The notes under the pieces are model-generated. The model was not told the origin of the DNA. It saw only the letters and a program-made list of their open reading frames with translations, and made no database searches. The translations under genes were made by a program, and so were the position numbers. A stretch of 64,000 bases of DNA. Source: Candidatus Pelagibacter sp. IMCC9063 (GTDB lineage: Bacteria > Pseudomonadota > Alphaproteobacteria > Pelagibacterales > Pelagibacteraceae). The stretch spans positions 296,001 to 360,000 of the forward strand of contig NC_015380.1 of the NCBI RefSeq assembly GCF_000195085.1. Direction: 5' to 3'. This document shows, piece after piece, positions 1 to 64,000 of this stretch (position 1 is its first letter; each line of letters starts with the position of its first letter).

Positions 1-27
1 GTCTTGTAGTGCTGAGGTGTTTTCCAT
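1..27 (-). CDS. dnaA: Probable start of dnaA (replication initiator), truncated by window edge
   Basis: Reading leftward, an ATG at 27-25 opens nine sense codons (MENTSALQD) that run off the window. This is too short to identify by sequence. The call rests on gene order: mutM-rpsT-dnaA on one strand, opposite ubiE-ubiB-coaBC-dut, is widespread in Alphaproteobacteria. The 249 bases between this ATG and the rpsT stop (28-276) hold no other ORF or RNA gene that I can recognise. They are very A+T-rich and would be the dnaA promoter and leader. I saw no good DnaA box there. Confidence 0.45.
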
Positions 28-276
28 ATTTTTTAAAGATCGTTGTTGTATATGAAGGTGATAATACTGCAAGAATTTTTTTAATTAAATAAAAAAAATA
101 ATTTTCTCTCATAAAGTGAAGTCCAAAAAACAATTTTTAAATCAACCAAGACTTGTTTAAAAAAAAATTAAAATAACTTTTGCTCGTTATAAGGGTGGTC
201 TGTTTTTCTATTGAAAAAATACATAGGTCTGCTTTTTTTCTCAGCACAACTAGTAGATAAGGTAAAATTTTTAATA

Positions 277-543
277 CTACTTTTTAATCGTAGAAATTTT
301 TTTAGATATTCTTGATATTTTTCTTGACGCAGTTTTTCTTTTTATAGATCCTTTTTTAGAAACCTTCATCAACTGAGATTGGAAGGTAGAAAAAAATTTA
401 TCAATTTTGGCTTTATCTCCGCTTTTAATTAGTTCTTCCATCTGAGTAATGGCACCTTTATATTTTCCAATACGCACTCTATTAATTGCGGTTTTTTTCT
501 TAATTACTTTAGTTTTTTTTTTTGCAGATTTTGTATTAGCCAT
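277..543 (-). CDS. rpsT: 30S ribosomal protein S20
   Basis: A primary 16S rRNA-binding protein of the small subunit. The 88-residue product has the family length and the typical N-terminus MANTKSAKK followed by a Lys-rich basic helix, then the second-half signature around KGSIKRKTASRKISRI. It follows mutM on the same strand with a 43-base gap and precedes the presumed dnaA, the usual alphaproteobacterial arrangement. Composition is extremely rich in Lys, with several A-runs, but the frame is intact. Confidence 0.97.
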   Translation of the reverse strand: MANTKSAKKKTKVIKKKTAINRVRIGKYKGAITQMEELIKSGDKAKIDKFFSTFQSQLMKVSKKGSIKRKTASRKISRISKKISTIKK

Positions 544-586
544 AAACGCCGCAAGGTATATAGCGCCCTTTATATATGGTCAACTA

Positions 587-1447
587 CTATTCTACCTGAC
601 ACTTTGTACAAAAAAAAGTTGCCCTACTGCTTATTACGGATCTTTGGATTATCCCCTTGCAACTACTCCTTGGACATCCCTGACCCTCCTTGCCATAAAC
701 CTTGAAAAAGTTTTGAAATTGTCCAGATTTCCCCTCCGAGTTGTGAAAATCTTTTATAGTAGAGCCTCCAAAAACAATAGATTTTTTTAGAATTTTTTTA
801 ATAGATTTAATTAATAAAATAATTTCATTGTCTTTTATTTTAAAAGACATTCTTCCAGGACTTATTTTGGATATGAAAAGCGCTTCATTTACATAAATAT
901 TTCCTAAACCACAAATAAAAGATTGATCCATTAGGGTATTCTTAATTGATTTTTTAAATCCCTTTATTCTTTCTTTGAAATAGCTAAAATTTAAACTTTT
1001 AGAAAGAGGCTCTACCCCTAAATGAATGAGGTGAGAAGATCTCAAAAGCTCCTGTTCTGTATAAAATTTAATAAAGCCAAACCTTCTTGTGTCATTATAA
1101 ATCATGACATATTTTTTAAAAAAAAAGTATAAATGGTTATGTTTATTAATAGATGAGTTGGAGGAATAAAAACTAGTATCTAGCAGTGTGTTATTTTTAC
1201 CTACTAGTATTCTTCCTGTCATTCCAAGATGAATAATGAAGAAAGTTTTATCCGAAAGATGAAAAATTAAATATTTAGACCGTCTTGTTATTTTTTTTAT
1301 TTTCTTTTTAACAACGTTTTTTCTAAAATTTTTATTTATTTTGTATCTGAGACTATAATTTTTTATTTTTATATCTGTGATATACTGATCTTGTACATAT
1401 TTCTGCAGTGTTTTTTTGGTAATTTCTACCTCTGGCAATTCAGGCAT
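587..1447 (-). CDS. mutM: Formamidopyrimidine-DNA glycosylase (base excision repair)
   Basis: Removes oxidised purines such as 8-oxoG and nicks the abasic site. It begins MPELPEVE, which supplies the catalytic N-terminal proline (after Met removal) and the adjacent Glu. The conserved lysine region (KYLIFHL) and HLGMTGRI follow near residue 60-75, and the mid-domain motif QSFICGLGNIYVNEALF is present. The C-terminal zinc finger has the alphaproteobacterial C-x4-C ... C-x2-C form ending FFCTKCQ. At 286 residues it is complete. It is divergent from ubiE across 52 bases that must carry both promoters. Confidence 0.97.
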   Translation of the reverse strand: MPELPEVEITKKTLQKYVQDQYITDIKIKNYSLRYKINKNFRKNVVKKKIKKITRRSKYLIFHLSDKTFFIIHLGMTGRILVGKNNTLLDTSFYSSNSSINKHNHLYFFFKKYVMIYNDTRRFGFIKFYTEQELLRSSHLIHLGVEPLSKSLNFSYFKERIKGFKKSIKNTLMDQSFICGLGNIYVNEALFISKISPGRMSFKIKDNEIILLIKSIKKILKKSIVFGGSTIKDFHNSEGKSGQFQNFFKVYGKEGQGCPRSSCKGIIQRSVISSRATFFCTKCQVE

Positions 1448-1499
1448 AAAGAATAAGCTACTATAAAATTATTAATGTTTTATATTTGTATATATTAAA

Positions 1500-2198
1500 A
1501 TGAAAACTTCAAAATTAAAAAAGCAAATTGTAAAAAGTGTTTTTGATAAAGTTCATGATGAATATGATGTTATGAACGATGTGATGTCTCTTGGCTCTCA
1601 CCGATTGTGGAAGAAAGAATTTGTTAAATTGATGAATGTTCAAAAAAATGAAACTATACTAGATATGGCTTCTGGAACTGGCGATATCGCGAAACTCATT
1701 GCCAAAAATTATAATTATACAAAAATAATTAGGGTAGATTCTAATTATTTAATGTTAAAGAAAGGCACTGAATCTTTTAAAGTTAATAAAAAAATAAGTG
1801 AAGTATGCTCTGCTGCAGAACAGGTTCCACTTAAAAGTGAAAGTATAGATATCTACGCCATCAGCTTTGGAATCAGGAACACGTTTGATGCAGAGAGGGC
1901 TACGCAAGAAGCATACCGATTATTAAAAAAAGGCGGCAAATTTATTTGCTTGGAATTCTACAAGGTAGAAAAGCCGATATTAAAGGAGCTATATAAGCTT
2001 TATTCTAAAATAATTCCCTCTGTTGGACAATTAATAGTTGGTGATAAGGGCCCATACGAATATCTTACTAGCAGTATTCAAAAATTTTATACTCAAGATC
2101 AATTTAAAGAAATGTTAAAACAATCTAAATTTAAGAATGTAAATTATATTAATTTGATGGGTGGAATTGTTTCTATTCACACTGCCTGGAAAATTTAA
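1500..2198 (+). CDS. ubiE: Ubiquinone/menaquinone C-methyltransferase UbiE
   Basis: SAM-dependent methyltransferase adding the ring C-methyl group in ubiquinone synthesis. The 232-residue protein shows the family N-terminal motif YDVMNDVMSLGSHRLWK, the SAM-binding loop LDMASGTGDIA (about residues 53-63), and the motif ISFGIRNTFDAERA in the middle. The stop codon directly abuts the ubiB ATG (2198/2199), so the two quinone genes are translationally linked. It starts the rightward operon that continues through coaBC and dut. Confidence 0.96.
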   Translation: MKTSKLKKQIVKSVFDKVHDEYDVMNDVMSLGSHRLWKKEFVKLMNVQKNETILDMASGTGDIAKLIAKNYNYTKIIRVDSNYLMLKKGTESFKVNKKISEVCSAAEQVPLKSESIDIYAISFGIRNTFDAERATQEAYRLLKKGGKFICLEFYKVEKPILKELYKLYSKIIPSVGQLIVGDKGPYEYLTSSIQKFYTQDQFKEMLKQSKFKNVNYINLMGGIVSIHTAWKI

Positions 2199-3767
2199 AT
2201 GCTTCAAAAACTATACAGCTTATTTAAAATTGGAAGAACTTTAGCTAAAGCGGATGCTCTTGGCTATTTTGAAGAAATTTATGACCCCCCTCTATTAATT
2301 AAGATCTTGTTCAAAGTATTGGGATTTAGTTTAAATTCACGTAAACAAGATTTAAATATTCCCTCTAATGAGAAATTTGTTAATGCGCTAAAGGGCCTTG
2401 GTCCAACTTTCATAAAGCTTGGCCAATTTTTAGGAACACGTCCGGATATTGTTGGTGAAACTTTAGCTAAAGACTTGCAAAAATTGCAAGATCGAATGCC
2501 TGCATTTAGTCTTTCTATAGCCAAGGAAAGTTTAAGGACAGAACTGGGTGAAGAAACCTTTAAAAAGATCTCTAATATTTCAGAGCCTATTGCAGCCGCG
2601 TCAATAGCTCAAGTACATTTTGCATCTATTAACAATAGTGAAAAGCAAGTGGCTATAAAAATTTTACGTCCTAATATTGAAAATATTTTCAATAAAGAGT
2701 TAGAAGCTTTGATGCTGCTTGCTTATTTGGCAGAAAGTTTTTTGCCAAAAACTAGAAGACTAAAACTTGTTGAGGTCATTCATCTTTTAAAAGAAATAAC
2801 TAGTATAGAAATGGATTTAAGATTTGAGGCAGCGGCAGCTAATGAGCTAAAAAATAATACAAGTAACGACCCTTTTTTCAAAGTTCCCTCCATATATTGG
2901 GATTTTACTAGCAAAAGAGTGCTAACTTTAGAAAAAGTTGAGGGAATACCCCTTCGAGAAATTGAAAAAATTAACTCCACAGAAATTAATAAAAAAGAAT
3001 TAGCTAAATCTGTTATTCAAAATTTTTTAAGGCAAGCTGTCGGCGATGGTTTTTTTCATGGTGATATGCACCAAGGAAATCTTTTTGTTGATTTGGATGG
3101 TAATATTATTCCGGTAGATTTTGGTATTATGGGAAGACTGGATAAGAATAATAGAAAATATTTAGCAGATATTCTTTATGGCTTTATTGAAAGAAATTAC
3201 GAAAAAGTTGCGGAAGTTCATTTTAAGGCGGGTTTAGTTCCTCAGAATGAATCAAAAGAATCTTTCTCTCAAGCTTTGCGCTCCATTGGTGAACCAATAT
3301 TTGGCCAGTCTATAAAAAATATATCTGCTGGTAAGCTTTTGGCTCAATTATTTGAAATAACTGAAAAATTTAACATGACTACACAACCACAATTGTTACT
3401 CCTACAAAAAAATATGGTTGTTGTAGAAGGTGTTGCAAGATCCTTAGATGATGATGCTAATATATGGGATATATCCAAACCTATTTTGGAAGGTTGGCTC
3501 ACAAGAGAAAAGGGTCCCAAGGCTATAATAGAACAAGCCATTCATACTACCGATGATATGGTAAGTAGGCTTCCTGAAATTCCTAAAATTATGGACCAGG
3601 CCACTAAGGCTTTGGAAGTTTTTATTTCACGTTCTGATGCTAGCTCTTCTGACCCTACTATCGCCAAGAATTTAGAAGTAGAAAAAACAAAACTCAAAAA
3701 TGAGAAAAATTCATTTATTATTAAAATATTAGTTGCTGTAGTGGTTGCTCTATTAATATTTAAATAA
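2199..3767 (+). CDS. ubiB: ABC1/UbiB family ATPase-like kinase for ubiquinone synthesis
   Basis: Atypical kinase/ATPase that supports the membrane-bound ubiquinone biosynthetic complex. Visible family features: the KxGQ region LGPTFIKLGQFLGTRPD (near residue 68), the lysine of VAIKILRP, the catalytic-loop equivalent FHGDMHQGNLFVD and the metal-binding VDFGIMGR. A hydrophobic C-terminal segment (about residues 505-520) fits membrane anchoring. The length of 522 residues is normal. It is fused head-to-tail with ubiE without a gap and is followed by coaBC after 5 bases. Confidence 0.95.
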   Translation: MLQKLYSLFKIGRTLAKADALGYFEEIYDPPLLIKILFKVLGFSLNSRKQDLNIPSNEKFVNALKGLGPTFIKLGQFLGTRPDIVGETLAKDLQKLQDRMPAFSLSIAKESLRTELGEETFKKISNISEPIAAASIAQVHFASINNSEKQVAIKILRPNIENIFNKELEALMLLAYLAESFLPKTRRLKLVEVIHLLKEITSIEMDLRFEAAAANELKNNTSNDPFFKVPSIYWDFTSKRVLTLEKVEGIPLREIEKINSTEINKKELAKSVIQNFLRQAVGDGFFHGDMHQGNLFVDLDGNIIPVDFGIMGRLDKNNRKYLADILYGFIERNYEKVAEVHFKAGLVPQNESKESFSQALRSIGEPIFGQSIKNISAGKLLAQLFEITEKFNMTTQPQLLLLQKNMVVVEGVARSLDDDANIWDISKPILEGWLTREKGPKAIIEQAIHTTDDMVSRLPEIPKIMDQATKALEVFISRSDASSSDPTIAKNLEVEKTKLKNEKNSFIIKILVAVVVALLIFK

Positions 3768-3772
3768 AATCT

Positions 3773-4980
3773 ATGGAAAGTTTAGACAAAAAAAAGATAC
3801 TACTCATTATTTCTGGAGGAATTTCAGCCTATAAAACATTAGATTTAATTAGAAATTTAAAAAAGAGAGAGTGTGAAATTAAAACAATCTTAACAGAGTC
3901 AGCTAAAGAGTTTGTTACAAGCTTGTCTATTACATCTTTATCTCAGAATAAAGTTTACGAGAATCATTTTGACGTAAACAATGAACTAGAAATGGACCAT
4001 ATAACGCTTTCTAGATGGTCAGATATTATATTAATAGCGCCAACTACAGCCAACTTACTTTCTAGACTTGCAAACGGATCGGCTGATGATTTTATTTCGA
4101 CAGTAGTATCTGCTTCCAATAAAGATATTTTTTTAGTTCCAGCTATGAATGTTGAAATGTGGAACAAGCCAGCCACAAAAGAAAATATAAAAAAATTACA
4201 TAGCTATAATTACAAGTTTATTGGACCAGATAGTGGTGACCTTGCTTGTGGTGAGGTTGGTGAGGGCAAAATGTCGTCCATTAATGAAATTGAAAAAACT
4301 CTTGAACTTTATTTTATAAAAAAAAATAATAGCTTTAAAAACAAAAAAGTCCTTGTAACTGCCGGACCAACCAAAGAGTATATCGATCCTATAAGATATA
4401 TTTCTAATGAATCTTCTGGTAAACAAGGCTACGAAATTGCAAAGAAGCTCCTTGATGCAGGATTTGACACTACGCTAGTAACTGGCCCGACTAATATAAA
4501 TTATCCAAAAGAATTAAAGGTTATCAAAGTAATTGCTGCTGAAGAAATGCTACAGGCTTGCCAAAAACTATTGCCTGTAAACATTGCAATATGCACCGCT
4601 GCTGTTGTTGATTTTTCACCAGAATATAAAAAAGAAAAATTAAAAAAAATAACATTACTAATCATGATTTAAAATTGTCAGAAAATATAGATATTCTTAA
4701 ATTTCTTTCTAATCAAAGTGAGCATAGACCAGGATTGGTTATTGGCTTTTCAGCAGAAACTGAAAATGTGTTGGAAAACTCTTTGAAGAAACTAGACAAA
4801 AAAAAATGTGATTGGATCATTGCTAACGATGTATCTGATAAATCTATAGGGTTTAATTCAGATAATAATGAGATAACTATAATTTATAAAAATAAAATGA
4901 CAGAAAAAGTATCCAAAACATCAAAATCTGAGATAGCAAGTGAAGTGGTGACTCGAATTATAAAATCTTTAGGAGATTAG
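3773..4980 (+). CDS. coaBC: Bifunctional PPC decarboxylase / phosphopantothenate-cysteine ligase, frame broken
   Basis: Catalyses two successive steps of coenzyme A synthesis. The N-terminal flavin decarboxylase part has ISGGISAYK and the catalytic region PAMNVEMW. The C-terminal ligase part has VTAGPTKEYIDPIRYISN. The reading frame stops at 4672, and the rest of the ligase (from SENIDILKFL, containing GFSAETENV) lies in the -1 frame up to 4980. The switch coincides with eight A at 4642-4649. One extra A gives a continuous 402-residue protein that reads through KEKLKKNNITNHDLKLSEN. It follows ubiB and precedes dut by one base. Confidence 0.9.
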
Positions 4981-4981
4981 A

Positions 4982-5419
4982 ATGCATGAAATTTTAATTA
5001 AAAAATTACACAGTGACGTCAATATTCCAAAATATGAGACGGAAGGGTCTTCAGGGCTTGACCTTGAGGCTTATATTGAAAAAGATCTGAGATTGTTATC
5101 AGGGGAAAGAAAATTAGTTCCTACAGGTGTTAGTGTGGCTATGCCTAATAATTTCGAAATTCAAATTCGTCCTAGATCGGGACTAGCTTATAAGAACGGA
5201 ATATCAGTTGTAAATACCCCCGGAACTATAGATTCTGACTACCGTGGTGAAATAAAGGTGCTACTAATTAATCTGGGAACTGAGGCAGTTACTATTAAAA
5301 AATTTCAGAGAATAGCTCAAATGGTTATATGTCCTATCATTAAAGCCAATTTAAAAGAGGTACAGGAGCTTCCAGAAACAATAAGAGGTGCTGGTGGATT
5401 TGGCTCTACCGGTCAATAA
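4982..5419 (+). CDS. dut: dUTP diphosphatase
   Basis: Hydrolyses dUTP to dUMP, keeping uracil out of DNA and feeding thymidylate synthesis. At 145 residues it has all five trimeric dUTPase motifs: GLDLEAY, RPRSGLAYKNG, NTPGTIDSDYRGEI (catalytic Asp and Tyr), RIAQMVI and the C-terminal arm RGAGGFGSTG. It follows coaBC immediately and is followed by the MoeB-like gene two bases after its stop. Confidence 0.97.
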   Translation: MHEILIKKLHSDVNIPKYETEGSSGLDLEAYIEKDLRLLSGERKLVPTGVSVAMPNNFEIQIRPRSGLAYKNGISVVNTPGTIDSDYRGEIKVLLINLGTEAVTIKKFQRIAQMVICPIIKANLKEVQELPETIRGAGGFGSTGQ

Positions 5420-5420
5420 A

Positions 5421-6170
5421 GTGAGAATTACAAACGATCAAATTAAAAGATACTCCGGACAAATCAATCTAAAAAAAATTAGCATTACGGGTCAAAAGAA
5501 AATAATTGATAGTAAAATTTTAATTATTGGACTAGGTGGATTAGGAACTCCAGCACTGACCTATCTTGCAAGAAGTGGTGTTGGGTGTTTTGGAATAGCT
5601 GACCCTGACAAAGTTTCTATTTCCAATTTACATAGACAGATACTTTATGATCAAAAAGATCTAAAGAAATCTAAAGCAGAGGTAAGTAAAAAAAAAATAT
5701 TATTAACCAATCCCAAAATAAAAATAAAAATATTCAAAAGTAAAATTACAAAAAATAATATTGATAAAATAGCAAAAGATTATGATGTTATTTTGGATGG
5801 GACCGATAGCTTTATAAGCAAATTAACTATTAGCGATTATTGCAAGAAAAATAAGAAAATTTTAATCTGCTCAGCTATCAATAAATTTTTAGGGTATTTG
5901 TTTGTATTTAACTTTAAAGAAAAACAAAAGAAATCTCCTTGCTTAAAATGCTTTATGCCCAAAGCCCCAAGTAATGACAATAATGACTGTGAGTCCGAAG
6001 GAATCGTAGGCTCTATAGCGGGAATAATGGGCGTACTGATGTGTAATGAAACAATTAAAGAAATTTTAAATTTTAAAGAATCATTATGTGGAAAAATCCT
6101 GATTGTAGATTTAGAAAAAACAACTTTCAGAACTATCAACTTGCACAAAAATTGTCATAATCATCTGTAA
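5421..6170 (+). CDS. HesA/MoeB/ThiF family E1-like adenylyltransferase
   Basis: ATP-dependent activation of a ubiquitin-like sulfur carrier (MoaD or ThiS type); the real partner cannot be told here. The Rossmann nucleotide loop is LIIGLGGLGTPALTYLARSG, followed by DPDKVSISNLHRQILY and the adenylation Asp region LDGTDSF. One zinc pair is present (CLKC), but the usual second CxxC near the C-terminus appears as C-x-x-H in NCHNHL. I prefer the GTG at 5421, two bases after dut, because it gives the usual short N-terminus; an ATG at 5388 would overlap dut. The A10 run at 5688-5697 is in frame. Confidence 0.85.
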   Translation: MRITNDQIKRYSGQINLKKISITGQKKIIDSKILIIGLGGLGTPALTYLARSGVGCFGIADPDKVSISNLHRQILYDQKDLKKSKAEVSKKKILLTNPKIKIKIFKSKITKNNIDKIAKDYDVILDGTDSFISKLTISDYCKKNKKILICSAINKFLGYLFVFNFKEKQKKSPCLKCFMPKAPSNDNNDCESEGIVGSIAGIMGVLMCNETIKEILNFKESLCGKILIVDLEKTTFRTINLHKNCHNHL

Positions 6171-6640
6171 TGAGTGTTAAAAATTATTTGGCCTTTTTTT
6201 TATTTTTTTTTTACGCAACTGAGACTTTTTCCGATAGTGATTTAAAATACTTAAGCTTGAAAAATAACAAGGTGAATGTGAGAATTGCTCCCTCAAGAAC
6301 TGCTCCGATTAAATGGATTTACGAAAAGAAAAGTTTTCCTGTCATAATTATTGACCAATATTACAATTGGCGAAAAATTAAAGATTTTGAAAATGATAGC
6401 GGGTGGGTGCACATTTCTCAACTATCTAGAAAAAGATCTGTTTTATTTGTTAAGGACGAAGTATTAATATTTAAAAAACCAACTACCTATTCCCGCCCTA
6501 TATATAAAATTGGAAAATTAGAAGTTGCAGTAATAAAAGAGTGTTCTTTGAACTGGTGCAACGTGAAGAATAATCTTTTTTCAGGATGGGTAGAAAAAAA
6601 TTCCTTATGGGGCTTAAATAAAAATGAGATTATGAACTAG
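6170..6640 (+). CDS. Secreted SH3-domain protein of unknown role
   Basis: A 156-residue protein with a hydrophobic N-terminal segment (about residues 5-20) ending before a polar stretch, consistent with a Sec signal peptide. The mature part contains a bacterial SH3-like repeat: KVNVRIAPSRTAPIKWIY and then GWVHISQLS, with a second copy ending SGWVEKNSLWG. Such domains bind peptidoglycan or partner proteins in the periplasm. It overlaps the stop of the E1-like gene by one base. The specific function is unknown. Confidence 0.75.
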   Translation: MSVKNYLAFFLFFFYATETFSDSDLKYLSLKNNKVNVRIAPSRTAPIKWIYEKKSFPVIIIDQYYNWRKIKDFENDSGWVHISQLSRKRSVLFVKDEVLIFKKPTTYSRPIYKIGKLEVAVIKECSLNWCNVKNNLFSGWVEKNSLWGLNKNEIMN

Positions 6641-6702
6641 TTTTATTTGCAAAAATTATTTATAAATAGCTATATAAAAAAATTATTAAAATATTTTCCA
6701 GC

Positions 6703-7215
6703 ATGACCAAAAAAAACAATTATAATTATCAAGAGCTTCTTGACTGTGGCAATGGTAAAATGTTTGGTGAGGGTAATGCAAAACTGCCTGTTCCGCCCAT
6801 GCTCATGTTTGACCGCATCACAACTATAAATAACAATGCAGGAGATTACAATAAAGGGTTAATAGAAGCAGAGTTAGATATCAAAAAAGACTTATGGTTT
6901 TTTGATTGTCATTTTATAAATGATCCTGTTATGCCTGGATGTTTAGGTTTAGATGCCATGTGGCAACTGGTTGGGTTTTTCTTGGGTTGGGATGGAAATC
7001 CTGGAAAAGGCAGGGCCTTAGGAGTGGCAGAAGTAAAATTCACTGGAGAGGTAACCCAAAAAATTACTTTGGCAAAATACATAATTCATATGAAAAAAAT
7101 TATGAAAAAAGGTGAGACTTCTGTTGGTCTTGCAGATGGTGTGCTTTTGGCTGATAATAAGGAAATATATAAAGCTAAAAATTTAAAAGTAGGATTGTTT
7201 AAAGGAGGGCAGTAG
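6703..7215 (+). CDS. fabA: 3-hydroxydecanoyl-ACP dehydratase/isomerase FabA
   Basis: Dehydrates and isomerises 3-hydroxydecanoyl-ACP, the branch point to unsaturated fatty acids. The 170-residue hot-dog protein carries the catalytic His in [24 protein letters not shown] (Asp in LGLDAMW). It is followed by fabB with a one-base overlap, then fabI, giving a complete anaerobic unsaturated fatty-acid operon. The 62-base gap upstream (6641-6702) is A+T-rich and probably carries its promoter. Confidence 0.97.
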
Positions 7216-8432
7216 TGAAAAGGGTAGTTATATCGGGACTAGGAATAGTTTCTTGCTTAGGAAATAATCAAGAAGAGGTTTACCAATCTCTTTTGAATGG
7301 AAAATCGGGCATTTCATTCTGCGAAGAGTACAAAGAGTACAATTTAAAAAGTCATATTCATGGGAAACCAAACATAAAGTTAGAAGATCATATAGATAGA
7401 AAGACAATTCGATTTATGGGTGCTGGTTCTGCATACAACTATATAGCCATGCAGGAAGCTATTAAAGATTCAGGCTTAGAAGACAAAGAAGTTAGTAATA
7501 TTAACACAGGTATTATTATGGGTTCAGGCGGGCCCTCTATTGAAAATGTCGTTCTGTCAGTAGACAAAACTAGAGCCAAAACACCAAAATTAATGGGTCC
7601 ATTTATTGTCCCAAGAACCATGGCAAGTACTGCATCAGCTACTTTAGCCGTTCCTTTTAAAATCAAGGGAACCAACTATACGATAAGTTCAGCCTGCGCT
7701 ACTAGTGGTCATGCCATTGGAAACGCTATGGAATTAATTCAATATGGTAAACAAAAAATTATGTTTGCTGGTGGTAGCGAGGAATTACATTGGGCCATGA
7801 CTGCTATGTTTGACGCAATGACTGCATTGTCTTCAAAATATAATGACACTCCTGACAAAGCATCAAGAGCATACGATAAAACAAGAGATGGTTTTGTGAT
7901 TGCTGGGGGAGGTGGTGTATTAGTTTTAGAAGAATTAGAGCATGCCAAAGCAAGAGGAGCAAAAATTTACGCTGAATTAACAGGATATGGAGCGACCTCA
8001 GATGGGTATGATATGGTAGCTCCTTCTGGTGAAGGTGCTGTTCGATGTATGAACATGGCACTTAGTACTACTAAAAATAAAATAGATTATATCAATACGC
8101 ATGGTACTTCTACTCCAGTTGGAGATGTTACAGAGTTAAGATCTGTTGCCGAAGTGTTTAAAGATAAAATTCCAAAAATTAGTTCAACGAAATCTTTATC
8201 TGGCCATCCTCTAGGAGCAGCCTCAGTTCATGAAGCCATTTATTGTTTAATTATGATGAAAAATAAATTTATTGCAGCCTCTGCCAATATTGGAGAGATG
8301 GATGATGAAACAAAAAAATTCCCTATCGTCACAGAAGTTCAAAAAAATGTAGAACTTAATGCTGTCATGTCTAACAGTTTTGGTTTTGGGGGAACTAACG
8401 CAGCACTAGTATTTGAAAAATTATCATCATGA
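7215..8432 (+). CDS. fabB: 3-oxoacyl-ACP synthase I FabB
   Basis: Elongating condensing enzyme required with FabA for unsaturated fatty acids. The thiolase-fold protein of 405 residues has the nucleophilic Cys in [14 protein letters not shown], the two catalytic His in [11 protein letters not shown] and SGHPLGAAS, and the C-terminal glycine-rich loop [14 protein letters not shown]. It begins with GTG overlapping the fabA stop, and overlaps fabI by four bases. Confidence 0.97.
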
Positions 8433-9217
8433 AACTTTTAGAAAATAAAAAAGGCTTAATTATGGGAGTTGCAAACGAACGTTCTATTGCATGGGGAATA
8501 GCGCAAAAATTAGCTGAACATGGCGCAGAATTAGCTTTTACTTATGTTGGAGACGCACTTAAAAAAAGAGTTATTCCACTTGCAGAATCTTTAGGGTCTA
8601 AGTTTACTTTAGATTGCAATGTAGAAAACAAAGAACAAATTATTAAAACTTTTGCTGATATTAAAAAAGAATGGGGCAACATAGACTTTGTTATCCATGC
8701 TGTGGCTTTTTCAGATAAGTCAGAACTCAGCGGTGAATACTTAGATACTACCAGGGAAAATTTTTTAAAGAGTATGCTAATCTCATGTTTTTCTTTCACA
8801 GAAGTTGCTAAAGAAGCAGCTCCCATTATGAACGAAGGTGGAAGCATGCTGACGTTAACGTATGAGTCTACCAAAGTTATTCCTAACTATAATGTTATGG
8901 GAGTTTGCAAATCTGCATTAGAAACAAGCACTAAGTATTTAGCAAGAGACCTTGGTGGAAAAGGAGTTAGAGTGAACGCCATTAGCGCAGGTCCTATTAA
9001 AACATTAGCAGCTTCTGCAATTGGAGATGCTAAATTTTTATACAAATGGAATGCAGATCACTCTTTGTTGAAAAGAAACGTAGATATACATGATGTCGGA
9101 AATTCTGCGTTGTACCTAGTAAGCGATCTGTCAGGTGGTGTGACGGGTGAAATTCACTATGTAGATGCTGGATACAATAAAGTTGGTATGCCAGATCCTA
9201 AAAATATTACTTCCTAA
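8429..9217 (+). CDS. fabI: Enoyl-ACP reductase (NADH) FabI
   Basis: Final reductive step of each fatty-acid elongation cycle. The 262-residue SDR protein has the N-terminal FabI-type cofactor motif [17 protein letters not shown] and the active-site Tyr and Lys spaced Y-x6-K in YNVMGVCK. The preceding Tyr in LTYESTKV is also present, as is the substrate-loop motif [13 protein letters not shown]. It overlaps fabB by ATGA, so the three fab genes are a tight operon. Confidence 0.96.
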
Positions 9218-9226
9218 TTTGAAATT

Positions 9227-9691
9227 GTGAAAAATATTAGAAGATCTTTTTTAAAATTATTAGGATTTTCATATCTATCAACAATTTTACTACCTTATAA
9301 TTTGGCACATTCTGCTGCTAAAAAAATTATTAATCCAAATCTTACCGAAGAACAAAAAAAAATTATGCTTGATCAGGCAACCGAAAAGCCATTTTCAAGT
9401 CCATTAAATTTTGAAAAAAGAAAAGGGTTCTTTCATTGTGCTAATTGTGATGCAAAGCTTTTTTCATCAGACGCTAAATTTGATAGTGGGACTGGTTGGC
9501 CGTCTTTTTCTGAATCTTTGCCTGGTGCTTTTAAAACTACCATTGATTATTCATTTGGAATGAAAAGAATTGAGTATTATTGCGCCAATTGCGGTGTGCA
9601 TCACGGCCATGTATTTGATGATGGGCCAACTTCAACCCAAAAAAGATTTTGCAGTAATGGATTGTGTTTAATCTTTAAACCAGAAATTTAG
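9227..9691 (+). CDS. msrB: Peptide-methionine (R)-S-oxide reductase with Tat-type signal
   Basis: Repairs methionine-R-sulfoxide in proteins. The N-terminus KNIRRSFLKLLGFS followed by a hydrophobic stretch and HSAAKK resembles a twin-arginine signal peptide, so the enzyme is probably exported to the periplasm. The catalytic domain has both structural zinc pairs (CANCDAKLF and CANCGVHHGHVF), the motif DSGTGWPSF and the catalytic Cys in RFCSNGLCL. It starts with GTG ten bases after fabI, so it is likely a co-transcribed rider. Its 3' end converges with pnp. Confidence 0.93.
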   Translation: MKNIRRSFLKLLGFSYLSTILLPYNLAHSAAKKIINPNLTEEQKKIMLDQATEKPFSSPLNFEKRKGFFHCANCDAKLFSSDAKFDSGTGWPSFSESLPGAFKTTIDYSFGMKRIEYYCANCGVHHGHVFDDGPTSTQKRFCSNGLCLIFKPEI

Positions 9692-9735
9692 TTTAAATTT
9701 ATTAAATAATAAGGGGCGTTCTGTTGCCAGGTGCC

Positions 9736-11823
9736 CTAATCTGACTTTGTATCTTCTGTTACTTCTTTCATAGAAAGTTTAACTTTTCCTCGGTCAAACC
9801 CTACTACTTTCACAGAAACTTCATCACCTTCTTTAACGACATCAGAAACATTTTCTACTCTCTTGGCTGCAAGCTGAGATATATGAACTAGCCCATCTTG
9901 CTTTCCTAAGAAATTTACAAATGCACCAAATTCCATAATTTTTACTACTTTACCTTTATAGATTTTCCCCATTTCTGGTTTGGCAACAATATCTTTAACC
10001 ATTTGCACTGCCTTCATTCTAGATTCTTCGTCAGCAGCTGCAATAGTAACCATACCATCATCGTTGATATCTAGTTTGGCACCTGAAAGTTCTACAATTT
10101 CTCTAATCGTAGCTCCACCTTTTCCAATCACTGCTGCGATATCTTTTTTATCTACTTGAATTCTTTCCATCTTAGGGGTGTTTTTAGAAAGCTCTTTTCT
10201 AGACTCTGTTAAAGCTTTTGCCATTTCACCTAAAATATGAATTCTTCCTTCTTTAGCTTGATCTAAAGCTTTCTCCATAATGTCAAATGTGATTCCTGTA
10301 ATCTTGATATCCATTTGAAGAGAAGTAATTCCATCTTTAGTTCCCGCTACTTTAAAGTCCATATCTCCAAGATGATCTTCATCTCCCAAAATATCACTAA
10401 GGATTGAATAGTCATCACCCTCTTTAATAAGTCCCATTGCAATACCAGCAATTGGTGTTTTAATCGGTACACCCGCATCCATAAGTGCAAGCGATGCTCC
10501 ACATACAGTTGCCATAGAAGACGAACCATTTGATTCTGTAATCTCAGACACAATTCTAAATGTGTAAGGAAATTCTTCTTTAGAAGGAAGTGAAGAATTA
10601 ATTGCTCTCCATGCTAATTTACCATGACCAATTTCTCTTCTTCCAGTTCCAATACGTCCAACTTCTCCAACAGAATAAGGTGGGAAGTTATAATGAAGCA
10701 TAAATCTTGATCGCTCAGCTCCATCTAAAGTTTCTAATCTTTGCTCATCATCTGAAGTTCCTAGAGTAGCCACAACTAAAGCTTGTGTTTCTCCTCTTGT
10801 AAACAATGAAGAACCATGCACTTTGGGTAAAACACCCACTTCACATTTAATATCTCGAACTTCGTTTAGTTTTCTTCTATCAATTCTTTTTGAATCTTTT
10901 AAAATTTGTGTTCGTACAATTTTTTTCTCAACACTTTTGAATTGGTCTCCGATTTCAACTTTAGAATAAGTCTCATCGCCTTCAAACATAGCTGTTACTT
11001 TATCTTTAGCAGCAGCAATTAAACCAGTTCTAATTTGTTTGTCAGATTCATCAAATGCTTTTTGTAAATCGTCAGCAACGGCTGAAGAAATTTTTTCTTT
11101 TAGCTCCGAATAATCTTTTTCTTCTATTTTCCATCTTTCTTTACCTGCCTCTTTTGCAAAATCTTTAATTAAATTAATGACTTCTTTAGCTTTGTCATGA
11201 CCAAATTTAACCGCATCTAACATTTGTTTTTCTGATAGGCCTGAAGCTTCTGATTCAACCATCAATACAGCATCTTCCGTACCAGCAACAATTAATTCTA
11301 ACTGCGAATCTTTAATTTGCTCTTTGGTTGGGTTTAAAACAAACTCTCCATCGATCATTCCTACTTTTGCAGCAGCTACAGGTCCCATAAAAGGAATTCC
11401 TGAAATAGCTAAAGCTGCAGAGCTTGCAATTAATGCTAATGCTTCTGGATCGTTTTCTTTGTCATATGATATTACTGTAGGCAGCACCTGAGTTTCATTT
11501 CTGAACGAACTCGGAAATAAAGGTCTAATTGGTCTGTCAATTAATCTTGATATTAATGTTTCAGCTTCTGTAGGTCTAGCTTCTCTTTTAAAGTAACCAC
11601 CTGGAATTTTTCCAGCTGCATAATATTTTTCTTGGTAATTAACTGTTAAGGGGAAAAAATCCATATCTGGCTTTGCTTGTTTTGCTGCAACTGCAGTTGC
11701 CAAGATAACCGTCTCTCCACAAGTAAGCATAACCGCTCCGTCTGCTTGACGAGCTACTCTACCTGTTTCTAGTGTTAATTTTTTATCGCCCCAAGTAATT
11801 TCTTTTTTTGTGATGTTGAACAT
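9736..11823 (-). CDS. pnp: Polyribonucleotide nucleotidyltransferase (PNPase)
   Basis: Phosphorolytic 3'-5' exoribonuclease and degradosome component. The 695-residue protein has two RNase PH domains (first with [20 protein letters not shown], second with [14 protein letters not shown] and [14 protein letters not shown]). A KH domain ([14 protein letters not shown], about residue 560) and an S1 domain ([19 protein letters not shown], about 625-690) follow. It lies 6 bases downstream of rpsO, the classic rpsO-pnp pair. Confidence 0.98.
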
Positions 11824-11829
11824 AAGTTT

Positions 11830-12099
11830 CTATTTACGCAAACCTAACTGCTCTAAGACTTTCTTATAAATAGATGGCTCTTTTTTGCTCAAATATTCTA
11901 GTAATTTTTTTCTTCGAGTAATTATTCTGCTTAATCCTGTGTTTGAGTGTTTATCTTTTTTGTTTTTAACAAAGTGCTCTGATAAGTATTTAACTCTCTC
12001 AGTTAAAATACCGATTTGAACTTCTGATGAACCGACGTCGGTTTTGTGTTTTTGCAATGATGCAATCACTTCTTTTTTTTCAATTTTTTTCTTTGGCAT
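11830..12099 (-). CDS. rpsO: 30S ribosomal protein S15
   Basis: Primary rRNA-binding protein that organises the central domain of 16S rRNA. The 89-residue product shows the family motif GSSEVQIGILTERVKYLSEH and HSNTGLSRIITRRKKLLEYL, with the usual length. It sits between truB (6 bases upstream) and pnp in the conserved nusA-infB-rbfA-truB-rpsO-pnp order. No separate promoter is evident in the short gap. Confidence 0.98.
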   Translation of the reverse strand: MPKKKIEKKEVIASLQKHKTDVGSSEVQIGILTERVKYLSEHFVKNKKDKHSNTGLSRIITRRKKLLEYLSKKEPSIYKKVLEQLGLRK

Positions 12100-12105
12100 A
12101 ATCCT

Positions 12106-12984
12106 TTATATATTTAAAATTCTTTTGGGATAAAAAAATCCAGACTTTAATTCTCCGAATGCGAGTACCTGGCTTTGATTTTGGGCAATTAAACTCTTAA
12201 TATTTACTTCTCCAAACTCTTCCAACATGCTTACTTTCATTCCGTTTTTAATAAGCTTTATTCTTTCATCTTCTAATTTTATGGATGGTATATGTATTAA
12301 AACCTTTCGAATATCAAGCAAGTATTTATAAAAGTCCTCTTTTTCAACGTTTTTTATTAAAAAATCCATGGTCAGTGTATTTTTTTTTGAGAAATGACTA
12401 TATCTGCTTCTTAAAATTTTAGACGCATAACCAAAAGTATTTAAAGCAAATGCCAAATCTCTAGCTAAGCTTCTCACATAAGTTCCAGATCCACAACTAA
12501 CCAAGAACGATGTTTTGTTTTCATGATGAGAGACAACTCTCAAATTAAAAATAGTTACTTTTTGTGGCTTTAGCTCAAATTCCTCATTATTTCTTGCTAA
12601 GTCATAACATCTTTTGCCATTAATTTTTTTAGCTGAAAATTTTGGAGGGACTTGATCAATCTGTCCAATAAATAAATGAAGTACTTTATTAATTTCTTTT
12701 AGAGAAGGGATAATTTTAGATACATTGGTAGTCACTCCCTCAGAATCTAGTGTGTTTGTTTCTTCGCCCCAAAAAACTTCAAACAAATAATTTTTTTTTG
12801 CTTCCGCTAGATAAGGAATAGACTTCGTCGCCTCACCAATGGCTATTGGTAGAACTCCTTCTGCTAATGGATCCAGCGTTCCAGCGTGACCAATCTTTTT
12901 TAACTTAAATTTTGATTTGAGAACATTTAAACAATAAGTTGAAGTGTAGCCTTTAGGTTTGTAAATATTGATCCAACCATTCAT
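12106..12984 (-). CDS. truB: tRNA pseudouridine-55 synthase
   Basis: Makes the universal pseudouridine 55 in the T loop of tRNAs. The N-terminal GWINIYKPKGYTS and the catalytic-Asp motif GHAGTLDPLAEGVLPIAIGEATK segment are clear. The thumb-loop motif PPKFSAKKINGKRCYDLAR and the later SCGSGTYVRSLARDL are also present. The 292-residue length is typical. The start overlaps the rbfA stop by four bases (ATGA). Confidence 0.97.
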   Translation of the reverse strand: MNGWINIYKPKGYTSTYCLNVLKSKFKLKKIGHAGTLDPLAEGVLPIAIGEATKSIPYLAEAKKNYLFEVFWGEETNTLDSEGVTTNVSKIIPSLKEINKVLHLFIGQIDQVPPKFSAKKINGKRCYDLARNNEEFELKPQKVTIFNLRVVSHHENKTSFLVSCGSGTYVRSLARDLAFALNTFGYASKILRSRYSHFSKKNTLTMDFLIKNVEKEDFYKYLLDIRKVLIHIPSIKLEDERIKLIKNGMKVSMLEEFGEVNIKSLIAQNQSQVLAFGELKSGFFYPKRILNI

Positions 12985-13358
12985 TTTGGTTCTAGATTAG
13001 TAGAAATTAATTTTTCAATATTTTCAGCATAATCAAATGATTTATCAAGAACAAACCTTAAATCCGGTAAAAATTTTGCTGACCAGGAACTCTTTACTCT
13101 TTTTTTAACTTCGTATGAAAATTGGTTTAAAGTTTTAAAAGCAATCTCTGATTTATCTCCAGAAAGAGGAATAAAATAAACTATAGCGTGTCTTAAATCT
13201 GGACTAACCCTAACTTCTGTAATGGTAATATTTCTTGTTGAAATGTCGGGAAGAACTATTTGATCTTTAATGAAAATATTGGCTATAATTTTTTTTAGAT
13301 TTTCGCCTGCTTTTAACTGTCTTTGAGTTAATGGTTTTGAAGTATTCTCATAATCCAT
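12981..13358 (-). CDS. rbfA: Ribosome-binding factor A
   Basis: Late 30S maturation factor that binds the 5' end region of 16S rRNA. The 125-residue protein has the single KH-like fold signature: ITITEVRVSPDLRHAIVYF in the middle and KFLPDLRFVLDKSFDYAENIE near the end. Its ATG overlaps the infB stop by one base and its own stop overlaps truB, so translation is coupled across three genes. Confidence 0.95.
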   Translation of the reverse strand: MDYENTSKPLTQRQLKAGENLKKIIANIFIKDQIVLPDISTRNITITEVRVSPDLRHAIVYFIPLSGDKSEIAFKTLNQFSYEVKKRVKSSWSAKFLPDLRFVLDKSFDYAENIEKLISTNLEPK

Positions 13359-15539
13359 TAAATTTCTCTTTCAATTGTGATTGTCTTAAAGAATTCGATC
13401 ACATCTCCTTTTTTAATATCATTGAAATCTTTAATAGAAACACCGCATTCCAAGCCTGCTTTTACTTCTTTTGCTTCATTCTTTTCTCTAAAAAGACTGT
13501 TCACTTTACCTGTATAAACAACCGCACCATCTCGAAGCAGTCTTAACTCTGAATTATTTTTTATTTCACCCTCTGTAACTTTAACACCAGCAACTTTACC
13601 AGCTTTCGAAACGCTGAATACCTCTAATACTTCGCAAGTTCCTTGGCCTTGCTCTTCCGTCTCTGGAGCTAACAAGCCAGATATTTTTTTGGTTATATGA
13701 TCTAGTGCTTCATAAATTATATTAAAGTAAAGTATTTCTAATTTATAACTTCTAGCTAAATCTTTTGCTTCCTTATTTGGTCTAATATTAAATCCTAATA
13801 AAATAGCATTCGAAGCTTTTGCTAAAGTGACATCTGTTTCTGTGATAGGCCCAACGGCTGATAAAATAATTTTTGTCTTAATGTTTTCAATTTTAATTTT
13901 TTCAATTGCATTAGCTAAGGCTTCTAGAGATCCGTTAACGTCTGTTTTTAAAATAATATTATATTCTTCTTCTGGATCAGACTCTCCAAAAATATCAGTT
14001 TTTTTGTTACCTGCTAGTTTTTTGTTTTTAATCTCTTGTTGTCTATACTCTACAATTTCTTCAACCTTAGAATCATTTTCTACAACAACAAAATCATCTC
14101 CTGCATTAGGGGCTCCCTGAAAACCTACAATCTCTACCGGCGTGGACGGACCTGCTTCATTAATTAAATCTCCTCTGTAATTGTAAATAGCTCTTACTTT
14201 TCCATTAGAAGCACCACTAACGAACAAATCTCCTTTTTTTAAAGTACCTTTCGCAATTAAAACTGTAGAAACTGGACCTCTTCCTTTATCTAGTCTTGAT
14301 TCAACTACAACTCCTGCAGCTGCAATAGAAGGGTCTGCTTTCATATCTAAAATTTCTGATTGTAATAAAATTAACTCTTTTAATTTATCTAAATTAGTTT
14401 TTTTTAATGCGGATATTTCTACGCTCAAAACATCTCCTCCCATTTCTTCAACTATCAGTTCATGTTCTAAAAGTTGGTTTCTAACCTTTGTGGGATCTGC
14501 ACCTTGTAAATCACATTTATTAATAGCAACAATAATAGGCACTTGTGCCGCTTTAGCATGTTGAATAGCCTCTATCGTTTGAGGTTTAATTCCATCATTG
14601 GCCGCAACTACTAAAATAACAATATCTGTAATCTTGGATCCTCTAGCTCTCATTTCTGTAAATGCAGCATGTCCAGGAGTATCTATAAATGTAATCAAAC
14701 TTTTATCATTCACATTTACTTGGTAAGCTCCTATGTGCTGAGTAATACCCCCATGCTCCGAATTCACTACACTTGCATCTCTTAAAGAATCTAGGAGAGA
14801 TGTTTTTCCATGATCAACGTGCCCCATTACAGTGACAACTGGTGGTCTTGAAACTGCATTTTCTAAGTCTTTATCCTTAGATAGAATATCTTTCAATAAC
14901 TGATCTGGCTCTTCTTCTATAAGAATTTCGTGTCCAAATTCTTTTACAATAAATTCTGCTGTGTCTTGGTCAATCGTATGATTAATAGTAACTTTTACAT
15001 TTTTAGTTAATAGATATTTAATAACTGTATTGGCTCTTTCTGCCATTCTATTAGCCAATTCTTGAATGGTAATAACTTTTGGAATTTTAACTTGTCTGAT
15101 TACTTTTTGCCCGTCTGTATCTTGACCACTTTGTTTTTTAAAAAGTTTTTCTCTGGATCTTTTCACTGCTGCAAGACTTCTGACTTGAACCTCTTCTTCT
15201 TCTGATAGTGCTTTGGTGACTGTTAAACGATAATCTCTTTTTTTCCCAGCTGCTTTTTTATCGGCTTTTTTAGATAGCTCTTCTTGAATTTTTATTTTTG
15301 CCCACTCTTTAGCTGATTTAGGCTTTTCAGGGCTCTTTGCAGGTTTAGTTGTTGGTGAAGGTTTACTTTCAGGAGTAGTTGTACTATCCGATTTCTCGAT
15401 TACAGGATTGGGAACTTTTGGTTCTTCTTTTTTTCCAAAAATAACAGATGTTTTTTGTGCTTGTTTCTTATTTACCGAACTGGGTGCATTACCAGTAAAA
15501 TTTTTTAGAGTTAATTTTTTTTTTTTCTTTCGTGCTCAT
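13358..15539 (-). CDS. infB: Translation initiation factor IF-2, frame broken in the N-terminal poly-A tract
   Basis: GTPase that brings initiator tRNA to the ribosome. The main frame contains G1 GHVDHGKTSLLDSL, G3 DTPGHAAF and G4 NKCD, then domains II-IV. The natural start is the ATG at 15539, with an AAGGTG ribosome-binding site 7 bases upstream. Five codons in is a run of twelve A (15515-15526 on the plus strand as T) that puts the N-terminal region out of frame by one. With 11 or 14 A, a Lys/Pro-rich N-terminal domain (TLKNFTGNAPSS..., SAKEWAKIKIQEELSKK) joins the core to give about 726 residues. Without it, the first usable in-frame start is GTG at 15166. Confidence 0.93.
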
Positions 15540-15560
15540 TTTTATTCACCTTGGTATTCA

Positions 15561-17105
15561 TTAAATGTCGAAAACTTTTTTTCTAGCTCTCATAATCAAG
15601 TCATCAGCATCTTTTCTAGAAATATCAAACTCCTCAAGTATACCATCAAATTTTTCTCTTTTACCTTTGATTTCATCATACCCACCGATTAACTCATCCG
15701 TAGCCAATTCTGCAAAATCTTTTAGAGTTTTAATGTTATCCTCACCTAGAATTAAAAGCATTCCAAGACTAAGGCCTTTATGGGTAGCCAAATCATCTTC
15801 TATACCCAATTCTTTTACTTTTTTAGATACTTCCTCAGCTTCTTCTTGAATGTATTCTTTTGCTCTATTTTGAAGCTCTGTCGAAGTCTCTTCATCAAAA
15901 CCTTCAATTTTTAAAAACTCAGGCAAACTTGCATTTGCGATTGCATTGATTGTCGGAAATCCTTCAGCCACAAGAAGTTGAGCCATAGTTGTATCTATTT
16001 CTAAACTCTTAACTAATTTTTCAGTGTTGTCTTTAAATTCAGTCTGTCTTTTTTCTGATTCTTCCTTATCTGTAAGTATATCAATCTCATAATCTAATAG
16101 CTTAGATGCCAGTCGAACATTTTGACCACGTCTTCCAATTGCTTTACTTAGATTGTCCTCATCAATAACTACTTCGATTCTTCTATCATCTTCCGCAATG
16201 ATAACTTTCATAACTTCGGCAGGAGATAAAGCGCTCTTAACTAAAGAAGATGCGTCTTCCGTCCAATTTATAATGTCAATTTTTTCTCCTTGCAATTCGT
16301 TAACGATAGCTTGAACCCTACTACCTCTCATACCAACGCAGGCACCAACTGGATCTATCGAACTATCTTTTGATTGAACGCATATTTTGGCTCTACTACC
16401 TGGATCTCTAGCAACCGATTTAATTCCAATTGTACCTTCATAAATTTCTGGTACTTCTTGATGAAATAATTTTGCTAAAAATTGCGGATGCGCTCTAGAT
16501 AAAAATATTTGTGGTCCTTTGCTCTCTCTTCTTACATCGTAGCAGTATGCTTTAATTCTATCTCCATTTTTTAAATTTTCTCTTGGAATAAGCTCTTCTC
16601 TTCTTATGATTGCTTCTGATTTTTGCAAATCTACAATTACATTGCCGTATTCGGATCTTTTAACTATGCCACTTAAAATCTCTCCTACCTTATCTTTAAA
16701 TTCTTCAAACTGCCTATCTCTCTCAGCGTCTCTAATCTGATGTGATATAACTTGTTTTGCAGTTTGCGCAGCTATTCGTCCAAAATCTACTGGTGGTAAT
16801 TCTTCATTAACTATATCGTCAATCTTAGCCTCACTATTTTTTTCAAGTGCTTCCCCTAACCCTATTTCAGAGTGGGTATTCATGACTTTTTCAACTACTT
16901 TTAATTTTCTTCCAAGCTCAATTTTTCCTGTAGCTCTATCTATTACAACGTAAATTTCGTTTTCATTTCCATATCTAGTTTTGGCAGCTTTTTCTATGGC
17001 ACTTTCCATTGAAGTTAAAACCAAGTCTTTGCTTATAGATTTCTCATCAGCAACAGCATCGGCTATTCTAATTAATTCAGTACTATCAATTCGGTTATTT
17101 AGCAT
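15561..17105 (-). CDS. nusA: Transcription termination/antitermination factor NusA
   Basis: RNA polymerase-bound factor controlling pausing, termination and antitermination. The 514-residue protein has an N-terminal polymerase-binding domain, an S1 domain (GEILSGIVKRSEYGNVIVDL), KH1 (PVGACVGMRGSRVQAIVNEL) and KH2 (KAIGRRGQNVRLASKLLDYE). Helix-hairpin-helix repeats and an acidic tail occupy about residues 360-510. It is followed 21 bases later by infB; the small ylxR gene often found between them is absent. An intrinsic terminator lies only 13 bases upstream of its ATG, and rimP is missing. Confidence 0.97.
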   Translation of the reverse strand: MLNNRIDSTELIRIADAVADEKSISKDLVLTSMESAIEKAAKTRYGNENEIYVVIDRATGKIELGRKLKVVEKVMNTHSEIGLGEALEKNSEAKIDDIVNEELPPVDFGRIAAQTAKQVISHQIRDAERDRQFEEFKDKVGEILSGIVKRSEYGNVIVDLQKSEAIIRREELIPRENLKNGDRIKAYCYDVRRESKGPQIFLSRAHPQFLAKLFHQEVPEIYEGTIGIKSVARDPGSRAKICVQSKDSSIDPVGACVGMRGSRVQAIVNELQGEKIDIINWTEDASSLVKSALSPAEVMKVIIAEDDRRIEVVIDEDNLSKAIGRRGQNVRLASKLLDYEIDILTDKEESEKRQTEFKDNTEKLVKSLEIDTTMAQLLVAEGFPTINAIANASLPEFLKIEGFDEETSTELQNRAKEYIQEEAEEVSKKVKELGIEDDLATHKGLSLGMLLILGEDNIKTLKDFAELATDELIGGYDEIKGKREKFDGILEEFDISRKDADDLIMRARKKVFDI

Positions 17106-17118
17106 TTTGATTTTTAGT

Positions 17119-17146
17119 AAAAAAAAAGGGCCTAAGCCCGTTTTTT
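17119..17146 (-). terminator. Intrinsic terminator between trmB and nusA, possible nusA attenuator
   Basis: On the minus strand the sequence reads GGGC-TTAG-GCCC followed by nine T (A-run at 17119-17127 on the plus strand). The plus strand also gives GGGC-CTAA-GCCC then six T, so it could act in both directions. It can end the lnt-metK-trmB transcript. Because it finishes 13 bases before the nusA start codon, no promoter fits between them. Any nusA transcript must start upstream and pass through it. Confidence 0.8.
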
Positions 17147-17211
17147 AATTTGTTAATTTTCCTGGAAATTACTCCAATATTTAAGATTTTACAATAACTA
17201 AAAAATTAACC

Positions 17212-17822
17212 TTATTTCCTAACTTTTTGGCTCTTAAAAAGTATTTTGTTTGGCCAAGGTGTTTTACGTCTATTTTTTTGTGAACAATTGGGATTTTTTT
17301 TAAAATCCTTACTTTCCAAACAGTCCTGAACAGATTCAAAATAATCCTGATTGTCTGTTGCAAAATATAGCTTCCCATTTTTATCTAGTCTTTTTACAAT
17401 ATTCTTTAAAAAAGGCAGCTGAACAAGTCTACGCTTGTGATGTTTTTTTTTATGCCAAGGATCGGGGAATAAAATAAAAATTTCTTTAAAGTAAATTTTT
17501 TTATACTTTTCTAAAAATTTTTCTACAGGATCGGGATAAACTAAAATGTTGTCTATGTTTTGTTTTACGCAGCTATAGATAACACTGACTACTCCATTGA
17601 TAAAAGGCTCTATGCCAATAATTTGACTATTTAAATTATTTTTTGATAATTCAATCAAATTATGCCCCATGCCAAATCCTATTTCTAGGATATTGGGAGC
17701 GGTTTTTTTTATTTTTTTAAAATTAAATTGAAAATTTTTAAGATTTTCGTCTAGAATTTTTTTTTTTCTAACGAAATTTTACGAGACTGAATTCGTCCAA
17801 AGAATATTTTTTTTTTAATCAC
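17212..17822 (-). CDS. trmB: tRNA (guanine-N7-)-methyltransferase TrmB, frame broken near N-terminus
   Basis: SAM-dependent enzyme making m7G46 in tRNA. The intact C-terminal three-quarters begins at MGHNLIELSKN and holds LFPDPWHKKKHHKRRLVQ, the family signature. Upstream, the expected N-terminus (FFGRIQSRKISLEKK then ILDENLKNFQFNFKK and LEIGFGMGH) is present but split by eleven A (17757-17767 as T). One extra A restores a 203-residue protein. The best start is the GTG at 17822, which overlaps the metK stop (TAGTG) by one base. Confidence 0.85.
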
Positions 17823-18985
17823 TACACTTCTTTTTTAAAAACATTTACCATATCTGTTTTTTCCCAGCTAAACGAACCATCTGCTTCTGGAACTCTTCCA
17901 AAGTGTCCGTACGCTGCTGTTTTTTTATAGATTGGTTTATTCAATTCTAATTTATTTCTTATTCCTCTTGGGCTTAAATCAAAATTATCTTGGATAACTT
18001 TTGTAATTTGATCTACTAATTTTTGATCTTCTTGAAAAATATCTAAATAAATAGAAAGTGGTTGAGAAACTCCAATTGCATACGACAATTGGATCACTGC
18101 TTTATCTACGATTCCTGATGCAACTATATTCTTTGCTAAATATCTAGCTGCGTACGCTGCAGATCGATCTACTTTGCTAGGATCTTTTCCTGAAAATGCT
18201 CCACCACCATGCAATGCTGCTCCACCATACGTATCAACTATAATTTTTCTACCTGTTAATCCCGTATCACCGTCCGGTCCACCAATGACAAACTTTCCTG
18301 TAGGGTTGACATAAAACTGATCTTCTGGACAAGACCAATCCTTTGGAAGAATTTTTTTTACATAAGGCCTGATCATTTCTTTTACTTCATTCTGACCAAT
18401 CGATTCATCGTGTTGTGAAGAAATTACTACTGAGCTCACACCTATGGGCTTACTGTTTTCATAAACAACTGAAATTTGACTTTTTGAATCTGGACCCAAT
18501 AATTTTAAATCTCCACTTTTTCTTGCGATAGCCATTTCTTTTAAAATTTTATGAGAATAGGTAATTGGTGCTGGCATTAATTCTTTCGTCTCATTACATG
18601 CGTATCCAAACATGATTCCCTGATCTCCAGCTCCCTCATCTTTTTCATTTCCGCTAGAATCTACACCTTGGGCAATATCTGCTGACTGCTCATGCAAATA
18701 ATTAAAAAATTCAAAGTTTTTCCAATGAAAGTTTTTTTGCTCGTATCCTATATTTTTTATCTGCTCTCTTACAGCTTGCTCGATAACCTGAGGGTCAATT
18801 TTTGGACCTCTAATTTCTCCTGAAAGGATAATCTTATTAGTAGTTGCAAGCGTTTCACAGGCGACTCTACTTTCGTTAAACTCTGAGAGATATAGATCTA
18901 AAACAGTATCTGAAATAATGTCACATACTTTGTCTGGATGACCTTCTGAAACCGATTCACTTGTAAATATATAATTTTTATTCAT
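17822..18985 (-). CDS. metK: S-adenosylmethionine synthetase
   Basis: Condenses ATP and methionine to SAM. The 387-residue protein shows [16 protein letters not shown] at the N-terminus, [12 protein letters not shown] in the middle and the loop [21 protein letters not shown]. All three domains are complete. The ATG overlaps the lnt stop by four bases and its stop overlaps the trmB GTG. I saw no SAM riboswitch, and the overlaps leave no room for one. Confidence 0.97.
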
Positions 18986-20499
18986 TGGTTTTTTCTAAAA
19001 AGAAAAATGAATATACAACTAACAAAAGTAAGTAAATAAAAAATAGCATTTTCAAACTCACTAAACAGTGTTTTTTTATTTAACTTGTAGATATCCACAG
19101 CAATACTTGATTGATTCGAAAAATCAGTAGTTTTAGCTAATCTGCCATTGGGCATTATACTACTAGTTAGGCCTTGATTGGTTGATCTAACTACCTGTTT
19201 ACCTTGCTCTATGGCTCTATACTTAGAGTGAACAAAGTGCTGAATAGTACCAATCGAACGATTGAACCAACCATCTTCCGAAATATTTAAAATAAAATCG
19301 TATTCCTTTTTTTCAATATTAATTGATCCAGAAAATATAATTTCATAACAAATTAAAGGTAAAAATTTAATATTATTAATATTTAATGTGACTGGGTTTC
19401 TTTTTTCTCCTTTGGAAAAAGAGCCATACCCAAATGTAATTTTTTTAAAATCTATTTTTTCAAGCAAGTTATAAAAGGGAACAACCTCGCCAAAAGGAAC
19501 TAAATTTATTTTGTCATAGGTTGAAAGTATTTCAGCCTGATTATTAAGCAGTACAAGACTATTATAAAACCTATTTCCTTCGTAACGGATAGATCCTAGT
19601 ACGATGTTATGATTGTTAGAAAAATTATCATAAAAAAGTTTTTTATAATTTTTAGAATTATCGAGATTAGACAAAACTCCCTCAGGCCAAACAAATAGCG
19701 TTTGGGTATCTTTATACATTTTTGGTTTACTAATATTAATTAACCGATTGACATACTGCTCTTCATTATTGGTTAAAGTTAAATCTATTATTTTTTGGTT
19801 TGGTTGAAGCAACACCACCTTAAAATTTGGAATTTTTTTTAAGTTGTTATTATTAATTATGCTTTGACCAAAAAAAAAGTTTACACAAAGTGTAAAAACT
19901 ATAGACGAGACAATTATGAGCAGTTTTTTGTAATGAAAATGTTTTAGCGCAAGATATGGAAGACAAAAAATAAATATTGTAAATAAATTTAAAGAATAGG
20001 TTCCAACAAAACCTAATACTTGAAGACTCTCTAACGACCAACTCCAGGTGTATGCAAATAAATTCCAAGGAAAATCAAAAAAAAGATTGCCCCTCATAAA
20101 ATCTAAAGCTGAAAGCGCAACTGAAAAAACAATAATAAAATAAAAATTATTTGAAATGATTTTCTTAATTAACATGCTTGCTAGCCCATAAAAAACAGCG
20201 ACTACTGATGGCAAAACCACTAGCGTTAATGGTTTTAAAATAGCTAAGTTATCATCAAAGTTTAGGGAATATGTAATCCAGTATAGACTAAACAAAAAAT
20301 AACCATAACCAAATAAAAATCCAATATAAAAAATTGATTTTCTCGTTTGATCTTTATTTACAAATAATAAATATAGTAATGTGGGAAAAATCAAAAACCC
20401 TAATGCAGTATAGCTGTAAGGAGGAAGGATTAACGAAAGAATACTACCTAAAGAAAGAGATACTAAATATTTATTTTTCTTAAAAAGAAAATTTTTCAT
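18982..20499 (-). CDS. lnt: Apolipoprotein N-acyltransferase
   Basis: Adds the third acyl chain to outer-membrane lipoproteins. The first half (about residues 10-210) has six or seven hydrophobic membrane segments. The C-terminal nitrilase domain carries the catalytic triad region: Glu in [10 protein letters not shown], Lys in [15 protein letters not shown] and Cys in LICYEIIF. One last hydrophobic segment closes the protein at about residue 485-500. The length of 505 residues is normal. It lies 3 bases downstream of corC. Confidence 0.94.
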
Positions 20500-20501
20500 T
20501 T

Positions 20502-21344
20502 TTAAGATTTTGTAATCTTAAGAACTTTAATTTTTCTAGGATCGGCATCTATAATTTCAAACATATAATTGGGAATATCTTTTATAATTTCTCCCTTTTG
20601 TGGAACTCTGTTTACAATAGAGAAAATATAACCACCAAGCGTTTCTATGTTTTCTATTCCAAATTTAATATTTGCCATTTTTTCAAATTCATCTAATTCC
20701 ATTGTTGCATTGGCAATAAAAGTGCTTTCATTAATTTTTTTAAATTCTGTCACATCATCATGATCATGTTCATCTTGAATCTCTCCAACAATTTCTTCTA
20801 CTAAGTCTTCGATCGTCAATAACCCATCTGTTCCACCATGCTCATCTATTACCAATGCCATATGTAGCTTTGTAGATTGCATTTTTAATAAAACATTCAA
20901 GATAGGCATTGAAGGTGGCACAAACAAAACATCTCTCATAATTTGCTGCAAATTAAAATCAGCTTGTGAACGTTGGTTGGTAAAATTGATGAGGTCTTTT
21001 ACGTGTACCATTCCCATCACATCATCTAGATCTTTTCTAAAAATTGGAATTCTAGAATGAGATTCGGTGTTAATAATTTTAATTAGAGTATTAAAGTCAG
21101 AATCATAACTTGCACTAACAATTTCAGCTCTAGGTATCATTATGTCAGCTGCTTTTAACTTATTGATAGTTAGTATATTTTCAAGAATTGTTTTTTCTTT
21201 ATTCGATAGACCAGAACTTCTATTTCCAGCTCCAGAATTCTCATCAATTGCATCTTGAATGCTTTCCCTTAAATTATTTTGTTCAGAAAAACCCAAGGTT
21301 TTTTTTAATTTTTTGATAAAACTATCTTGTTTAATTTGAGTCAT
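20502..21344 (-). CDS. corC: CBS-domain transporter-associated protein (CorC/HlyC type)
   Basis: Cytoplasmic protein of the CorC family, often linked to magnesium/cobalt efflux or, as here, placed next to lnt and ybeY. Two CBS domains are visible (ADIMIPRAEIVSASYD and the second around VPPSMPILNVLLKMQSTKLH ... DEHGGTDGLLTIEDLVEEI). They are followed by the CorC_HlyC C-terminal domain. It lacks the membrane DUF21 domain, as usual for the 280-residue form. The start overlaps the ybeY stop by four bases. Confidence 0.9.
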   Translation of the reverse strand: MTQIKQDSFIKKLKKTLGFSEQNNLRESIQDAIDENSGAGNRSSGLSNKEKTILENILTINKLKAADIMIPRAEIVSASYDSDFNTLIKIINTESHSRIPIFRKDLDDVMGMVHVKDLINFTNQRSQADFNLQQIMRDVLFVPPSMPILNVLLKMQSTKLHMALVIDEHGGTDGLLTIEDLVEEIVGEIQDEHDHDDVTEFKKINESTFIANATMELDEFEKMANIKFGIENIETLGGYIFSIVNRVPQKGEIIKDIPNYMFEIIDADPRKIKVLKITKS

Positions 21345-21801
21345 ACAATAGCTAAAAGTTTTCTTTCCAAAGAATGCATCTCTTTGTAATTTTTTAAATT
21401 ATCATGTTCGTATCCAACTAGGTGCAAACATCCATGGATAAATATTTTATTAACGTACTCTACAAAGTTAGTTTTTTGTTTTTTTATGTAATCATATGAA
21501 AAAGCCAAATCTCCAAGATAAATGTTATTCACTGTAGGTAATTTTCTTTTTAAGAAAAAGTTTTTTTCATGGTGTGGAAAAGATAATACATCTGTATCTT
21601 TTAAGATTCTTCTGAAGTCTTTATTTAGTTTTTTCATTTTAGTCTTATTAGTTAATAGAACTGATATTTCTAAATTTTTTTTTGGCTTGTTCTATCAATA
21701 GAAGAATAAATTTTTTTAACATTTTTTTTTAACATTTTTTCAATTGTGGGTATTTCTTTTCTCCACTTAGAATCTTCTACAATAATGTTGACTTTAAACA
21801 T
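21341..21801 (-). CDS. ybeY: Endoribonuclease YbeY, frame broken in the middle
   Basis: Metal-dependent RNase for 16S 3'-end maturation and ribosome quality control. The downstream frame (from MKKLNKDFR) contains TDVLSFP and the zinc motif HGCLHLVGYEHD. The N-terminal part starts at the ATG at 21801 (MFKVNIIVEDSKW) and runs to a stop just after nine A (21675-21683 as T). With one more A it reads SQKKNLEISVLLTNKTKMKK and gives 153 residues, the family length. It overlaps the end of phoH by eight bases. Confidence 0.88.
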
Positions 21802-22813
21802 CTAAAGAATTTTTTTTATAGGCTTCAATTATTTTTGAAACCAACGGATGCCTTTGCACATCTAATGCATCAAATGTAACAATTTTAATTTCATCGATAT
21901 TGCTTAGAACGTTAGCAGAATTCATTAATCCAGATATTTTTGAATTCGGTAAATCAATTTGTGTAGGATCGCCATTAACAACCATGGTGGTATTTTTTCC
22001 TAGCCTTGTTAGAAACATTTTAATCTGAGTTTCTGTAGCATTTTGTGCTTCATCCAAAATAACATATGAATCTTTTAAGGTTCGTCCACGCATAAAAGCC
22101 AGTGGGGCGATTTCGATTGATCCATCTTCTATTTTTTTATTCATTTTATCATGTCCAAGAAGCTCACTTAAGGAATCGTACAAAGGAATTAAATAAGGAT
22201 CAATTTTTTCTTTTAAATCTCCTGGTAAAAAACCCAAATTTTCTCCAGCTTCTACGGCTGGCCTTGATAAAATTATTTTATTTACCTCGCCTGAAATTAA
22301 CTTGTGGACAGCCACTGCTACAGGTAAAAAAGTTTTTCCTGTACCAGCCGGTCCAATTGCATAGATAATATTGTTATTTTTTAAAATTTCTAAATATATT
22401 TTTTGTTTTTCGGTTCTTGCATAAACAGTTTTCTTTGGAGTCTTAACAGAATAGTTGCTGTCACTATTTTTTTCTTCAAGATCCATAACATCATTTTGAG
22501 AATCCTTACTTGTAAAATTATATAAAGACTTAACATCTTCATCATCGATATGATTTTTTTCTAATGATTTTTTTAGTAACTTATTGACCACACTAGTAAT
22601 AATATTTGTATCTTTTTTCTTTCCTTTAATTGTAATCAAATTCCCCCTTAAACTAATCTTAGTGTTTGATATTTTTTCTAATAAAATAAAATTTTCATCA
22701 TGAACCCCACTTATTTTGGTTAAAGAATGATTATTTTTAACCTGGATATTCACAGCATCATTGCCTGAATCTAAAATTTGCAAAAAATTATTTGATAAAA
22801 CTGGCTTACCCAT
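21794..22813 (-). CDS. phoH: PhoH-like ATPase (YbeZ)
   Basis: RNA-associated P-loop ATPase functionally paired with YbeY. The 339-residue protein has a KH-like N-terminal region (about 1-100), Walker A GPAGTGKTFLPVAVA (about residue 155), Walker B SYVILDEAQNATETQIKMFL and the arginine/sensor region VNGDPTQIDLP. The gene order miaB-phoH-ybeY-corC-lnt is the standard one. Its start abuts the miaB stop. Confidence 0.95.
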   Translation of the reverse strand: MGKPVLSNNFLQILDSGNDAVNIQVKNNHSLTKISGVHDENFILLEKISNTKISLRGNLITIKGKKKDTNIITSVVNKLLKKSLEKNHIDDEDVKSLYNFTSKDSQNDVMDLEEKNSDSNYSVKTPKKTVYARTEKQKIYLEILKNNNIIYAIGPAGTGKTFLPVAVAVHKLISGEVNKIILSRPAVEAGENLGFLPGDLKEKIDPYLIPLYDSLSELLGHDKMNKKIEDGSIEIAPLAFMRGRTLKDSYVILDEAQNATETQIKMFLTRLGKNTTMVVNGDPTQIDLPNSKISGLMNSANVLSNIDEIKIVTFDALDVQRHPLVSKIIEAYKKNSLDV

Positions 22814-24126
22814 TAATTGCTATCAATAGTGCCCCATAAATTGTGTCTGTTACTAGATTTAACTTCAATAATTTCTATTTGTCCTGGAGTGCATTTGTTA
22901 CCTTCTATAAATACAGGCTGCATATATTCATTTCTACCAAAAAACTGATTTCCTTTTTTTGTAATATTTTCTACTAACACTTTAGTTTTTGAATTAACCT
23001 TACTATCATTAAATTTTCTTTGTAAATCAAATAGTTTATTTTGTAATACTTCTAGTCTAGTGGCACTCTCTTCTTTTGGTATTTGATCAAAGTCCACTGC
23101 TGGAGTTCCCGGTCTTTGGCTGTAAACGAACGAGTAGGAATTAGAAAACTTTACCTTATCTACAAGATCCAAAGTATCCTCAAAATCTTTATCTGTTTCA
23201 CCTGGATATCCTACGATAAAATCACTAGAAAATTCAATATCTTTTTTAATATCCCTAAATTTATCTATTAATTTTAAATAAAATTCCCTTGTATGTTTTC
23301 TATTCATGGATTCTAAAATTTTATTAGATCCAGACTGTACGGGCAAGTGTAACTGTGGCATAAGCTTATCTTGGTATTTAAATGCATTAATAAGATCTTC
23401 GTCAAAATCATTTGGGTGAGAAGTGGTAAATCTAATCCTTTCCAATTTTTTTATAGAAGCAACTTTGTCAATTAATCTAGAAAGATTAATGTCTTTATTT
23501 TTATAACCACTTACATTTTGACCTAATAAAATTATTTCTCTTGTTCCGGCATCAACTAAGCCTTGCACTTCATTATATATTTGGTCGGGACAACGAGAAA
23601 ATTCTGGACCCCTTGTGTAAGGCACAACACAAAATTTACAAAATTTATCACATCCTTCTTGTATGGTGATAAAAGAAGAAACTTTAGATGAAATATTTTT
23701 ATAATTTTCTAAAGAATCAAATTTATCTGAAACATCTAGATTTGTGTTGAAACTTTTAGTTTTGTTCTTTTGATAATTTTTTATTAACTCTGGAAGCTTG
23801 TGATAAGCTTGAGGTCCGACAACTATGTCCACAAAATCACTTTTTTCAAATACCATCGAAGATTCGGCCTGTGCAACACATCCAGCTAATACAAATAATG
23901 GTTTTGATTGTTTGCCTCTTAAAATTTTTTTTATTTTACCTATATCGGAATAAACTTTTTGGGTTGCCTTTTCTCTTATGTGGCATGTATTAAATATAAA
24001 GCAGTCTGCTTTCTCGACTTCTTCTATTCTTTTATAGTCAATTGTAGAAAGTAAATCTGCAATACGATTGGAATCGTATTCATTCATTTGACAACCGAAA
24101 GTTTTTATTACAAAATTTTTAGACAA
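22813..24126 (-). CDS. miaB: tRNA-2-methylthio-N6-isopentenyladenosine synthase MiaB
   Basis: Radical-SAM methylthiotransferase acting on A37 of tRNAs. The 437-residue protein has the UPF0004 N-terminal domain with cluster Cys in TFGCQMNEYDS, NTCHIREKA and LAGCVAQAE. The radical-SAM triad CDKFCKFCVVPYTRGPEFSR segment follows, and a C-terminal TRAM domain starts at about residue 375. It starts directly after fur (24127), so the two are coupled. Confidence 0.97.
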   Translation of the reverse strand: MSKNFVIKTFGCQMNEYDSNRIADLLSTIDYKRIEEVEKADCFIFNTCHIREKATQKVYSDIGKIKKILRGKQSKPLFVLAGCVAQAESSMVFEKSDFVDIVVGPQAYHKLPELIKNYQKNKTKSFNTNLDVSDKFDSLENYKNISSKVSSFITIQEGCDKFCKFCVVPYTRGPEFSRCPDQIYNEVQGLVDAGTREIILLGQNVSGYKNKDINLSRLIDKVASIKKLERIRFTTSHPNDFDEDLINAFKYQDKLMPQLHLPVQSGSNKILESMNRKHTREFYLKLIDKFRDIKKDIEFSSDFIVGYPGETDKDFEDTLDLVDKVKFSNSYSFVYSQRPGTPAVDFDQIPKEESATRLEVLQNKLFDLQRKFNDSKVNSKTKVLVENITKKGNQFFGRNEYMQPVFIEGNKCTPGQIEIIEVKSSNRHNLWGTIDSN

Positions 24127-24570
24127 TTATTTTTTCTTTTTTTTACAGTATAGCTCTAATCTATGATCTACCAATTGATAACCAAGCCTATCAGCAATTT
24201 TTTTTTTTAGAATTTCAATCTCTTCGTCTACAAACTCCAAAATTTCCCCAGAAACAATATCAATCAAATGGTCATGATGATTTTCTGTAACTGCTTCATA
24301 TCTCGATCTGCTTTCCTTAAATTCATGCTTGTCGATAATATTAGACTCTTCTAACAATTTGACAGTTCTATACACAGTCGCAATACTAATTTTTTTATCT
24401 ACTATGATGGCTCGTTTATGAAGCTCATCTACATCTGGATGAAACTTTGTGTCCATAATTGTTTCCTCTAAAAGCTTTACAATTACTTTTCTTTGGTCTG
24501 TAAGTCTTAAACCTTTATCTATACATTTTTTTTCTAGATTTATGGCGAAGGGGGAGGTTTTGTTGATCAT
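24127..24570 (-). CDS. fur: Fur-family metalloregulator (Fur/Mur type)
   Basis: Metal-responsive repressor of 147 residues. The winged-helix part has LRLTDQRKVIVKLLEE and ISIATVYRTVKLLEES (recognition helix). The metal sites include HPDVDELHKRA and the cluster ENHHDHLIDIVSGEI. There are no CxxC structural zinc pairs, as in many alphaproteobacterial Fur/Mur proteins, where the family often senses manganese. Metal choice cannot be decided from sequence. The tail is poly-Lys. It sits between tsaB and miaB; rimI, usual in this spot, is missing. Confidence 0.9.
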   Translation of the reverse strand: MINKTSPFAINLEKKCIDKGLRLTDQRKVIVKLLEETIMDTKFHPDVDELHKRAIIVDKKISIATVYRTVKLLEESNIIDKHEFKESRSRYEAVTENHHDHLIDIVSGEILEFVDEEIEILKKKIADRLGYQLVDHRLELYCKKKKK

Positions 24571-24581
24571 AGCGCTAATTT

Positions 24582-25140
24582 TTAGTAATTAGGAGTTATA
24601 TTTTTTTCAATAATTAATTTTTGTTTAACTAATAATTCAATTTCTTTATGCGTATATTTAAAAGGAATTAAATTATTCTTAAAAATACCATTGTATTCAT
24701 AATTAGAAACAATTTTTTTCTTTCTTAAAAGGCTTTCAAATTGCTTTTTTTCAAGCTGTTTGGTCTTTTTACTTATATCTAAAAACTTGCTATTTATATT
24801 TAAAATTATTTTACTCAATCCCTTATTTTTTTTTAATTATTTTGTACAGATGGTAATTTGAAATACCGACAAGTTTTATCTTTTTAATCATGGACAATAC
24901 CTTCATACAGCTCAGTATATTTCTTAAACCGGCATAACTTCCTGGTCCTAAATTAACTATCAGTAATTTTGCCCTGTGGAGTTGAATTGCGTTTTTTTTC
25001 AAAATTAAATAAAAATCATTAGAAAAATTGTCACTTTTTAAATATTTTTTTATTATAATTTTTTTTTTAATACTAAAATTTGATGTAATTATTAAAGAAT
25101 TGAGAGTAGAATCTACTGATATGAAATTAGGAACTATCAC
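24582..25140 (-). CDS. tsaB: tRNA threonylcarbamoyladenosine factor TsaB, frame broken
   Basis: Partner of TsaD in t6A37 formation. The first frame (25140-24823) has the ASKHA motifs VDSTLNS and NLGPGSYAGLRN. It stops after nine A (24826-24834 as T). A second frame continues to 24582 and ends IEKNITPNY, resembling the TsaB C-terminal PxYLR region. Removing one A, or adding two, joins them through IIKKNKGLSKII into about 185 residues. The start is uncertain: the GTG at 25140 lies inside the opposite-strand deacetylase gene, giving a 20-base head-to-head overlap. Confidence 0.72.
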
Positions 25141-26164
25141 TAAAAAAATTACTTACCTTCTCATTGTGTTTATGGGATTTAATTTATCAAATGTTTTTGC
25201 AGAAAGCATTAAGGAAAAAGGCATTGTAACTTTAATGTACCATAGATTTGAAGAAAATAAATATCCATCTACAAATATAAAAGTACATGACTTTAAGGAA
25301 CAGATTGAACTCATAAAAAATTCTCAAAATGAATTCATTAATTTTAACCAGCTAAAAAGTATTTTGATTGACAAGCAAACCTACACAGGGAAAAAAATCT
25401 TAATCACCATTGACGATTCATTCCAATCTTTTTACCAAAATGCCTGGCCTATATTAAAAAAGGAAAATGTCCCTTTCATACTTTTTGTAAATACTCGAGA
25501 AGTCAATGATAAACATGCTAACTACATGAGTTGGGACCAAATAAGAGAAGTACATCAATCAGAAATTGGTACGATAGGTGCCCATAGCTTCAGTCATGAA
25601 TATCTAGTGAAGCTAAGCCAAAAAGATGTTGTTCAAGATATAGAACAATCTAATCAAGATTATTTAAGAGAATTGGGGTTTATCCCAGAAGTTTTTTCTT
25701 ACCCTTTTGGAGAATATAGCAGTGAAATTAAAAAATTAATTAAAGACTCTAAATACAAATTGGCATTCGGACAACATTCTGGAGTAGTGCACCAAAAGGA
25801 AGATTTATTTGAACTTCCAAGATTTCCAATCAATGAAGCTTACGGAAAAATAGACAGATTTAATTTTATTATTAACACTGTCCCATTGCCACATAAGTTT
25901 TATAAACCAGAAAACAAACTTATCACTTCTAACAACCCTCCTGCTATTGAAATAGAGTTTACTAATAGTGCAAAAGGAATTAATTGCTTTTCGAATGAAG
26001 GTGGACAGTGGGGGCCTAGTGAGATTGCTTTTTTAGAAAAGAATTGGATAAAAATTATTTTAAAAAAACCATTTAAGACAAGAAGAGGAAAAATAAATTG
26101 CACACTGAAATTGAGTGATGGAACGTGGGGATGGTTTGGAAGACAATATGTTCTTAAAAATTAA
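25121..26164 (+). CDS. Secreted polysaccharide deacetylase (NodB-fold)
   Basis: Probable periplasmic carbohydrate esterase family 4 enzyme. I choose the ATG at 25121 because it gives a normal signal peptide (KLGTITKKITYLLIVFMGFN then VFA-ES). An upstream in-frame ATG at 25028 would add 31 odd residues. NodB motifs visible: TIDDSFQSF (motif 1), HSFSHEYL (motif 2) and FSYPFGEY (motif 3). After about residue 265 there is an extra C-terminal region of about 80 residues with two Cys (GINCFSNEGG and GKINCTLKL), not recognised. Its 3' end overlaps the glucosaminidase gene by four bases. Confidence 0.85.
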   Translation: MKLGTITKKITYLLIVFMGFNLSNVFAESIKEKGIVTLMYHRFEENKYPSTNIKVHDFKEQIELIKNSQNEFINFNQLKSILIDKQTYTGKKILITIDDSFQSFYQNAWPILKKENVPFILFVNTREVNDKHANYMSWDQIREVHQSEIGTIGAHSFSHEYLVKLSQKDVVQDIEQSNQDYLRELGFIPEVFSYPFGEYSSEIKKLIKDSKYKLAFGQHSGVVHQKEDLFELPRFPINEAYGKIDRFNFIINTVPLPHKFYKPENKLITSNNPPAIEIEFTNSAKGINCFSNEGGQWGPSEIAFLEKNWIKIILKKPFKTRRGKINCTLKLSDGTWGWFGRQYVLKN

Positions 26165-27399
26165 ACAATATTAGGCTTTTTCTTCTGGGATAGTACCGAT
26201 TCATCAAAATCTGTAAGTGAGTTTTGTTCAATAATTTTTTTTAGCCTCTGAACATAAACACCTCCAATTTCTGAATATTTATTTAGATATTGGGATAGCT
26301 CTAAACCAAAAACTCTGTTTTTTTCTTTTCTCTGTATCGCTCTAGCTTTCCTAAATTCATTGTAACTTTGATGTGTATTTAGATTTTTTTTATAGGAAGA
26401 TATTGATGCTCTGATAATCTTAAAACTCAAAACTTCAAATTTTTGCTCTTCCCCTCGGTCATTTGGTACTATTCCTTTGCCTTTTTTCCATGTTCTGGCT
26501 CCATACAAAGAATTTCCTTCCATCGCGAATCTAGAAGTTCCCCATCCAGTTTCATAGGCGGCCTGCGCAATTGCTAAAGAAGGGGGTATCACGTCCATTC
26601 TTTTTTTTAGCTCTTCAATTTCACTAGTGTTAACCTTATACTCCTTGAACTTTTTATCTAACCAGACTGTTTCTTGCTCACTAAGACTTTTTTCCCTTGA
26701 TATCTGATTTAAGTAATTTCTATCTTCTAGAATTTTATTATTTTCATAAATAACTAAGGGCAGAATAACTTTTATAAAAAGTTTCTTTCTATCTCCTATG
26801 TTGTCTATATTGGCAATACCAGTAGGTAATTTTGATAAAAAAACTGGGTCTACTGCTTTTCCTTGTCTAATATCTTTTAAATTATAATTCTCCTCTTCAA
26901 AAAGGCTTATAATAGTTCTTGCACTGATATTATTTCCAAATCCCAAAATCTGCTTGTCTGAATATCCTGAAGAAAGTTGTTTTTTTTGTTTTGGGCTAAA
27001 AGGTTTTTTATTACTAACAGATAGATTTTTATCAATTACAAAAATGTCTTCTTGTGAATAGATGTTTTCAACTATTTTTTTATCGTTATCAGCATTTACA
27101 AAATTGGAGTTTTGAAAATTTGGTTTGTATAAAATAGCAAATATTAAAAAAGCGATTACACTTCCCTTGGCATAGCTATAATTGTAATGTTTTTTTAGTG
27201 GTCCAGTTAGACGCTGATTGGACTTTCCAAGAATATTATTATTAAATTTTTTGAAGATATCAATAAAGTCAATTGACTTTTCAAGGGTTCTTTTAAATTT
27301 TTTTTTAATTAATTTTTTTTCATAGGCAAGGTTGTCTTTAATTCTTAATAAACTTAAATTTATCTTCCTTTTCAATTTTGGCAAATATGAACGACTCAT
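26161..27399 (-). CDS. Membrane-anchored glucosaminidase (Bax/GH73-like)
   Basis: Predicted cell-wall hydrolase of 412 residues. A basic N-terminal cytoplasmic part (about 1-75, Lys-rich) precedes one hydrophobic segment (GSVIAFLIFAILY, about 78-91). An unassigned linker follows, then a C-terminal glucosaminidase domain with the catalytic-Glu motif AIAQAAYETGWGTSRFA, NSLYGARTW and the end YSEIGGVYVQRLKKII. This matches Bax-type proteins. It is convergent with the deacetylase, suggesting a small envelope-remodelling pair. It lies 6 bases downstream of nfu. Confidence 0.82.
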   Translation of the reverse strand: MSRSYLPKLKRKINLSLLRIKDNLAYEKKLIKKKFKRTLEKSIDFIDIFKKFNNNILGKSNQRLTGPLKKHYNYSYAKGSVIAFLIFAILYKPNFQNSNFVNADNDKKIVENIYSQEDIFVIDKNLSVSNKKPFSPKQKKQLSSGYSDKQILGFGNNISARTIISLFEEENYNLKDIRQGKAVDPVFLSKLPTGIANIDNIGDRKKLFIKVILPLVIYENNKILEDRNYLNQISREKSLSEQETVWLDKKFKEYKVNTSEIEELKKRMDVIPPSLAIAQAAYETGWGTSRFAMEGNSLYGARTWKKGKGIVPNDRGEEQKFEVLSFKIIRASISSYKKNLNTHQSYNEFRKARAIQRKEKNRVFGLELSQYLNKYSEIGGVYVQRLKKIIEQNSLTDFDESVLSQKKKPNIV

Positions 27400-27405
27400 T
27401 TAAAT

Positions 27406-27945
27406 CTACTCTATATTTACTGCAATTACTGAATTCACTTCAGGAACATAGTGCTTGATCATTCGTTCCACTCCTTGTTTTAAGGTAACGGTAGAGCTTG
27501 GGCATCCTGCACAGCTTCCTTTCAGCATTACTTCAACTATTCCATCTTTGTAAGACTTTAATTGAATGTCCCCCCCATCCATAGCAACCGCTGGGCGGAT
27601 TTTGTCATTGAGCACTTCTTCAATTCTTTGGGAAATTTCATCTTTGAATTCAAAAGACTTCTCAAAAGACAAGGCCTCAAAATCAGCATTTACTTCTTCT
27701 GAAAGAATTTTTAGAATATTTTCTTTTATTTCATTCCAATCTTGTGAGGATTTCTTTTTTATAGTTACAAAATTAGAATCTATATAGATAAGTTCAGGCG
27801 AAACTTGATCAAATAATTTTTCTGCAAACTTAATTTCTTTACAATCCTCTATTGATTTAATCTCTTTAGATCCAGATTTGACAATATCAAAATCAAATAC
27901 AAATTTTTTAGACTCGGGGTTTGGTGTGTCTGTTAATGTAATCAT
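27406..27945 (-). CDS. NFU1-type iron-sulfur cluster carrier
   Basis: Delivers Fe-S clusters to target enzymes. The 179-residue protein combines the Nfu N-terminal scaffold domain (begins MITLTDTPNPESKKFVFD) with the C-terminal NifU-like domain. The latter contains RPAVAMDGGDIQLKSY and the cluster-binding CxxC in GSCAGCPSSTVTLKQGVERM. It belongs to the leftward murJ-trpS-usp-nfu block, a conserved alphaproteobacterial order. Confidence 0.95.
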   Translation of the reverse strand: MITLTDTPNPESKKFVFDFDIVKSGSKEIKSIEDCKEIKFAEKLFDQVSPELIYIDSNFVTIKKKSSQDWNEIKENILKILSEEVNADFEALSFEKSFEFKDEISQRIEEVLNDKIRPAVAMDGGDIQLKSYKDGIVEVMLKGSCAGCPSSTVTLKQGVERMIKHYVPEVNSVIAVNIE

Positions 27946-28003
27946 ATAAATATTATAGAGTATTATTATCTTAACATAGATCTATCAGGACTCAAACTTC
28001 TGT

Positions 28004-28465
28004 TTATGCAATTAAATCTATCTCTTTTTCACTTAGAAAGCCCGGGATAATAACCATAGGTATAGACAGATCTTTTATTTTTTTTCCTGTCAAAGCTTTG
28101 ATTAATGGTCCTGGTTCTTCGTTATTGGCTCTAGAGGCTAGAACAAGAAACCTAATATTTTTATCTTCTTCAACTAGTTTTAAAAGCTCTTCGCAACGAT
28201 CTCCTATTTTAATAATCACCTCACTTTCAATCTCAAATCTAGATTTAATTTTTTGTGCCCACAATCGACATAATTTTTTGGCCTCACTAGTAGCCTCTTG
28301 TTCAATGAGATTTTCAATTCTAGACCACTGTGCATTAAGCGCTGGATCCACTATGTACAACAGAGACAGCTCTCCCTCTGTATGGATAGCTCGGTTTGCT
28401 GCAAAATAAATAGCCTTTTCTAGTTCTTCACTTTCATCTATAACGATCAAGAATTTTTTTTTCAT
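28004..28465 (-). CDS. Universal stress protein (UspA family)
   Basis: Small Rossmann-like stress protein of 153 residues. The N-terminus KKFLIVIDESEELEKAIYFA and the central LSLLYIVDP fit the family. The last strand LVLASRANNEEPGPLIKAL and SIPMVIIPGF follow the usual pattern, but the nucleotide-binding G-x2-G-x9-G is degenerate, so ATP binding is doubtful. It directly abuts trpS and its target is unknown. Confidence 0.88.
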   Translation of the reverse strand: MKKKFLIVIDESEELEKAIYFAANRAIHTEGELSLLYIVDPALNAQWSRIENLIEQEATSEAKKLCRLWAQKIKSRFEIESEVIIKIGDRCEELLKLVEEDKNIRFLVLASRANNEEPGPLIKALTGKKIKDLSIPMVIIPGFLSEKEIDLIA

Positions 28466-29469
28466 TAGACCAATCCTACAATTTTTTTTATTTCCATTAA
28501 ATTAGTATTCGCAACTTCTTGGGCTTTTTTACTTCCGTCTTTTAAAATTTGTTTTAAAAAAACTGGATCTGATTTCAATTTTATAATTTCTTTTCCAATC
28601 GGGCAAATTTTCTCTATAAGTAACAAACCAAGTTCTTTTTTAAATTCTGAAAAGGCCTTTCCATTCCAATTGGTAATTACATCTTGCATTTTTTTACCTG
28701 TCAACGCGGAAAAAATATTAATTAAATTTCTTGCTTCGGGTCTTGTATTGCTTTTGAGAATACTCTCACTTATTGCCTCACTATCTGTTTTTCCTTTTTG
28801 AATTTTCTTTAAAATTAAATCAGCATCATCTGTTAGGTTAATTCTTGATAGATCCGATTCTTCTGATTTGCTCATTTTTTTCGTTCCATCTCTTAGACTC
28901 ATAACTCTTGAAATGTTCTCTGGGATAATGGGTTCGGGGGTTACAAAAAAATCATTGGCTTTAAAATCATTATTAAACTTTATTGCTATGTCTCTACAAA
29001 GTTCTAGATGTTGCTTTTGATCCTCTCCCACAGGCACATGTGTTGCTCTATAAAGCAAAATATCTGCTGCCATTAAGATTGGATAGGTAAGAAGTCCGAC
29101 GCTGGCTTTCTCTTTGTTGCTTCCAGCTTTTTCTTTAAATTGGGTCATTCGATTAAGCCAACCAATTCTTGCAGTACAATTAAAAATCCAAGCAAGTTCT
29201 GCATGAGCTGAAACAGAAGATTGCACGAAGATTGTATTATTTTTAGGATCAATGCCAGAGGCCACCAGAGCAGCTGTAGTTTCTAAAATATTATCTTCTA
29301 AAATTTGAGGTTCATATTTCACTGTAATTGCGTGCATATTTGCTAACATAAAAAAACACTCATACTCTTTTTGTAACAATACAAAATTATTAATAGCACC
29401 AAAATAATTTCCTAAGTGAAGATTCCCTGTTGGCTGAATACCAGATAAGATTCTTTTATTTTGTGTCAT
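28465..29469 (-). CDS. trpS: Tryptophanyl-tRNA synthetase
   Basis: Class I aminoacyl-tRNA synthetase charging tRNA-Trp. The HIGH-type motif appears as PTGNLHLGNYFGA near the N-terminus and the KMSKS loop as KKMSKSEESDLSRI. The 334-residue length is normal and the conserved PVGEDQKQHLELCRDIA is intact. It overlaps the murJ end by 14 bases and the usp start by one. Confidence 0.97.
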   Translation of the reverse strand: MTQNKRILSGIQPTGNLHLGNYFGAINNFVLLQKEYECFFMLANMHAITVKYEPQILEDNILETTAALVASGIDPKNNTIFVQSSVSAHAELAWIFNCTARIGWLNRMTQFKEKAGSNKEKASVGLLTYPILMAADILLYRATHVPVGEDQKQHLELCRDIAIKFNNDFKANDFFVTPEPIIPENISRVMSLRDGTKKMSKSEESDLSRINLTDDADLILKKIQKGKTDSEAISESILKSNTRPEARNLINIFSALTGKKMQDVITNWNGKAFSEFKKELGLLLIEKICPIGKEIIKLKSDPVFLKQILKDGSKKAQEVANTNLMEIKKIVGLV

Positions 29470-30991
29470 AATTTTTCATTTTAAAGTCTTTAATACTAAA
29501 AGATTTAAACAATATTGAAAGTAGAAAATAAATTGATGCAGAAATACCAACGATTACTGTTAAGGAAAATATTTTATGAATAGACCCGTGTTCAAAGGCA
29601 AATTGAAACTTAAATAACAAGAAAGATAAAATTGAGCTCATTATAAATGAACAAACAAATATTTTTGAAACTCTTGTTGCAAAAATTTTATCAAATTTAT
29701 GCATTCCGTTTGTTAAAAGAAAAAACTGATAAATTAGGATGGCACACCAGCAAGAAATAGTTGTTCCCAACGCAATGGATACAAAGCCTAGTCGATTAAA
29801 TAAAATTATACTTATTAAAATATTTATAATAACTGTCAAAACTGATATGTAGAATGGAAACTTGGTATTTCCTCTTGCAAAATAAAAACTTGAGTAAATT
29901 TTCAACAAAGAAAATGCAGGTAGCCCAAAACCAAATACAAATAAAGCTTTTGATGTTTGCCGAACACTTTCTAGATCAAAAGAACCATAGCCAAAAAGTG
30001 TGGAAATAATGGGTTCTGTAGCCATAATAATTCCAACTGTGGCTGGGGCAGACAAGAATAAAGAAAGCTCTATAGACCTGTTTTGTAAAAAAAAATTATT
30101 TCCATCTTTATTTTGAAAAATTTCTTTTGATAGAGAAGGAAGTATAACTGTTCCAATTGCAATACCTGTAATTGCCAAGGGCAATTGGTAGATTCTATCA
30201 GCATAGTACAAATACGATACTGCACTAGTTTGAAATGAAGCTATAACCGTTCCTACTAAAATGTTTATTTGCATAACTCCAGAAGAAAAGATGCTTGGCA
30301 ATAATCTTTTAAAGAAACGTTTTACTTCTGGTGAAATCTTAAAATTAAAACTTATTTTAGGTATGAAATATTTTTTTGCATAAGTAGCCAGCATAATCAA
30401 CTGTAGTATTCCAGCTAACGTAACTGCCCAAGCCATAAAATAAACTAGCTCTTTGTCAAAAAATTTTGCATAAAAAATGGAGGCAATGAGTAATAGGTTA
30501 AGAATAATAGGAGCTGCCGCTGCTACAGCAAATCTTCCTTTTGTATTTAGAATAGCAGAATAAAAAGAAGACAAAGATACAAAAATCAAAAAGGGGAATG
30601 CTATTCTGCTTAATGTGACCGCAAGATTATACTTTTCGGCATTTTCAATAAAGCCTGGAGAGATTATATAAACAACCCCTCCCATAAAAACTTCTGCAAC
30701 ACACACCAAAACCAAAAGAAAAAAAATCAGTAGATTAAAAACAGAATTAGCAAACTCGTAGGCTTTTTTTTGAATATCTAACTTCGAATATTGCGGAACA
30801 AAAGCGGAATTAAAAGAACCTTCGGCAAACAATCTTCTAAAAGTATTGGGTAACCTAAAAGCTACAAAAAAAGCATCTGCTAGAAAACTAGTGCCAAGAA
30901 ATATAGCTATCAAAATATCTCGAAAATAGCCAAGAACCCTACTAATTAGAGTAAGAAAACCAAAGGACCCCACTGAAGATAAAATATTCAT
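29456..30991 (-). CDS. murJ: Lipid II flippase MurJ
   Basis: Moves lipid II across the inner membrane for peptidoglycan synthesis. The 511-residue MATE-like protein has about 13-14 hydrophobic helices. The family motifs SRVLGYFRDILIAIFLG, AFRLPNTFRRLFAEGSFNSA and PQYSKLD lie in the first 75 residues. It is the first gene of a leftward block (murJ-trpS-usp-nfu) and is divergent from the malic-enzyme gene. Confidence 0.96.
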   Translation of the reverse strand: MNILSSVGSFGFLTLISRVLGYFRDILIAIFLGTSFLADAFFVAFRLPNTFRRLFAEGSFNSAFVPQYSKLDIQKKAYEFANSVFNLLIFFLLVLVCVAEVFMGGVVYIISPGFIENAEKYNLAVTLSRIAFPFLIFVSLSSFYSAILNTKGRFAVAAAAPIILNLLLIASIFYAKFFDKELVYFMAWAVTLAGILQLIMLATYAKKYFIPKISFNFKISPEVKRFFKRLLPSIFSSGVMQINILVGTVIASFQTSAVSYLYYADRIYQLPLAITGIAIGTVILPSLSKEIFQNKDGNNFFLQNRSIELSLFLSAPATVGIIMATEPIISTLFGYGSFDLESVRQTSKALFVFGFGLPAFSLLKIYSSFYFARGNTKFPFYISVLTVIINILISIILFNRLGFVSIALGTTISCWCAILIYQFFLLTNGMHKFDKIFATRVSKIFVCSFIMSSILSFLLFKFQFAFEHGSIHKIFSLTVIVGISASIYFLLSILFKSFSIKDFKMKNYDTK

Positions 30992-31082
30992 TTTTTTAAT
31001 ATTTATATTGTTTTACATTATTAATGTTCTAAATTCCGTCCTACAAATAAAATTAGACATTATTAACGCAATCAATAAATTA

Positions 31083-33362
31083 ATGACAACCAAGAACCCA
31101 ATACAAAAGTATACAGATAAAGAAGCGTTAGATTTTCATATTGAAGGAAAACCTGGAAAAATAGAGATAATATCTTCAAAAAACCTTTCCACTCAAAGAG
31201 ATTTGGCTCTTGCTTACTCTCCAGGAGTTGCTGTTCCTTGCGTTGAAATAGGAAAAGACCCTGAAACCGCTTATGATTATACAAGTAAAGGAAACCTAGT
31301 GGCCGTTATTAGCAATGGAACTGCTATCTTAGGACTTGGTGATTTAGGAGCTCTGGCATCAAAACCAGTAATGGAAGGTAAATCTGTTTTATTTAAAAGA
31401 TTTGCAGATATCGATTCTATAGATATTGAGATTGATTCTAAAAACGCTGATGAAATTATTAATGTAATTTCTAAAATTGCAGTTACGTTCGGTGGAATTA
31501 ATTTAGAAGATATAGCTGCCCCAGATTGTTTTATTATTGAACAAAAATTAAAAGAACTGGTTGATATTCCAATTTTTCATGATGACCAACATGGTACCGC
31601 CATTATTACCACTGCTGGCTTAATTAATGCATTAGACATTTCTGGAAAATCAATCAAAGATGTTAAGATTGTCGTAAATGGTGCTGGGGCTTCTGCCCAA
31701 GCGTGCACCGAGTTATTTAAAAATAGTGGTGTACCAAGTGAAAACATTACGATGATAGATCGTAAAGGGGTTATTTTTAGAGGAAGAACTGAAGGTATGG
31801 ATCAGTGGAAATCAAAGCATGCAATCGACACCAAAAATAGAACTTTAGCAGAAGCTATCAGTGGTGCTGATGTTTTTTTAGGTTTGTCTGCTCCAAATGT
31901 TCTTACCAAAGAAATGGTTAAATCTATGGCAAAAAATCCAATTATTTTTGCTTGTGCCAATCCTGATCCCGAAATCAAACCAGAACTAGTGAAAGAAGTA
32001 AGAGACGATGCTATCATAGCAACAGGACGATCTGACTATCCTAATCAAGTGAATAATCTTATTGGATTCCCTTATATTTTTAGAGGAGCATTGGATGTTA
32101 GAGCTAAAGAAATAAATGAAGAAATGAAAGTGGCTGCTGCAAACGCTATTGCAAAGCTGGCTAGAGACAATGTTCCTGATGAAGTTGTTTCTGCTTATGG
32201 AGGAGAAAGGCCTGTATATGGAAGAGAGTATATTATTCCATCTACTTTTGATCCAAGATTAATAACTATAATACCCATGGCAGTTGCTAAAGCTGCAATG
32301 GATAGTGGCGTAGCAAGAAAGCCTATTGAGGATTTTGATAAATATGAAAATGAATTAGCTGCAAGACTAGATCAGTCGATGAATTTTATGAGAGCAATCA
32401 ATTCTAAAATAAAAAATAAAAAGAAAAGAGTTGTGTTTGCAGAAGGAGAGGATTCTGAAACCTTAAAAGCAGCTGTTGCTTTTAAAAACAGTGGACTGGG
32501 AGAGCCAGTATTAATTGCTAATGAAGAAAAATTAAAAGATACTTTTAAAAGCATAGGCTTGGATGAAAATTATAAGATTGAAATTTCAAACTCCGCAGAC
32601 AAAGAAAAGAGTGAAAAATATGTGAAATTTTTATATGAAAAACTTCAGAGAAAAGGCGTTTTAGAAGCTGATTGTAACAAGTTAGTAAAAACAGATCGAA
32701 CTACCTGGGGATCTTGCATGGTTTCTTGTGGAGATGCAGATGCAATGGTGACTGGAAATACCAGGCACTATGCAGCTACTGTTGAAAAATTAATGCAATC
32801 TGTAGGGCCTAGAAAAGATGAGCTTGTTTTTGGCTTGTGCGTATTCATTGAGCAAGGAAAGACTATTATTGTAGCGGACACAAATGTGATTGAATATCCC
32901 ACATCTGAACAACTAGCTGAAATGGCAATTTCAGCTGCTCGGGTTGCTAAATTATTAGGTTTAGATCCTAAGGTTGCTTTTTTATCTCACTCAACTTTTG
33001 GTCAGCCAGAGACAGATCGAACTAAAAGAGTCTCTAAGGCTGTTGAAATCTTAAAAGAAAAGAAAGTTGAATTTGTATTTGATGGAGAAATGCAGCCAGA
33101 TGTGGCTCTTAATAAAAAATATCAGTCCGCCTATTCTTTTTCTGAAGTCGTAGGTAATGCAAATATCCTGTTGATGCCCTCAATACACGCAGCTGCTATT
33201 TCAATTAAGTTGCTGAAAGAATTGAGCAAAGGTAAGGTAATTGGACCTCTTTTGACAGGTTTAGCACAACCAATTGAAGTTGCTCCTTTACGGTCTACTA
33301 GTCATGAAATTTTAAATCTAGCTTCAATTGCTGCCTACTCTTCTGAAACAATTAAATATTAA
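31083..33362 (+). CDS. maeB: NADP-dependent malic enzyme with phosphotransacetylase-like domain
   Basis: Oxidative decarboxylation of malate to pyruvate. The first about 430 residues form the malic enzyme with LALAYSPGVAVPCVEI, FHDDQHGTAIITTAGLINAL and the nucleotide motif VVNGAGASAQA. The second half is a PTA/PTB-like domain (from RVVFAEGEDSETLKAA), regulatory in this family. I prefer the ATG at 31083 (MTTKNPIQKYTDKEAL), giving 759 residues, because the extra 25 residues from an ATG at 31008 are hydrophobic and atypical. Confidence 0.94.
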   Translation: MTTKNPIQKYTDKEALDFHIEGKPGKIEIISSKNLSTQRDLALAYSPGVAVPCVEIGKDPETAYDYTSKGNLVAVISNGTAILGLGDLGALASKPVMEGKSVLFKRFADIDSIDIEIDSKNADEIINVISKIAVTFGGINLEDIAAPDCFIIEQKLKELVDIPIFHDDQHGTAIITTAGLINALDISGKSIKDVKIVVNGAGASAQACTELFKNSGVPSENITMIDRKGVIFRGRTEGMDQWKSKHAIDTKNRTLAEAISGADVFLGLSAPNVLTKEMVKSMAKNPIIFACANPDPEIKPELVKEVRDDAIIATGRSDYPNQVNNLIGFPYIFRGALDVRAKEINEEMKVAAANAIAKLARDNVPDEVVSAYGGERPVYGREYIIPSTFDPRLITIIPMAVAKAAMDSGVARKPIEDFDKYENELAARLDQSMNFMRAINSKIKNKKKRVVFAEGEDSETLKAAVAFKNSGLGEPVLIANEEKLKDTFKSIGLDENYKIEISNSADKEKSEKYVKFLYEKLQRKGVLEADCNKLVKTDRTTWGSCMVSCGDADAMVTGNTRHYAATVEKLMQSVGPRKDELVFGLCVFIEQGKTIIVADTNVIEYPTSEQLAEMAISAARVAKLLGLDPKVAFLSHSTFGQPETDRTKRVSKAVEILKEKKVEFVFDGEMQPDVALNKKYQSAYSFSEVVGNANILLMPSIHAAAISIKLLKELSKGKVIGPLLTGLAQPIEVAPLRSTSHEILNLASIAAYSSETIKY

Positions 33363-33363
33363 A

Positions 33364-33954
33364 TTATTTTTTGTTTTTAGACAGCTCACTAACTAAAAAA
33401 ATACTTGCATCAATATTTTTCACGTCCTGAATAGTTTTTGCTTCATTAATCACCTCTCTTTTCTCAGATTCACTTTTAGCAATACCAAAAATAAAAATGA
33501 TTTGATTAACAGTATTAATTTGATAGTTGGCCATACTTACTTGTTTGTTAGAAAGTAAGGCGACTTTTAATTGTGAGGTAATTAACAAGTCTTTTGCGGA
33601 ATTTTTTAATGAAAACTTATCTTTCACTTTAATATTATTTTTAACCGATCTTGCTCCTTCTGTTTTCCAGGCAATCTTGGTTAATAAAATTTTTTCATCT
33701 ACAGAACCAACTGTTCCGGTTAAATAAATATGACCATCAACCACTTTAGAGGAAACTGACAAAACATATTTTTTATCTATTTGACTAACTCTAATTAAGA
33801 AAGATTTTTGCATTATAGAATCGTCTATTTGAGTCCCTAATGTTCTTGGATCAAGAAAAATATTAACACCCGTTCCCAAAACTCCCTGAGAGCTAACTCC
33901 TACGCATCCACTAAGAGTCAAAAGAATAAAAAGGATAGAAACTATTTTTTTCAT
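33364..33954 (-). CDS. Outer-membrane lipoprotein with two BON domains
   Basis: A 196-residue predicted lipoprotein: hydrophobic N-terminus ending in the lipobox LSGC (Cys about residue 17). Two BON domains follow (around VDGHIYLTGTVGSVDEKILL and INTVNQIIFIFGIAKSESE). This matches the DolP/YraP type, which in gammaproteobacteria maintains outer-membrane integrity and is also found near rsmI and the LpoA-like gene. It overlaps rsmI by four bases. The UPF0102 gene usually found in this cluster is not here. Confidence 0.85.
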   Translation of the reverse strand: MKKIVSILFILLTLSGCVGVSSQGVLGTGVNIFLDPRTLGTQIDDSIMQKSFLIRVSQIDKKYVLSVSSKVVDGHIYLTGTVGSVDEKILLTKIAWKTEGARSVKNNIKVKDKFSLKNSAKDLLITSQLKVALLSNKQVSMANYQINTVNQIIFIFGIAKSESEKREVINEAKTIQDVKNIDASIFLVSELSKNKK

Positions 33955-34802
33955 TTTTCTAGATCTAATATATTTTGATAAATTATTTTTTTACTTATTT
34001 TTAACTTTTTAGCAAGATACTCGGCCATATCTTTGGATGACATTTTATTAATTAAAAGATTAATTTCATATTCAAGATTAATATCCTCTGCTTTTTCAAG
34101 ATCTACTGATTTGTCACTAATCACAACTGTTATCTCACCCTTATGGTCGTTTGCTCCTATATTTTCCAATAATTCTTCGGCTGTTCCTGATAAATATGTT
34201 TCGTGCAATTTAGTAATCTCTCTTGCTATAAATATCATTCGATTCTCAAAATAAATTTTAAAATCCTCTAGTGATTTCTTAAGATCTCTAGCTGGCAAAT
34301 ACAAAACAATGGAGCTAGCTACCTTACAAAGAGATTCTAACTCTTTCGTTCTTTCTTTTGTTTTTTTAGATAGAAATCCAAAGAAAAAAAATTTTGAGCT
34401 AAAGCCTGCTACAGAAATTGCAGCTGTGACAGCCGATGGTCCTGGTATAGGAAGTACTTTAATTTTTTTTTCTCTAGCTAATTTTACTAAAAACTCGCCA
34501 GGATCAGAGATCAAAGGCGTTCCAGCATCTGATATTAGGGATATAATTTTCCCCCCTTCTATATCATCAAAAATTTCTTTACATTTTTTTGTTTCATTAA
34601 ATTTATGAAACGAAACAAGTTTTTTTTTAATTTTGTAAAAATTTAATAGTTTCAAAGAATGTCTGGTATCTTCACATAGAACGTAATCAGACTGCTTTAA
34701 AACATCAAGTGCCCGCAATGTTATATCTGACAAATTGCCAATCGGGGTGGAAACAACATAAAGTCCAGGATCAAGATGATTGTTTTTTTTGTTTTCCGAC
34801 AT
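33951..34802 (-). CDS. rsmI: 16S rRNA (cytidine-1402-2'-O)-methyltransferase
   Basis: Methylates C1402 in the decoding centre. The 283-residue tetrapyrrole-methylase-fold protein has the signature GLYVVSTPIGNLSDITLRAL, then CEDTRHSLKLL, SLISDAGTPLISDPGEFLV and PIPGPSAVTAAISVAGF. It is divergent from the LpoA-like gene with a 29-base gap, so promoters must overlap or lie in coding sequence. Confidence 0.96.
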   Translation of the reverse strand: MSENKKNNHLDPGLYVVSTPIGNLSDITLRALDVLKQSDYVLCEDTRHSLKLLNFYKIKKKLVSFHKFNETKKCKEIFDDIEGGKIISLISDAGTPLISDPGEFLVKLAREKKIKVLPIPGPSAVTAAISVAGFSSKFFFFGFLSKKTKERTKELESLCKVASSIVLYLPARDLKKSLEDFKIYFENRMIFIAREITKLHETYLSGTAEELLENIGANDHKGEITVVISDKSVDLEKAEDINLEYEINLLINKMSSKDMAEYLAKKLKISKKIIYQNILDLEK

Positions 34803-34831
34803 ATACTCACTTATATCACTAACATATTTTT

Positions 34832-35992
34832 ATGAAAAAAATTTTTTTTAAATTTTTTTTACTTTTTTCTACGCTACTAAGCTTGGGATTTGCGGCAGAA
34901 AGTAAAAATCAAGAATTGAGAATAGGTACCATTTTACCTCTTACTGGTGATTACCAAGAAATAGGTAATAGCGTATTAAAAACTTTTGAACTCACTTTAT
35001 TTGAACTTCCAAATGTTAATGTAACTCTCATTCCATTTGATAACCAAAGCAGTAAAGGTGGGACAAAGTTTGCCTTTCAAGAGCTACAATCTCAAAAAAT
35101 TGACATTATTTTAGGCCCTATATTTGAAGAAAATTTACAATCTATAATTAATGTAGATAATTTTTCTAAATATACATTCGTTTCATTAAGTAATAATATC
35201 TCAAATTTACCAGAAAATGTAATATCATTTGGAATTAATGTTAATAGCCAAATTCTTGCTTTTAAAAAAAAACTAAGTGAGAAAAAAAAAGATACCATTT
35301 TTTTTGGAGATGAAACAAGTTTTACCCAAATGGTTTTAAAAAAGATGGAACTACAACAAATAAAGTTTGGAAAAAAATATCGTTACCAATCCTTTAAAGA
35401 AATAAGTCCAAAAGTAAGGGATGCCACTTCTTATGATTGGAGACATAAAAAATTATTAGATCAAATTAAAATTCTAAAAAACTCAGAGGATCTCAAAGAT
35501 ATTAAGAAGTTAAAAATACTTGAACAGCTAGATACTCTGGATGGAGTCAGCTACGAGCAAGTATTTATACCAGCTTTTGACAATGAGCTAATTAGTGTAG
35601 TTTCTTTTTTTGATTACTATGATGTCAATTATAACAATGTTGAATTTGTAACTTTAAATCAATGGTTTAATAAAACAATTTTAATAGAACCTTCTTTGCA
35701 AAATATTATTTTTCCTTCTATTAGTTATAAAAATTTTCAAGAGTTGAATGCAAAATTTAGAGATAATTATAACAAAGAAATTTCTAATATTGAAATTATA
35801 GCCTATGACACCATCCCTCTCTTAGTCTCTATTTGGAATGAGAAAAAAGATAAAATTTTTACAATACAAGATTTTAGAAACAAAGAATTCAAGGGAAAGG
35901 TTGGTATTTTTAAAATTAATCAATACAACTTTGCTGAACACAAGTTAGATTTATACCAAGTTAAAAAAGGTGCATTTAAGAAAATTAATTAA
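34832..35992 (+). CDS. LpoA/LppC-like periplasmic-binding-fold protein
   Basis: A 386-residue exported protein: signal peptide (KKIFFKFFLLFSTLLSLGFA, about 1-21) with no lipobox Cys, then a type-1 periplasmic-binding fold starting ELRIGTILPLTGDYQEIGNSVL. Position opposite rsmI matches the penicillin-binding-protein activator LpoA/YraM locus. The N-terminal TPR part of LpoA is missing, as in alphaproteobacterial LppC-like proteins. A role in peptidoglycan synthesis is inference. It overlaps rdgB convergently by eight bases. Confidence 0.75.
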   Translation: MKKIFFKFFLLFSTLLSLGFAAESKNQELRIGTILPLTGDYQEIGNSVLKTFELTLFELPNVNVTLIPFDNQSSKGGTKFAFQELQSQKIDIILGPIFEENLQSIINVDNFSKYTFVSLSNNISNLPENVISFGINVNSQILAFKKKLSEKKKDTIFFGDETSFTQMVLKKMELQQIKFGKKYRYQSFKEISPKVRDATSYDWRHKKLLDQIKILKNSEDLKDIKKLKILEQLDTLDGVSYEQVFIPAFDNELISVVSFFDYYDVNYNNVEFVTLNQWFNKTILIEPSLQNIIFPSISYKNFQELNAKFRDNYNKEISNIEIIAYDTIPLLVSIWNEKKDKIFTIQDFRNKEFKGKVGIFKINQYNFAEHKLDLYQVKKGAFKKIN

Positions 35993-36596
35993 ATTTAAAG
36001 TATTTTTTTACACCTTTGAAGGCTTGGTAACGGTGAGAAATGCTATTTTTGTACTTCGCAGGCAATTGACCAAATGTTTTTAATTCTTTGTTAGCAACAA
36101 AAATAGGGTCGTATCCAAACCCTCTCTTACCTTTTGGGGGGAAGGTTACTTTTCCAAATACTTTTCCCAGAAATTCATAGCTTTTACCATTAGGAAACCC
36201 TACGGAAATACAGCAAGTAAAGTTAGCTTTAGATTCTGATAATTTATTTTTTAAAAGAAGTTTTCTGATTTTTTCAATAGCTAAAGAAAAGTTTTTTAGT
36301 TTTCCTGCCCATCGAGCTGAGTATATACCTGGCTGACCATTAAGGTCTTCAACCTCTAGTCCAGAATCATCTGAAATAGAAATTAATCCTGATTTTTTCG
36401 CACAATATAAAGATTTTATTCTAGCATTGCCTTTAAAATCTTTTGCAGTTTCTTTTGGCTCTTTTAATTTAAAATCCTGTGGCCTAAAATATTTTATATG
36501 TTTTGGCAATAACTCCTTTAACTCTTTGAATTTTCCAGGATTGTTGGTGGCAATGAGAATAGAACTTATTTTTTTTAATTCTTTTAATTTATTCAC
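35985..36596 (-). CDS. rdgB: XTP/dITP diphosphatase (HAM1 family)
   Basis: House-cleaning pyrophosphatase removing dITP and XTP. The 203-residue protein has the substrate motif ATNNPGKFKELKELL near the N-terminus, the metal-binding SDDSGLEVEDLNGQPGIYSARW segment and RGFGYDPIF followed by HRYQAF. It overlaps the rph end by eight bases; the rph-rdgB pair is common. Confidence 0.95.
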   Translation of the reverse strand: MNKLKELKKISSILIATNNPGKFKELKELLPKHIKYFRPQDFKLKEPKETAKDFKGNARIKSLYCAKKSGLISISDDSGLEVEDLNGQPGIYSARWAGKLKNFSLAIEKIRKLLLKNKLSESKANFTCCISVGFPNGKSYEFLGKVFGKVTFPPKGKRGFGYDPIFVANKELKTFGQLPAKYKNSISHRYQAFKGVKKYFKFN

Positions 36597-37302
36597 TTAA
36601 AGCTTTTTTTTGCAGTGTAATAATTTCAGCTATGGATGATTTGGAATGTCGAAGCATTTTCATGAACTCTTCCTCAGAGCAGGTTGTTTGCTCACCAGTC
36701 AATTGCAGTTCGATGATATCGCCTTTATCGTTCATGACATAGTTTGAATCTACATCGGCTTGACTGTCTTCTTCATAATCCAAGTCCATTAAAAACTCTC
36801 CATTTACTATTCCACAACTAATTGCTGCAACATAACTTTTGATAGGATTGTGATTAATTTGCTTTCTTTTGATCATTAAGTCTATGCATTTTTTTAATGC
36901 AACAAACCCACCTGTAATTGAAGCAGTTCTAGTTCCGCCGTCTGCTTGCAAAACATCGCAATCGATTGTGATAAGGTATTCTCCTAACAGCTTAAGATTC
37001 ATAGATGCTCTTAAAGATCTTCCAATTAGTCTTTGAATTTCAGATGTTCTTCCGCCCACTTTGCCTACTGACGATTCTCTTCTCATTCTTTCGTGTGTAG
37101 ATCTTGGTAACATTCCGTATTCAGCTGTAACCCACCCTTTTCCTGATCCTTTAAGCCATCTTGGAACTTTTTCTTCAATGGATGCTGTACAAACTACATG
37201 GGTATCTCCTGACTTAATTAAACAAGAAGCATCAGCATTTTTTATAAAATCAGTAGTTATTTCTATTTTTCTTAATTCTAAATTTTTTCTATCATTTCTC
37301 AT
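36589..37302 (-). CDS. rph: Ribonuclease PH
   Basis: Phosphorolytic 3' exonuclease that trims tRNA precursors. The 237-residue protein has GWVTAEYGMLPRSTHER, the arginine-rich RTSEIQRLIGRSLRA and DCDVLQADGGTRTASITG. In many alphaproteobacteria rph is divergent from hrcA-grpE. Here it is divergent directly from grpE with 61 bases between and no hrcA. Confidence 0.96.
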   Translation of the reverse strand: MRNDRKNLELRKIEITTDFIKNADASCLIKSGDTHVVCTASIEEKVPRWLKGSGKGWVTAEYGMLPRSTHERMRRESSVGKVGGRTSEIQRLIGRSLRASMNLKLLGEYLITIDCDVLQADGGTRTASITGGFVALKKCIDLMIKRKQINHNPIKSYVAAISCGIVNGEFLMDLDYEEDSQADVDSNYVMNDKGDIIELQLTGEQTTCSEEEFMKMLRHSKSSIAEIITLQKKALSE

Positions 37303-37363
37303 TTTTGACCTTGGAATTTATTATTTAGTTACTATATATCCTCCATTATAAATTATAAAAAAA

Positions 37364-37969
37364 ATGAATACAGAAGAAAAAAAAGAAAATTTAGAATCTC
37401 TTCAAGAAGAAGATAATACCGTAGAGACAAATTCTACCCCAGAAGAGGAAAGTAACCTCGAAGAGAATGGTGGTGAGACTAAAGAAGATTTAGCCGATTC
37501 TCAAGAAAAAAAAATAGCAGAGCTCAATGATAAAGTTTTGAGACTATTGGCAGAAAATCAAAATGTAAGAAAAAACCAAGAAAAAGAAAAAGAGGATATT
37601 TTAAAGTACGGATCTTTTAACTTTGCCTCTCAAATTCTAAATCTTACAGATAATTTAGATAGAGCTTTTTCAATATTTAAAAATAATGAAAAATTTAAAG
37701 ATAAAGAATTTATTGAAATAACAAATGGTATAGAATTAATTGAAAAGGAATTATTAAGCACTTTGGAAAAGAATAGCATTACATACATTGATTGTTTGAA
37801 TAAAAAATTTGACCCAAATTTTCATCAAGCACTTAGTGAGATTGATAGTGAAAAAGAACCCGGTACTGTTGTTGAAGAAGTTCAAAAAGGATACATGCTA
37901 CATGATCGTCTTTTGAGACCTTCGTTAGTAAATGTAGCAAAATCAAGTAAAAAAGAAGAAAAAAAATAG
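37364..37969 (+). CDS. grpE: Nucleotide exchange factor GrpE
   Basis: Releases ADP from DnaK. The 201-residue protein has an acidic, disordered N-terminus (about 1-45), a long coiled-coil helix ([20 protein letters not shown]) and the beta domain with [13 protein letters not shown] and [18 protein letters not shown]. The upstream gap contains CTTGGAA, 15 bases, then CTATATAT (37310-37339), a poor but plausible match to a heat-shock promoter. The A-rich leader has no obvious Shine-Dalgarno. Confidence 0.94.
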
Positions 37970-37980
37970 TTTCTTAAGAT

Positions 37981-38008
37981 CTTGTAATCTCAAAAACACC
38001 CCCCATAT
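37981..38008 (+). promoter_or_regulatory. Sigma-32 (RpoH)-type heat-shock promoter for dnaK
   Basis: CTTGTAA at 37981-37987, a 13-base spacer, and CCCCATAT at 38001-38008 match the RpoH consensus (CTTGAAA and CCCCATnT) with one mismatch in the -35. The C-run is conspicuous in this A+T-rich genome. Transcription would begin about 38015, leaving a leader of roughly 37 bases with an AGAAGGA ribosome site before the dnaK ATG at 38052. Confidence 0.8.
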
Positions 38009-38051
38009 CCATTACACAACCAGAAACAAGAATACAGAAGGATTAAAGATT

Positions 38052-39992
38052 ATGTCAAAAATTATAGGAATTGATTTAGGAACAACAAATTCATGTGTTG
38101 CCGTTATGGACGGATCAACACCAAAAGTATTAGAAAATTTAGAAGGTGCAAGGACGACACCGTCAGTGGTAGCCTTTACTGATAGCGAAGAAAAATTAGT
38201 TGGTACATCTGCTAAACGACAGGGTGTTACTAACGCTGAAAATACTTTTTTTGCAGTTAAAAGATTAATTGGAAGAAAATTTGATGGAGATGCTGTCAAA
38301 AAAGATATTCAAGGACTTCCTTACAAAATTATTAAAGCAGACAATGGAGACGCTTGGGTAGAATCTAGAGGGAAAAAATATTCTCCAAGTCAAATTTCAG
38401 CTTTTGTTTTACAAAAAATGAAAGAGACTGCTGAAAAGTATTTAGGATCAGAAGTTAAAGAAGCTGTAATTACAGTTCCTGCTTACTTTAATGACTCGCA
38501 AAGACAGGCAACTAAAGATGCAGGTAAAATTGCAGGACTAGAAGTAAAAAGAATTATTAACGAGCCGACTGCTGCTGCGCTAGCTTATGGCTTAGATAAA
38601 AAAAATGCGAAGACGGTTGCTGTATATGATTTAGGTGGTGGAACATTTGATGTATCAATCCTAGAATTAGGAGATGGTGTATTTGAAGTTAAATCAACTA
38701 ATGGAGATACGACACTTGGTGGTGAAGACTTTGATGCTCATATCGTAGACTACCTTGCAGATGAATTTAAAAAAGACAATGCTATTGATTTAAAACAAGA
38801 TAAATTAGCATTACAAAGGCTGAGAGAAGCTGCAGAAAAAGCTAAAATAGAATTGTCTTCTGCAACACAAACAGAAATTAATCTACCTTTTATTACTGCA
38901 GACAAAAGCGGTCCAAAACATTTAAATCTTAAATTAACAAGATCTAAATTAGAATCTATCGTTTCAGAATTAATTAAAAAAACTATTGCTCCTTGCAAGA
39001 CTGCATTAAAAGATGCTGGGTTAAGCGCAGGAGAAATTGGAGAAATAATTCTTGTTGGTGGAATGACAAGAATGCCAAAAGTTGCTGAAACTGTTAAAAA
39101 CTTTTTTGGAAAAGAGCCTAATAAAAGCGTGAACCCTGATGAAGTAGTAGCTATGGGTGCTGCTATTCAAGCTGGAGTTCTTCAAGGAGATGTTAAGGAC
39201 GTTTTGTTATTAGATGTAACTCCTCTATCATTAGGAATTGAGACTTTGGGTGGTGTATCTACAAAATTGATTGAAAAAAATACAACAATACCAACTAAAA
39301 AAAGTCAGGTATTCTCAACTGCAGAAAATAACCAACCCGCTGTTTCTATTAGAGTGGTTCAGGGTGAAAGAGAGATGGCTGCGGATAATAAGTCTCTTGG
39401 TAATTTTGAATTAACAGGAATAGCGCCTGCACCTAGAGGCATACCTCAAATCGAAGTTACTTTTGATATTGATGCTAACGGTATTGTCAACGTATCTGCA
39501 AAAGATAAAGGAACTGGAAAAGAACAAAAAATCCAAATCCAAGCTTCCGGTGGTCTAAGTGATGAAGAAATTGAAAAAATGGTTAAAGACGCCGAAGTAA
39601 ATAAAGAAGAAGATAAAAAGAAGCGAGAAGAAATTGACGCTAAAAACAGCGCTGATAGCTTGGTAGCTTCGACCGAACAAAGCTTAAAAGAGCATGGAGA
39701 CAAAGTATCTGCTGAAGATAAAAAGACAATCGAGACAGATCTTCAATCTTTAAAGGATGCAATTAAGTCTGAGAATGTTGAAGATATAAAAACAAAAACG
39801 CAGACTTTAATGCAATCTTCCATGAAAATGGGTGAAGCAATTTATAAAGCTCAGCAAGCAAAACCTGAAGGTGGAGCTGAAGGAGCAAAAGCATCTGATG
39901 GTGAAAAAAAAGAAGATGTAGTCGATGCAGAATTTGAAGAAGTAAAAGATTCAAAGGAAGAAGAAAAAGAAGACAAAAAAGATAGTGCTTAA
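38052..39992 (+). CDS. dnaK: Molecular chaperone DnaK (Hsp70)
   Basis: ATP-driven protein-folding chaperone. The 646-residue protein has the Hsp70 signatures [32 protein letters not shown] and [16 protein letters not shown]. The substrate-binding domain starts near [14 protein letters not shown], and the disordered acidic tail ends EDKKDSA. It has its own heat-shock promoter and is followed 26 bases later by dnaJ. A short A/T inverted repeat (CTTAAT/ATTAAG) lies in that gap. Confidence 0.98.
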
Positions 39993-40018
39993 TTTTTTAT
40001 TAAGTATTAAATAGAAGC

Positions 40019-41158
40019 ATGGCCAAAGCTGACTATTACGACACATTAGGAGTATCTAAAAATGCTTCTAAAGAAGAGATAAAGTCTGCTTATCGAAAGC
40101 AAGCAATGAAGTTTCACCCGGATAAAAATCCAGGTAACGAATCCGCTGAATCAAAATTTAAAGAAGCATCTGAAGCTTATCAAGTGCTTTCAGATTCTCA
40201 AAAAAAATCTAACTATGATCAGTTCGGTCATGCTGCTTTTGAAAATGGTGGGGGAGGTGGTGGTGCAGGATTTGGAGATTTTGGTGGTTTTGACTCAGGT
40301 TCCTTTTCGAATATTTTTGATGATTTTTTTGGTGATTTTACTGGTGGTGGGAGAAGAAGGGGCTCAAGATCTAAAAGAGGATCAGATTTAAAAATTAACA
40401 TTGAAGTCACCTTAGAAGAGGCTTACCAAGGGAAAAAGCAAACTTTCGAAGTTCCAACGTCTGAAAAATGTTCAGATTGTTCTGGAAGCGGTGCTGCGTC
40501 AGGATCAAAACCCATTACATGTTCTACTTGCGATGGTCATGGTCAAGTACGAGCTCAACAAGGATTTTTTACATTACAACAAACTTGTCCCGACTGTTCA
40601 GGGGAAGGGAAAACTATCTCTAATCCTTGTAAGGGGTGTCGAGGGAGTGGAGCTAAAAAAATTAATAAAACACTTTCTATTCAAATTCCTAAAGGGGTAG
40701 ATGATGGGACACAAATGCGACTTGCTGGAAAAGGAGAGGCTGGTCCACGCGGTGGAACTCAGGGAGATTTGTATGTTTATATATCATTAAAAAATCATCC
40801 TATTTTTAAAAGGTCTGAGGAAAATTTATATTTTGAACTTCCCATTTCTGTAGCGGACGCGTCCCTTGGTACTACAATTGAAGTTCCCACTATTGATGGT
40901 TCTCGATCTAAAGTTAAAATTCCCTCAGGAACACAGTCTGGTAAACAGCTGAGGCTTAAAGATAAAGGAATGCCACAACTGAGAGGTAGTGGTTTTGGAG
41001 ATCTGTATTTACAAATTAAAGTTGAGGTGCCAGTAAATCTTAATAAAGAACAAAAAATATTACTTGAAAAGTTTAAAGAACTAGAAGATTCTAAAAATAA
41101 CCCTGAAAATGAATCTTTCTTTAAAAAGGCAAAAAGTTTTTGGAGCAATTTAAGTTAA
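40019..41158 (+). CDS. dnaJ: Chaperone DnaJ (Hsp40)
   Basis: Co-chaperone that stimulates DnaK ATPase. The 379-residue class I protein has the J domain with HPD ([10 protein letters not shown]), a Gly/Phe-rich linker (about 75-105) and four CxxCxGxG-type zinc repeats ([32 protein letters not shown]). The C-terminal substrate domain is complete. Its stop codon overlaps the argG ATG (TAATG). Confidence 0.97.
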
Positions 41159-42345
41159 TGAAAAAAATAAATAAAATTGTTTTAGCCTATTCGGGAGGTC
41201 TCGATACTTCCGTAATACTTAGATGGCTACAAGAAAAGTATGAATGCGAAGTTATTTGCTACACTGCTGATTTGGGACAAGACATAGATAGAAAAAAAAT
41301 TATACAAAATGCAAAAAGACTGGGTGTAAAAAAAATCATTATCGAAGATCTTCAAGAGATATTTGTAAAAGACTACGTGTTTCCTATGATCAGAGCGAAT
41401 GCTTTATATGAAGGTTTTTATTTGCTGGGTACCTCCATTGCAAGGCCCCTGATTGCGAAAAGACAAATTGAAATTGCAAAAAAATATAATGCACAAGCTG
41501 TATCACATGGATCTACTGGCAAAGGAAATGACCAAGTTAGATTTGAGTTGGGTTACTACTATTTTGGTCCTAATATTAAAGTAATTGCGCCATGGAGAGA
41601 CTGGAACTTGGCTTCAAGAACCGATCTTATTCGTTATGCAAAAAAAAATAACATCCCGGTTCCTCAAGATAAAAAAGGAGCGCCTCCTTTTTCTGTAGAT
41701 GACAATCTTTACCATACTTCAACGGAAGGCAAAGTGTTGGAAGATCCTAAAAAAGCAGCTCCAGAATTTATTTTTCAAAGAACGGTGTCTCCACAAAAAG
41801 CTCCTAACAAAACTTCCTTCATAACTATTGGTTATAAGAATGGTGATCCTATCTCTTTAAATAATAAAAAGCTTTCTCCTTCAAATATTCTAAAAAAGCT
41901 AAATGATATAGCTGGCAAGAATGGTATTGGACGTGTTGATCTGGTCGAAAATAGATTTATTGGGATAAAATCAAGAGGTGTTTACGAAACACCAGGTGGA
42001 ACTATTTTAACTTTTGCTCATCGGGCGATAGAATCTATTACTTTGGACAAAGAAACCATGCATAAAAAAGATGAATTAATGCCAAGATATGCAGAACTGA
42101 TTTATAATGGTTACTGGTTTTCGAAAGAGAGAGAGAAGTTACAAAAAATCATTGACCGAAAAAGAAATAAGATAAACGGGACTATTAAAATAGCATTGTA
42201 CAAAGGGAACCTGACCCTTGTCTCAAGAGTGACTAGGAGCAAAGCCTACTCCATGAAAAAAGTTTCTTTTGAAGAAAATAAAACTTTTAATAAAAAGAAT
42301 GTTGAAAATTTTATTAAGAAGCATAGCAGAATGTTAAGACAATAA
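41158..42345 (+). CDS. argG: Argininosuccinate synthase
   Basis: Joins citrulline and aspartate in arginine synthesis. The PP-loop AYSGGLDTSVILRWL lies at the N-terminus, followed by THE conserved ATP/citrulline region HGSTGKGNDQVRFE and SPQKAPNKTSFITIGYKNG. I choose the ATG at 41158, which overlaps the dnaJ stop and gives 395 residues with the usual short N-terminus; an earlier ATG inside dnaJ is unlikely. Coupling to the heat-shock operon is unusual and may be chance of genome packing. Confidence 0.96.
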   Translation: MKKINKIVLAYSGGLDTSVILRWLQEKYECEVICYTADLGQDIDRKKIIQNAKRLGVKKIIIEDLQEIFVKDYVFPMIRANALYEGFYLLGTSIARPLIAKRQIEIAKKYNAQAVSHGSTGKGNDQVRFELGYYYFGPNIKVIAPWRDWNLASRTDLIRYAKKNNIPVPQDKKGAPPFSVDDNLYHTSTEGKVLEDPKKAAPEFIFQRTVSPQKAPNKTSFITIGYKNGDPISLNNKKLSPSNILKKLNDIAGKNGIGRVDLVENRFIGIKSRGVYETPGGTILTFAHRAIESITLDKETMHKKDELMPRYAELIYNGYWFSKEREKLQKIIDRKRNKINGTIKIALYKGNLTLVSRVTRSKAYSMKKVSFEENKTFNKKNVENFIKKHSRMLRQ

Positions 42346-42357
42346 TCGTTCTGACTA

Positions 42358-43212
42358 TTAAATAGAATTAATTTTTTTATAAGCTTTAATCGTATTATTT
42401 AATAAACAGCTAATAGTCATTGGACCCACCCCCCCAGGCACAGGGGTAATTGCTTTGACTAAGTCTTTAACATTTTCAAAATCTACATCCCCCACAATTC
42501 TTTTAGTTCCATTGTCTTCCAAGCGATTAATACCAACATCAATAATAACACAGTCTTTTTTCACCCAATCTGCTTTAACCATTTGAGGATTTCCTACAGA
42601 AGCAACTAAAATATCTGCTGTTAGACAAAGGTCTTTTAAATTTTTTGTTTTGGAATGAGTAATCGTTACAGTACAATTTTCTTTAAGCAGCAATTGGGCC
42701 ATTGGTTTTCCATTAATATTTGATCTTCCAATAATCACCGCATTTAAACCACTTAAATTAGGTATAACTTTTTTCAAAAGTAGATAACATCCATACGGAG
42801 TACAGGGTACCAAGGCATCATTGCCGGACGAGAGATTTCCTACATTGTTAGGATGAAAACCATCTACATCTTTAGCAGGATTGATCTCACTAATTATTTT
42901 TCCGGAATCGATGTGGCTTGGCAAGGGTAATTGAACTAAAATACCATGCACTGTAGAGTCGTCATTTAATTTGTGAATTTCTTGGATTAAGTCTTGCTCA
43001 GTGATTGTTTCTTCAAACTTTAATAGTTTAGAGTTAATACCAACCTCTTTTGCAAATTTTTCTTTATTCCTTACGTATATCTGGCTTGCTGGATGATCTC
43101 CAATTAAGATGACTGTTAGACCTGGTTTGCTAAGGTTTGTGGGCAGTTGATCAATTTCTTTTTTTAACTTGAAACGAAGCTCTTCCGCTATCTTTTTTCC
43201 ATCAATAATCAT
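42358..43212 (-). CDS. folD: Methylene-THF dehydrogenase/cyclohydrolase FolD
   Basis: Interconverts methylene-, methenyl- and formyl-tetrahydrofolate. The 284-residue protein shows the catalytic Lys region SQIYVRNKEKFAKEVGI, the motif DGFHPNNVGNL, the nucleotide loop IIGRSNINGKPMAQLLL and the C-terminal TPVPGGVGPMTISCLLNNT. Its start overlaps the stop of the upstream YggT gene by one base. Confidence 0.97.
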   Translation of the reverse strand: MIIDGKKIAEELRFKLKKEIDQLPTNLSKPGLTVILIGDHPASQIYVRNKEKFAKEVGINSKLLKFEETITEQDLIQEIHKLNDDSTVHGILVQLPLPSHIDSGKIISEINPAKDVDGFHPNNVGNLSSGNDALVPCTPYGCYLLLKKVIPNLSGLNAVIIGRSNINGKPMAQLLLKENCTVTITHSKTKNLKDLCLTADILVASVGNPQMVKADWVKKDCVIIDVGINRLEDNGTKRIVGDVDFENVKDLVKAITPVPGGVGPMTISCLLNNTIKAYKKINSI

Positions 43213-43502
43213 TAAAATAAATAAGGTGCAAATAGTTCAAAAATTAAATTTCTTATAAAAATTAAACCAAGGACCAAAACAACGGGAGAGAAATCAATGC
43301 TTACGATAATCGGCAATACCATTCTAATTTTTCTTAAAACAGGCTCGGTTAATCTGTATGAAAATTCAATTAAACTATAAATAAATCTATTTGAAGTATT
43401 AATGATATTAAAGGTGACTAACCAACCTAGTATTGCATTAATAATTACGATCCATAAATACAATTGAAAAAGACTATCTATCAAAATAAATACGGACTTC
43501 AT
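43212..43502 (-). CDS. yggT: YggT-family membrane protein
   Basis: Small integral membrane protein of 96 residues, from the ATG at 43502 (MKSVFILIDSLFQLYLW). It has two hydrophobic segments (about 5-30 and 68-90) around the family motif SYRLTEPVLRKIRMVLP. A longer reading from 43613 lies inside mscS and is rejected because the ATG at 43502 overlaps the mscS stop by ATGA. YggT proteins are linked to osmotic and division functions, but the mechanism is not settled. Confidence 0.88.
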   Translation of the reverse strand: MKSVFILIDSLFQLYLWIVIINAILGWLVTFNIINTSNRFIYSLIEFSYRLTEPVLRKIRMVLPIIVSIDFSPVVLVLGLIFIRNLIFELFAPYLF

Positions 43503-44596
43503 CTTTCTAGTTTTTCCACATAAATAGATTGGGAAGGAAAAGCAAAAGAAGCACCATTTTTTTCGACTATTGCTTTGATCGTAATGATTAAACGATCTTT
43601 TACATTTATCCATTCGAGATATTGATTGGTTTTAGTAAAACATCGAACCCGAATATCAATGGAACTTGCTGAAAACTGATTTAATTTAACAATTAATTGA
43701 GTGTCCTTGGAAACCAAAAAATCCTCACTGGAAAGAATGTGTTTTTCTATCTCATCCCTACACTTGGTAAGTTGATCTGCAGTACTTTTGTACTCAAGGC
43801 CAATAATCCAATCAATTCTACGGTTTGTCGTTTCTGTAATATTTATCACCGCTTTTTCCGCAAATTGAAAATTAGGTATAGTTGCTAATGATTTATCAAA
43901 TTTACGAATGACCGTAGACCTAAAGCCAATTCGTTCTACAACTCCTTCGATAATACCCTCGACATAAATCCAATCTCCAACTTTAAATCTTTTTTCTACT
44001 AAAACTAAAATTCCTGAAATTAAATTTTTGAATAAATCTTGTGCACCTAGTGCAACAGCCACTCCAAAGAGACCCAAACCAGCAATTACAGGCCCAATCT
44101 TAATCCCCCAAATATCTAGAACTGCAGCTGCTCCTAAAATAAAAATAATAATTTTAAATGCTTTTAAAATCCAACTTAATAAGTCTTTAGATAATAAATT
44201 TTCTACCTGTTTAATAAGAAAGGAAACTGGTTCAATAATTTGGTGAATAGACCAAAAAATCAAAACTGTAATCAAAGAACGATTTAGATTTTCAATAAAA
44301 TAAGAAGCTTTTCCATCAATTTGTAAATAATTAGTAGCAATAAAAAAGCCTATGACTAGTGGGAAGAATTTAACTGGGCCCTCTAAAGAAGTAACTAGCT
44401 GGTTGTCAAAACGATTGGTGCTTAAAGAAACAAATTTTTCTAATCTTTTAATAATAATTTTGGAAAAAAAACCTCTTAAAAATAAGAATAATAAAAAAAT
44501 TAATACCGCAAGAAAAACTTCAGAGAAATTTATACCGCCAACCCCTTTGGACCAAACGTCTGAAAACAAATTTGTAAAATTACTGATAATATTCAT
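43499..44596 (-). CDS. MscS-family mechanosensitive channel
   Basis: Tension-gated channel relieving osmotic downshock. The 365-residue protein has about five N-terminal hydrophobic helices and the pore-lining glycine/alanine helix VIAGLGLFGVAVALGAQDLF followed by KNLISGILVLVEKRFKVGDWI and the MscS beta domain. The pairing with YggT and folD downstream may reflect a small osmotic operon. The subfamily (YnaI/YbdG-like) is not resolved. Confidence 0.92.
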   Translation of the reverse strand: MNIISNFTNLFSDVWSKGVGGINFSEVFLAVLIFLLFLFLRGFFSKIIIKRLEKFVSLSTNRFDNQLVTSLEGPVKFFPLVIGFFIATNYLQIDGKASYFIENLNRSLITVLIFWSIHQIIEPVSFLIKQVENLLSKDLLSWILKAFKIIIFILGAAAVLDIWGIKIGPVIAGLGLFGVAVALGAQDLFKNLISGILVLVEKRFKVGDWIYVEGIIEGVVERIGFRSTVIRKFDKSLATIPNFQFAEKAVINITETTNRRIDWIIGLEYKSTADQLTKCRDEIEKHILSSEDFLVSKDTQLIVKLNQFSASSIDIRVRCFTKTNQYLEWINVKDRLIITIKAIVEKNGASFAFPSQSIYVEKLER

Positions 44597-44630
44597 GCTT
44601 TTAGGTATTGAATTATACTCCTAAATTGAT

Positions 44631-45320
44631 CTAATCAAGGCTAAATTGCTCATTTCCAGCGCTAAACATTTTTACATTCTTCCATTTTATTTTTTTTAAA
44701 GGAAAAAAAACATTTTCACTTAAAGATCTAAGTTGAACAGAGCTACACTTGGATGCTAGATCGTTATTAAATATCAATTTTGAAAGATGTGCAGCCGAAC
44801 GATTGGAGTAAACAAAGATCAGGTCGATGCTCTGGTCTTTTAAAATTGTTAAAGTTTTCTGACCGAAATCTGGATTGAGAGAAGTGGTATAGTTAATGAC
44901 GCTGTCGATACGATAGCCACTTGCTTTTAAGTCTTCTTCAAGGTTATGAGCAATGTCTTCTCCTCTGATGTATAAAAATTTTCCATCATTTTTGTCTGCC
45001 ATATTTAAGATCGTTTCTTTGAGCTGCAAGTAATTTCCTCCAGCAGTAATAATGTTATTAAATCCTTTTTGTTTAGCCTGTTCTGCTGTTGCTTCTCCCA
45101 CACAAAAACATCTAATATTAGATTGGATGTTTTGATCTAAACACAATGCTGCATTGGAGCTAGTAAAAACTACAGAGTTATAATTAGTAAAATTTATATC
45201 TATAATTTTTTTTTTAACAATATTGAGAATTGGAAACACACTCACTCGGTGTCCTAATTGAATAAATTTTTTAGCTGAATAAACTGAATCTATTTCAGGT
45301 CTTGTGAATAGTATGTGCAA
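44631..45320 (-). CDS. hemD: Uroporphyrinogen-III synthase
   Basis: Cyclises hydroxymethylbilane to uroporphyrinogen III. The family is weakly conserved. Supporting features are the start HILFTRPEIDSVYSAKKF, the central VVFTSSNAALCL, FCVGEATAEQAKQKGF, and YIRGEDIAHNLEEDLKASGY. At 229 residues it has the normal size. It overlaps the hemC end by 26 bases, the usual hemC-hemD arrangement. Confidence 0.9.
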   Translation of the reverse strand: MHILFTRPEIDSVYSAKKFIQLGHRVSVFPILNIVKKKIIDINFTNYNSVVFTSSNAALCLDQNIQSNIRCFCVGEATAEQAKQKGFNNIITAGGNYLQLKETILNMADKNDGKFLYIRGEDIAHNLEEDLKASGYRIDSVINYTTSLNPDFGQKTLTILKDQSIDLIFVYSNRSAAHLSKLIFNNDLASKCSSVQLRSLSENVFFPLKKIKWKNVKMFSAGNEQFSLD

Positions 45321-46260
45321 GTTTAGTCTCCGATACTACAAAATCATGGCCAGCTTTATCTAAAATTTCTTCAGCAACATCCAGCCCTATGCTTACTGCT
45401 TTTTCCGAAATACCCGTTCTATGAGCATTAAATACTTTTTTTCCATCTAAAGATAGTATCTCCGCTTGAATAAAAACTTCACCATCGTCATTTAAAACAG
45501 CATTTACAGCAACAGGGGTATCGCAAGCACCATTTACTCTGTGAAGAAAACTTCTTTCTGCACTAACAATAATTTCTGTTTCTTTATCGTTTACAGATTT
45601 TAACAACTTAATTAGCTCTCCATCATTAGACCTACACTGGATTGTTACTACGCCCTGTCCTGCAGCTGGTAGCATTTTTTCCTTATCTAAAATTTCTGAA
45701 ACATGAGTATGAAATCCTAATCTTTTTAATCCCGCATAGGCTAATACAATGGAATCATAAATGCCCTCTTTCACTTTTTCAATTCTTGTGTCGATATTTC
45801 CCCTCATGCTCACAATATTCAAATCACTTCTTAATTTTTTTAATTGGGCAATTCTTCTAACTGATGATGTCCCAACGGTAGACCCTGGCTTAAGTGTCTC
45901 AAAAGATTTTGCAACAGGGGAAATAAAAGCATCCCTTTCATCTTTTCTTTTTAAAAATGCAGCTAGCTTTAAAGAAGGTACACCAAAAGTGGGTACGTCT
46001 TTTAAAGAATGAACTGCACAATCAATATTGTTCTCGAGGAGCTCTTGTTCGATTTCTTTTACAAAAAGGCCCTTACCTCCCATGCTTGCCAAATTTTCTG
46101 TCTTAAATTTATCTCCAGATGTTTTAATAACTTTAAGCTCAATTTGATCGGGGCGAAGATCTGGATTGGCAAGAAGCAGCTCATCTTTAAAGTGCTCGGA
46201 TTGAGCCAAGGAGAGCCTGCTGCCACGACTACCAATTATTAACTTTTGTTTTGCGATCAT
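45295..46260 (-). CDS. hemC: Hydroxymethylbilane synthase (porphobilinogen deaminase)
   Basis: Polymerises four porphobilinogens. The 321-residue protein has the substrate and cofactor arginines in IGSRGSRLSLAQSEHFK, GGKGLFVKEIEQELL, VGTSSVRRIAQL and MRGNIDTRI. The cofactor-binding Cys is in VNGACDTPVAV. With hemD, hemE, hemH and hemJ in this window, most late haem steps are present. Confidence 0.97.
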   Translation of the reverse strand: MIAKQKLIIGSRGSRLSLAQSEHFKDELLLANPDLRPDQIELKVIKTSGDKFKTENLASMGGKGLFVKEIEQELLENNIDCAVHSLKDVPTFGVPSLKLAAFLKRKDERDAFISPVAKSFETLKPGSTVGTSSVRRIAQLKKLRSDLNIVSMRGNIDTRIEKVKEGIYDSIVLAYAGLKRLGFHTHVSEILDKEKMLPAAGQGVVTIQCRSNDGELIKLLKSVNDKETEIIVSAERSFLHRVNGACDTPVAVNAVLNDDGEVFIQAEILSLDGKKVFNAHRTGISEKAVSIGLDVAEEILDKAGHDFVVSETKLAHTIHKT

Positions 46261-46308
46261 TTTTTCTGTTTAAATATTATTTTTCATTATATTAGTATTA
46301 AATATTAA

Positions 46309-46323
46309 GCGACGGGAGGTCGC
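46309..46323 (+). promoter_or_regulatory. Hairpin presenting the tsaD ribosome-binding site
   Basis: GCGAC (46309-46313) pairs with GTCGC (46319-46323), and GGGAG lies in the five-base loop. The purine-rich GGGAGG is the Shine-Dalgarno for tsaD, 10 bases before its ATG at 46330. A five-pair G+C stem is unusual in this sequence. Whether it has any control role is unknown. Confidence 0.5.
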
Positions 46324-46329
46324 ATAAAA

Positions 46330-47408
46330 ATGAGCAAAGAATTGATTTTTTTAGGTATTGAGAGCAGTTGTGATGAAACTGCGGCTTCAATTGTCAAAGA
46401 AGACAAAAAAGGCAATGTTACTATTTTGTCTAACATTGTTTCTAGTCAAGTAGAAGAACACAAGCCTTTTGGAGGAGTAGTACCCGAATTGGCAGCAAGA
46501 TCTCACGTAGAGAAAATTGATACTATTATTAAAAAAGCAGTTCAAAAAAGCGGTGTTGTGCTTGAAAATATTACTGGAGTTGCGGCTACGGCAGGACCAG
46601 GGTTGCTTGTTTGTTTAATGGTTGGAATGAGTGCGGGAAAAACGATTGCAACTTTTTTAAAGAAACCATTTTTAGCAATTAATCATTTAGAAGGTCACGC
46701 ATTAACTCCGAGACTAGTAGAGAGGATTAGGTTTCCTTATTTGTTATTATTAATTTCAGGAGGTCACAGTCAATTCTTAGAAGTGCTAGGAGTTAATAAA
46801 TATAAAAGATTGGGAACTACTATAGACGACGCGTTAGGCGAAGCTTTTGACAAGACTGCAAAAATACTTGGGATAGATTTTCCAGGTGGTCCACAAATTG
46901 AAGAGTATGCAAAACTTGGAGATGAAAATGGGTTCGTTTTACCAAAACCGATTCTAAACAAGAGTGGCTGCAACCTTTCTTTTGCTGGACTAAAGACAGC
47001 TGTGCTTCATGCTTCCAAAAAAATAAAAAACAAACAAGACAAGTATGATTTAGCCGCATCTTTCCAGTTTACTATTAATGAAATTCTAAGGGTAAAGAGC
47101 AAAAAAGCTATGGAATTATTTTTGAGTAATAATAAAAAAAATAAAAAAATTATTTTGTTATTGCGGGAGGGGTAGCGTCCAACAAAACTATTAGGTCTAA
47201 TTTACAACAAGTCAGCAAAGAAATGGGTTTTGAATATATTTTTCCTCCAGCAAATCTTTGTACAGATAATGCAGCTATGATTGCATGGGCTGGAATAGAA
47301 CGATATAAAAAAAACCTAATAGATGATGTGACTTTTTCTGCTAGACCGAGATGGCCTCTAGATGAAAAAGCGCCATTTTTAAAAGGAGCAGGAGTGGATC
47401 ATTCATGA
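46330..47408 (+). CDS. tsaD: tRNA t6A37 threonylcarbamoyltransferase TsaD, frame broken
   Basis: Transfers threonylcarbamoyl to A37 of ANN-decoding tRNAs. The first frame has LGIESSCDETAASIV, the metal ligands in NHLEGHALTPR and SGGHSQFLEV. It stops at 47175 after an A8-T-A7 tract (47134-47149). The next frame supplies the missing IAGGVASNKTIRSNLQ, CTDNAAMIAWAG and ends GAGVDHS at 47408. One extra A gives 359 residues. It overlaps the EVE gene by ATGA. Confidence 0.92.
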
Positions 47409-47818
47409 AATATTGGTTAATGAAATCAGAACCTAACGTATGGTCTATTGATCAGCAAAAAAAAGTTGGCGTCAAAGGAACTGCTTGGGACGGTGTACGA
47501 AACTATCAAGCTGCAAATAATCTGAAACAAATGTCTAAAGGAGATCTCTGTTTTTTTTATCACTCAAATATTGGAAAAGAAATTGTTGGGATAGTGGAAG
47601 TTATTAAAACTGCATTTATAGATGTAACCGATCCAGATAAACGATTTGTCGCGGTTCAAGTAAAATTTAAACAAAAATTAAATCAGCCAGTTACGCTAGA
47701 AAATATTAAAAAAACTAAGGAACTGCAGGACTTATCGCTCGTCAAGCAAAGTAGACTATCCGTTACGTCTATTGACCCAAAGAGCTGGAAAATCTTATGT
47801 AAGATGGGTAAACTGTAA
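47405..47818 (+). CDS. EVE-domain protein
   Basis: A 137-residue protein consisting of one EVE (PUA/YTH-like) domain: KYWLMKSEPNVWSID at the start, then GTAWDGVRNYQAANNL and GDLCFFYHSNIGKEIVGIVEV. EVE domains bind modified nucleobases in RNA or DNA. The natural ligand here is unknown, but linkage to tsaD (a tRNA modification gene) through a four-base overlap makes an RNA-related role plausible. Confidence 0.88.
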   Translation: MKYWLMKSEPNVWSIDQQKKVGVKGTAWDGVRNYQAANNLKQMSKGDLCFFYHSNIGKEIVGIVEVIKTAFIDVTDPDKRFVAVQVKFKQKLNQPVTLENIKKTKELQDLSLVKQSRLSVTSIDPKSWKILCKMGKL

Positions 47819-47842
47819 AAAATTCTAACGGGGGAAAACTAA

Positions 47843-49786
47843 GTGTCAAATACAGATAAGGTTTTTAAAGTTAATGATGAGTGGTCGAAAATTGCTCACG
47901 CTAATAAAGAAATTTACGAAACAAAATATAAAAAATCTTTAGAAGATAATGATGCTTTCTGGGCAGAAGAAGGAAAGAGAATTGATTGGATTAAGCCCTA
48001 TTCTAAAATCAAAGATGTGATTTATAGTAAGGCCAAAACTGAAATAAAGTGGTTTTATGATGGAACGTTAAATGCTTCATACAACTGCATTGACAGACAT
48101 CTAAAAAACAAAGCCAATCAAACTGCCATTATTTTTGAAGGAGATGATCCTACCGTCTCTAATAAAATCACCTATCAAGAATTAAGTGATGAAGTTTGTA
48201 AATTAGCCAATGGCTTTAAAAAAATTGGAATTAAAAAAGGAGACCGAGTTACTCTATACATGCCCATGGTTCCAGCTGCCGTATATTCTATGTTAGCATG
48301 TGCAAGAATTGGTGCAATTCATTCTGTAGTATTTGGAGGATTTTCTCCAGAATCTTTAGCTGGAAGAATTGTTGATTGTAAATCTGAATATGTCATTACG
48401 GCAGATGAGGGTGTTCGGGGACAGAAGTCTATTCCTCTAAAAAAAAATACAGATGAAGCATTAAAAAAATGTCCCAATGTTAAGAAAAATATTGTTTTAA
48501 AACATACGGGTGGTTCTATTGATTGGAATGATAAAATTGATGTTTGGTATCATGATTTAATTAAAGATGAATCTACTACCTGCAAACCTGAAGAAATGAA
48601 TGCAGAAGATCCTCTATTTATTCTTTACACGTCTGGTTCTACAGGAAAACCAAAAGGCGTTATGCATACGACGGGTGGTTACATGGTGTACGCATCCATG
48701 ACCCATGAATATATTTTTGATTACAAAGAAGGTGATGTTTACTGGTGTACGGCGGATGTAGGTTGGGTAACAGGCCATAGTTACATTGTGTACGGTCCTC
48801 TTGCAAATGGAGCTACTACTTTAGTGTTTGAGGGAGTTCCAAACTATCCAGACGCTGGAAGGTTTTGGCAAGTATGTGACAAGCACCAAGTAAATATTTT
48901 TTATACTGCTCCTACAGCTTTACGAGCTCTCATGAGAGAAGGAGATAGTTTTGTCAAAAAACACAATCGAAAATCTTTAAAACTTTTAGGATCTGTTGGT
49001 GAACCAATCAATCCTGAGGCTTGGCTTTGGTATCATAAAGTGGTTGGTGACTCTCGATGTCCTATTGTAGATACGTGGTGGCAGACTGAAACGGGTGGAA
49101 TATTGATTTCCCCCCAACCAGGTGCAATCGATTTAAAACCAGGATCAGCAACAAAACCGTTCTATGGCATTAAACCAATTATTGTCGATGAAAAAGGAAA
49201 TGAGCTAGAAGGTGCTTGCTCCGGAAATTTATGCATTGGTCAATCGTGGCCTGGACAGATGAGAACTGTATATGGAGACCACCAGAGATTTATTGAAACA
49301 TATTTTGCAGCCTACGAAGGAAAATATTTTACAGGTGATGGCTGTAGACGAGATGAGGATGGCTACTATTGGATTACTGGACGAGTAGACGATGTCGTTA
49401 TTGTTTCAGGTCACAATTTAGGAACTGCTGAAATTGAAAGTGCCTTTGTATCACATCCAAAAGTAGCTGAAGCAGCAATTGTGGGTTACCCTCATGATAT
49501 TAAGGGACAGGGTCTATATTGTTATGTCACTCTTAATGCGGGCCTAGAAGGGTCGGAAGAACTTATCAAGGATTTAAAACAATGGGTTCGAAAAGAAATC
49601 GGTCCCCTTGCAACGCCTGATCTAATTCACTTTACTCCAGGTTTGCCCAAAACCAGGTCGGGGAAAATTATGAGAAGAATTCTAAGAAAGGTTGCTGAAA
49701 ATGACTATGGTAATCTTGGAGATACCTCGACTCTAGCAGATCCAACAGTGGTACAGAGTTTAATAGACAATAGGTTAAATAAATAA
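47843..49786 (+). CDS. acs: Acetyl-CoA synthetase
   Basis: Activates acetate to acetyl-CoA through acetyl-AMP. The 647-residue protein has the AMP-binding P-loop [19 protein letters not shown], the motif [10 protein letters not shown], the hinge [11 protein letters not shown], and the C-terminal acetylation lysine in [15 protein letters not shown]. It starts with GTG behind a GGGGGA ribosome site. The symporter operon 1 kb downstream probably supplies its substrate. Confidence 0.97.
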
Positions 49787-49787
49787 T

Positions 49788-49955
49788 CTAAAAGTCAGAA
49801 ACTATTCCCTTTTTTTCCCAATCTCCATACCTGGTAGGCTCAGGTCCGGCAGGACCATTTATTTCCTTTGGAGCTTTTTCTACAGATTTTAACTTTTTCC
49901 TTTTTTTGGCCTCTTCTAGCGCCTTCTTAGCCATTTCTTTAAAATTTTTGCTCAT
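49788..49955 (-). CDS. DUF1674 / SDHAF4-like succinate dehydrogenase assembly factor
   Basis: A 55-residue protein from the ATG at 49955 (MSKNFKEMAKKALEEAKKR). The C-terminus has the family signature GPEPTRYGDWEKKGIVSDF. In mitochondria and alphaproteobacteria such proteins bind flavinated SdhA before complex II assembly. A longer reading from 50000 would lie inside the upstream gene, so the ATGA overlap start is preferred. No sdh genes are in the window. Confidence 0.85.
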   Translation of the reverse strand: MSKNFKEMAKKALEEAKKRKKLKSVEKAPKEINGPAGPEPTRYGDWEKKGIVSDF

Positions 49956-50593
49956 ATTTTTTTTACCAATTGATAAAATTCCTTCTGTACGTTTTCCCAT
50001 TTTAAAATCATCGAATTTAATACTATTTTTCTATCTAAAATTTTTAAGTTTTCGGCAATAGGCGCCCACTCGTATAAAGCCAAAGCGCTTTCATTAAATG
50101 GCCAAGATTCGTAGTATTTATTCCAATCTATTTTTGTTAGCCTTTCTTCAAAAAGATTTTTACCCTTCGAGACAATGTCTTCGGGCATTCCATTAATTAT
50201 TTCATTATTTAAAATTTCTTCGTAAATTTCTTTTGCCTTTGTTGTTTCGTGTGAATTGTAAAAAACTTTTAAATAAGAAAGCGTAAAGAGTGTTAGATCT
50301 TGTAACGCTATAGAGTAAATATTCCACTTAGCCAAATTGATGGAGGCTAAAAATTTTTCGTCATTAAACATAAGAACATATCTAGTTCCCATTCTTGTTT
50401 TTAAATAACCATACAGTGTTACTTGGGATACCCATGCTGACTGCTTTTGAACATAGGACTTAAGGTCATCTAGGTTTTTTATTTTTTTTTTAGGCAGAAT
50501 AGATTTAAAGAGCCCAAAAAAATAGGTATCGAAGTAAGTCTTGAAATCATCCCACTTAATATCCTTAATTTTTAACGAATATTTTAAAGCCAT
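49952..50593 (-). CDS. Conserved alphaproteobacterial protein of unknown function
   Basis: A 213-residue soluble protein without signal peptide or membrane helix. I do not recognise a catalytic motif. Conserved-looking stretches are VTLYGYLKTRMGTRYVLMF, SINLAKWNIYSIALQDLT and the C-terminal WAPIAENLKILDRKIVLNS. I recall similar proteins in other Alphaproteobacteria beside DUF1674 genes, sometimes labelled esterase without support. It overlaps the SDHAF4-like gene by ATGA, so a role with complex II or its regulation is possible but only inferred. Confidence 0.7.
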   Translation of the reverse strand: MALKYSLKIKDIKWDDFKTYFDTYFFGLFKSILPKKKIKNLDDLKSYVQKQSAWVSQVTLYGYLKTRMGTRYVLMFNDEKFLASINLAKWNIYSIALQDLTLFTLSYLKVFYNSHETTKAKEIYEEILNNEIINGMPEDIVSKGKNLFEERLTKIDWNKYYESWPFNESALALYEWAPIAENLKILDRKIVLNSMILKWENVQKEFYQLVKKI

Positions 50594-50747
50594 AATTTGT
50601 TTGGTGAGCCTAGTTTAGCTGAGTTAATTTACACATTTAGATCCTAATATATTATAAAAACCTTTATTTTTCGAGGGTTTTTAATGCTTTTCATACATGA
50701 TCGAAACGAGTATGTTTTTTTCAGTTAACTATAGGGAGAAAATAAAA

Positions 50748-51008
50748 ATGTCAAAACAATCAGAACACTGGGAAAAAACCAGAGGATTGCTATTCAAGAC
50801 TTTAGCAATTTGGTTTGTATTCTCAATCGGCATCTTTTTTTTCGGAGCAGAAATGCAAGCATCTTCCTTCAAGCCTTTTGGATATCCACTGTCATATTAC
50901 ATGACGTGCCAAGGGTCTCTTTTAGCTTTTGTATTAATCATTTTTTGGTTTGCAAATAGTCAAGAGAAAATTGATGAAGAGTTTGGCTACTCAGAAAGAG
51001 GAGATTAA
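50748..51008 (+). CDS. DUF4212 small subunit of sodium/solute symporter
   Basis: An 86-residue membrane protein with two hydrophobic segments (about 14-36 and 50-70). It begins MSKQSEHWEKTRGLL and has the DUF4212 end motif NSQEKIDEEFGY. The chosen ATG at 50748 has a strong AGGGAG site 9 bases upstream. It is always paired with a VC_2705-type symporter, which starts one base after its stop. The 154-base leader upstream (50594-50747) holds a weak A/T-rich hairpin and presumably the promoter. Confidence 0.92.
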   Translation: MSKQSEHWEKTRGLLFKTLAIWFVFSIGIFFFGAEMQASSFKPFGYPLSYYMTCQGSLLAFVLIIFWFANSQEKIDEEFGYSERGD

Positions 51009-51009
51009 T

Positions 51010-52818
51010 ATGATAAAAGGTAATTTTATAGACAACTTGCCTAAAGTATATGGAATATATACTGGAGGCTTTATTGTTTTCATCATATTGATGGCAATAT
51101 TGGAACAAATGGGCGTAGGTGCGAAAGCAATTGGTATTGCATTCGTTGCCTTCACCGTCGGTATCTATGCATTTATTGGATGGTTATCGCGTACCATGAA
51201 CACGGGTGCGTATTACGTAGCAGGAAGACAAGTCCCAACTGTATTCAACGGAATGGCTACTGCAGCAGACTGGATGTCTGGTGCTTCATTCGTTGCAATG
51301 GCAGGTGGAATTTACTTTAAGGGCTATGGATACATGGCACTTCTTGTTGGATGGACTGGTGGTTACGTTCTAGTCGCTTCGCTGTTAGCACCATATTTAA
51401 GAAAATTTGGTTGTTACACGGTGCCTGACTTTGTTGGAACACGATATGGTGGAAATGCTGCAAGGCTATCTGCTGTTCTTGTTTTAACTGTAGCTTCATT
51501 CACTTATGTGACTGCACAAATCAATGCAACGGGAACTATTGCCTCTGTGGCACTAGACATTCCTTTTGAGATTGCTGTGTATGTTGGATTAGCAAGTATA
51601 TTACTTTGTTCTATGCTTGGTGGAATGAGAGCTGTTACATGGACACAAGTTGCGCAATATATCGTTTTAATTATAGCGTACCTACTTCCTGTATTCTGGA
51701 TCAGTAGCAAAATGGGAGCTGGATTCTTTCCGCATTTAATGTTGGGTGATGAGGTTGCTAGGATTGCTGAACTAGAGGGTCAATTTGGTTTTGTTAAAAA
51801 CTCTGCAGCAGACTTAGCTACAGTACCAAAAGGCTTAGCGGGAATAACTAAAGCTCACTCGGCGGTAAACACAACGCCTTGGAAATTTATTTCATTAGTG
51901 ATTTGTATGATGGCAGGAACTGCTTCATTACCTCACGTTATGATGAGATATTTCACAAGTCCAAGTGTTAAGTCAGCAAGAAGATCAGTGGCATGGTCAC
52001 TATTTTTCATCTTCTTATTGTACTCAACTGCACCGATGCTAGCTACACTATCAAAACTTTCATTGATGGATCCAACTCTTGCAACTGGTATTATTGGTAA
52101 GCCAATAGCACAGGTTCAAGCGTTAGATTGGTACCAAAACTGGAACCAAGCGAAATTGATGTTTGTCAGCGACTTTAACGGAAATGGAACTCTTGAGTTA
52201 AACGAGTTTTTCATGGGTGGTAAAGCCGTAGTGTTAGCTACACCAGAAATTGCTGGTTTGCCTTACGTGATCTCAGGACTAGTTGCGGCTGGTGGTATGG
52301 CTGCTGCCATGTCAACTGCTGATGGTTTGGTTTTAGCAATTGCAAATGCTTTGTCTCATGACTTGTATTACAAGATCATTGATCCAAAAGCAGAAACTGC
52401 AAAAAGACTAATTGTTGCAAGGGTATTACTTGTTCTAATTGGTTTTGCTGGAGCAACTATCGCTGCAATGAAAATCCAAGGTATCTTAGGTTCCGTTATT
52501 TGGGCCTTTGACTTTGCGATGTCAGGATTGTTCTTCCCACTTGTACTAGGAGTATGGTGGAAAAGAGCGAACAAACAAGGAGCTGTTGCAGGTATGCTAC
52601 TAGGTCTTGCTTCCGGAACTGCGTATCTAGTTTGGGTACGTAATGGTGGAGCTGGATTCTGGGGTATAACTCAACTTACCTTCGGTATCGTTGGTTCATT
52701 GGTTAGTTTAGTATCTATGGTGGTTGTTAGTTTAGTAACACCAGCACCAGATGCCAAAATTCAAGCAATGGTTGACGAAGTTCGTATCCCTAGCGGAAGA
52801 ACCGTTACAGGAAACTAA
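51010..52818 (+). CDS. ActP-like sodium:solute (acetate-type) symporter, VC_2705 subfamily
   Basis: Sodium-coupled uptake of a small carboxylate, probably acetate given acs nearby. From the ATG at 51010 it has 602 residues and about 13 hydrophobic helices. SSF motifs include MATAADWMSGASFVAMAGG, MLGGMRAVTWTQVAQYIV and ISGLVAAGGMAAAMSTADG. A loop at residues 388-399 is a complete EF-hand pattern (DFNGNGTLELNE). A strong hairpin follows the stop. An upstream ATG at 50950 inside DUF4212 is rejected. Confidence 0.93.
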   Translation: MIKGNFIDNLPKVYGIYTGGFIVFIILMAILEQMGVGAKAIGIAFVAFTVGIYAFIGWLSRTMNTGAYYVAGRQVPTVFNGMATAADWMSGASFVAMAGGIYFKGYGYMALLVGWTGGYVLVASLLAPYLRKFGCYTVPDFVGTRYGGNAARLSAVLVLTVASFTYVTAQINATGTIASVALDIPFEIAVYVGLASILLCSMLGGMRAVTWTQVAQYIVLIIAYLLPVFWISSKMGAGFFPHLMLGDEVARIAELEGQFGFVKNSAADLATVPKGLAGITKAHSAVNTTPWKFISLVICMMAGTASLPHVMMRYFTSPSVKSARRSVAWSLFFIFLLYSTAPMLATLSKLSLMDPTLATGIIGKPIAQVQALDWYQNWNQAKLMFVSDFNGNGTLELNEFFMGGKAVVLATPEIAGLPYVISGLVAAGGMAAAMSTADGLVLAIANALSHDLYYKIIDPKAETAKRLIVARVLLVLIGFAGATIAAMKIQGILGSVIWAFDFAMSGLFFPLVLGVWWKRANKQGAVAGMLLGLASGTAYLVWVRNGGAGFWGITQLTFGIVGSLVSLVSMVVVSLVTPAPDAKIQAMVDEVRIPSGRTVTGN

Positions 52819-52829
52819 TAAACTATTCT

Positions 52830-52857
52830 TTAAGGGGCGAATTTTTTCGCCCCTTAA
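52830..52857 (+). terminator. Strong hairpin terminator after the symporter operon
   Basis: TTAAGGGGCGA at 52830-52840 and TCGCCCCTTAA at 52847-52857 form a perfect 11-pair stem with a six-base T-rich loop, 12 bases after the symporter stop. The downstream U-tract is missing (TAGCAAT), so termination may be factor-assisted or the hairpin may protect the 3' end. It is the clearest inverted repeat in the window. Confidence 0.75.
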
Positions 52858-52890
52858 TAGCAATACCCACTCCAACACAAATCAAAATTC

Positions 52891-53247
52891 ATGGGCAATA
52901 TTCATCCGTTTATCTTATTCATCGACTACGTCATGGGTGTAGTGATGTGGACTCTAATTGGAAGGGTTGCGATGAACATCTTTCAAAGAGAAGATTCAGA
53001 ATTTTTCTTTATGAAAGTATTTGTTAAACTTACCAATCCAGTTATCCGTCCATTTAAAATTATAACCCCTAATTTTATAGTAGAGCCTCTAATACCTCTT
53101 TATGTAGCTTGGTTTTTTTTCATGTTTAGATTCTATTTTATGCCTTGGATATTGGGATATCACGTAATGGGGATGCTATCATTTCCACTAGAGAGTGAGA
53201 TCGCACTAGAACTTCTAAAATTAAAGCACTTTTTGTTGGGTAACTGA
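52891..53247 (+). CDS. YggT-like small membrane protein
   Basis: A 118-residue membrane protein: hydrophobic segments at about 8-28 and 68-100. Between them, VKLTNPVIRPFKIITPNF resembles the TEPVLRPIRRxxP motif of YggT proteins. A tail of about 20 residues follows. Similarity to the yggT product at 43212-43502 is only in this pattern. It stands alone between the symporter hairpin and rpe. Function unknown. Confidence 0.6.
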   Translation: MGNIHPFILFIDYVMGVVMWTLIGRVAMNIFQREDSEFFFMKVFVKLTNPVIRPFKIITPNFIVEPLIPLYVAWFFFMFRFYFMPWILGYHVMGMLSFPLESEIALELLKLKHFLLGN

Positions 53248-53300
53248 TAAAAAAGAATTCAAATTAAAAAATAAAATTGATACTAAGTTAGTTAGTATTA

Positions 53301-53957
53301 ATGAAAAAAATAAAAATCTCTCCTTCTATCCTATCATCTGATTTTGGTCAGCTAAGCACTGAAATAAAAAAGATAGAAGATGCTGGAGCAGACATGATTC
53401 ATGTAGATGTAATGGATGGACACTTTGTTCCCAATATAACTATTGGAGCTCCTGTTGTTAAAGCATTAAGAAAACACACCTCGTTACCTTTTGATGTGCA
53501 TCTAATGATAGCTCCTGTCCATAAATACGTAAAAGATTTCGCTGCTGCAGGTGCCGATATTATTACTGTTCACCCAGAAGCCACGGATAACTTACTTCAA
53601 ACTATAGAGCTTATTAAATCTCTTGGCAAAAAAGCAGGCGTTTCTATTAATCCCGAAACTCCTTTGGACTCGATATTTCCTGTTCTTCACTTAATTGATC
53701 TTGCATTAATTATGAGCGTTAACCCAGGATTTGGTGGACAAAAATTTATTCCAGAAGTTTTATCTAAAGTAAAAATTCTAAGAGAGAAAATAGATGAGGA
53801 AAATTTAGAAGTTGAAATTGAAATTGATGGGGGAATTAATTTTGAAACTGGCAAATTAGCAAAGGAAGCTGGCGTGGATATTTTAGTATCTGGAACCACC
53901 TTGTTTGCGGGTAATGACGGTCTTAAAGAAAACATTAAGAAATTAAGAAATTGCTAA
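53301..53957 (+). CDS. rpe: Ribulose-phosphate 3-epimerase
   Basis: Interconverts ribulose-5-P and xylulose-5-P. The 218-residue TIM barrel has SPSILSSDFGQL, the metal and catalytic motif IHVDVMDGHFVPNI, DVHLMI, the loop MSVNPGFGGQKFIPEVL and the phosphate-binding EIDGGIN plus VSGTTLF. It lies 7 bases before the heparinase-like gene; the rpe-heparinase-purH order is common in Alphaproteobacteria. Confidence 0.97.
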   Translation: MKKIKISPSILSSDFGQLSTEIKKIEDAGADMIHVDVMDGHFVPNITIGAPVVKALRKHTSLPFDVHLMIAPVHKYVKDFAAAGADIITVHPEATDNLLQTIELIKSLGKKAGVSINPETPLDSIFPVLHLIDLALIMSVNPGFGGQKFIPEVLSKVKILREKIDEENLEVEIEIDGGINFETGKLAKEAGVDILVSGTTLFAGNDGLKENIKKLRNC

Positions 53958-53964
53958 GAGACTA

Positions 53965-55608
53965 ATGAAAGCCGGGTCTTTAATTTTATGGCTAACTGCA
54001 ATTTGCAAGTTTCTAAGAAATAAATATAGATTTATTTATTTTAACACTAAATATTATAATCATTCATTAAAAGCAGAACCGGTATCTAGAATATACGATC
54101 TTCACAACACTCATTTTTTAGGTGAACTACATGATAAAAGTAATAAAAACTATTTATTAGCTTTAAAATTTAAAAAAAATATTTGGAAATTAAATAATCT
54201 TGATCAGAATAGTATTAATGACTTGCATAAATTTTCTTGGCTTAATTATATAAATGCAAATAAGGATCTTGAATATTCTAAAAATATTATCCAAGAATGG
54301 TTGAATAACTTTTCTAACTACAATTCAAAAATTTGGCATCCCACTGTCATTGCGCATAGGCTTATTTTTTGGATTTCAAATACTTCCTCCACTATTCGAA
54401 GTGAAGACTTGGTATTTCGAACAAAAATTATTCATAATATTTTAAAACAAACACTGCATCTTTCTAAAAACATATCTCTCATTAATAGCAAATTAGACAG
54501 GATTTTAGCTATTTTTTCGTTAATTTTAGTTAGTACTAGCTTTGAAGGATATAAAAAACTTTTCGATTCTTCTTTAAAAAAACTTAATGAATTGGTTAAA
54601 GAGCTGATTGATAAGAGGGGTTTGGTTAGAAGCAAAAGTATAGAAGATCAATTTTGGCTACTCCACCACTTAATTGCAATTAAAGAAAGTCTTAAAATTT
54701 CTCAAAATTTAGTTCCAGAAACCTTGGAAGATAACATTGAAATTGTTGGTAAAAATTTTGTATCTCTTTTATATGCCAACAATACAGTTCCTCTTTTTAA
54801 TGGTTCTAAATTTTATGATTGTTCCAACTTTTTAAAATTTATTAAATTAAAGGGTTATAAATTTGATAACAGCTCCAACGATACTAATTTTTTATTTGGT
54901 AAAATAAATAAATTAGAAGTCTGCATGGATACCAATTCACCTCCTCCTGACACCCACGCTCGTCATTATCAGGCGGGCTGTTTATCTTTTGAGCTATTGT
55001 ACAATGGGACTAAAGTTATAACTAATTCAGGTTCAGCTAAAAACTTTTCTAAGGAACTTTCTTATTTAGCTCAATCTACCGCTGCCCATTCTTGCTTAAC
55101 TATTAACGATACTTCTTCTTGCCTGTTTCAAAAAAATTCTTTTATCAAAAAATATTATGGGGATGCTTTATTACAAAGATTCAAAGTAAATCGGAAAGAG
55201 TTTGTGCAGAACTCTGTCACTGCCACTTTAAGTGGGGGCCACGATGGATATCTTAAAAAATATTCTACTTTGTTTGACAGAACTATTTCTATGAATGGTG
55301 CAGACAACATAATTCAAGGAGAAGATTTACTAACGGTTTCTGAAAATGACTATGCTTTCCTAAATTTTTCAATCAGATTTCATGTGCTTCCCGATACCAA
55401 ACTAATCAAAACGAACGGCGGAGATGTATTGATTAGTATTAAAAATCAGGGTTGGAAATTTAAATCACAGGGTCAAAATATAAAAGTTGAAAGCAGTTTG
55501 TACTTTGCGGAACACAATAAAATACAAGAAACTAGCTGTATTTTAATAGAAGGAACTCTCAAACAAACAATAAACAAAATTCTTTGGTCTATAGAAAAAA
55601 CTAATTAA
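53965..55608 (+). CDS. Heparinase II/III-like protein
   Basis: A 547-residue protein. The first about 320 residues look like the helical toroid of polysaccharide lyases. The C-terminal heparinase II/III domain begins near DTNSPPPDTHARHYQAG, with conserved His and ITNSGSAKNF and the motif STAAHSCLTIND. No signal peptide is evident, so it is probably cytoplasmic, as for the alphaproteobacterial relatives between rpe and purH. The substrate is unknown. Confidence 0.85.
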   Translation: MKAGSLILWLTAICKFLRNKYRFIYFNTKYYNHSLKAEPVSRIYDLHNTHFLGELHDKSNKNYLLALKFKKNIWKLNNLDQNSINDLHKFSWLNYINANKDLEYSKNIIQEWLNNFSNYNSKIWHPTVIAHRLIFWISNTSSTIRSEDLVFRTKIIHNILKQTLHLSKNISLINSKLDRILAIFSLILVSTSFEGYKKLFDSSLKKLNELVKELIDKRGLVRSKSIEDQFWLLHHLIAIKESLKISQNLVPETLEDNIEIVGKNFVSLLYANNTVPLFNGSKFYDCSNFLKFIKLKGYKFDNSSNDTNFLFGKINKLEVCMDTNSPPPDTHARHYQAGCLSFELLYNGTKVITNSGSAKNFSKELSYLAQSTAAHSCLTINDTSSCLFQKNSFIKKYYGDALLQRFKVNRKEFVQNSVTATLSGGHDGYLKKYSTLFDRTISMNGADNIIQGEDLLTVSENDYAFLNFSIRFHVLPDTKLIKTNGGDVLISIKNQGWKFKSQGQNIKVESSLYFAEHNKIQETSCILIEGTLKQTINKILWSIEKTN

Positions 55609-55629
55609 TAATTTATAAGTTGTGAACGA

Positions 55630-57192
55630 ATGGAATTAAAAAAAATCTCAAGAGCTCTTATCTCCGTTTCAGATAAGGCAAATCTTGCAGACATGCTCCA
55701 GATTTTAAAAGAGTTTGATGTTGAAATTTTAAGTACGGGCGGTACTTACAGAACCATTAAGGACCTTGGGTATAAATGTATAGAAATATCAAGCTACACT
55801 GGTTTTCCTGAAATGATGGATGGTAGGGTTAAAACTTTGCATCCTAAAATACACGGTGGCTTATTGGGAGATGTTGAAAAAAAATCTCACTGGGATTCTA
55901 TGCAGAATAACAATATTCCTGAGATCAATTTGGTGATCGTAAATTTATACCCCTTTGAAGAAAAACTTTTAGATAAAAAATCAACTAAAGAAATTCTTAT
56001 TGAAAATATTGATATTGGTGGTCCTTCAATGCTTCGGTCTTCGGCCAAAAACTTTAAACATGTCACGGTTCTGCCCTCAACTAAATATTATGAAGAATTT
56101 ATTACAATAATGAAAAAAAATAATGGTTCGATAGATTTGAACTTTAGAACTAGAATGGCTAATGAGACCTTTAATGAGACTGCATACTATGACTCCATGA
56201 TTTCTAATTGGATGAATCAGATCAACAAAAACAAATTCTCTGAAAAAAAAGTAATAGGTGGGAAATTAACAGCTAAATTGCGCTATGGTGAGAATCCACA
56301 TCAAGAAAGTGCTGTTTATGAAATACCAAATAACGAACCCGGATTTTCAAACCTAATACAACTTCAAGGAAAAGAATTGAGTCATAATAATTATTTGGAT
56401 AGCTACAGCGCCTACAGTTTAGTGACTGACTTTAGAGTACAAGATCAAATTTGCGCTATTATTAAGCATAATAATCCTTGCGGTTGTGCAATAGACCCGG
56501 ATGGCAAACTTGCCTATTTAAAGGCCCTTAGCGGTGACCCAATCAGTGCTTTTGGAGGGGTTGTTGCTTTTAATTATGAAATTACAAAAGAAATAGCTGA
56601 AGAACTGGTAAAGACATTTTATGAAGTAATTTTAACGCCTCTTATCACCAATGAAGCTTTAACAATTTTGGCACAAAAGAAAAATTTGCGCGTTTTAAAA
56701 TATAACTATCCCGAAAAAAATAAAATTCAGCACTTAACCTTCCTACAAAAAACTTTTCTAGCACAGGATGAAAATATTAAACAACTAACAAGGGCTGACT
56801 TAAAAATTGTAACTAAAAAAACACCCAGTAACGAAGAAATTGAAAACTTGTTATTTGCTAACCAAGTTTGTAAGCATGTTAAGTCTAATGCTATTGTTGT
56901 TACCAAGGCCAATAAAACTTTAGGGATTGGTGCAGGTCAAACTAGCAGAGTTGGCTCTAGCGAAATTGCATGCGAACATGCAAACAAATTTTTTTCGGGT
57001 AAATTAGAAAATTGCGGTGCAGCTTCAGATGCTTTTTTTCCTTTTGCAGATGGTCTAGAAAATCTCATCGAGCTAGGAGTAAAGTCAATTATTCAACCAG
57101 GCGGATCAATTCGTGATCAAGAAGTAATTGATGCGGCTGATAAAGCTGGAATATCTATGGTGTTTACAGGCACTAGGAATTTTAAGCACTGA
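55630..57192 (+). CDS. purH: Bifunctional AICAR transformylase / IMP cyclohydrolase
   Basis: Last two steps of IMP synthesis. The N-terminal MGS-like cyclohydrolase domain has ILSTGGTYRTIKDLGYKC and GFPEMMDGRVKTLHPKIHGG. The C-terminal transformylase has KLRYGENPHQESAVYE, the catalytic Lys-His in IIKHNNPCGCAI, SAFGGVVAFN and AASDAFFPFADGLE. Full length (520 residues). Its 3' end overlaps the dehydratase gene convergently by 11 bases. Confidence 0.97.
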   Translation: MELKKISRALISVSDKANLADMLQILKEFDVEILSTGGTYRTIKDLGYKCIEISSYTGFPEMMDGRVKTLHPKIHGGLLGDVEKKSHWDSMQNNNIPEINLVIVNLYPFEEKLLDKKSTKEILIENIDIGGPSMLRSSAKNFKHVTVLPSTKYYEEFITIMKKNNGSIDLNFRTRMANETFNETAYYDSMISNWMNQINKNKFSEKKVIGGKLTAKLRYGENPHQESAVYEIPNNEPGFSNLIQLQGKELSHNNYLDSYSAYSLVTDFRVQDQICAIIKHNNPCGCAIDPDGKLAYLKALSGDPISAFGGVVAFNYEITKEIAEELVKTFYEVILTPLITNEALTILAQKKNLRVLKYNYPEKNKIQHLTFLQKTFLAQDENIKQLTRADLKIVTKKTPSNEEIENLLFANQVCKHVKSNAIVVTKANKTLGIGAGQTSRVGSSEIACEHANKFFSGKLENCGAASDAFFPFADGLENLIELGVKSIIQPGGSIRDQEVIDAADKAGISMVFTGTRNFKH

Positions 57193-57523
57193 TTTGGTCA
57201 ATTTTTGCGGCTAATATAAAATCACTTTCTGTTAAACCTCGAACGGCATGAGTAAAAATAGTGATGTTTGCATAACCCCAACCAAATGAGATATCAGGAT
57301 GATGTCCCTCATTCTCCGCAATAGTAGAGGTCTTGTTAATAAAAGCCAAACTTTCTTCAAAATTTTTAAATTTAAAATATTTACTTAGCATAAAAATACC
57401 GTCCTGGTTTTTTATGGAATTCCAATTATTAATTTGTTTATTAAAAGTTATAATTTCTGTCTCAGAAAGGGCAGGAGTATCTCCGCTGCAAGCGATGCAC
57501 TTTTTTTTATGAAGGTTACCCAT
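57182..57523 (-). CDS. phhB: Pterin-4a-carbinolamine dehydratase
   Basis: Recycles the pterin cofactor of aromatic amino-acid hydroxylases, or acts as a co-regulator. The 113-residue protein has the N-terminal CIACSGDTPALSETEI and the catalytic motif ENEGHHPDISFGWGYANITIF followed by HAVRGLTESDFILAAKID. No hydroxylase gene is in view, so the physiological role is open. It lies 2 bases downstream of the dehalogenase-like gene, on the same strand. Confidence 0.93.
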   Translation of the reverse strand: MGNLHKKKCIACSGDTPALSETEIITFNKQINNWNSIKNQDGIFMLSKYFKFKNFEESLAFINKTSTIAENEGHHPDISFGWGYANITIFTHAVRGLTESDFILAAKIDQISA

Positions 57524-57525
57524 CT

Positions 57526-58425
57526 TTATTTATTAAAAAAATTTAGGAAATGATTAATAGTATCTTTGGGCTTTTCTTCTTGAATGTAATGACCGCAGTC
57601 AACTGCAGCTCCGACAACTTTTTTACTACAATAGTTTTGCCATACGTTTATTACGTCTCCCCAAATAATTCCTGTGTCACCTTTTCCTCCCCACAAAACT
57701 AAAGTGGGACAATCAATTTTACTTTGGCTATCATAATCTTTGTTATCCATATCAAGATCGCAAGAAGGTGAGGCTCTATAATCTTCGCAGGATGCTCTAA
57801 TCGTTTTAGAATTAAAACACCTTACATACTCTTGAAAAGTATCTTTACAAAAATCTAATCCTCCACCTCTTTTGGACATTTTTTTTTCTAAATAAAATTC
57901 TGCTGGGACGGAAGAAAGCATGCGCTCCGGAAGATCATAAGGTTGCATCATTAAAAGCCAGTGCCACTTGCTCTTAGCCCAATCTTTTTTCTGAACCGTC
58001 CAAATATGCCTATTCGGCATAATATCTAAAATGGCTGCTTTAGTAATTTTATCTTTATGATCGAGGCACATTCTATGAGTGGTTCTTGCTCCACGATCAT
58101 GACCCGCAACTTGGAAGGATTTAAAACCACATTGTTCCATTACATGTATTTGGTCCATAGCCATCGCTCTAAACGAGTAGTTAATATGATTGGTTCCGCC
58201 ATCCTCCGGTCCAATGCTGTCTCCATAGCCTCTAAGGTCAGCTGCAATTATATGAAAATGTTTTTTTAGTTTTGGAACTATTTTGTTCCAAGTAATGTGC
58301 GACATGGGATTTCCATGTAATAATAAAAGAGGTGGGCCGTCTCCTCCTCTTTGTAAACGAATTATAGCCTCTCCATAACCCTGGTCAGGCACTTTCATGT
58401 CTTGCTTTTCGAAACCCTCGAACAT
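57526..58425 (-). CDS. Alpha/beta hydrolase, fluoroacetate-dehalogenase-like
   Basis: Predicted hydrolytic dehalogenase of short 2-haloacids. The 299-residue protein has the oxyanion-loop motif LLHGNPMSHITW, nucleophile Asp110 in AGHDRGAR, carboxylate-binding Arg111 and Arg114, third-acid Asp134 (AILDIMP), halide-pocket His155-Trp156 (WHW), and the general-base His279 in CGHYIQEEKP. From memory, these positions match the bacterial fluoroacetate dehalogenase almost exactly. An epoxide hydrolase is less likely because the carboxylate-binding pair and halide-pocket His-Trp are present. It lies just downstream of a tRNA gene on the same strand. Confidence 0.82.
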   Translation of the reverse strand: MFEGFEKQDMKVPDQGYGEAIIRLQRGGDGPPLLLLHGNPMSHITWNKIVPKLKKHFHIIAADLRGYGDSIGPEDGGTNHINYSFRAMAMDQIHVMEQCGFKSFQVAGHDRGARTTHRMCLDHKDKITKAAILDIMPNRHIWTVQKKDWAKSKWHWLLMMQPYDLPERMLSSVPAEFYLEKKMSKRGGGLDFCKDTFQEYVRCFNSKTIRASCEDYRASPSCDLDMDNKDYDSQSKIDCPTLVLWGGKGDTGIIWGDVINVWQNYCSKKVVGAAVDCGHYIQEEKPKDTINHFLNFFNK

Positions 58426-58432
58426 AATTTAA

Positions 58433-58507
58433 TGGAGCGGGTCAAGGGAATCGAACCCTCTGCCTAATCGTTGGCAACGATTCGCTCTACCAATGAGCTA
58501 GACCCGC
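58433..58507 (-). tRNA. tRNA-Gly (anticodon GCC)
   Basis: On the minus strand the gene folds as a complete cloverleaf: acceptor GCGGGTC/GACCCGC, D arm AGCTCATTGGTAGAGC, anticodon stem AATCG/CGATT with loop TTGCCAA (anticodon GCC), T arm with GGTTCGATTCC, discriminator T and an encoded CCA. The coordinates include the CCA (58433-58435). It is the only RNA gene I could find in the window. Confidence 0.96.
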
Positions 58508-58565
58508 TTATAATTTTTTTGTTTAAAGTATTATCTATAATGTATATTTTCAATATAATTATTAA

Positions 58566-59234
58566 ATGAATAAAAATAAAATTAATTTAGAAAATATTCC
58601 GCAGGAAATTCCTATATTTCCTTTGTCCAATGCAATTTTTTTTCCTAATACTGTTATGCCTCTAAATATATTTGAACCAAGATATAAACAAATGATTGAA
58701 GATGCTCTTGATAAAAATAAATTTATCGGAATGGCCCAGCCTAATTTACAAAATTTACAATCAGAAAAACCAGATTTATTTAATATTGGGTGCGTGGGAA
58801 TGATTAGCAAACACAACAAAACTTCCCAAGGAACTTACCTGGTTAACTTGGAAGGTGTTGTTAGGTTTAAAGTTATTAAAGAAGTAGAAAATAAAAAAAT
58901 GTACCGAACTTTTAGAGTATCTTACACAGAGTTTTCGGATGATTTAGATGAAAAGGTTAAAAAAGAAATAGACGATCAGTCCTTACTAGAATTAATTGAT
59001 AAAACAAAAAAATTTTTTAAAATGTTTCAACTATCGACTGATTGGAGTGTGATAGAAAAAGTAGAGCCTAGTCAATTAATTAATTCGCTAGCTATGATTT
59101 GCCCTTTTACTTCTGGAGAAAAACAACGTCTTTTAGAAACAAGTTCTCTTCAAGAAAGGAATAGCATTTTAAACCAAATTATTAATTTTTATATTTTGGG
59201 TAACACAACTGACTCTCACAAAAAAATTCACTAA
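58566..59234 (+). CDS. LON substrate-binding-domain protein
   Basis: A 222-residue protein made of only the N-terminal domain of Lon protease: [20 protein letters not shown] then [15 protein letters not shown] and [20 protein letters not shown]. The ATPase and protease domains are missing, as in the stand-alone LonN family. Its role is not known. The stop overlaps the ATG of the next small gene (TAATG). Confidence 0.9.
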
Positions 59235-59407
59235 TGGATTTAAGGACCGATTTAACGTCGATGCTTGTATGTCCCTTGTCTAAAGAAAAGTTAATTTATG
59301 ATAAAGATAACCAAGAACTCATTGCTAAACGTTCGGGCTTAGCCTATCCAATAAAAGAGGGCATTCCTATTATGCTTCCAGACGAAGCACGAAAATTAAA
59401 AGATTAA
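59234..59407 (+). CDS. UPF0434/Trm112-like small protein
   Basis: A 57-residue ORF starting at the overlapping [23 protein letters not shown], then [18 protein letters not shown]. This is the YcaR/Trm112-like signature, except that the first zinc motif CPxCK is reduced to CPLSK, so zinc binding is doubtful. Trm112 proteins activate methyltransferases; YcaR-type proteins are unassigned. It is too short for many gene finders. It converges with rho 9 bases away. Confidence 0.88.
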
Positions 59408-59415
59408 ATTGTATT

Positions 59416-60684
59416 TTAAGACTTATTCATAGAGTCAAAAAACTCTGCATTATTTTTTGTCTCTCTTAATTTTCCAATCATAAATTCAACCGCATCCATA
59501 GTTCCCATCGGGTTGATAATTCTTCTTAGTACATTCATTTTAGAAAGTTCTTCTTTAGACAAAAGCAGTTCTTCTTTTCTAGTTCCAGACTTGGTAATAT
59601 CTATTGCAGGATAAATTCTTTTATCAGCAACTTTTCTGTCCATAATTACTTCTGAGTTACCCGTACCTTTAAATTCTTCAAAAATAACTTCGTCCATTCT
59701 CGAACCTGTTTCTATTAGTGCTGTTGAAATAATAGTTAGTGATCCACCTTCTTCTATGTTTCTTGCAGCACCAAAAAATCTTTTTGGTCTTTGTAATGCG
59801 TTCGCATCTACACCACCAGTTAACACTTTGCCGGAACTTGGGACCACAGCATTATAAGCTCTTCCTAATCTTGTTATAGAGTCTAGTAAAATGACCACGT
59901 CTTTTTTATGCTCCGCAAGTCTTTTTGCTTTTTCTATTACCATCTCAGCTACTTGTACGTGTCTCATTGCTGGTTCATCAAAAGTAGAGCTTACGACTTC
60001 TCCTTTTACAGATCTCTGCATATCAGTTACTTCCTCTGGTCTTTCGTCAATCAACAAAACAATTAAGTAAACCTCTGGGTGATTGGTTGTAATAGAGTGA
60101 GCAATGTTTTGTAACACCACTGTTTTTCCGGTTCTAGGAGGCGAAACAATTAGTGATCTTTGTCCTTTTCCAATAGGCGCGATTAAATCTATAAGTCTAG
60201 TTGTGACGTCAGCCTTTTTTTCAATTTTAGTAGTTTCAATTTCTAGTTTTAATTTATCCTGAGGATACAGTGGAGTTAGATTGTCAAAATTAATTTTATT
60301 TCTAGTCTTTTCAGGATCTTCAAAGTTAATCTTGTTAACTTGAAGTAATGCAAAATATCGCTCTTGTTCTTTGGGCGCTCTAATTTCACCTTCTACCGTA
60401 TCTCCTTTTCTCAAACCAAATCTTTTAATCTGGCTCGGACTAACATAAATATCATCTGGTCCAGGTAAGTAATTAGACTCCATTGCTCTAAGAAAACCAA
60501 AACCATCTTGCAAAGTTTCCAAAACCCCGCTGGCCGTAATCTGTTCATTTTTTTCTGCAAGTTTTTTTAGAATTGCAAACAAAATTTCTTGTTTTCGCAT
60601 TGTACTAGGGTTTTCAATGTCTAGTTTTTCTGCTTCTAAAATTAAATCGGCGGGCGTTTTATCTTTGAGTTCTTGAAGGTTCAT
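59416..60684 (-). CDS. rho: Transcription termination factor Rho
   Basis: Hexameric RNA helicase for factor-dependent termination. The 422-residue protein has the N-terminal RHO_N helices, the RNA-binding cold-shock-like domain ([21 protein letters not shown]), Walker [16 protein letters not shown], Walker [18 protein letters not shown] and the Q/R loops. It sits next to the hemJ-hemH-hemE block beside the origin, as in Rickettsia and Caulobacter relatives. The leader contains AGGAGG six bases from the start. Confidence 0.97.
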
Positions 60685-60749
60685 TTGTATTAGGAGGGTT
60701 TTTTTACTTTTGAAATTATTTTATAGCGGATACTAAGTTTTTTGCAAGT

Positions 60750-61184
60750 CTACAGTGGTTTAAAGATAACTAAAAAAATAATAATAACCATTAAAACAGT
60801 AGGAATTTCATTAATTAATCGATAAAAATTTTCAGTCTTAACGTTTTGATTATTGATAAACTTTTTTCTACATACGCCTAAAAATCCATGAAAACCTGAC
60901 ATTGCAATTACCAAGACTATTTTTAATTGAACCCAAAACTGCATAGCCGTCTCATGTCCCAACATTCCCAACAATCCAACTCCCAAGATCCAGGAAACAA
61001 TCATGGCAGGGTTCATGATAAACTTTAATAATCTATATTCCATTTGGACAAACTTTTCATGTGTCTCGGAACCAAAAGAGGTTTGACAATGATATACAAA
61101 AATTCTTGGTAAATATAAAAGTCCTGCCATCCAAGCAATAATGGAGATGATGTGCAAAGATTTTAATAAAAGGTAAATATCCAT
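60750..61184 (-). CDS. hemJ: Protoporphyrinogen oxidase HemJ
   Basis: Membrane enzyme oxidising protoporphyrinogen IX. The 144-residue protein has four hydrophobic segments, the conserved first-helix KSLHIISIIAWMAGLLYLPR (His and Arg) and the later WVQLKIVLVIAMSGFHGFLG with a conserved Lys and His. It lies 3 bases downstream of hemH, one step earlier in the pathway, in the alphaproteobacterial cluster. Confidence 0.95.
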   Translation of the reverse strand: MDIYLLLKSLHIISIIAWMAGLLYLPRIFVYHCQTSFGSETHEKFVQMEYRLLKFIMNPAMIVSWILGVGLLGMLGHETAMQFWVQLKIVLVIAMSGFHGFLGVCRKKFINNQNVKTENFYRLINEIPTVLMVIIIFLVIFKPL

Positions 61185-61186
61185 AA

Positions 61187-62203
61187 CTAAACTATATGTT
61201 TCTTAATAAGATATTCTAAGAGATTTATATGATCATTGCTATCATTTAAACAGGGCACCATAGAAAAATTTTGTCCTCCGTGCTCTCTGAATGTCTCTTG
61301 CCCTTCCATTTCTATTTCTTCTAATGTTTCAACACAATCAGAGGAAAAGCCAGGGCATATAATTAAAATATTTTTCTTTCCTTCTTTTGCCAATCTTTCT
61401 AACGTTTTGTCTGTGTAAGGTCGTAACCATGACGCCGGTCCAAATCTAGATTGAAAAGAAAGTTCTATAGGAATTTTGGTGCCAAACTTTTCTATTAAAA
61501 GTCTGTTTGTTTTGTGACAATAACATTGATACGGATCGCCTTTGTCAAAATATTTTTGCGGTATTCCATGGTAAGAAGATAAAATTACATCTGGAATCCA
61601 ATCAATTGTTTTTAAGTGATTCTCAATGCTATTGGCTAGAGCCCCAATATACAGCGGCTCCGACTCATAGTGTGGAATAATTTGTAGACTTGGTTGCCAT
61701 CTCATTGTCATTAGATTTCTATAAACCTCATCGCATACTGTTGCTGTTGTTGCTGCGGCATACTGCGGATACAGGGGTAGAATGATTAATTTTTCGCATC
61801 CTTGCTCCTTCATTAATTTCATTTTGGAACGTATGCTTGGATTGCCATATCTCATAGCATAATCGACGTGAATATTTTGATTAGAAGAAAATTTTTGAAT
61901 AAGTTTTTCTGATTGGTTCCTAGTGTAGAATCTTAGAGGAGATTCGTTGGTTTCTTTCATCCAAATTTTTTTATATGCCCTGGCTGTTTTGTGGGGCCTT
62001 AGGTTAAGAATAATAAAATTTAAAATAACCCACCATAAGATCGGGTTTGTTTCAATTACTCTTCTGTCCGATAAAAATTCTTTTAAATATTTTCTAATAT
62101 CCCACCAAGAAGTGCTATCTGGGGTGCCCAAATTAACAATTAAAACACCGGTCTTTCCATACTTTACTTCAGGGTGATTAATTTTTTCTAAGTTGGTGTT
62201 CAT
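61187..62203 (-). CDS. hemH: Ferrochelatase
   Basis: Inserts ferrous iron into protoporphyrin IX. The 338-residue protein has the N-terminal VLIVNLGTPDSTSWWDIRKYL, the catalytic His in LSSYHGIPQKYFDKGDPYQC and the C-terminal ICPGFSSDCVETLEEIEMEG with the iron-site Glu. The gene overlaps hemE by four bases. Confidence 0.97.
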   Translation of the reverse strand: MNTNLEKINHPEVKYGKTGVLIVNLGTPDSTSWWDIRKYLKEFLSDRRVIETNPILWWVILNFIILNLRPHKTARAYKKIWMKETNESPLRFYTRNQSEKLIQKFSSNQNIHVDYAMRYGNPSIRSKMKLMKEQGCEKLIILPLYPQYAAATTATVCDEVYRNLMTMRWQPSLQIIPHYESEPLYIGALANSIENHLKTIDWIPDVILSSYHGIPQKYFDKGDPYQCYCHKTNRLLIEKFGTKIPIELSFQSRFGPASWLRPYTDKTLERLAKEGKKNILIICPGFSSDCVETLEEIEMEGQETFREHGGQNFSMVPCLNDSNDHINLLEYLIKKHIV

Positions 62204-63209
62204 GAAAAAGATCTTACTACTTTAACCAGCTTATGAACAGTGCTGGGGCTTGTTTCTTTTGGGACCCCGTGCCCCAAGTTAAAAATATAATTTCTGCTTT
62301 TAAATTTATTTAAATAAAAATGTATTTTTTTTTCCATTAGTTTTTTTTTCGAGTTTAAATACTTAGGGTCCATTCCTCCTTGAATGGTAATTTTTTTGCC
62401 GATTTTTTTTAATATTAGATTCACATCTATTTTACTATCTATACTTAGGCCATCTGGCTTAACAACATTACAAAACTCCACTACTTTTTTGCCTATGCCT
62501 TTCGGGAAGCAGACAGTGGGAATGTGCGGGTATTTTTTTTAATTTTTTTAACAATCCTTTTGGTTGGTTGAAAACAAAAAAAATCGTAGTGTTTTTTTTC
62601 TAGCAGACCGGCCCAGCTGTCAAATAATTGAATAGTGTCTGCTCCTGCCTTTATTTGCTGTTCAATATGGATGTATATAAATTTTTCTATTATTTTTAGT
62701 AATTCTTTGGTTTGTTTTGTGTTTTTTAAAATTTCTTTGTAGACCTGACTTTTTTTTGGGGATTTTTTATTTAAGATATAAACCAAAATAGTCCATGGAG
62801 ATCCTGCAAATCCTATCAAAGATTTTTTTTTGTTTAGTAATTTTCTGGTTTTTTTAATTGCCAAATAAACATTTTTTAATTTTTTAATAAATTCTTTTTC
62901 TTGTGTTTTTTTAAATGTGCTTAATTTAAAATCTCCTAAAATGGGTCCTTCGTTTTTCTTAAAGTCCACTTGCTGCCCCAGTGCATAAGGTATTACCAAA
63001 ATGTCTGAAAATATAATTGCAGCATCCAAATCATATCTTTGAATAGGTTGTAATGTAACTTTTGTTGCGGCGTTTACATCCAGACAGAAATTAATGAAAT
63101 TTTTTTGTTTTTTTCTTATTTTTTGATATTCAGGTAAATAACGACCTGCTTGTCTCATTAACCAAAGAGGATTTTCTTTATTTAGCGATTTTTTAAATAG
63201 TTCACTCAT
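62200..63209 (-). CDS. hemE: Uroporphyrinogen decarboxylase, frame broken
   Basis: Removes four carboxyl groups from uroporphyrinogen III. The first frame has WLMRQAGRYLPEYQKIR, AAIIFSDILVIP and QLFDSWAGLL. It goes off after eight A (62533-62540 as T). The other frame continues IPTVCFPKGIGKKVVEFCN and ends with NLGHGVPKETSPSTVHKL at 62200. One extra A gives 336 residues, the normal length. The start codon at 63209 borders the probable replication origin. Confidence 0.92.
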
Positions 63210-63476
63210 ATATATAATAATTAATTATAAGTATTGGTATTGGTAGGTGCTGTTAGTTTCGTGGTTAAGTTTTAATTAACATTTTATACATAAGTTTTGC
63301 AAATTTTAATCTTTTAATCGTTAAGAATTTGTACTTTATAAACACAACTAACTTGTAATAAAAAACTCACAAAATCTAACACTTTTTTAACAACCGACTA
63401 TCAAAAAAAGGACCAATAAACCGGCCGCACAAGAAGAGTGTATTAATCCGGGTTATATATTATTATTAACAAGCTT
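63210..63476. other. Probable chromosomal replication origin (oriC) between hemE and ppsR
   Basis: This 267-base gene-free gap lies between leftward hemE and rightward ppsR, the exact neighbourhood of oriC in Caulobacter and Rickettsia (hemE / RP001). It is very A+T-rich, with a 63283-63325 core of repeats (TTTTAATC twice). There are three DnaA-box-like 9-mers, each with one mismatch to TTATnCACA (63284-63292, 63336-63344 and 63475-63483), and a TTAA-N7-TTAA at 63265-63279. A short G+C patch CCGGCCGC stands at 63421-63428. The boxes are weak, so the call rests mostly on gene order and divergent transcription. Confidence 0.65.
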
Positions 63477-64000
63477 ATGAACAAGAAATATAATTTTTTT
63501 TTAGTTTCTGACTCCACGGGAGAAACCCTAGATCGTATTTTTTTGGCTATAAAGGCCCAGTTTAGAAATATAAAATATTCCCTTCACCACTTTTCTTTTA
63601 TCAGAACAAGCGCTCAGACAGCCCAGTTAATGAATAAGTGTAAGCAAGTAAAAAGTCCTATTATTATTTATACTTTAGTTGAGCCCTCAACTTCTAATTT
63701 TATTATAAATGAAAGCAAAGCTTTAAACATACCTTGCTTTGGCGTTCTGGATCATCTCATTCCTAAATTTGAAACCTTGCTTAATGAAAAAGCCACCAGA
63801 ATGCCAAGTGGCCAGCATGAACTGAATAAAGAATATTACAAAAAAATAGAAGCCATTCAGTACACCCTTGCCCATGATGATGGACAACAAATAGAAAGCA
63901 TTGTTGATGCAGATATAATTTTAATAGGTGTCAGTAGAACCAGCAAAACACCAACATCAATTTATCTTGCAGAAAAAGGATTCAAAACAGGAAACATTCC
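63477..64000 (+). CDS. ppsR: Pyruvate phosphate dikinase / PEP synthase regulatory protein (DUF299), cut by window end
   Basis: Bifunctional ADP-dependent kinase and Pi-dependent phosphorylase that switches PPDK or PEP synthase off and on. The visible 174 residues start MNKKYNFFLVSDSTGETLD and contain the family HELNKEYYKKIEAIQYTLAHDDG segment and the P-loop ILIGVSRTSKTPTS. This is the gene called RP001 beside the Rickettsia and Caulobacter origins. The frame runs open to the end of the window. Confidence 0.93.
   Translation, partial: MNKKYNFFLVSDSTGETLDRIFLAIKAQFRNIKYSLHHFSFIRTSAQTAQLMNKCKQVKSPIIIYTLVEPSTSNFIINESKALNIPCFGVLDHLIPKFETLLNEKATRMPSGQHELNKEYYKKIEAIQYTLAHDDGQQIESIVDADIILIGVSRTSKTPTSIYLAEKGFKTGNI

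Follow-up and report, generated by a model that had tools for sequence, protein, structure and literature searches.

Short terminators of the form GGGc...gCCC, followed by a T-stretch, have been described before the rimP-nusA-infB operons of many bacteria as the rimP-leader (Naville and Gautheret 2010, PMC2965389), at terminator-to-gene distances of 4 to 130 nt. In the accessible text of that paper NusA is proposed as the likely effector, with the choice between RimP and NusA left open in 2010, and Pelagibacter is named only for another motif. Rfam holds a longer, 102-position model for a leader of the same operon (RF01770, 'Gammaproteobacteria rimP leader'), and the available part of a paper on E. 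coli places two terminators upstream of rimP (PMC6511841). An earlier note on this DNA had pointed to autoregulation through the nusA leader in Bacillus; the accessible portion of a 2025 review states this for B. subtilis, where NusA controls its own synthesis by stimulating termination in the 5' leader (PMC12288461, citing Mondal et al. 2016). For SAR11, the word nusA does not occur in the available main text of a structured-RNA survey (PMC2704228), and our literature search returned no paper whose title treats a nusA leader in this group.

The element before nusA

The window, the whole 64,000-nucleotide stretch of Candidatus Pelagibacter sp. IMCC9063 DNA that was analysed, carries on its minus strand the order metK, trmB, leader, nusA, infB, rbfA, truB, rpsO; gene names were assigned by recognition of the translations, and metK and trmB were also matched in relatives. 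Between trmB (17181..17820, start approximate, the frame shifted near the 3' end in this assembly) and nusA, the first gene past the leader (15561..17105, with its ATG from 17105), lies a terminator-type hairpin, GGGC-TTAG-GCCC (17128..17139), identified from its letters, its folding and its conservation in the family. Its 5' arm GGGC occupies 17139-17136, the loop TTAG 17135-17132 and the 3' arm GCCC 17131-17128. A U-tract of nine T (17119..17127) follows directly, and a 13-nt gap with the letters ACTAAAAATCAAA (17106..17118) separates this tract from the nusA ATG. A hairpin with a U-tract behind it is the classic form of a terminator. The earlier note's observation of such a hairpin is confirmed and, at the level of sequence, so is its claim that the hairpin stands 13 bases before the nusA ATG, between any upstream promoter and the gene.

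The element resembles the rimP-leader in its GGGc 5' arm and gCCC 3' arm, in the T9 stretch directly after the hairpin, in its position (13 nt before nusA with infB downstream, inside the 4-130 nt range), and in being without a larger conserved structure or visible antiterminator across an alignment of 18 leaders. It differs in that the next gene downstream is nusA and not rimP, which is why we class it as a rimP-less variant, and in that the Pelagibacterales stem is mostly AT-closed with a T-run of exactly nine. The shared order metK-trmB-leader-(rimP)-nusA is an argument for descent from the rimP-leader. Membership of RF01770 was rejected, since the window scored 20.5 bits against a cut-off of 47 and the opposite strand scored similarly (20.1); none of 20 loci reached an Rfam cut-off, and the gammaproteobacterial model misses the Pelagibacterales form of the leader. 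With the B. subtilis leader the element would share a terminator in the 5' leader that controls transcription into nusA, although B. subtilis does have rimP (ylxS), which served as the control for the RimP_N search. We would read the hairpin and T9, with a probability of roughly 0.7, as a leader attenuator of the nusA-infB operon that derives from the rimP-leader and is most likely autogenously controlled by NusA.

Conservation and form of the hairpin

Taken alone, the 61-nt leader gave a modest dinucleotide-shuffle z-score of -1.79 (10 of 200 shuffles folded equally well), and a generic promoter/terminator scan did not detect the nusA hairpin because that scan requires at least five pairs. 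The case was therefore built on conservation. Within the window, both strands together hold 243 T-runs of at least 7, 53 of them with an abutting hairpin, and the nusA-leader hairpin is the most stable of these 53; one other hairpin is more stable but does not abut its T-run. The exact pattern GGGCN{3,6}GCCCT6 occurs a single time in the 1.28 Mb genome.

The earlier note had made its suggestion depend on conservation of the hairpin before nusA in relatives, and this was found: GGGC-N3..5-GCCC-N-T6 is present in 260/297 Pelagibacteraceae genomes, nearly always once, against no matches of a reversed-pattern control in the same 297. Pattern and nusA were compared by hand from per-genome tables, with adjacency measured on the loci that were read. 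A nusA match was found in 267 of the 297 genomes; the pattern occurs in 260 of these and in none of the 30 genomes without such a match. The seven genomes with nusA and no pattern all have truncated nusA matches, visibly cut at a contig end in G011, G018, G035, G047, G064 and G080, and in G104 beginning at residue 53 and reaching base 4 of its contig. In every one of the 54 family loci read, the hairpin lies 8-21 nt before the nusA start, and the sister family retains it in 19/19 loci. The genome-unique pattern, its conservation in the family and the top stability among the 53 hairpins together rule out a chance hairpin. Two matches were found in three genomes, the second being the opposite strand of the same palindrome in G000 and G247 and lying on another contig in G129; a bidirectional terminator was rejected, as G000 and G247 are the only two of the 297 genomes in which the hairpin matches on both strands.

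Pairs were tallied by script because MAFFT had placed the sister-family stem one column off. The tally comprises 153 rows (69 distinct strings); L121 was excluded as a duplicate of the L105 upstream region, and so were the rimP loci L073-L102. Some contigs occur twice among its 132 family rows, having come from both of two collections. No start was in view at L198 and L199. The T-run is nine in 148 of 151 Pelagibacterales rows and ten in the other three (family: nine in 129 and ten in 3 of 132; sister family: nine in 19/19). The letters of the loop change from row to row while the T-run holds at nine, and the inner C-G pair and the four-base length of the loop are constant in all 132 family rows. 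Of the 19 sister-family rows, 14 have U-G as the inner pair, 1 has C-G, 2 have U-A and 2 a non-standard combination. At the second pair outside GGG/CCC, 122/132 family rows have A-U, 8 have G-U and 2 a broken U-U, and all 19 sister-family rows have G-C, a compensating change from A-U to G-C.

Across the alignment of 18 leaders the terminator stem alone was predicted, with neither a second conserved structure nor an antiterminator, and no pair shows a double change; covariation is seen only between the families. The window's genus has lost the U-A pair adjoining GGG (it reads C-U or U-U, the latter also in L017) and keeps the nine T; loss of this pair makes the stem weaker, at about -7.9 against about -12 kcal/mol. 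Short repeats in the leaders of this genus, considered as a possible leader structure, were not upheld by eye in L004 and L005.

Loss of rimP and trmB around the leader

No RimP_N match was found in the window's own genome or in any of 147 Pelagibacterales genomes, and 123/142 genomes of the class (Alphaproteobacteria) have one; the loss of rimP, asserted in the earlier note, is thereby borne out, and it is because of this loss that the leader now adjoins nusA. Among the rimP loci of the best-scoring 30 of these 123 class genomes, 20 carry, in the 300 nt preceding the RimP domain, GGG[CT]...CCC followed by a T-rich tail; the rest of that strand has no match in all 30 (96.6 kb in all), and the two matches on the other strand mirror this same hairpin in position. 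Retention is not universal after rimP loss. Outside the order, eleven rimP-less alphaproteobacterial loci that include the 5' region of nusA were inspected by eye, and only three (L108, L109 and L114) show a GGG...CCC hairpin with a T-run, or four if the strong divergent hairpin of L112, whose 5' arm includes GGGC and which has T4, is counted; none was seen by eye before nusA in L106, L107, L110, L111, L113, L117 or L119.

Upstream, trmB was matched in four genera, g1, g6, g8 and g10, the window's own among them, and in the single sister-family locus covered; in the other family genera the search matched metK only. Since 20 of these 30 class-level rimP loci carry the leader before rimP, metK-trmB-leader-rimP-nusA is the most likely ancestral order, with rimP lost in Pelagibacterales, trmB lost here in most family genera, and the leader surviving both. 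That it was kept after the loss of trmB argues that it serves nusA. The same evidence bears on the possibility that the hairpin is instead the 3' terminator of an upstream metK(-trmB) unit, with nusA reached by read-through or from a separate start, as would fit the co-directional position of the hairpin behind metK or trmB. We regard this as unlikely, given that the pattern is essentially unique in each genome and tied to nusA, being absent wherever nusA was not matched; that the hairpin persists where trmB is gone; that in other alphaproteobacteria, L086 and L097 among them, it precedes rimP, with metK and trmB not found upstream; and that promoter-like boxes stand just before it in the sister family and in genera g4 and g12.

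An order that has no RimP and yet keeps the leader amounts to a natural deletion experiment, and argues against RimP as the effector. Because the GGG/CCC stem and the nine T were retained after the loss of rimP, and in most genera of trmB, the rimP-leader may be a sensor of NusA and not of RimP, and in SAR11 perhaps one of a small number of RNA switches with which a streamlined genome still regulates, a proposal that we hold to be evenly poised. The motif type has already been described; the new point is an evolutionary one, in that its distribution argues for a leader that goes with nusA and not with rimP. It suggests that in streamlined ocean bacteria the nusA-infB operon is still under feedback control, and it makes the question of the effector testable with a minimal leader well under 100 nt.

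Promoter-like boxes, the gap and a proposed mechanism

In the sister family, CTTGATT-N17-TATA[AG] precedes the hairpin in 19/19 loci and ends 30-35 nt before GGG, and TTGWWW-N15-17-TATA precedes it in all 37 loci of genera g4 and g12. The window has a weak promoter-like site, TTGTAA-17-TAATTT (17166..17194, minus strand), which ends 26 nt before GGGC and occupies the position of the relatives' TTGAWW-16/17-TATATT, and which is itself not distinguishable from chance (shuffle fraction about 0.9). Scoring of promoters against shuffles is weak in such an AT-rich genome, and single sequences mostly do not rise above their shuffles (the shuffle fraction has a median of 0.13 for g4, 0.77 for the sister family and 0.90 for g1). 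The boxes are informative by their near-fixed position alone, in genomes that are related and AT-rich; on that basis they may mark a transcription start. The sister-family pair (L053-L072) is also very uniform, most of the 19 loci having TG immediately ahead of the second box, and in Pelagibacter-like genomes (L133, L136-L193) a block close to TTACATTATTGAAATTTC, at about 2445-2465, is conserved between the -10-like box and the hairpin.

Shine-Dalgarno-like sequences lie in the gap between T-run and ATG in 36/54 family loci, and in many relatives directly after U9; the transcripts of these 36 must therefore begin no further downstream than the T-run. No such sequence is present in the window's 13-nt gap or in the 12-14 nt gaps of the g1, g8 and g10 loci, so a leaderless start is possible in the window's clade. 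There, the nusA mRNA could be leaderless or begin inside the gap, with the hairpin merely insulating the gene from upstream transcription, and the TATA-like letters right after the T-run in some g10 members would suit such an arrangement. We nonetheless consider it improbable, both because of the Shine-Dalgarno-like sequences in the gaps of other family members and because a gap of 8-21 nt leaves little room for a start. Still less probable is an action of the hairpin and U9 on translation or mRNA stability in place of termination (5' stem protection, or a U-tract feeding ribosomal protein S1), which would accord with a Shine-Dalgarno directly after U9 but not with the terminator form of the element, its position before rimP and not nusA in other alphaproteobacteria, or the 4 to 130 nt spacing quoted above for the described leaders.

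The leader attenuator reading, which builds on the directly observed hairpin, T-run, conservation, covariation and independence from rimP and trmB, would have RNA polymerase either start a few tens of nucleotides upstream or read through from metK/trmB, and meet the hairpin just before nusA. Some complexes would stop there, with termination in vivo expected at the T-run, and the rest would enter nusA. NusA bound to the polymerase would raise the fraction that stops, and NusA would in this way limit its own operon; by analogy with B. subtilis, NusA is probably the effector of this autogenous attenuation.

The N-terminal frame of infB is broken in the window at a run of 12 A (15440-15560, minus strand), where MSTKEKKK is followed by a shift to KLTLKNFTGNAPSS; in the relatives L002 and L003 a G stands inside the A-run and infB is in frame, and the break may be a sequencing error, a real mutation or a slippage site. 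Compared with the same two relatives, trmB changes frame near its 3' end (17181-17300, minus strand), with its conserved C-terminus in the neighbouring frame. The nusA gene itself is interrupted in G013 (L105/L121), which gives two matches with a TAG, and in G239 (contig C25), with two in-frame TGA codons; both interruptions are possibly assembly errors.
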